From: a virus
IMG/VR virus record: IMGVR_UViG_3300030102_004225
Span: 4,748-25,937 of that record
DNA: 21,190 bases
Direction: 5' to 3' (one strand)
Shown: in pieces, positions 1 to 21,190 of the stretch
Numbering within the stretch: the stretch's first letter is position 1
Layout of the letters: each line of letters starts with the position of its first letter
Translations under genes and position numbers: made by a program
The notes under the pieces: generated by a model
Databases searched by the model: none
The model's input: only the letters and a program-made list of their open reading frames with translations
What the model was told of the DNA's origin: nothing

Positions 1-417
1 TATGAAGAGCAAGCTTTTTCTTCCTGGGGTGATTGGCATTTTTGTAAATCTAATTTATGCCTAGATTTGTTACCCAAAAATCATTCAACAAAATGGAGCC
101 ATAACTGTCCTTTTTATCAAATTGATTTAGAAGAAATCAATAACACTGCAAAAATACTTGACTGTATTTATCAACTAAAAGGTAAAAATCTAAGCCTTTA
201 TGGAGAACATGTTGTCAGAGATTTAATTGATGCTTTTGATGATATTCTACAACCGCAAGCAAATTGTTGTTCTTGGGGAGGCGAAAAAAAATTTAGTGGA
301 TCTAAATTAGCAAAAAAATATAGAGACAAATTAAATCGACAAGAAAAAATATTAAATGATCCCAATAGAAAAATAGATCTACAAAAAGAATTATCTAAAA
401 ACACAACAACTAACTAA
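1..417 (+). CDS. Small phage protein, 5' end cut by window
   Basis: The reading frame is open from the first base to a TAA, giving 138 visible residues; a TTG at 67 is the first start-like codon inside the window but coherent protein sequence precedes it, so the true start lies outside. The visible part is cysteine-rich (HFCKSNLC, HNCPF, ANCCSWG) and carries the block YQIDLEEINNTAKILDCIYQ followed by DAFDDILQPQANCCSWG and a basic C-terminus. This arrangement (IDL, then a hydrophobic LDxIxQ helix, then DILxPQ with CSWG) looks like a small protein common in cyanobacterial phages; its function is unknown to me. The exonuclease gene starts 5 bases after its stop, so it is probably in the same transcript. 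Confidence 0.75.
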   Translation, partial: YEEQAFSSWGDWHFCKSNLCLDLLPKNHSTKWSHNCPFYQIDLEEINNTAKILDCIYQLKGKNLSLYGEHVVRDLIDAFDDILQPQANCCSWGGEKKFSGSKLAKKYRDKLNRQEKILNDPNRKIDLQKELSKNTTTN

Positions 418-422
418 GACCA

Positions 423-1112
423 ATGAATCCTTTTGCAAAGTGGATACACGTTCAAGCTTTAAAACGTGAAAACCCTTGGTCTTCTGTTTGGCTTGATCCT
501 TTGCCGATATATCGCAAAGAACCTGATCATAAATATATGTGGGAACCTACAAATGAAACTCTCTTATATTCAACAACTCAGGTTTGTAATAACAAAACAC
601 CAGAAGCTTTAGCCAATATTGAACGCTATCGTTATGGGCCTGATGGATGGGAGGCAAGAGGTAAAGCTGTTCATTATGGATTAGAGCAAAAGATGTTAGG
701 TGACCCTAATCCTGAATTTGGGATATATAGTGAATGGCTTGAACCGTTATTAAGTAATCCTTTTTGGGAAAATTTTGAACCTTGGTGTGTTGAATATATG
801 CTGTGTGATCTTAAAAAATCTGTAGGAGGTCAATTAGATCTTTTGGGTTATGACCATGAATCAAAAAGATTAATGTTGATTGACCTTAAATCTCAAAGCA
901 AATCAGGTAAAACTTATTCAACTAATGCACAACTTGGAAGTTATGTAGAAGCACTAAAAACACATCATGGATTAGAAGTTGATGTATGTAAAACGATTTG
1001 GGCTAAACCTAACAAGACAACAATTGGTGATGATCAACCTGTTAATGAATGCCTAGATGCTTGGCATAAAGCATGGCATACTTTTGAAGAGAAGCAGGAG
1101 ATTCCTTTTTAA
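423..1112 (+). CDS. PD-(D/E)XK exonuclease (Cas4/YqaJ-like)
   Basis: A 229-residue nuclease of the PD-(D/E)XK fold, as found in RecB, Cas4 and lambda-exonuclease/YqaJ families. Visible motifs are GKAVHYGLEQ (G80, H84), a glutamate near residue 124, GGQLDLLG with metal-binding D139, LIDLKSQ giving D154-x-K156, and NAQLGSYV with Q170 and Y174. The D-x-K form replaces the more usual E-x-K but is allowed in the family. In phages such an enzyme trims double-stranded ends to leave single strands for an annealing protein, and an ERF-type annealing gene lies two genes downstream. The ATG follows the previous stop by 5 bases with no clear Shine-Dalgarno. The stop TAA overlaps the next ATG (TAATG), suggesting translational coupling. 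Fold is clear; exact subfamily is not. Confidence 0.88.
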   Translation: MNPFAKWIHVQALKRENPWSSVWLDPLPIYRKEPDHKYMWEPTNETLLYSTTQVCNNKTPEALANIERYRYGPDGWEARGKAVHYGLEQKMLGDPNPEFGIYSEWLEPLLSNPFWENFEPWCVEYMLCDLKKSVGGQLDLLGYDHESKRLMLIDLKSQSKSGKTYSTNAQLGSYVEALKTHHGLEVDVCKTIWAKPNKTTIGDDQPVNECLDAWHKAWHTFEEKQEIPF

Positions 1113-1486
1113 TGACTAAACCACTATTTCCTACTCGTAATTTGTACTTGGATGAAGACAAGAAAACCTATCATTTAGAGTTTGATGGTTTTGACTTCAA
1201 TCTTGTATTAACTCATTGTGGGGCACAAATGATTAAGGTTGCTTTGTGCAATCTTCCTATATATAAAACTTTTGGTCAATTCTGGGGTTATAAACATCCT
1301 AAAGACAGAGTATTAGTTAATAGTGAACCTCCAAAAGAATATGACAATTTGGTTCAGTTATCTAGCAGTGATGAAATAGCTTTAATAGCTATTGCCGATA
1401 TTCTTAGTGACGCTAGGTGCTGGGAGGTAGATACTAGAAACTGGAAAGTAGATGCTGACACTAGGGAAGTATCTCTTAGTTGGTAA
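1112..1486 (+). CDS. Unknown protein in recombination operon
   Basis: A 124-residue protein with no motif I recognise. It is predicted soluble: no signal peptide and no membrane segment. The middle holds the aromatic stretch KTFGQFWGYKHPKDR and the C-terminus repeats charged and aromatic groups (CWEVDTRNWKVDADTREV), which could form a beta hairpin. It starts by TAATG overlap with the exonuclease stop and ends by TAATG overlap with the RusA start, so it is translationally locked between two recombination enzymes. That placement suggests an accessory role in recombination or replication, but this is inference from context only. Confidence 0.75.
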   Translation: MTKPLFPTRNLYLDEDKKTYHLEFDGFDFNLVLTHCGAQMIKVALCNLPIYKTFGQFWGYKHPKDRVLVNSEPPKEYDNLVQLSSSDEIALIAIADILSDARCWEVDTRNWKVDADTREVSLSW

Positions 1487-1935
1487 TGAATGAAATTTTT
1501 ATTCCTGTGATAGGAATCCCTGCTCCTCAAGGTAGTAAAAGACACATAGGACATGGGATCATGGTTGAAAATAGTAAACGTGTAAAACCCTGGAGACAAG
1601 ATGTAAAAGAAGCAGCATTAACTCATTACGATGGAGAGGTCATTGATCAAGCTGTAGAAATAGAAATTATATTTTTATTTGCTAGACCTAAAAGTCATTA
1701 CGGAACAGGAAAAAACGCAAAGAAATTAAAACCGTCTGCTCCTGTATTTGTAACAAGTAAAGGGATTGGTGATATTGATAAAGTTCAACGCAGTACTTAT
1801 GACGCACTATCAGAAAGTAGTGGAGGAATTGTAATTAAAGACGATTCATTGATAGTAAAGAATAGAAACATGAAAAGGTATTGCGTAGAAGGGGAACACC
1901 CTGGGGCAAAAATTACGATTAGAACACTTCATTGA
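1486..1935 (+). CDS. rusA: RusA-type Holliday junction resolvase
   Basis: A 149-residue RusA-family endonuclease that would resolve four-way DNA junctions made during phage recombination or replication. The N-terminus IPVIGIPAPQGSKRH matches the usual entry strand and P-x-P-x-x-x-x-R pattern of RusA. The active-site block is GDIDKVQRSTYDAL, giving acidic residues D96 and D98 and, at the K76 position of E. coli RusA, R102; an arginine there is common in phage members. It is followed by KDDSLIV, the conserved DD turn (D119, D120). The ATG at 1486 is preferred over an in-frame TTG at 1480 because it makes the same TAATG overlap seen at the previous junction. Length is a little above the roughly 120 residues of E. 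coli RusA. The stop overlaps a candidate promoter for the next gene. Confidence 0.88.
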   Translation: MNEIFIPVIGIPAPQGSKRHIGHGIMVENSKRVKPWRQDVKEAALTHYDGEVIDQAVEIEIIFLFARPKSHYGTGKNAKKLKPSAPVFVTSKGIGDIDKVQRSTYDALSESSGGIVIKDDSLIVKNRNMKRYCVEGEHPGAKITIRTLH

Positions 1936-1959
1936 TATTTTACGCTAATAGTGTAGAAT
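1932..1959 (+). promoter_or_regulatory. Candidate promoter before the ERF gene
   Basis: A -35-like TTGATA at 1932-1937, overlapping the RusA stop codon, is separated by 16 bases from a -10-like TAGAAT at 1954-1959. The -10 overlaps an ATG at 1958, so a transcript beginning near 1966 would lack that ATG and use the one at 1982. CTAAT precedes the -10 here, and also before the promoters upstream of the genes at 4266 and 6370. Read by eye only. Confidence 0.45.
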
Positions 1960-1981
1960 GAATGAGTTGTATACACAAACC

Positions 1982-2743
1982 ATGGCAAACCAATCAAAAC
2001 CTAAAGAGCCTCAAGTAGAACTTATTGAAGCTCTAATTGAATTTCAAAAAAGTTGTCCTTCTATTGCTAAAGACAAAGAAGGATACGGTTACAAATACAC
2101 ACCTTTAGAAAAATTCTTATCTGTTGTTAATCCTGCATTGAACAAGGTGGGATTAGCTCAAAGTCAATCTTATGATTTTGCCATCTCTCCTGATGGGGAA
2201 AACAGTAAAACGATAATTGTTACAACGCTTTTTCATACAAGCGGAGCATCAATTACTAGTCGCTTAATGGTAAGAGAACCTTTAGGCAAAAGCCCAAAAA
2301 AAGACATCATGCATGAGTGGGGTGGAATAACCACATACTCACGAAGATATGCCTTAAAGATGATTCTAGGATTAGAACCTGATATGGATATGAACCTAGA
2401 AGATGTAATTGAACGTAATGAACCTACAAAGAAAGAGATTGCTCGCTCTCCTCAAAGAGGTGCTAACGCTAGGCAAGCAAAACCTAATTCTGTTGTAAAG
2501 GAGATAGTAGGAGACTTAACTGGCAGAGTCACAGAAGCCCCGAAAGTATCATTCACAGCAGCTCAAACCAAAAAAGTTCAAAACTTTAAAGTTTCACATC
2601 CTGACAATTGGGACTCTCTTGTTGAAATCTTTAATGATAAGTTCAACAAAACTGGAGCCAAAATAGCTACGAGTGTTACGACTCAAGAGCAAGTTGACTT
2701 TGTTCTAGACAGAATAACGGGGTATGAAAATCTTAGTCGCTAA
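1982..2743 (+). CDS. erf: ERF-family single-strand annealing protein
   Basis: A 253-residue ERF superfamily protein, the phage annealing partner that coats single strands and pairs complementary ends. The core is seen in the first 130 residues: GYGYKYTPLEKFLSVVNPAL, then KVGLAQSQ, a beta segment IIVTTLFHTSGASITSRL, and the signature GGITTYSRRYALKMILGL followed by PDMDMN, equivalent to the G-x-TYxRRYAL and acidic tail of ERF proteins. The second half is a basic linker with a helical C-terminal domain of less certain role. An in-frame ATG at 1958 would add eight residues but sits inside the candidate -10 element, so 1982 is preferred; neither start has a Shine-Dalgarno. It belongs with the upstream exonuclease and RusA. 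The stop overlaps the next ATG (TAATG). Confidence 0.9.
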   Translation: MANQSKPKEPQVELIEALIEFQKSCPSIAKDKEGYGYKYTPLEKFLSVVNPALNKVGLAQSQSYDFAISPDGENSKTIIVTTLFHTSGASITSRLMVREPLGKSPKKDIMHEWGGITTYSRRYALKMILGLEPDMDMNLEDVIERNEPTKKEIARSPQRGANARQAKPNSVVKEIVGDLTGRVTEAPKVSFTAAQTKKVQNFKVSHPDNWDSLVEIFNDKFNKTGAKIATSVTTQEQVDFVLDRITGYENLSR

Positions 2744-2880
2744 TGACACCTGAAGCTGTTGATCACGCTGCAAAAGCAGTTCTTACACAACTTTCTGAAA
2801 GACGTAAATGTAATGTCGAGTCTTTAAAAAATGACATTAAAACAAGTAAACTAATTAACCATTTCAATTACTATGGCTGA
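2743..2880 (+). CDS. 45-residue helical peptide
   Basis: A very small reading frame that begins by TAATG overlap with the ERF stop and ends 8 bases inside the next gene. The product is MTPEAVDHAAKAVLTQLSER then a basic, helix-prone tail ending in FNYYG. It is probably one or two helices and soluble. Gene-like spacing on both sides supports it more than the sequence does. I do not recognise the family. It may be co-translated with the ERF gene and could be an accessory to it, but that is only context. Confidence 0.6.
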   Translation: MTPEAVDHAAKAVLTQLSERRKCNVESLKNDIKTSKLINHFNYYG

Positions 2881-3214
2881 CTTTTCTAACTTCGTTCCTG
2901 CTTTCCCTTACGCACTTCAATGGAACATAAGTTCAACTCCTTCAGATTTTAGCGATGCAGAAACTTTTCCCAAAAGAATAGGAATTGCTATTCCTGTTGA
3001 GTCAATAGCAGGATTAGTAGATCACTTAATGAAATTGGAAAGAATGGAATCTGAGCATAAGAGCAAGAAAATTTATGATCATGCAACAAAACAAAAAGTT
3101 CAAAAAAATGTTGTTTATTTGAATGGCAAAGGAATGGATGGAGAAGATGGATATAGCTGTTTCGGCAGCATTAGCCCTAGAAAAATCGAAAGAAACACTC
3201 AACCTGACTTCTAA
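2873..3214 (+). CDS. Conserved cyanophage-type protein, unknown function
   Basis: A 113-residue soluble protein. It contains FVPAFPYALQWNISSTPSDF near the N-terminus, a central helix AIPVESIAGLVDHLMKLE and a C-terminal block VVYLNGKGMDGEDGYSCFGS ending SPRKI. The combination of PYALQWN and NGKGxDGxxG resembles a small protein repeatedly found in cyanophage genomes near recombination genes; no function is known to me. The ATG lies 8 bases inside the preceding small frame and there is no clear Shine-Dalgarno. The stop is 4 bases before the next ATG. Confidence 0.75.
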   Translation: MADFSNFVPAFPYALQWNISSTPSDFSDAETFPKRIGIAIPVESIAGLVDHLMKLERMESEHKSKKIYDHATKQKVQKNVVYLNGKGMDGEDGYSCFGSISPRKIERNTQPDF

Positions 3215-3218
3215 ACCA

Positions 3219-3485
3219 ATGAGAAGAGACAACCAAGACATTGATCCTATGCAAAGGATTGCCGAAGCTTTGGAAGACATTGCTGATCATCAGCATGAAC
3301 AATCAAAACTGATGGCTCAGTTTTTTTCAAGAGCAGACTTTTTTATGCAAGTCAAAAATAAAAACGATGTTTTTACTCCTCCAGATACGGAAGTCATGCT
3401 TGAAAGCCCACATTTGAAAAAATCTGAGACAGAAAGCAAAACAGAAGAGTCTTATTACGAAAACTTAGACGAAGACTTTCTTTAA
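3219..3485 (+). CDS. Acidic small protein, unknown
   Basis: An 88-residue protein starting MRRDNQDIDPMQRIAEALED. The N-terminal half, through EQSKLMAQFF, is a strong amphipathic helix, possibly a coiled coil; the C-terminal half is acidic and serine/glutamate-rich and ends ENLDEDFL. An in-frame ATG at 3123 would lengthen it by 32 residues but force a 92-base overlap with the previous gene, whereas 3219 leaves a 4-base gap and has the ACCAATG context also found at 423 and 3529. A terminator-like hairpin follows the stop at once, so this gene ends a transcription unit. No family recognised. Confidence 0.7.
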   Translation: MRRDNQDIDPMQRIAEALEDIADHQHEQSKLMAQFFSRADFFMQVKNKNDVFTPPDTEVMLESPHLKKSETESKTEESYYENLDEDFL

Positions 3486-3495
3486 AAACCAATAC

Positions 3496-3522
3496 AGGGT
3501 CATTATGAATGGCCCTTTCTTT
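3496..3522 (+). terminator. Rho-independent terminator-like hairpin
   Basis: An 8-base-pair stem AGGGTCAT / ATGGCCCT (with one T-G pair) closes the 5-base loop 3504-3508 and is followed by TTCTTT. It begins 10 bases after the stop of the preceding gene. It also decides the next start: an in-frame ATG at 3505 lies in the loop, so the ATG at 3529 is the likely one. Confidence 0.6.
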
Positions 3523-3528
3523 AAACCA

Positions 3529-3978
3529 ATGAAAACTACTAAATCTTATTCTCCTAAAGTTTCAATTGAATTTGAAAAAATAGAAGCTTTAATCAAAACT
3601 TGCAATCAAGCTATTAACCATAGTGTCCAAACAGAAGTATTCCTTAAACACAATCCTCATGTTCATGTAAGGGAACTTCGTCAAGCACTAGCAACAGTTG
3701 TTTCTGATCTAGCAAATGACAAACGATGGATTTGTTCTTACGCAAGGGTTCAAGACATAACAGAAGAACTTGATGAACTTAATCATGAAGACAAAGATCG
3801 CTATGAACCTAATCAAGAGTTTTCTTTTGTACATGACATAATTGATGAATATGTAGATGAGGCTGATAAGCGATTCAACTACGAACCTAGTGATGAAGAA
3901 ATTTCTGATTCTTACGGTTATACAGCCAAAGAAATATCAGATCGAGCTTGGCAACAAAAAATGGAGGCAAAAGGATGA
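3529..3978 (+). CDS. Acidic soluble protein, unknown
   Basis: A 149-residue, strongly acidic and mostly helical protein. Visible segments are SIEFEKIEALIKTCNQAINH, a central helix RELRQALATVVSDL, an acidic block ITEELDELNHEDKDR and a C-terminal stretch EPSDEEISDSYGYTAKEISD before the stop. There is no membrane segment or metal motif. The start at 3529 is chosen because the earlier in-frame ATG lies in the terminator hairpin. The C-terminal coding sequence contains the Shine-Dalgarno (GGAGG) of the following gene and their stop and start overlap as ATGA. Acidic phage proteins of this size can be DNA mimics or host-interaction proteins, but nothing here proves that. Confidence 0.72.
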   Translation: MKTTKSYSPKVSIEFEKIEALIKTCNQAINHSVQTEVFLKHNPHVHVRELRQALATVVSDLANDKRWICSYARVQDITEELDELNHEDKDRYEPNQEFSFVHDIIDEYVDEADKRFNYEPSDEEISDSYGYTAKEISDRAWQQKMEAKG

Positions 3979-4220
3979 GTAATCTTGTAACAAAAAAAGC
4001 TTTAAATCAACTTGTCGCTGTTGTTGTAGGCAGACGATTCGCAATGCAAACAGAAGAATATAGAGACTCTCCTTCTTTACGCATTGAAAAATGTCATCGG
4101 CTTGTTTTAAATGAATATTCACAAGCAATAGGAGATCCTATAAAAACTTCACAAGTTAAACGAAAATTAGACAGTATTAGTTCTTTGGTTGTATTAGCAA
4201 AAATAGCTGATACCACGTAG
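3975..4220 (+). CDS. Small helical protein, unknown
   Basis: An 81-residue protein beginning MSNLVTKKALNQLVAVVVGR. A GGAGG at 3963-3967 lies 7 bases before this ATG, making it a stronger start than an in-frame TTG at 3948. The N-terminal hydrophobic stretch LNQLVAVVVG is too short and too flanked by charge to be a membrane span. The rest is helical and basic, ending SSLVVLAKIADTT. The ATGA overlap couples it to the upstream acidic protein, so the two may act as a pair. The family is not recognised. Confidence 0.7.
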   Translation: MSNLVTKKALNQLVAVVVGRRFAMQTEEYRDSPSLRIEKCHRLVLNEYSQAIGDPIKTSQVKRKLDSISSLVVLAKIADTT

Positions 4221-4245
4221 ACGTTCTTTACTAATATGGTAGAGT
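4218..4245 (+). promoter_or_regulatory. Candidate promoter before the gene at 4266
   Basis: A -35-like TAGACG at 4218-4223 overlaps the TAG stop of the preceding gene. A 16-base spacer leads to TAGAGT at 4240-4245, with a TG one base before it (extended -10 form). The start codon is 20 bases further on. The local CTAATATGG-TAGAGT closely matches the element before the ERF gene. Confidence 0.42.
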
Positions 4246-4265
4246 TAAATAGATTTTATCTATAG

Positions 4266-4586
4266 ATGACTGATCCTATAAAGCCTAGAAAAGATGGTAA
4301 ATATATAGTTCAAGTATTACTTCCTCCAGCATCAGGAAAATTATATGCAGAACATATTAGTAAAGATTTAAACATGCAACCTAGCAAGCATGCCAATGAG
4401 TTGATACAGAAATATTTAAAGAAAACTTTCCCAAAAGAATATAAAAAAATATTATTAGCAGATGCAGAAAATTGGAAAGAAATTGTCTCAAAAAGAACAG
4501 AAGGTAGAGAAAAAGCTAAACTTAGAAAAGTCGAAGCTAAAATCGATTCCGTATTAAAACTGCTACAAAACGATGAAGATTCTTGA
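4266..4586 (+). CDS. Basic protein, possible ribbon-helix-helix
   Basis: A 106-residue, lysine-rich protein. Residues 12-50 read as a beta strand KYIVQVLLPP followed by two helices, AEHISKDLNM and SKHANELIQKYLKK. That strand-helix-helix order and the S-x-x-x-N-E-L pattern are suggestive of Arc/MetJ-like DNA-binding proteins, but the match is weak. The C-terminal half, EKAKLRKVEAKIDSVLKLLQ, looks like a coiled coil for self-association. It is the first gene after a candidate promoter and its last 14 bases overlap the next gene. A DNA-binding role is inference. Confidence 0.7.
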   Translation: MTDPIKPRKDGKYIVQVLLPPASGKLYAEHISKDLNMQPSKHANELIQKYLKKTFPKEYKKILLADAENWKEIVSKRTEGREKAKLRKVEAKIDSVLKLLQNDEDS

Positions 4587-4773
4587 TTGGGTAGGATCTT
4601 TTTTTGTTTATAAAAGCCCTAAACCATACGAAGGATTTGCCACATTCCTCGAAACACTTACAGCAAAAGAATTAAGGGCGTTAGCTGAAACAACAACCCA
4701 TCACAGCAAAAAAAAACTTGTACAGATTTATCTAAAAAGAAACAATGTCTGCGACACCAAGATACAAAATTAA
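4573..4773 (+). CDS. 66-residue protein, unknown
   Basis: A small protein starting MKILDWVGSFFVYKSP, overlapping the previous gene by 14 bases and the next by 29. The N-terminal WVGSFFVY is aromatic but short. The middle FATFLETLTAKELRALAETT is helical and the C-terminus is basic. I do not recognise it. Dense overlaps on both sides fit the phage gene packing here and argue for a real gene. Confidence 0.6.
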   Translation: MKILDWVGSFFVYKSPKPYEGFATFLETLTAKELRALAETTTHHSKKKLVQIYLKRNNVCDTKIQN

Positions 4774-4957
4774 CGATCTTGTTAACAAAAAGAGGAATAC
4801 AGGGGTCTTCTTAAAAGTAGAATCGACTGCTGGCACAATTATTAAAATGCGAGAAAAAAACAACAGCATAGGCAGACCTAGCTATTACTACACAGTTAAA
4901 TGGCCTGACAAGAGGACTTCAGAACACGCACAACACATACTTGTTCCAGCACCATAA
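4745..4957 (+). CDS. Small beta-barrel-like phage protein
   Basis: A 70-residue protein with the pattern RYKINDLVNKK, then GVFLKVESTAGTIIKM, then SYYYTVKWPDKRTSEHAQHI and a short LVPAP tail. An opening 'x-x-D-L-V', a central G-T-I strand and a closing Y-x-VKW strand with R-T-S/T-E-H is the look of a small SH3-like barrel found in many cyanophage proteins of this size. No catalytic residues are visible, so the likely job is nucleic-acid or protein binding. It starts 29 bases inside the preceding gene and ends 3 bases before the next ATG. Function is unknown. Confidence 0.68.
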   Translation: MSATPRYKINDLVNKKRNTGVFLKVESTAGTIIKMREKNNSIGRPSYYYTVKWPDKRTSEHAQHILVPAP

Positions 4958-4960
4958 AGA

Positions 4961-5179
4961 ATGAATCAAACTTATTGCTCTTGTCCTGAGTGTGGACAAG
5001 GTAGGACTAGAGTTGTATTGACTAGGCGTGATCCTGAAGGAGTTACGATTAGACGCAGATGGTGTACTTCATGTGATCATCGTTGGTACTCAATTCAATA
5101 TCCAGAAGTTCCTGTTGCAAATCAAGAAATAAAGTGGATAGCTGACGGACGTAACGCTAAATTTGAACAGTCTGCATAA
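4961..5179 (+). CDS. NrdR-like zinc-ribbon protein
   Basis: A 72-residue protein with a four-cysteine zinc ribbon: C8-PE-C11 and C35-TS-C38. Between them lies TRVVLTRRDPEGVTIRRRWC, very like the zinc ribbon of the ribonucleotide-reductase repressor NrdR (CPxC, TRVVxSR, IRRRxxC). Full NrdR is about 150 residues and carries an ATP-cone after the ribbon; that domain is absent here, and the tail VANQEIKWIADGRNAKFEQS is unrelated. It may bind DNA or act as a small transcription regulator, but it cannot sense nucleotides the way NrdR does. It is the last rightward gene before a leftward cluster. An alternative is an unrelated zinc-ribbon phage protein. Confidence 0.78.
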   Translation: MNQTYCSCPECGQGRTRVVLTRRDPEGVTIRRRWCTSCDHRWYSIQYPEVPVANQEIKWIADGRNAKFEQSA

Positions 5180-5220
5180 ATTACAAAACCTCCTGCACTG
5201 GGGATCGGATGCAAGAGGTT
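5178..5220 (-). terminator. Intrinsic terminator of the leftward cluster
   Basis: Read on the minus strand, AACCTCTTGCA and TGCAGGAGGTT form an 11-base-pair stem with one G-U pair and a 12-base loop, followed by TTTTGTAATTT. On the plus strand the same position is a C-A mismatch and no T run follows, so the signal points leftward. The minus-strand bases just before it, 5221-5255, hold a second small hairpin (TGGAG / CTCCA). Confidence 0.65.
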
Positions 5221-5255
5221 CTGTCTTCGCAATGGAGCTTGTCTCAACTCCAGAC

Positions 5256-5552
5256 TCATTCTAGCTTTAATATTTTTTTAAGCAAATTAGTGCTTTTTTT
5301 AGGCTGTTTATTCATAGTCCTAACAACTATTGTTTGTAATTCAGCAACCCTATTTAGACAACCAGCAATAAAAATACTTTGTTGATGATTCTGTCTAGCA
5401 ATATCTTCTGCATACCTTTTTACTTGTTCAATATCAGTACAACTTTTAATAGATCTAATTTCTTTTTCTAATTGAAGTTCATCTTCAAGGCTAGGAGGAT
5501 TCGCTAATTCCATAACAAATGAAAAGTCAAGAGGAATGTCTGCTTCTTTCAT
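5256..5552 (-). CDS. Small helical phage protein, unknown
   Basis: A 98-residue protein, last gene of the leftward cluster. The N-terminal part is MKEADIPLDFSFVMELANPP, followed by an acidic helix and then EQVKRYAEDIARQNHQQSIF leading into IAGCLNRVAELQ. The run RYAEDIxxQNxxQ followed by a leucine-spaced helix looks like a short coiled-coil phage protein family common in cyanophages. The C-terminus is basic (KQPKKSTNLLKKILK). No catalytic motif is visible. Its ATG sits 26 bases inside the preceding small frame and its stop is shortly before an intrinsic terminator. Confidence 0.75.
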   Translation of the reverse strand: MKEADIPLDFSFVMELANPPSLEDELQLEKEIRSIKSCTDIEQVKRYAEDIARQNHQQSIFIAGCLNRVAELQTIVVRTMNKQPKKSTNLLKKILKLE

Positions 5553-5661
5553 CGTTTTTCTCTATATCTAGCAATAATTCTTGCCACTTTCCATGCCTTG
5601 CCTGTTGTCTTCTTAGCTCTTTGCAGTGAGAACAGTTACATAATTCCGTCAAAGCTATCAA
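5527..5661 (-). CDS. 44-residue CxCxxC micro-protein
   Basis: A frame below the usual length cut-off that starts at TTG (5661) with an AAGGAG Shine-Dalgarno at 5668-5673, 6 bases upstream. The product opens MIALTELCNCSHCKELRRQQ and ends in an acidic, hydrophilic tail. C8, C10 and C13 with H12 could bind a zinc or form a thiol motif, but three cysteines alone do not make a classic zinc finger. It overlaps the genes on both sides by 26 bases in other frames, as its neighbours do more modestly. The unusual start and short length keep confidence moderate. Confidence 0.5.
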   Translation of the reverse strand: MIALTELCNCSHCKELRRQQARHGKWQELLLDIEKNDERSRHSS

Positions 5662-5806
5662 GGTCGTCTCCTTTGGCAGCTAACCCAGTGTATATGCCAT
5701 GTTGAGGATGGTCTGGTCTATGTCTGCCATCAAGAATGTACCAACGCTCCATATTTAATACTCTTTGACGATCTTCCTCTAACCATTCTGTTTTGTAACC
5801 CATCAT
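5636..5806 (-). CDS. 56-residue protein, unknown
   Basis: A small, soluble protein whose ATG overlaps the preceding stop as ATGATG, with a second ATG three bases on (5803). It reads MMGYKTEWLEEDRQRVLNME, then RWYILDGRHRPDHPQHGIYT, then an acidic tail ending SFDGIM. The WYxxDGRxxxxHPxHxxYTGL pattern is distinctive and histidine- and aspartate-rich; I have the impression of similar short proteins in cyanophages but know no function. It is too short for the usual computed frames, yet codon context and overlaps agree with its neighbours. Confidence 0.62.
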   Translation of the reverse strand: MMGYKTEWLEEDRQRVLNMERWYILDGRHRPDHPQHGIYTGLAAKGDDLDSFDGIM

Positions 5807-5958
5807 TGAAGTTTTAATGTTCGATTAGGCCATAGTCTAGCTTCAATAAATTCAACATCATATTTATTTAGACTGTTGTTGCTTTGTTTAGCAGCAGAAT
5901 CAAGAACCCATAAAGTAAAACGTTTTCCTTGATTGCTACTAAAAAAGAATCGTTTCAC
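5803..5958 (-). CDS. 51-residue protein with GTG start, unknown
   Basis: A short frame starting at GTG (5958) in a GTGA overlap with the stop of the upstream holin-like gene, and ending by overlap with the next ATG. The product is MKRFFFSSNQGKRFTLWVLD, then a polar linker, then EFIEARLWPNRTLKLQ. It is basic and probably soluble with beta content. No family is recognised. Tight coupling on both ends is the main support. Confidence 0.55.
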   Translation of the reverse strand: MKRFFFSSNQGKRFTLWVLDSAAKQSNNSLNKYDVEFIEARLWPNRTLKLQ

Positions 5959-6134
5959 TGTTTTCGCCAGTTTCGATTTCGGCCTACCTCAAGTCTTGCT
6001 AGTTCTTTTTCAACTGCGTTCATGCGATGAAACAATTCACGAAAGTTACCATTATCACGATTTGATCTGTTAGCTAAAACCATCAGCAAGGCTGACACCA
6101 TAGCACCGATCAAAGCAGCAACGACTTCAGGCAT
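5955..6134 (-). CDS. Holin-like small membrane protein
   Basis: A 59-residue protein, MPEVVAALIGAMVSALLMVL at its start, giving one clear membrane helix at residues 3-21 with a short acidic-end N-terminus. The rest, from ANRSNRDNGNFRELFHRMNA through EKELARLE, is a charged amphipathic helix or coiled coil ending in a basic tail. Short one-helix proteins with a charged tail occur among phage holins and spanin-like factors, so a lysis or membrane-assembly role is possible; no lysin gene is visible nearby to confirm it. The ATG overlaps the preceding stop by 8 bases and the TGA overlaps the next GTG. Confidence 0.65.
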   Translation of the reverse strand: MPEVVAALIGAMVSALLMVLANRSNRDNGNFRELFHRMNAVEKELARLEVGRNRNWRKQ

Positions 6135-6318
6135 TTACATTAGGCCAATATCCTTGTTGGATCTTAATCCATTCTTTTTGAGCAGCGACTAAATCAGGCT
6201 TTGATATATCTGGATCATTAATTAAACTCCATAATTCTATTCTTTTATTTATTTGTGAAATAGTAAGTCCGTGAGCTTTTGCAATCTGTTCCTTTGACTG
6301 TTGGTCTAGGAATTTCAT
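6127..6318 (-). CDS. HTH-like small protein
   Basis: A 63-residue protein that opens the leftward cluster. The frame is open further upstream (to 6417) but the ATG at 6318 is preferred: the extension would overlap the divergent gene at 6370 and reads as low-quality sequence. Residues 5-32, with SKEQIAKAHGLTISQINKRI as the core, have the spacing of a helix-turn-helix (IAxxxGLTxSQINKRI). The C-terminus ends QKEWIKIQQGYWPNVNA. It could regulate the adjacent divergent promoters, but a structural helical role is also possible. Confidence 0.65.
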   Translation of the reverse strand: MKFLDQQSKEQIAKAHGLTISQINKRIELWSLINDPDISKPDLVAAQKEWIKIQQGYWPNVNA

Positions 6319-6323
6319 TACTT

Positions 6324-6350
6324 TTGTGCAATTTATGTCTAATGTAGAGA
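6324..6350 (+). promoter_or_regulatory. Candidate promoter for the exported-protein operon
   Basis: TAGAGA at 6345-6350 is preceded by CTAATG, as in the candidate promoters at 1954 and 4240, and lies 19 bases before the ATG at 6370. The best -35-like hexamer, TTGTGC at 6324-6329, is poor. It lies in the 51-base gap between two divergent genes. Confidence 0.38.
6336..6341 (-). promoter_or_regulatory. Candidate -10 of the leftward cluster
   Basis: On the minus strand CTACAT is followed by TAGACA (6341-6336), 17 bases before the ATG at 6318, resembling the rightward elements. It faces the rightward -10 at 6345-6350, three bases away, so the two could compete. No good -35 is visible. Confidence 0.28.
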
Positions 6351-6369
6351 TGTTTGCTTTGTTTTCTAC

Positions 6370-6822
6370 ATGGATGAAACAAAATCTACAGAACAAAAAA
6401 GAAAAAACCCTCTGCAAAAACTAAAAGAAAATATTGATGATAAAGAAGAACAACTGGCAATTCTTGGTAATTTTGTTCGTCTTGGAGTTTTGATTTGGAG
6501 TGGATTTATCCTTACTTTAAATTACATAACTATCCCAGGATGGCAGCAAAATAAAATAGATCCAACTTTCATCGCTTCGGTGTTCACTGGAGTTTTGGCT
6601 AGTTATGGCGTAGAGACAGCAAAGAAAAGAGGTGATGGCACTTATAAATCAGAAGACGATAAACCGATGAACAAAAAAGATATTCAAGCAATGCTTCAAG
6701 CTCAATCACAAAACTTTCAAACAATCAGAGTCGAAACACCAATAAAACTTGTACCCGTTGAACCAAAGATTGATCCAATAACTAATAAACCTATCGATCC
6801 ACAAACAGGAAAACTTACATGA
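6370..6822 (+). CDS. Two-helix membrane protein, holin-like
   Basis: A 150-residue membrane protein. After a charged N-terminus (KNPLQKLKENIDDKEEQLAI) come two likely membrane helices, residues 32-53 (FVRLGVLIWSGFILTLNYIT) and 64-82 (PTFIASVFTGVLASYGVET), joined by a short IPGWQQNKID loop. The C-terminal half is hydrophilic and proline-rich. Both ends would lie on the same side of the membrane, as in class II holins, though the long tail is unusual. The sequence has the feel of a conserved cyanophage membrane protein. It is the first gene of a rightward operon and overlaps the next gene's ATG by 4 bases (ATGA). The three following genes encode exported proteins, suggesting joint action at the inner membrane. 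Confidence 0.72.
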   Translation: MDETKSTEQKRKNPLQKLKENIDDKEEQLAILGNFVRLGVLIWSGFILTLNYITIPGWQQNKIDPTFIASVFTGVLASYGVETAKKRGDGTYKSEDDKPMNKKDIQAMLQAQSQNFQTIRVETPIKLVPVEPKIDPITNKPIDPQTGKLT

Positions 6823-7328
6823 AGAAGTTATTAATTCTTCTGCTATTCGCAGCACCAGTAAACGCTGGAGGTATCACGCATAAGATCACAGCAACAGCAC
6901 AAGCTTCTGTTGATGGAAGTTACTCTCATGCAAAACGAATTGGAAGTACATATTCAATGTCCAGTTCGGGCGTGACAGCAGGGACTATGGGGCATTTAGA
7001 CGTTCCAGCATCATCAAATAACTCTCTAACAGGAGTTGCTGCAACGCATGGTTCAGGTTCTTATACCCAGACGCAAGCCGGGGCGGCGACAACTTTTAGT
7101 GAAACATTTATTCAAGGTGATGATGTTCCAAGTGCAACATCTTTGAGTCATGGTGCAGTAGGAAGTCTTCCAATGTTGGGAGATACGATTACATATACTG
7201 GAGGAGATAATACTGGATTAGCCGCAACAATAACATCAGTATCTGGTGGCACAATAGGACTCACCCCAGGTAAAAGCGGCACTAGCGTAACAGGCTCAAT
7301 AACTTCATCTTTATCGATAGGTGATTGA
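6819..7328 (+). CDS. Exported Gly/Ser/Thr-rich protein 1
   Basis: A 169-residue protein with a typical signal peptide, MKKLLILLLFAAPVNA, with cleavage expected after A16 (V-N-A). The mature part begins GGITHKITATAQASVDGSYS and is rich in Gly, Ser and Thr with alternating hydrophobics (SVSGGTIGLTPGKSGTSVTG), so mainly beta structure. It has no cysteine. GITHKI followed by a beta-rich repeat-poor domain resembles an exported cyanophage protein family whose role is unknown to me. Signal peptides are rare on phage virion proteins, so the product may act in the host periplasm or outer membrane. The start overlaps the upstream stop (ATGA) and the stop overlaps the next ATG (TGATG). Confidence 0.75.
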   Translation: MKKLLILLLFAAPVNAGGITHKITATAQASVDGSYSHAKRIGSTYSMSSSGVTAGTMGHLDVPASSNNSLTGVAATHGSGSYTQTQAGAATTFSETFIQGDDVPSATSLSHGAVGSLPMLGDTITYTGGDNTGLAATITSVSGGTIGLTPGKSGTSVTGSITSSLSIGD

Positions 7329-7750
7329 TGCGTTATTTGTTATTAATAGCCTTTATATTCGTTCCAGCACAAGCAGTTCCCGTCATCCCTGGATTCAATT
7401 CTGGTTCGACTACGGCAAGAACAGAAAGCAAACAAAATACTACTGAGTTAATAGAATCGTGGTCATATTCTACAGGCTATGAATATTCTGTAGGCGGTAC
7501 TAATTTAAACATTCAAGGCGATATGTTGCCTAAAACAGTTACTACAGGGAGTCACACAGTTGATGGCGTTACTACTACTCATCATGGGATTGACGTTAAT
7601 ACTAAACCTGTAGTCACAATGCAAACTCAAGGAGCAGCTACAAATCTTCTTGAAAGTTATCACGGACCAGGTTTAAAATCATTTACCCGAATTACGAGAG
7701 ATATTGTTACCGAATCTGTCACAGAAACTATGTCAACATTTACTCAATGA
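7328..7750 (+). CDS. Exported protein 2, unknown
   Basis: A 140-residue protein with signal peptide MRYLLLIAFIFVPAQA, cleavage expected after the A-Q-A. A TTG three bases earlier is in frame, but the ATG at 7328 in a TGATG overlap is the better start. The mature chain starts VPVIPGFNSG and is Thr/Ser-rich with segments such as WSYSTGYEYSVGGTNLNIQG and SFTRITRDIVTESVTETMS, beta-rich with a helical end. No cysteine, lipobox or enzymatic motif is present. It is encoded between two other signal-peptide proteins and is probably part of the same assembly. Confidence 0.72.
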   Translation: MRYLLLIAFIFVPAQAVPVIPGFNSGSTTARTESKQNTTELIESWSYSTGYEYSVGGTNLNIQGDMLPKTVTTGSHTVDGVTTTHHGIDVNTKPVVTMQTQGAATNLLESYHGPGLKSFTRITRDIVTESVTETMSTFTQ

Positions 7751-8463
7751 AGAGGTACTTATTTGCAGCACTATTGTTAACAAATAGTCCTGTAATTGCA
7801 GATACAAACATGACCAATAATCCAGTAAGTAACTCATCTGGCAGTGTATCGAATATTGGCGTGATGAATTATGCGAGTAAGCAATTTACAAATACTTTAT
7901 CATTAAATCAAGTTCAATGCCAAGGTGACACCTTAGTTGTTCAACCTTTTTTGATGGGTAATTATTCTGGAGGTTTGCCAAAAGTTGATAGTTTTCTTGA
8001 GCCAGTTTATTCAACTAAAGATATTAAAGGTGCTACAGATGAGAACGGAAACGAAATAGGAGATGGAGAAGTAGACGATCCAACATTGATTCGTGGGTAT
8101 AGAACAGTTAAACGATTTGAGAAGACTAATTTTGCAATTAGCCCTGGAGTAAGTTTATCTTTTAATGTAAATCTGGATCGGAAGAGCGTGCGAAAGTGCA
8201 GGGAGGGGCAAGTGCATTTAGTAAATCTTTTAAAGGCAAAATATGAAGATGCTAGATTATCTTATGAATTAGGAAGAGCAAAACATTGTGCAGATCTTTT
8301 GAAAAATGGAATAGTAATAAAAGGAAAATATGCAATTCTTTGCCAAGACATTGAGCTAGTCAGCAAACCTAATACTTTAATAGACCATACTCACTCTATT
8401 TCCGAAGATCCCTCTGAGCCTTTCTCCTTTCAGAAAGGGACAGTAACTTCTCCTTCTTCTTGA
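7747..8463 (+). CDS. Exported protein 3 with four cysteines
   Basis: A 238-residue protein with signal peptide MKRYLFAALLLTNSPVIA, cleavage after V-I-A. Residues 36-75 contain NIGVMNYASKQF and VQCQGDTLVVQPFLMG; residues 97-111, TDENGNEIGDGEVDD, are rich in acidic and Gly/Asn residues and could be a calcium-binding loop. The C-terminal part YEDARLSYELGRAKHCADLL followed by IKGKYAILCQDI is a helix with paired cysteines. C58, C151, C181 and C199 could form two disulfides, consistent with export. The pattern CQG..., RxCR, YELxRxxxCxxL, CxDI looks like a conserved cyanophage exported family of unknown function. Its last 68 bases overlap the convergent leftward gene, so the two 3' ends share sequence. 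Confidence 0.78.
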   Translation: MKRYLFAALLLTNSPVIADTNMTNNPVSNSSGSVSNIGVMNYASKQFTNTLSLNQVQCQGDTLVVQPFLMGNYSGGLPKVDSFLEPVYSTKDIKGATDENGNEIGDGEVDDPTLIRGYRTVKRFEKTNFAISPGVSLSFNVNLDRKSVRKCREGQVHLVNLLKAKYEDARLSYELGRAKHCADLLKNGIVIKGKYAILCQDIELVSKPNTLIDHTHSISEDPSEPFSFQKGTVTSPSS

Positions 8464-9202
8464 ATAATTTTTTAGCTAAAGCTTTAGATCTTTTTTTAAC
8501 CTGCTTCTGAATCTGCTTCTGTACGATTTTTATGTAAGGCTGTAACGTACCAACAGCAAGAATACTGGTCACAGCTATCGCACTTGTAGAAACTAATAAT
8601 GGAACAGGAGGTGCATAGTTTCCTGCTATCTCTAACGGGTTAAGTCCTTCCCATACTGTTTCACATTTATTTGTAATTAGATTTCTTTTCCATCCTTTTA
8701 TTCTTGCAAGTCCTCCTTTGCCTAACGAACCAATAGGAGTTTTAGCAAGTGTGTCTAAAGGTGGGCAAGGCAAAACTTCTGCAATAAAATTACCATCAAG
8801 ATTTGGAGTCTTTGGAATTTGATTGGTTACGTTGGTATCGTTTTTCTCGTTGCTTTTTCCATTATCTTTTTTCACTTCCTCTCCTACATTGTTTAAACCT
8901 TTTACTAAATCAGTATTTGGTTTTGGTGGTTCGATATCTGCATAAAAGTCAGGAGCAATATACATAGCAGGAGCAAAATCGCAGACCGTTAAATTGTTTT
9001 CAGGGTCTACGTTAAACATCTCACTACCTGTTCCTGTCTTTTTATCTCTGGCTATAACGCAAGGAAGTTCAATAATTGGAACAAAGCCAAATGGCAAATC
9101 ACCAAAAGTAGTTGGAGGAATTATTTCTGCAGGAGGAATTATTGTTAGTTCTGGTAAATCTTTAACCTCTGGCTCGCTTACAAAAGGAGGATTTAATTCC
9201 AT
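8396..9202 (-). CDS. Proline-rich membrane protein, cyanophage type
   Basis: A 268-residue protein with a proline-rich N-terminal third (IIPPAEIIPPTTFGDLPFGF), four cysteines in motifs LPCVIARD, TVCDF, LPCPPLDTLA and NKCETVW, a membrane helix at about 201-219 (PLLVSTSAIAVTSILAVGTL) and a very basic C-terminal tail from about 224 (KQVKKRSKALAKKLFKKKEK). Order proline-rich, Cys pairs, membrane helix, lysine tail suggests an outside-facing head with a cytoplasmic basic tail, or a virion protein. It resembles a conserved cyanophage structural or membrane protein, function unknown. The ATG stands 5 bases after the hairpin at 9208-9242, with no separate Shine-Dalgarno; a GGGGG in the hairpin's 3' arm could serve. 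The 3' end overlaps exported protein 3 convergently by 68 bases. Confidence 0.75.
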   Translation of the reverse strand: MELNPPFVSEPEVKDLPELTIIPPAEIIPPTTFGDLPFGFVPIIELPCVIARDKKTGTGSEMFNVDPENNLTVCDFAPAMYIAPDFYADIEPPKPNTDLVKGLNNVGEEVKKDNGKSNEKNDTNVTNQIPKTPNLDGNFIAEVLPCPPLDTLAKTPIGSLGKGGLARIKGWKRNLITNKCETVWEGLNPLEIAGNYAPPVPLLVSTSAIAVTSILAVGTLQPYIKIVQKQIQKQVKKRSKALAKKLFKKKEKLLSLSERRKAQRDLRK

Positions 9203-9207
9203 ACAAC

Positions 9208-9242
9208 AAAACCCCCTAGAATGTGTGAGTCTAGGAGGTTTT
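9208..9242 (-). terminator. Hairpin just upstream of the 268-residue gene
   Basis: On the minus strand AAAACCTCCTAGA and TCTAGGGGGTTTT make a 13-base-pair stem with one G-U pair around the 9-base loop CTCACACAT, followed by GTTGT and the ATG of the next gene. On the plus strand the wobble becomes a C-A mismatch, so it suits leftward RNA. The shape is an intrinsic terminator for the region upstream, but the T-run is short and its GGGGG lies where a Shine-Dalgarno would be. It may instead control translation. The loop shares CTCACAC with the core of cyanobacterial sRNA Yfr1, possibly by chance. Confidence 0.6.
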
Positions 9243-9415
9243 GAAGTGACCGATTGTCAGTCAAGGCGTCCAACCGCTTAGGTTTAGGAGTGCTTGGCTG
9301 GTGTGAAAAAATCGCATCTGCCTCGATGTCGCCCAACCGCGAAGGTTAAAGGGTACATAGGACTGTTCCAGAGCATCTAACCTCGCAAGGTTTTGACGGG
9401 TGGATTGAAAATATA
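9243..9415 (-). ncRNA. GC-rich structured stretch, candidate RNA
   Basis: This 173-base gap between two leftward genes is about half G+C by hand count, against clearly AT-rich neighbours. On the minus strand it holds three short hairpins built on AACC...GGTT: AACCTTGCGAGGTT (9392-9379), AACCTTCGCGGTT (9347-9335) and AACCTAAGCGGTT (9284-9272). Each is followed by G/A-rich sequence with a shared GGTTRGRYG start. The hairpin at 9208-9242 lies downstream. A TATATT near 9413-9408 could be a -10. Together they would make a leftward RNA of roughly 200 bases ending at the terminator. No matching known RNA family is recognised; a leader element or a non-RNA repeat are alternatives. Confidence 0.4.
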
Positions 9416-9973
9416 TTAGCAGTCGTTCCATTGACCAGCAATATCGCTCGCAACATTTCCTACTTGTTTTCTAGTTTGTCCAAATACGATGCCTGCCAAT
9501 ACTGGTCCTACGATTGGAACGCTTGCAATAGCTGGTGTTACCTGAACCGAACCAGCATCAGCAATCATCTGTCCATTACTTCTACCCTGTGCCATCTTTT
9601 CGATACATTCAATCTGCTTTTTTGTAAGCTTTCCTCCTTCTCCTTGAGGGTAAACAGCAAACTGAGCAACAGATTGTTTGTGCATATATTTCTTCTTAAC
9701 ACCACCATTAAAAGTAGGTTGAGAATCATCTGTGATTGTGGTTATTAGCTTTGGATCGTGTTGCTTAGAATTAAACATCCACTCCTCTGCACCATCAGGT
9801 TTGGTTTCACTCCTAATTTGAATACTGCTGTAAGGAGTGTTTGCAAGTTTGGCTATGTCTGGGATACCTGAATCTTTACGAGCCAAAAGATTCAAGCTCA
9901 TAAAGTTTGTAACGATTAAACCACTGCCTAGCACTAAAGAAGTTAGGCCGTTAAATGACTTGAATTGAATCAT
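9416..9973 (-). CDS. Membrane protein, cyanophage type, unknown
   Basis: A 185-residue protein with an N-terminal membrane helix at residues 9-30 (GLTSLVLGSGLIVTNFMSLN) and a second hydrophobic region at 142-165 (SVQVTPAIASVPIVGPVLAG). Between them is a soluble domain with an EEWMFNSKQHDPKLITTITD block and a Gly-rich linker. C123 (IECIEK) and the terminal C185 (GQWNDC) are the only cysteines. The motif CIExxAxGRSNG, then VPIVGPVLAG and a C-terminal cysteine looks like a conserved cyanophage protein of unknown role. The ATG overlaps the preceding stop (ATGA). The gene is followed by the GC-rich structured stretch. Confidence 0.74.
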   Translation of the reverse strand: MIQFKSFNGLTSLVLGSGLIVTNFMSLNLLARKDSGIPDIAKLANTPYSSIQIRSETKPDGAEEWMFNSKQHDPKLITTITDDSQPTFNGGVKKKYMHKQSVAQFAVYPQGEGGKLTKKQIECIEKMAQGRSNGQMIADAGSVQVTPAIASVPIVGPVLAGIVFGQTRKQVGNVASDIAGQWNDC

Positions 9974-10173
9974 TTAAAAGGAAGCACAGAGCCAGTTGAT
10001 GATGGAACGCTTGGTATTGATGGCATTGCTCCTTTAACAAGAGAAGGCAATTGCTTTTGCACTTCAATCATTATGAATTCTGTAATTTTGCCACGATTAA
10101 AGAAAGCAAACGTACCACCACCTACTGCTATTACAAGAGCAGCAGTATTGATGTAGGTAAGAATTTTAATCAT
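9970..10173 (-). CDS. Small single-helix membrane protein
   Basis: A 67-residue protein with one membrane helix at residues 4-25 (ILTYINTAALVIAVGGGTFAFF), a lysine/arginine cluster NRGK, then an amphipathic stretch EVQKQLPSLVKGAMPSIPSV and a Ser/Pro-rich tail ending VLPFK. The MIKILTYINTAA... start is a recurring pattern in small cyanophage membrane proteins of unknown function. It starts by ATGA overlap with the coiled-coil peptide upstream and ends by ATGA overlap with the larger membrane protein, so the three are a coupled set. Confidence 0.75.
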   Translation of the reverse strand: MIKILTYINTAALVIAVGGGTFAFFNRGKITEFIMIEVQKQLPSLVKGAMPSIPSVPSSTGSVLPFK

Positions 10174-10316
10174 CCAACCTCATCTGTGTTTGCCTTTACC
10201 AGTTGAATTGTTTTTGCGTCTAGTTTTGCTTGTCCTTCTTTCCATTCAGCAGCTCTTTTTTCTTGATCTTGTTGTAATTGCTTGACTTCTGCTGCAAGGC
10301 TTAAACGATCAGACAT
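10170..10316 (-). CDS. 48-residue coiled-coil peptide
   Basis: A short frame reading MSDRLSLAAEVKQLQQDQEK then RAAEWKEGQAKLDAKTIQLV and a short acidic end. Heptad-like spacing of Leu/Ala/Ile through nearly the whole length predicts a single long helix, likely a coiled coil. The pattern is familiar from cyanophage genomes next to the small membrane protein that follows it here. It is the first gene after a candidate promoter (TATAAT at 10340-10345) and overlaps the next ATG (ATGA). It is below the usual length cut-off but well supported by context. Confidence 0.68.
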   Translation of the reverse strand: MSDRLSLAAEVKQLQQDQEKRAAEWKEGQAKLDAKTIQLVKANTDEVG

Positions 10317-10339
10317 GAAAATAATACAGTAACAAGCAA

Positions 10340-10345
10340 ATTATA
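10340..10345 (-). promoter_or_regulatory. Candidate -10 before the membrane cassette
   Basis: A perfect TATAAT on the minus strand, preceded by GGG, lies 23 bases before the ATG at 10316, the same geometry as the other candidate promoters. No good -35 is visible. Just upstream, CTGGCC / GGTCAG (10378-10362) forms a 6-base-pair hairpin after the fibre gene's stop, without a T-run. Confidence 0.45.
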
Positions 10346-10380
10346 CCCTAATTGTCTATAGCTGACCTTTTCGGCCAGAA

Positions 10381-12972
10381 TTACGCATGGGCATAATAAA
10401 TAAATTCACGACCTGGCCAGTTCGTATCTAAGTAGCTTCCATGAGGCAACGAAAAGCCAGAAGAAGTTAAATCAATCATATCTTCAGTCGTAATTTGAGC
10501 AGCGTTTGTATTTAAAGCTAATCTTTTATCAGCACCCGCAGCAATACCTCTAACAGTGTCAAATACAACCCAATTTCTTGCATGAGAGGAACATTTGATC
10601 ATTACGAATCTAGGTTGGAACCCGCAATCAATAGTGATTGTCGCTTCAGGGTCTGGCCCTGTAAATGATCCCACAGAACTGATGCCGTCAACGCTGGAGA
10701 AGAGCATGGCTATGTATGTAGCATTTTCCTGATTTGTTTCGGTTTGATCCCCTACTCTAAATTTTATTGCTGTTGGGGCTGTTTGATTCCAACAATCATA
10801 CGAAGATTCAGCATCATCAGTGTTTAACTTAAGCCTGTATTGTTCTGGGTTTGTGCCTCCATTAAGACCCTTGTGATATACCATCCAATCCGCACTAGCA
10901 TCTCTTCTCTTCACCCACATCATCTCAGGAACAGCGTTTAAACTATGAAAAATATCTTGTTGTTCGCCTGAATAAACACCACTTCCTGTATAAGTCACCA
11001 CATCACACCCAGCGTGGCGTTTCCACATCCATGCTTGAAAATCAGTGCCAAATCCTTCGTAATCTTGAACACCATCATTAAAAGCGAATGTTGCAGAATT
11101 ATCAGTACCTTCAGAATCGGTTTTATTTGTCCAAAGTTTTTTCTTAGCTATTAATCTTGCGTAAGTACCCCAATCACCTTGCCAACTACCAGTTGCAGTA
11201 GGATCTCTATAAAGGTAGAAGTCTACAGGGAATCCACTTGTGAATCCGGGTGTTGAGTTAGGGTTTCCATTATCCATAGCGAATACATCCGTACCAAGTT
11301 CGGGAAGTTTGCCAACGTATCCATCGCTGCGTCTAATAGCTGTAAACATAAATGTCTGTGTTCCTCCTAGATTTGATATTTTAAAACCTGTAGGAGTTAC
11401 GTCTATAAAATTTGTAGTTGAACCTTCTGCATTGCTTGAATCAGGTCTTAAATATGCATCGAGTCCATCTGAAACTATTCCTCTCATTACGTCAAATATA
11501 AACCAAGCACCACTAGTAGTAATGTTTTTTACCAATACCCATTGCGGTTCAAATCCTACATAAACATCGGCATTACCAGAATCAACTTTAAATGATCCAT
11601 TTTTAATTACGTTTTCCGTACCACTGTCTCCAAAGACAAAACCAGCAGGGTCATCGAATGGGCTATCTGTGCTTGCTGTTGGATTACCATTAGCGGTAAT
11701 AGTTCCAGGGGTTACTGTTGAACCTGTAGTAGATGAGTTATTGCAACATAAAAGTTTAGTGTTAGTTATGTTTGTTAATGGCTCAGTTGGTGGCCTAAAT
11801 GATGAGGTATATACTGCTGTTCCTTTAACTATTCGGAAATTACTGATCCTACCATCATAACTTTGAGAAGCATAAGATCCTTGTCTTTGTCCTATTACTA
11901 AAGGTGCGTCACCATAATTAGTACTATCACTATATGTTCCTTGAGAAATACCATTTATATACATTGTTGTAGTTCCACTACTTCTAACTAATGCGTAATG
12001 AGAAAAAACCCCTTTAGTTGTTGCATTGGTTGCCGTAATTCGTGTTGATCCGTTCACCCAAAATCTAGGTTTTCCATCACTCGAAGAAATGTACCAAACT
12101 ATTCTGTTTGTAGTTCCTGTATCACTCCCATCAGTTCTAAAGTCACAAAAATAAGGAGATCCAGAATAAGAATTTGTTAACGCCCAAAATTCAACGGTAA
12201 AATCACCTGTTCCAAAATTAAAATCACTAGTAGAAGCAATACTTAAATAATCACCATTCCCATCAAACGCAACACTCCTTGCAGTAGCGGCTGTGGACTC
12301 ACCTCCTGCGAATAGGTAGGCTACATAGGTTGCACCGTTTGCACCAGTAGCAGCACCTCCACCAACATAAAAATGCGTAGATGTTGGTTCTGTAGATCCC
12401 CAGACACCAGATCCCGATGCGTTATTCGAATTTAGTTCTAATCTACTGGAAGCTCCTAAACTTCTGTGCAATACCATCCAATCATTCGATGAATCTGTTC
12501 TTTTAACGATAACCATTCCAGGTATGGAAGATAAATTATGAGCAATAGCTTGTGGAGTGTTGCCATTTCCCGTGTAGGTCAGGCACGTAAAGAAAGGTGA
12601 CTTGCGGAAACTCCATGAGACGTAGTCGTGACTAGAACTATTAAATGCTAGGTCAGCACCTGAACCACCAATCGTAAATCCGTTTGAATTAAAACTCGTA
12701 ACACCCTTTGACTCGGAAAAATTTGCGTTAGTGAGGTTTGACGATAATGCTGTTGTCGTTCCTCTTTCTGTGTCAAAAAGAAAATTACCGTAACTTGTTG
12801 TTCTATTCTTTACCCAAACCAAACCACCTTCAGTCGAAAGATCTAAGCTATTATTAACCGTTATACTTGAATCATTTCCTTTATATAAAAACGTGCTAAA
12901 AACATCGTCAATGAATGTCTTCTTAGCAACTGCACCACCTGCACCTAAAAGCATTTGTTGAATAGGACTCAT
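10381..12972 (-). CDS. Tail fibre with LamG-like domain
   Basis: An 863-residue fibre. Residues about 35-225 and 445-860 are built of a recurring beta motif: VxVKxxx...WxxFDxxRG, seen as LVWVKNRTTSYGNFLFDTERG-like copies near 51, 153, 478, 690 and 800, in a pattern typical of cyanophage fibres. Between them, residues about 232-440 form a LamG/concanavalin-like domain: SVAFDGNGDYLSIASTSDFN, GTGDFTVEFWALTN, WVNGST, HYALVRSSGTTTMYINGISQ and the closing GRISNFRIVKGTAVY. LamG folds bind glycans, so this protein probably helps attach to the cell surface. It starts with a strong Shine-Dalgarno and follows the 1405-residue fibre. The short N-terminus IQQMLLGAGGAVAKKTFIDD may be the virion-anchoring part. 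Confidence 0.85.
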   Translation of the reverse strand: MSPIQQMLLGAGGAVAKKTFIDDVFSTFLYKGNDSSITVNNSLDLSTEGGLVWVKNRTTSYGNFLFDTERGTTTALSSNLTNANFSESKGVTSFNSNGFTIGGSGADLAFNSSSHDYVSWSFRKSPFFTCLTYTGNGNTPQAIAHNLSSIPGMVIVKRTDSSNDWMVLHRSLGASSRLELNSNNASGSGVWGSTEPTSTHFYVGGGAATGANGATYVAYLFAGGESTAATARSVAFDGNGDYLSIASTSDFNFGTGDFTVEFWALTNSYSGSPYFCDFRTDGSDTGTTNRIVWYISSSDGKPRFWVNGSTRITATNATTKGVFSHYALVRSSGTTTMYINGISQGTYSDSTNYGDAPLVIGQRQGSYASQSYDGRISNFRIVKGTAVYTSSFRPPTEPLTNITNTKLLCCNNSSTTGSTVTPGTITANGNPTASTDSPFDDPAGFVFGDSGTENVIKNGSFKVDSGNADVYVGFEPQWVLVKNITTSGAWFIFDVMRGIVSDGLDAYLRPDSSNAEGSTTNFIDVTPTGFKISNLGGTQTFMFTAIRRSDGYVGKLPELGTDVFAMDNGNPNSTPGFTSGFPVDFYLYRDPTATGSWQGDWGTYARLIAKKKLWTNKTDSEGTDNSATFAFNDGVQDYEGFGTDFQAWMWKRHAGCDVVTYTGSGVYSGEQQDIFHSLNAVPEMMWVKRRDASADWMVYHKGLNGGTNPEQYRLKLNTDDAESSYDCWNQTAPTAIKFRVGDQTETNQENATYIAMLFSSVDGISSVGSFTGPDPEATITIDCGFQPRFVMIKCSSHARNWVVFDTVRGIAAGADKRLALNTNAAQITTEDMIDLTSSGFSLPHGSYLDTNWPGREFIYYAHA

Positions 12973-12981
12973 AATTAATAA

Positions 12982-12988
12982 CCTCCTT
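12982..12988 (-). promoter_or_regulatory. Strong Shine-Dalgarno of the LamG fibre gene
   Basis: AAGGAGG on the minus strand lies 9 bases before the ATG at 12972. It is the strongest ribosome binding site I see in the window, where most genes have none, and suggests high fibre synthesis. Confidence 0.7.
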
Positions 12989-13010
12989 GTGTATTAGTTA
13001 GTAGGTACAT

Positions 13011-16000
13011 TTATGACAACCCTGCACCTGAGATGTATGCCACACTTGCACTTGCAAACCAAATAGTAGCCATTCCTCTTTGTGCAAGCGTGCGATTCGC
13101 ATCTGTAGCATCAGCAGCGTTATATAAAGTAACTCCGCTACCTTTAGTAATTGTTTGATCTGACCCACTGTTATTAATAATCGTCACTGCATCACCAGCA
13201 GAAAATACTGAGTTATTAATAGTAACGCCACCACTAGAAATATAAATAGCTTTACCAGCATCAGCAGCAGTTGCTACATGTGCTGACGACTGAGAATTAG
13301 CAGGTATAGAACGCAGGTTGCCTTTGCTGTCTGATACTGTTCCAGTACCCGTAATATTGCCGCAACCTATAGTTCCAACAGTAATATTTGGTGAACCTGT
13401 TAGACCACTAGCTACTGTTGCTGTTGCAGCATTGCCTGTAGTCGATCCAGACGATCCAGAAACATTTCCTGTAACGTCTCCTGTAACATCACCAGTTAAT
13501 GCACCAACAAAGCTTGTTGCTGTTAACGCTCCAGAACTAGAATTAAACGTCAAATTACTTCCTGACTTAGCTCCTAGATCACCTGTTGCAGCAGTCGCAA
13601 ATAATGGAAAGCAAGTCGTATCAGATGACTCATCAGCAACAGTAATTGTTGTAGCTATAGCTGCTGTTCCAGAAGTGTTTTGATTTCCAGAGGTATTGAC
13701 GCCAGGTAAATCTATATTTGCAGACCCATCAAATGATACGCCACCAATATTTCTTGCTGTTGCTAAAGCTGTTGCCGTAGCCGCATTTCCTGTGGTGTTT
13801 TGATTTCCAGCAGCGTTAACACCAGGAAGATTTATATTTGCTGATCCATCAAAGCTAACACCACCAATCGTTCTAGCAGTTGCCAATGTCGTAGCAATAG
13901 AAGCAATATTGCTATTTGCCTGAACGCTATTACCCATGAAACCATGAGCAGAACATTGATAATGCAATATTTGTGGAGTCGTATCTGTAACTGTTATCTC
14001 CGTATATGCACCTGACGAACCAGCAGTACCATTAGTCGTAACACCTGTAGTGAAAGCAGTTGTCTTATCAGCTTCTAAGTAAAAACGTAGTGGATGACCT
14101 GAGTTACTACTATCTGCTTGATCAAATCTATATGTACGTCCAGGTGTCAGTGTGATAAATGGTGCTTCTATACCATCAATCTTGTAGCCGTTGCTTGACC
14201 CACTGCCTGAATATCTATGAGCAGCAGTCTTACTTGCAACTGTGACAGTAAATGTGACAGTAGAAGAGAAGGGAGCTTGCAAAGATCCAAAACCTTCAAT
14301 GTTTCCTCCTGATACAACTAAGTCTCCACTAAAGGTTGGGTTAGAAACAGAAGGAGCAGCAATAAATGATAAATTTCCTGATCCATCAACAGATAAGACC
14401 TGACCATTTGATCCTGCTGTTCCAGGTAATGTCAGTTCTACATTTCCAGATAAAGCAGAGGGAGCCTTAAGACTTACATAATTACTACCACCAGCAGATG
14501 CTTCAGAAAATCTGGTTTCTTTCTGGTTCGCTAAAACAATATTGCCTGTAAAAGTACTACCTGTTGTTTGTGCTGCGTTTGTAGCGTTTGAGTTAGCTGT
14601 TGTTGCGAGATCAAAAGCAGTTTTAACAGCGTTAGCAGTAGCAGCTAGTGATGTTGAAGTAGATGATGTTGAATCTGATAGTTGTAAAACACCTGCACCA
14701 GAAGTCGAACCAGAAACAATCTTGCTTGCCGCTATGGCTGCTGAACTTGAGATGTCAGCATTAACAATAACACCAGCAGCAATGGCTGTAAGCCCTGCAT
14801 TATCTATGCTTATATCGCCTGTTACTGCTCTTGGAGTTGCCTCTGTTCCAGAACTACCAATAAGAATTTGAGCATCGGGCAACGCTTGAAGCTTGCTATA
14901 TGCAATAGCAGCATCACTTTTTATATCTACGTTTTGGATCGTGTCATTGGCAATCATCGTGCCAGTAACAGTTCCAGTACCTCCAGTGCTGATTAATGTG
15001 CCATTTTCATTAGGCAAAAGAAGCGTTTTATCTGAAGTGGTTGGATCAACAACACCAAGAGTTGTTTCAAAATTATCTGCTGTTGCTCCTTCAAAAGTTA
15101 ACGAACCAGTATTGCTTCCTGAACCATCAATAATAACTGGACCAGTAAATGTTGCACCCGTAACTGATACTTTTTCTGTCTCAAGCTCATTTAAAGCTGC
15201 TTGCACATTTGTTGCACTTAATTGTCCAAATGGTGTATAGGAAACATTACTTGCAATCTGGCCTTGTACGGTTGCCGATAAATCAATTTCTTGGTAAGAA
15301 CTAGCTCCAGCACTGGTAACTCCCAATATATAATCAGGTGGATTTAATGCAGTTACAGGAGCAGGAGCACTTGGTGTCCCACCAACAGCAACAATGACAA
15401 ACACACCATCCATTGAAGAAGATGGTGTTGGTAAATTACTATTAACAGCTAAACCTTTTGACGCACCTGCAGCCGTTACGCTCGTCATTTTTGACTGCGA
15501 TGCATCGTATGTGCCACCAAAGATTAAACTTCCTTTTGTTAAAGTTGTTACTGGTTGATAAGCATTACCATCAAAAATATATAAATCTTCTAGTACTGAA
15601 TCAAAGAAAAATTGTCCTGTAAACTGGCTTGTAGGAAATCCAGTTTGATCAACAGAACCAAATAAAACTGTTGAAGCATTTGCTAACTTTGCACCAGTAA
15701 TTGCGTTTGCACCAACTCTTGCAATATCTAGCGTTCCAGAAGTTAATTTAGCTGCTGAAACATTTGGAATATCACCTTCAACAAGACTTGCCCCTGCTGT
15801 AATTATTCCTTTTTGATTAACAGTAACTTTGGGATAAGTACCAGGAGTAACAGCAGAATCGGTAATAGATAACGCACCAGCACCACTAACAGTTAAACCT
15901 GCTCCACTTGTAACGCTTAAAGCTCCAATCGCAGATGTTGTACCTACAGGAAGGTCGCTGGCTGCTAAAGCCGAGTGACCAATTATTTGCCCAAAGGCAT

Positions 16001-17228
16001 TGAATTGTATTCCAGATCGAGTTGCTGCTGTAATTGTTGCGGCAATAGAAACTGCTCCAGCACCAGTAATTGATAAACCACCAGACGTAGGAAAACTAGC
16101 TATCCCTGCTGCACTTACTGTTCCTAAAGGTAAATCGCTTGGTGCTAAATCAGCAATTGAAGCAATTAACCCTTGGTCTGTATATGTAATTCCACTTTTG
16201 GTTGCTGCACCTCCTGACACAGCGTTTTGAATACCAATATTTCCACTAGCAACATTTAAACCACGATTGATATTTGAAGTATTTAACGCTGATGCAGGTA
16301 TTGTTCCTGCTGTAATTTTCGTACCAGCAACCCCAGCAATCTTGGCATCTGTTATCGCTGAATTAACAACAGCATCAGTATCTACGCTGTTATTAGCAAG
16401 AGCATTTGAATCAACAGAATTTAATCCAAGCTTTGCTGAAGTGACTGCATCATCAGCAATCTTCGCAGTAGTTACTGATCCATCAGCAAGAGAAGCAGCT
16501 TGCAACGTTCCACTAAGCTTTGCTGCTGTTACTGCTCCGTCTTGAATTTTGTCAGTTGTAACTGCATTATTAGCAAGCAAACTGGCTGTTATTTGTGACG
16601 CTGCTATGTTTCCCGTTTGGATCGTTGCACTAGCAATTTCTACATTTGTTATTGCATTTGAAGCTACCTCACTTGTTCCCACTGCATTTGCAGCAATTTG
16701 AGAAGCACCAACAGAATTTACTGCTAACTGTGTACTTGTGATACTTGCACTTGTAATTTTTGCACCGCCTATATCTCCGTCAGAAAGATTTAGCTTTGCA
16801 AAAGCAACTGTTGAATTAGCTAATTTATCTCCTGTAATGCTGCCTGCTAGCTGTGCATTTGTAATCGTTCCACTAAGAGAAGATGTTGGATAGTTTGTAG
16901 CGTCAGAAAGATTTAGGGCAGGTGTCGCATCTGTCGATCCAAGCGAAAGACTCAAACCTCCGAGACTGATACTTGAATTTGCAAGCTTGGCATTTGTTAC
17001 TGCACTATCTTGTATTGCTGCTGTTGCTACTTGGTTCGTTCCTAATGTCCCAACCTTTGCTGCTGGTATATCTCCTGCATCAATTAACGCTACACCTGCT
17101 GCTAATAGATCTTTTACTGTTACTTTCTTTGTCTCTGATGCACTTAAATCTGCAACTGCTAATACGTCTGTTGATTGAACACCTGCTTCCGCTAACGCTG
17201 GTAACTGCGAAATCTGAAGATCTGCCAT
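13011..17228 (-). CDS. Long tail fibre with cupredoxin-like domain
   Basis: A 1405-residue fibre. The N-terminus MADLQISQLPALAEAGVQST through ASETKKVTVKDLL is the usual virion-anchoring start of cyanophage fibres. Residues about 60-330 are many imperfect short repeats (NSVTTAKIADDAVTSAKLG type) forming an extended shaft. The middle has QFFFDSVLEDLYIFDGNAYQ. Residues about 988-1103 form a beta domain with GHPLRF and LHYQCSAHGFMGN, giving H1045, C1092, H1095 and M1098, the type-1 copper ligand set of cupredoxins. Two 40-residue repeats (IGGVSFDGSANINLPGVN) follow, and the C-terminus is low-complexity with TVSDSKGNLRSIP. Its size is typical for phage fibres. Gly/Ala/Ser/Thr-rich codon use causes many false frames on the other strand. 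Confidence 0.85.
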   Translation of the reverse strand: MADLQISQLPALAEAGVQSTDVLAVADLSASETKKVTVKDLLAAGVALIDAGDIPAAKVGTLGTNQVATAAIQDSAVTNAKLANSSISLGGLSLSLGSTDATPALNLSDATNYPTSSLSGTITNAQLAGSITGDKLANSTVAFAKLNLSDGDIGGAKITSASITSTQLAVNSVGASQIAANAVGTSEVASNAITNVEIASATIQTGNIAASQITASLLANNAVTTDKIQDGAVTAAKLSGTLQAASLADGSVTTAKIADDAVTSAKLGLNSVDSNALANNSVDTDAVVNSAITDAKIAGVAGTKITAGTIPASALNTSNINRGLNVASGNIGIQNAVSGGAATKSGITYTDQGLIASIADLAPSDLPLGTVSAAGIASFPTSGGLSITGAGAVSIAATITAATRSGIQFNAFGQIIGHSALAASDLPVGTTSAIGALSVTSGAGLTVSGAGALSITDSAVTPGTYPKVTVNQKGIITAGASLVEGDIPNVSAAKLTSGTLDIARVGANAITGAKLANASTVLFGSVDQTGFPTSQFTGQFFFDSVLEDLYIFDGNAYQPVTTLTKGSLIFGGTYDASQSKMTSVTAAGASKGLAVNSNLPTPSSSMDGVFVIVAVGGTPSAPAPVTALNPPDYILGVTSAGASSYQEIDLSATVQGQIASNVSYTPFGQLSATNVQAALNELETEKVSVTGATFTGPVIIDGSGSNTGSLTFEGATADNFETTLGVVDPTTSDKTLLLPNENGTLISTGGTGTVTGTMIANDTIQNVDIKSDAAIAYSKLQALPDAQILIGSSGTEATPRAVTGDISIDNAGLTAIAAGVIVNADISSSAAIAASKIVSGSTSGAGVLQLSDSTSSTSTSLAATANAVKTAFDLATTANSNATNAAQTTGSTFTGNIVLANQKETRFSEASAGGSNYVSLKAPSALSGNVELTLPGTAGSNGQVLSVDGSGNLSFIAAPSVSNPTFSGDLVVSGGNIEGFGSLQAPFSSTVTFTVTVASKTAAHRYSGSGSSNGYKIDGIEAPFITLTPGRTYRFDQADSSNSGHPLRFYLEADKTTAFTTGVTTNGTAGSSGAYTEITVTDTTPQILHYQCSAHGFMGNSVQANSNIASIATTLATARTIGGVSFDGSANINLPGVNAAGNQNTTGNAATATALATARNIGGVSFDGSANIDLPGVNTSGNQNTSGTAAIATTITVADESSDTTCFPLFATAATGDLGAKSGSNLTFNSSSGALTATSFVGALTGDVTGDVTGNVSGSSGSTTGNAATATVASGLTGSPNITVGTIGCGNITGTGTVSDSKGNLRSIPANSQSSAHVATAADAGKAIYISSGGVTINNSVFSAGDAVTIINNSGSDQTITKGSGVTLYNAADATDANRTLAQRGMATIWFASASVAYISGAGLS
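13675..13893 (-). repeat. Tandem 120-base repeat in fibre gene
   Basis: Two copies begin at 13675 and 13795, both with GTGTTTTGATTTCCAG (plus strand), in phase at 120 bases or 40 residues. They encode IGGVSFDGSANI(N/D)LPGVN followed by GNQNT. The second copy is recognisable to about 13893. Silent and conservative differences show old divergence, not a fresh duplication. Confidence 0.75.
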
Positions 17229-17258
17229 GCCTGGACGCTAAAAACTATTACAAGCAGT

Positions 17259-18125
17259 TTAATCTGTATCGAGCAATATAGGACTCTGATTTTCTTGCAA
17301 TATTTTATCTGTGTTTTCCTGTAACAAGAATCCAGGCGTTCCACCTGTTTTCAATTTGATAACTCCATTTGTTACAAACTCAATAGAAGTTTCAATTATT
17401 TCTGATGGAGTAACATTAATTGCAACATTTGTCACAATGCAATTACATTCATAAAATACATCTTTTTTGTTATTTACGTTGTCTTTATATAAGTAAAAAG
17501 CACCATCAAAGTCTGATCCTTGTTGAGTTCTTAGCACTAATTGTGCAAGATAAAATGGAAACTCTGGTTCAATACCTTTTTCATTTTGTTTATACCCATG
17601 TTCATAACGATGTTCAAAGAAAGCATTTAATGTTCCTTGCCCTGAAATAAGTCCTGCTTCATATTGATTTCTAAACTGATCTCCTAAATTAGTTGTATCA
17701 ACTTGATCTCTACTCGTTGTCATTTCAAAATCAGTTACATTTGCTAACTGCCGAAACCTCTCATTCCTTGTTTTTATCAATACGTCTTTAGCTGCACTAG
17801 GAGTTACTAAGGTCAACGCATCAGACTGTTCCCCACTAAGAGCTTTACCAAAAGTGTTATATAAACGAATACCACCAGCTTGATCAACATGGATATAAGC
17901 TTTTGCATCGGGAAAATTATGTCCATTGATAAGTTCTAATGTTGAACCATCTACGGTTTCAATTTCTATTTGATCTCCTGTTAATAACGATCCATCAGCA
18001 AAGTCAACGCTAAATCTTTTCTTTGATGTATTGACATCAAAAGGATCTAGCTTTGTTTTTAAAGCTTCTTGTAGAGAATCACGTTTTAAGGCAATTTCTC
18101 CTGACTGACCAAAATAAACACCCAC
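17259..18125 (-). CDS. Tail tube-like protein 2
   Basis: A 288-residue protein with a GTG start 2 bases after the upstream stop. Its N-terminal 110 residues (DPFDVNTSKKRFSVDFADGS, GKALSGEQSDALTLV) look like a small beta adaptor. Then LANVTDFEMTTSRDQVDTTN followed by LGDQFRNQYEAGLISGQGTL matches the phage tail-tube pattern: a sentence of TTxRDxVDTTxLGDxFR then GLISGxGxL. The rest is beta-rich, with EFPFYLAQLVLRTQQGSDFD and a C-terminal EFVTNGVIKLKTGG. It is preceded by a second, shorter tail-tube-like gene, so the two may be paralogues or a tube plus a distal extension. Role as a tail tube subunit is likely but unproven. Confidence 0.75.
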   Translation of the reverse strand: MGVYFGQSGEIALKRDSLQEALKTKLDPFDVNTSKKRFSVDFADGSLLTGDQIEIETVDGSTLELINGHNFPDAKAYIHVDQAGGIRLYNTFGKALSGEQSDALTLVTPSAAKDVLIKTRNERFRQLANVTDFEMTTSRDQVDTTNLGDQFRNQYEAGLISGQGTLNAFFEHRYEHGYKQNEKGIEPEFPFYLAQLVLRTQQGSDFDGAFYLYKDNVNNKKDVFYECNCIVTNVAINVTPSEIIETSIEFVTNGVIKLKTGGTPGFLLQENTDKILQENQSPILLDTD

Positions 18126-18127
18126 GA

Positions 18128-18574
18128 TTAAATAGCAACTTCTGTTGGAGCACCGTTAGCTTCAAAACTTACATCTGCTTCTATAACTTCTCCTATTGCT
18201 ACGTTCATGTTAAACGAAGTGATAAATGCACTAAAAGATATTGTTCTGCCGTTAGCTGATCCATCCGCAATTTTTAATTGGAAAGTAACAGCCGTTGATT
18301 CTGCTGCTGTCCCATCGCCTGCCCCACTTCCTGCTTTTATACATTTATTAATTAACGTGGTTACATCACCACCCGATCCAGCAGATGCTTGATGATACGC
18401 AAGCCTAGCTGTTCCTGAATAACTTCTGATTCCTGCAATTAGTGTTCTATCAGTATCTTCTAAAGATGTTGTATCAAGAACAGCTTGAGAACTAGAAAAG
18501 CCAAATGATTTGACTTTTGCAGCTTGCGTTCCATCAATTAAAAGCTGACCATGTTGACCGCTATAAAAAGGCAC
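18128..18574 (-). CDS. Tail tube-like protein 1
   Basis: A 148-residue protein with a GTG start. It reads MPFYSGQHGQLLIDGTQAAK, then VKSFGFSSSQAVLDTTSLED then TDRTLIAGIRSYSGTARLAY, a tail-tube-like arrangement (VxxFxxxxxxxxxDTTxLxDxxRTxIxGxRSxSG). The central loop GDVTTLINKCIKAGSGAGDG and the C-terminal NVAIGEVIEADVSFEANGAP fit the beta sandwich of small tail tube subunits. Compared with the 288-residue neighbour it lacks an N-terminal extension. It lies between the small tail protein and that neighbour with short gaps, in one leftward operon. Either of the pair could be the major tube protein. Confidence 0.78.
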   Translation of the reverse strand: MPFYSGQHGQLLIDGTQAAKVKSFGFSSSQAVLDTTSLEDTDRTLIAGIRSYSGTARLAYHQASAGSGGDVTTLINKCIKAGSGAGDGTAAESTAVTFQLKIADGSANGRTISFSAFITSFNMNVAIGEVIEADVSFEANGAPTEVAI

Positions 18575-18603
18575 GACCCAAAATCCTAAACATTGCGTTT
18601 ATT

Positions 18604-19044
18604 CTAAGGGGCATCTAGGCAACCAACAAAACTACAACTTACATTACTTTTTCCTGGAAAAACACTTGTTACGTTTGGAGGAGCACTATATCTCCACTTT
18701 AATTTTGATCTTGTAGTTCCATCGCCTCCAATTGATCCTGTTATTTCTTCTTTAAAAACATTGTTTGAACTTGAATCTTCTATACCTAATGCACCGTTTT
18801 CATTACTAAATTCAATATGACCGTAAACCGACATAACACTGTCATAGTGATTTAAAATTTCTACTACTTGATCGTCAGTAATATTTACAAAACCCAAAAC
18901 TAAAGTGGCATCAACCCTTCTATTGCCGTATCTCAAATGTGTTTTAGTTCCATCTTGTGATTGAAACTCTGTGCTTGGATACGACCCAGGTGTAAATGAT
19001 CGTTGATTTGGTTTTAGGCCAGAAGGAAAAACAACTTTTGCCAT
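18604..19044 (-). CDS. Small tail protein, unknown
   Basis: A 146-residue beta-rich protein. It opens MAKVVFPSGLKPNQRSFTPG and holds TEFQSQDGTKTHLRYGNRRV, a strand block VDATLVLGFVNITDDQVVEI and LNHYDSV, and closes with LKWRYSAPPNVTSVFPGKSN then CSFVGCLDAP. The WRYxxPPxVxSVxPG element is a pattern I associate with small phage tail assembly or tip proteins, function unknown. Its ATG overlaps the stop of the J-like gene (TAATG), so it is co-translated with it. It could link the tip protein to the tube. Confidence 0.7.
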   Translation of the reverse strand: MAKVVFPSGLKPNQRSFTPGSYPSTEFQSQDGTKTHLRYGNRRVDATLVLGFVNITDDQVVEILNHYDSVMSVYGHIEFSNENGALGIEDSSSNNVFKEEITGSIGGDGTTRSKLKWRYSAPPNVTSVFPGKSNVSCSFVGCLDAP

Positions 19045-21190
19045 TACTCAATCTCCGTTAACTCACCAGACGTTAAAAGTCCTGTTAGCAGTTTAGACTT
19101 TCCACTGGAATTTACAGGATAGAAACTAGCTGATACAGCAATCAAACCCTCTTCTCCATAAGTAATAGATTGAACTTTATATATTTTATTTTCTGTTGTA
19201 GTAGATTTTATTGCAAATAAACTGCCAGCAGGAACCCCATGATTAGCTGATAAAAGATTTACGTTATTCATTGTTTTTATTCCTTCTGTTCCTGTTTGCC
19301 AGTAATAAATATTTTCTGAAGTACTTAAACCATCTTTATTTGTAACAACCGTTCCATCAGGTGTTATTGCTCCATTTCTAAAACGATCAGTATGTGAAAC
19401 CTCACTAATTACCTTAATTAAATCTCCTGGTCCTACGTTTTCAATATATTGAGGAGCCGTTTCAAACTGTATCGTATGGTCAATTTCTTTTCTAACTTTT
19501 AAAGCATAATAAACAAAAGTTCGTGCATGTTCTTTTCTAGTACAAAAACCACTTAGATCAAATCGTTCTATTGGATCATTATCAGAACCACCAAAATTAT
19601 TAGTAAATCTATATAGGTCAGAATCTATTTCACTAAAGCCATTTGTTTTTTCTTTTCTATAAAGAACATGTCCTTTAAACAATTGACGTTCTTGAGGATT
19701 TAAAAATCCAACTTGCATACCTCTTGTATTACCATCTGTATAAAGACATTTAACACGACTTCTTATATCCGCTTCGTAATTAATTTTAAATTTACTTACA
19801 TCCATGTTTTGTATTGCAGTAATTCCTGCTGCTTCATTTGTATTATTTAAATGAGCAATAAAACTTGTTTCTTGTTCACACTCAAAAGGTAAATCAGGAT
19901 AAACAGAAAAACGTCCACCTACTATTTGAAAGCTCAACATGTTATAACCAGCATGTTCAAAAATGAATTCTCTTAAATTTATCTTTTGAGAAATTACACC
20001 GTCCCAATAAAAATCATTTGCTTTACAGAATTTTGCAGCTACAACCATTTTTCTTTTATCAACTGAATTAGCCCCAATAATTTCACCAGCACCAATTTTA
20101 CTATCAGTTAATAAAGCATATACAATTTCAGGAAAAAGACTTGTTGATCTTGTGCTGTTATCTAATAAACTTTCTACAACAATTCCTTTTTTAAAATAGG
20201 CAGATAACTGTGCAAAATTAGTCCATTCTTTTGAACTATTAATTCTTATGCCTGCATAAGCTAAATTGTCATAAGTAGGAAAAGTTAAAATGCCTTCATC
20301 AATAATTTCGTTTACATAAACGACCTGATGCTCTGGTTCGTCTAAATGACTTGACTGATCACCTTCATATTTATACATATCAGAAGCAGCATCAAAATCG
20401 TTTAAATGTGCTTCTGGTGGTTGATTATCAATTGAATCAGCGAAAGATAACAAATTAATGCCTGACGTAATAGTTGGAGTATTTGGATTCCCACCGCCTG
20501 CTACTTGAGAAGGAATAGTAACTATTTCTCCCTCTTTATATCCCGAACCAGAGGCAGTTATATGAAATTTAGAAGCGACATCAGTTCCATTTGTGTAAGA
20601 AGTAAGTTGTACTTTTGCTCCCGTTCCAGCACCGTTACTTGTTAAAGATACTTCAGTATTTATGTATGGTTGAACAGGTTTGCTTTGCAAAACAGATCTT
20701 TCTACATATAACTGTAAAACAGGATTTAATATTGAGTTTGTTTCTGGATGTGTAACTCTTGCTGCAATCCCACCGACTTTTGTAGCTCTAAATCTTTCAT
20801 TACCAATATCAACTTGAATTGTCTCAATATCTTGTGCCGCAGGTATTAATTGACCAGATACTAATTTAGTACCTCTATACCATAAATCAAACCTAATAAA
20901 ACCTGGTTGAACTAACGCTGGATTAGTAATTATATCAAAAAAAGTAAGACTTCCTATATTTGTTCCATTAGCTGCATTAAATCCAAAATTACCAAAGTAA
21001 CCCCACAAGGCTGCATCTGCTACTACATATTCTTGAGAAGTTGGTATTTGAAATGATTGATTATTACTCATGTGTTGAGTAATTCTTAAAGATTTTATTC
21101 CTGCTGTTTGTTCTCCTGTTTCTGCATCTGTAGGGACATTACCGATAATAAATTCTGGATTAGTTAATGTTTCTTTATCTAAAGTTAATT
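19044..21190 (-). CDS. J-like tail tip protein, 5' end cut by window
   Basis: The first ATG inside the window is at 21071 (675 residues), but the frame stays open for 39 more codons to the right edge and reads as good protein (FIIGNVPTDAETGEQTAGIK), so the gene is truncated. Matches to lambda gpJ-type tail tip proteins are the fold-like order seen here: IQVDIGNERFRATKVGGIAA, FTYDNLAYAGIRI-type region (NLAYAGIRINSSKEWTNFAQ), YWDGVISQKINLREFIFEHA, then LSGFCTRKEHARTFVYYALK and ENVGPGDLIKV, and finally YKVQSITYGEEGLIAVSASF. Residues about 147-200 are a likely inserted beta domain (GAGTGAKVQLTSY, SGSGYKEGEIVTI). It would close the tail tip and touch the receptor. It is first in this leftward tail operon as far as seen. 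Confidence 0.8.
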   Translation of the reverse strand, partial: LTLDKETLTNPEFIIGNVPTDAETGEQTAGIKSLRITQHMSNNQSFQIPTSQEYVVADAALWGYFGNFGFNAANGTNIGSLTFFDIITNPALVQPGFIRFDLWYRGTKLVSGQLIPAAQDIETIQVDIGNERFRATKVGGIAARVTHPETNSILNPVLQLYVERSVLQSKPVQPYINTEVSLTSNGAGTGAKVQLTSYTNGTDVASKFHITASGSGYKEGEIVTIPSQVAGGGNPNTPTITSGINLLSFADSIDNQPPEAHLNDFDAASDMYKYEGDQSSHLDEPEHQVVYVNEIIDEGILTFPTYDNLAYAGIRINSSKEWTNFAQLSAYFKKGIVVESLLDNSTRSTSLFPEIVYALLTDSKIGAGEIIGANSVDKRKMVVAAKFCKANDFYWDGVISQKINLREFIFEHAGYNMLSFQIVGGRFSVYPDLPFECEQETSFIAHLNNTNEAAGITAIQNMDVSKFKINYEADIRSRVKCLYTDGNTRGMQVGFLNPQERQLFKGHVLYRKEKTNGFSEIDSDLYRFTNNFGGSDNDPIERFDLSGFCTRKEHARTFVYYALKVRKEIDHTIQFETAPQYIENVGPGDLIKVISEVSHTDRFRNGAITPDGTVVTNKDGLSTSENIYYWQTGTEGIKTMNNVNLLSANHGVPAGSLFAIKSTTTENKIYKVQSITYGEEGLIAVSASFYPVNSSGKSKLLTGLLTSGELTEIE

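Follow-up and report, generated by a model that had tools for sequence, protein, structure and literature searches.

The 213 nucleotides at 9203-9415 of the window (the whole 21,190-nucleotide stretch of viral DNA that was analysed) occupy an insertion slot between two late genes and are not one fixed RNA gene: in homologous contigs the same place is empty, refilled or replaced by cargo. In this uncultured, cyanophage-like virus, the insert is composed of exchangeable palindromic cassettes and shared linkers, closed by a hairpin that resembles an intrinsic terminator. We consider it probable that the stop/start contact of the two genes serves as a docking slot, at which hairpin cassettes, exchanged by recombination, supply an attenuator-like terminator and cover the next ribosome-binding site, the two genes staying coupled through an open frame. 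The features to which we refer are as follows (L numbers denote individual loci).

8396-9202, minus strand: downstream gene of 268 aa, phrog_570, in the position of T4-GC_234 (profile and gene order)
9193-9345, minus strand: stop-free stretch in the slot frame of relatives, ending with TAA 10 nt inside the 268-aa gene
9203-9415, no strand assigned: mosaic insert in the variable slot between the 185-aa and 268-aa genes
9208-9242, minus strand: terminal hairpin (module T1) of 13 bp, loop CTCACACAT, z -5.3, followed by GTTGT
9243-9297, no strand assigned: second cassette, M1 type, with mini-hairpin AACCTAAGCGGTT and CTGACAATCGGTCA, 94-95% identical to copies in L082 and others
9261-9431, minus strand: 56-aa ORF, starting in the slot frame (MERLLIYF) and overlapping the last part of the 185-aa gene
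9284-9272, minus strand: mini-hairpin AACCTAAGCGGTT, followed by GGACGC
9298-9318, no strand assigned: shared linker GATGCGATTTTTTCACACCAG, with a 7-bp hairpin (GGTGTGA/TCGCATC) that pairs on the plus strand only
9319-9350, no strand assigned: W2, the A-like portion of the first cassette, carrying mini-hairpin AACCTTCGCGGTT and resembling module A of L004 and L009 by eye
9347-9335, minus strand: mini-hairpin AACCTTCGCGGTT, followed by GGGCGA
9351-9407, no strand assigned: cassette W1, with mini-hairpin AACCTTGCGAGGTT, of which a copy was found nowhere else
9392-9379, minus strand: mini-hairpin AACCTTGCGAGGTT, followed by AGATGC
9416-9973, minus strand: upstream gene of 185 aa, phrog_605, a relative of T4-GC_219 of cyanomyoviruses

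In isolated Kyanoviridae, the annotated gene order is fiber, GC_218, GC_414 ('plasmid stability'), GC_219 and GC_234, followed by the convergent GC_235, 236 and 237; GC_218 to GC_237 are also present in Syn1. The window has the same arrangement, with a fiber-like gene of 863 aa, a 67-aa phrog_568 protein and the 185-aa and 268-aa genes (8396-12972), then three convergent, rightward genes (6819-8463). On the basis of this gene order, the host is therefore probably a marine picocyanobacterium. The Kyanoviridae-like order occurs despite RusA-like and J-like tail genes, in a virus that is not T4-like in appearance, and a tblastn search of phages with the 268-aa product returned no match. Within a 238-aa ORF, positions 8176-8190 read GATCGGAAGAGCGTG, resembling what we take to be the start of an Illumina adapter; the ORF stays open, and the resemblance may be due to chance.

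We compared 32 loci carrying the 268-aa gene and 80 carrying the 185-aa gene, counting slot states once per distinct flank. Of the distinct loci, 31 have an empty slot, 22 have a short insert (20 distinct sequences, mostly mosaics of 106-213 nt) and 12 carry 580-1749 nt of cargo. Stop/start contact without an insert is also seen in isolated Kyanoviridae: GC_219 and GC_234 overlap by one base in S-MbCM7, S-H38 and Syn1, and S-SCSM1 has a small ORF between them. The cargo proteins were read as mostly 2OG-Fe(II) oxygenases, two of which were tested and matched Pfam 2OG-FeII_Oxy_3 and _5, and other cargo comprises an MT-A70 methyltransferase and, beside a D-type insert, a cyanophage outer-membrane protein. 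Ten loci (L002, L003, L007, L008, L015, L044, L064, L074, L097 and L104) carry one to three genes in the slot, mostly oxygenases of different 2OG-Fe(II) subfamilies, and the methyltransferase, which makes it an auxiliary-gene hotspot. The outer-membrane-barrel gene (Phage_OMP, 3119-3798 of L036) lies behind a D+T1 insert and is followed by its own terminator-like hairpin.

The short inserts share a layout: first comes a cassette of type A, B, C, D or, in the window, W; the linker GATGCGATTTTTTCACACCAG often follows, then a second cassette (M1 or M2) and one of several terminal hairpins. The M2 type can occupy either cassette place. Modules are on average far more alike between phages than the genes around them (A 97%, D 97%, T2 93%), the DNA of the 185-aa gene in the same phages being 75%, 80% and 77% identical, respectively, and the start of the 268-aa gene 62%, 74% and 61%. 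Such an excess may reflect exchange, very strong constraint or both; we infer exchange, with recombination as the probable route by which cassettes would move between phages. Modules also occur outside the slot: L122 has B+M1+terminator, L202 has A with a terminator, and L135 carries D+T2 upstream of a gene resembling a terminase; in L261-L282 and L283, D lies where convergent genes end. A pattern search for the linker in viral contigs was too loose and returned mostly chance hits; among the matches listed after filtering, L143, L184, L202 and L210 looked real. In the window's own first cassette, blastn matched only the end of W2 (from 9320), and an exact search for W2 in viral contigs found none. 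The initial annotation had offered a transferred element as one explanation of the gap, and its absence from many close relatives, the better conservation of its modules than of the flanks and their recurrence elsewhere bear this out. In cultured phages, the comparison with cyanophages suggested at that stage gave no match to the window insert by distant blastn, and the module sets gave short chance matches only; the D pattern and the 185-aa protein were not found in GTDB genomes.

Two arrangements were observed near the D copies. In L261-L264, L267, L275-L279, L282 and L283, D is often enclosed by an AGCAAC...GTTGCT outer stem and follows immediately on the stop codon of the 268-aa homologue, with a T run afterwards in several, and L278 has a second, diverged D copy in tandem. 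Close to D, two phages share a 98-nt element that is 93% identical between them (L277 188-285 and L262 3693-3791), in which an outer stem AGATCGGA...TCCGATCT encloses inner hairpins; the stem end resembles what is presumably the end of an Illumina adapter.

The gap had been singled out as a GC-rich stretch in an AT-rich region with three related mini-hairpins on the minus strand and a 13-bp hairpin 5 bases before an ATG, and all of these features were recovered, although that description omitted a 56-codon ORF starting with ATG (9431-9261, minus strand) that covers most of the gap. The G+C content is 0.479, against 0.373 for the whole window. The three AACC(N5-6)GGTT mini-hairpins exceed chance, for which the mean is 0.04, and none of 3000 dinucleotide shuffles reached three. 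GTTRRRY follows all three of the window's hairpins, and integron attC sites, which carry RYYYAAC ... GTTRRRY boxes in each cassette, were considered as a source; module A has GTTGCAC and D has none, and the idea was rejected. A protein-repeat origin, with the hairpins read as NLxGW, was dropped because relatives show a different frame.

The arms of the terminal hairpin (9242-9230 and 9220-9208, with the loop at 9229-9221) end 5 bases 5' of the start codon (ATG at 9202) and enclose the GGGGG in front of the 268-aa gene, a stretch that reads GGGGG or GGAGG among relatives; the minimum free energy of the hairpin is -19.6 kcal/mol (z -5.3). At least five versions occur on the minus strand among the inserts, always at the same insert end and directly before the next start codon whatever the sequence. 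Across ten aligned versions, 96.9% of cells are paired, three pairs show double changes and all G-U pairs fall on the minus strand. The covariation score (0.294 against 0.245 in shuffles, reached by 6 of 500) is only modestly above the shuffles, and the case for the hairpin thus rests on the survival of the stem through different sequences.

A stable G+C-rich stem followed by a U-rich tract, here TTTTGTTGT, of which the first four T pair with an A run, is the configuration of an intrinsic (Rho-independent) terminator. A promoter and terminator consensus scan of the window listed no terminator here; its rule looks for T after the stem, and part of this T run pairs within it. The terminal hairpin is intrinsic-terminator-like, and termination or attenuation would be its effect. 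Two points count against this: a terminator so close to a start codon would lower the output of the downstream gene, and phages with an empty slot manage without one. Both the terminator and the alternative first put forward, a 5' leader that hides the GGGGG, are plausible, given that the hairpin persists in several different sequences just before the next start codon.

Most inserts also keep one frame open. In 15 of the 20 distinct inserts, the frame that opens with ATGGAACGACTGCTA within the terminal part of the 185-aa gene meets no stop until 10 nt inside the 268-aa gene, and the remaining five frames (two minus, three plus) of those 15 all contain stops. Their seven lengths (106, 127, 169, 172, 190, 193 and 199) are all 1 mod 3. 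Counted module by module, the slot frame is open in 14 of 14 cases, against 10 of 28 other module-frames, with the proviso that neither these counts nor those of the inserts are independent, modules being shared among inserts. The five exceptions are the window, L005/L093, L076, L112 (unrelated sequence) and L075/L116 (stops). Copies outside the slot break the frame, with in-frame stops in L122 and L202 and the phase lost in L135.

The model that we favour puts these elements together on the leftward mRNA, where the last hairpin would act as an attenuator of transcription and cover the GGGGG that precedes the 268-aa start codon. Where no insert is present, the two genes are in contact, and ribosomes finishing the first presumably go on to translate the second; with an insert, the open frame would let ribosomes leave the first gene, cross the hairpin and reach the second start codon. 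Since the insert substitutions show no codon-position bias, the product of the slot ORF would not be what is kept: the slot frame would be a spacer ORF and not a conserved protein, and selection would be for ribosome passage, and so for coupling. Hairpins that hide a ribosome-binding site, with an upstream ORF that is read through them and stops at the next start, are a familiar means of translational coupling. The phage arrangement resembles such systems in having a hairpin over the ribosome-binding region and an upstream ORF through it, but differs in that its spacer ORF, whose function is putative, is built from swappable modules.

A different view of the same cassettes, which we regard as doubtful, is that they form a family of phage-borne, horizontally exchanged elements coded on both strands, with a compact branched RNA (or single-stranded DNA) on one strand and an open frame on the other, and act as plug-in regulatory spacers in an auxiliary-gene slot. 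It draws on module D, a putative three-way junction with an ARTYAA loop. For D, the share of paired cells is 89.9% on the plus strand, opposite to the genes, and 82.5% on the minus strand, the control being the mirrored structure on the other strand. Two pairs can form on the plus strand only, and a third helix carries compensatory changes; variants among the helices include GTTG/CAAC, GCTA/TAGC and GTCA/TGAC, with GCCA/TGGC in L283. None of 500 shuffles reached the plus-strand covariation score, in a control that leaves relatedness in, and independent events are few. Taken together, these observations are suggestive of a D structure on the plus strand. No match to the D model was found in the window.

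A discrete minus-strand small RNA or 5' leader RNA ending in a terminator, possibly acting on host sRNA networks, appears unlikely. It would account for the strong 3' hairpin with its T-rich tail and for the same order of module and terminator outside the slot in L122, L202 and L135, but it would be strange for an open frame to arise as a by-product in most inserts, and the fold apart from the terminal hairpin is no better than chance. Indeed, the z of -3.6 for the entire gap on the minus strand is owed mostly to that hairpin, and 9304-9415 folded alone gives -1.4 (minus) and -0.7 (plus). The Rfam search that had been recommended gave no match at the curated threshold in the window; at E up to 5 in eight related loci, nothing was found at the insert sites, and three weak matches lay elsewhere in the loci. 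ARAGORN found no tRNA or tmRNA. The small RNA of the initial annotation consequently loses ground, as does its proposed interference with Yfr1: the core of that RNA is ACUCCUCACAC, the window loop carries CTCACAC only, and CTCACACAT is one of several interchangeable loops on the same type of stem (TTGCTTACT, CTCGCAAGT and TACTAGT in relatives), so that a Yfr1 or its mimic lacks support.

Selection on a peptide, from a small protein gene (43-74 aa) overlapping both neighbours, seems quite unlikely to us. The frame is open in most inserts and has an ATG or GTG within the last part of the 185-aa gene, but the coding of that gene would dictate this start codon in any case, and cassettes with unrelated peptides swap for one another. 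The products of the slot ORFs had no match in Pfam or PHROG. Variable columns are spread evenly over the codon positions (6, 11 and 9 at positions 1, 2 and 3, a small sample), with no third-position bias in the insert substitutions; the frame is open, and the codon-like substitution that the initial annotation had named as evidence against a structural element was not seen.

That several modules function as plus-strand RNA or single-stranded DNA, antisense to late genes, we hold to be very unlikely. The excess pairing of D, its plus-strand-only pairs and its compensated third helix, another compensated helix in the L283 copy and the linker hairpin, which pairs on that strand only, all point this way. 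Against them stand the small number of independent events, M1 copies some of which pair better on the minus strand, weak folds of single modules (z -1.2 to -1.9) and the lack of a D match in the window.

We give little credence to purely selfish miniature palindromic elements with no role, tolerated at gene ends, whose open frames would be survivorship. The same modules do lie at convergent gene ends and elsewhere, with habits similar to those of the BOX and SPRITE repeats of Streptococcus pneumoniae, which are small and structured (BOX modular with variable modules, SPRITE terminator-like) and favour convergent gene ends and gene 3' ends (PMC3049150). The likeness extends to short (<200 bp) palindromic elements at several sites (the slot, L122, L202, L135 and L261-L283). 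However, the phage modules are exchanged from phage to phage at a single slot, a terminator-like hairpin invariably closes the same end and, unlike BOX, SPRITE or MITE elements, they have neither terminal inverted repeats nor target-site duplications, as judged by eye from the junctions of filled and empty sites, and are not multicopy, the D model finding at most one strong copy per record in records that are often partial. Rickettsia palindromic elements, of about 150 bp, likewise keep the reading frame open where they sit, but are inserted inside genes and extend their proteins (PMC10969869), whereas the phage inserts lie between two genes and their frame is a separate spacer ORF. Because they lack end repeats and target duplications and are not multicopy per record, the phage modules are members of neither group.

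The window's own insert departs from the slot frame. Its length of 213 nt is a multiple of three, whereas the length in relatives is 1 mod 3. It starts out in the slot frame, but beyond about 9345 the homologous frame is displaced by one phase, so that the stop-free stretch at 9193-9345 is out of phase with the 56-aa ORF (TTG at 9336). The frame change may be either a true mutation or an assembly error, and with a broken frame coupling there would need re-initiation or be lost. A -1 slippery site, CCCTTTA, was rejected as a rescue, being in the wrong frame. An assembly artefact, chimera or indel, behind the insert as a whole is hardly credible. In its favour, W1 occurs nowhere else and the frame is one phase off that of relatives; against it, both insert ends match independent contigs, and only the frame change could be an error.

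The docking slot of the favoured model resembles the moron or cargo-gene slots of phages in that extra genes lie between genes adjacent in relatives, and L036 has a cargo gene followed by a terminator-like hairpin; it differs in that the same slot also takes small hairpin cassettes without a recognisable gene. We found no account of such cyanophage cassettes in the literature that we covered, which was incomplete. At this phage gene junction, metabolic genes (oxygenases and a methyltransferase) and hairpin cassettes alternate at one stop/start contact that also exists in isolated cyanomyoviruses, and translation across it seems to be protected. Should this be borne out, the inserts would provide a natural series of variants on how phages can add cargo while adjacent genes stay coupled, along with a collection of structured phage modules that Rfam lacks.
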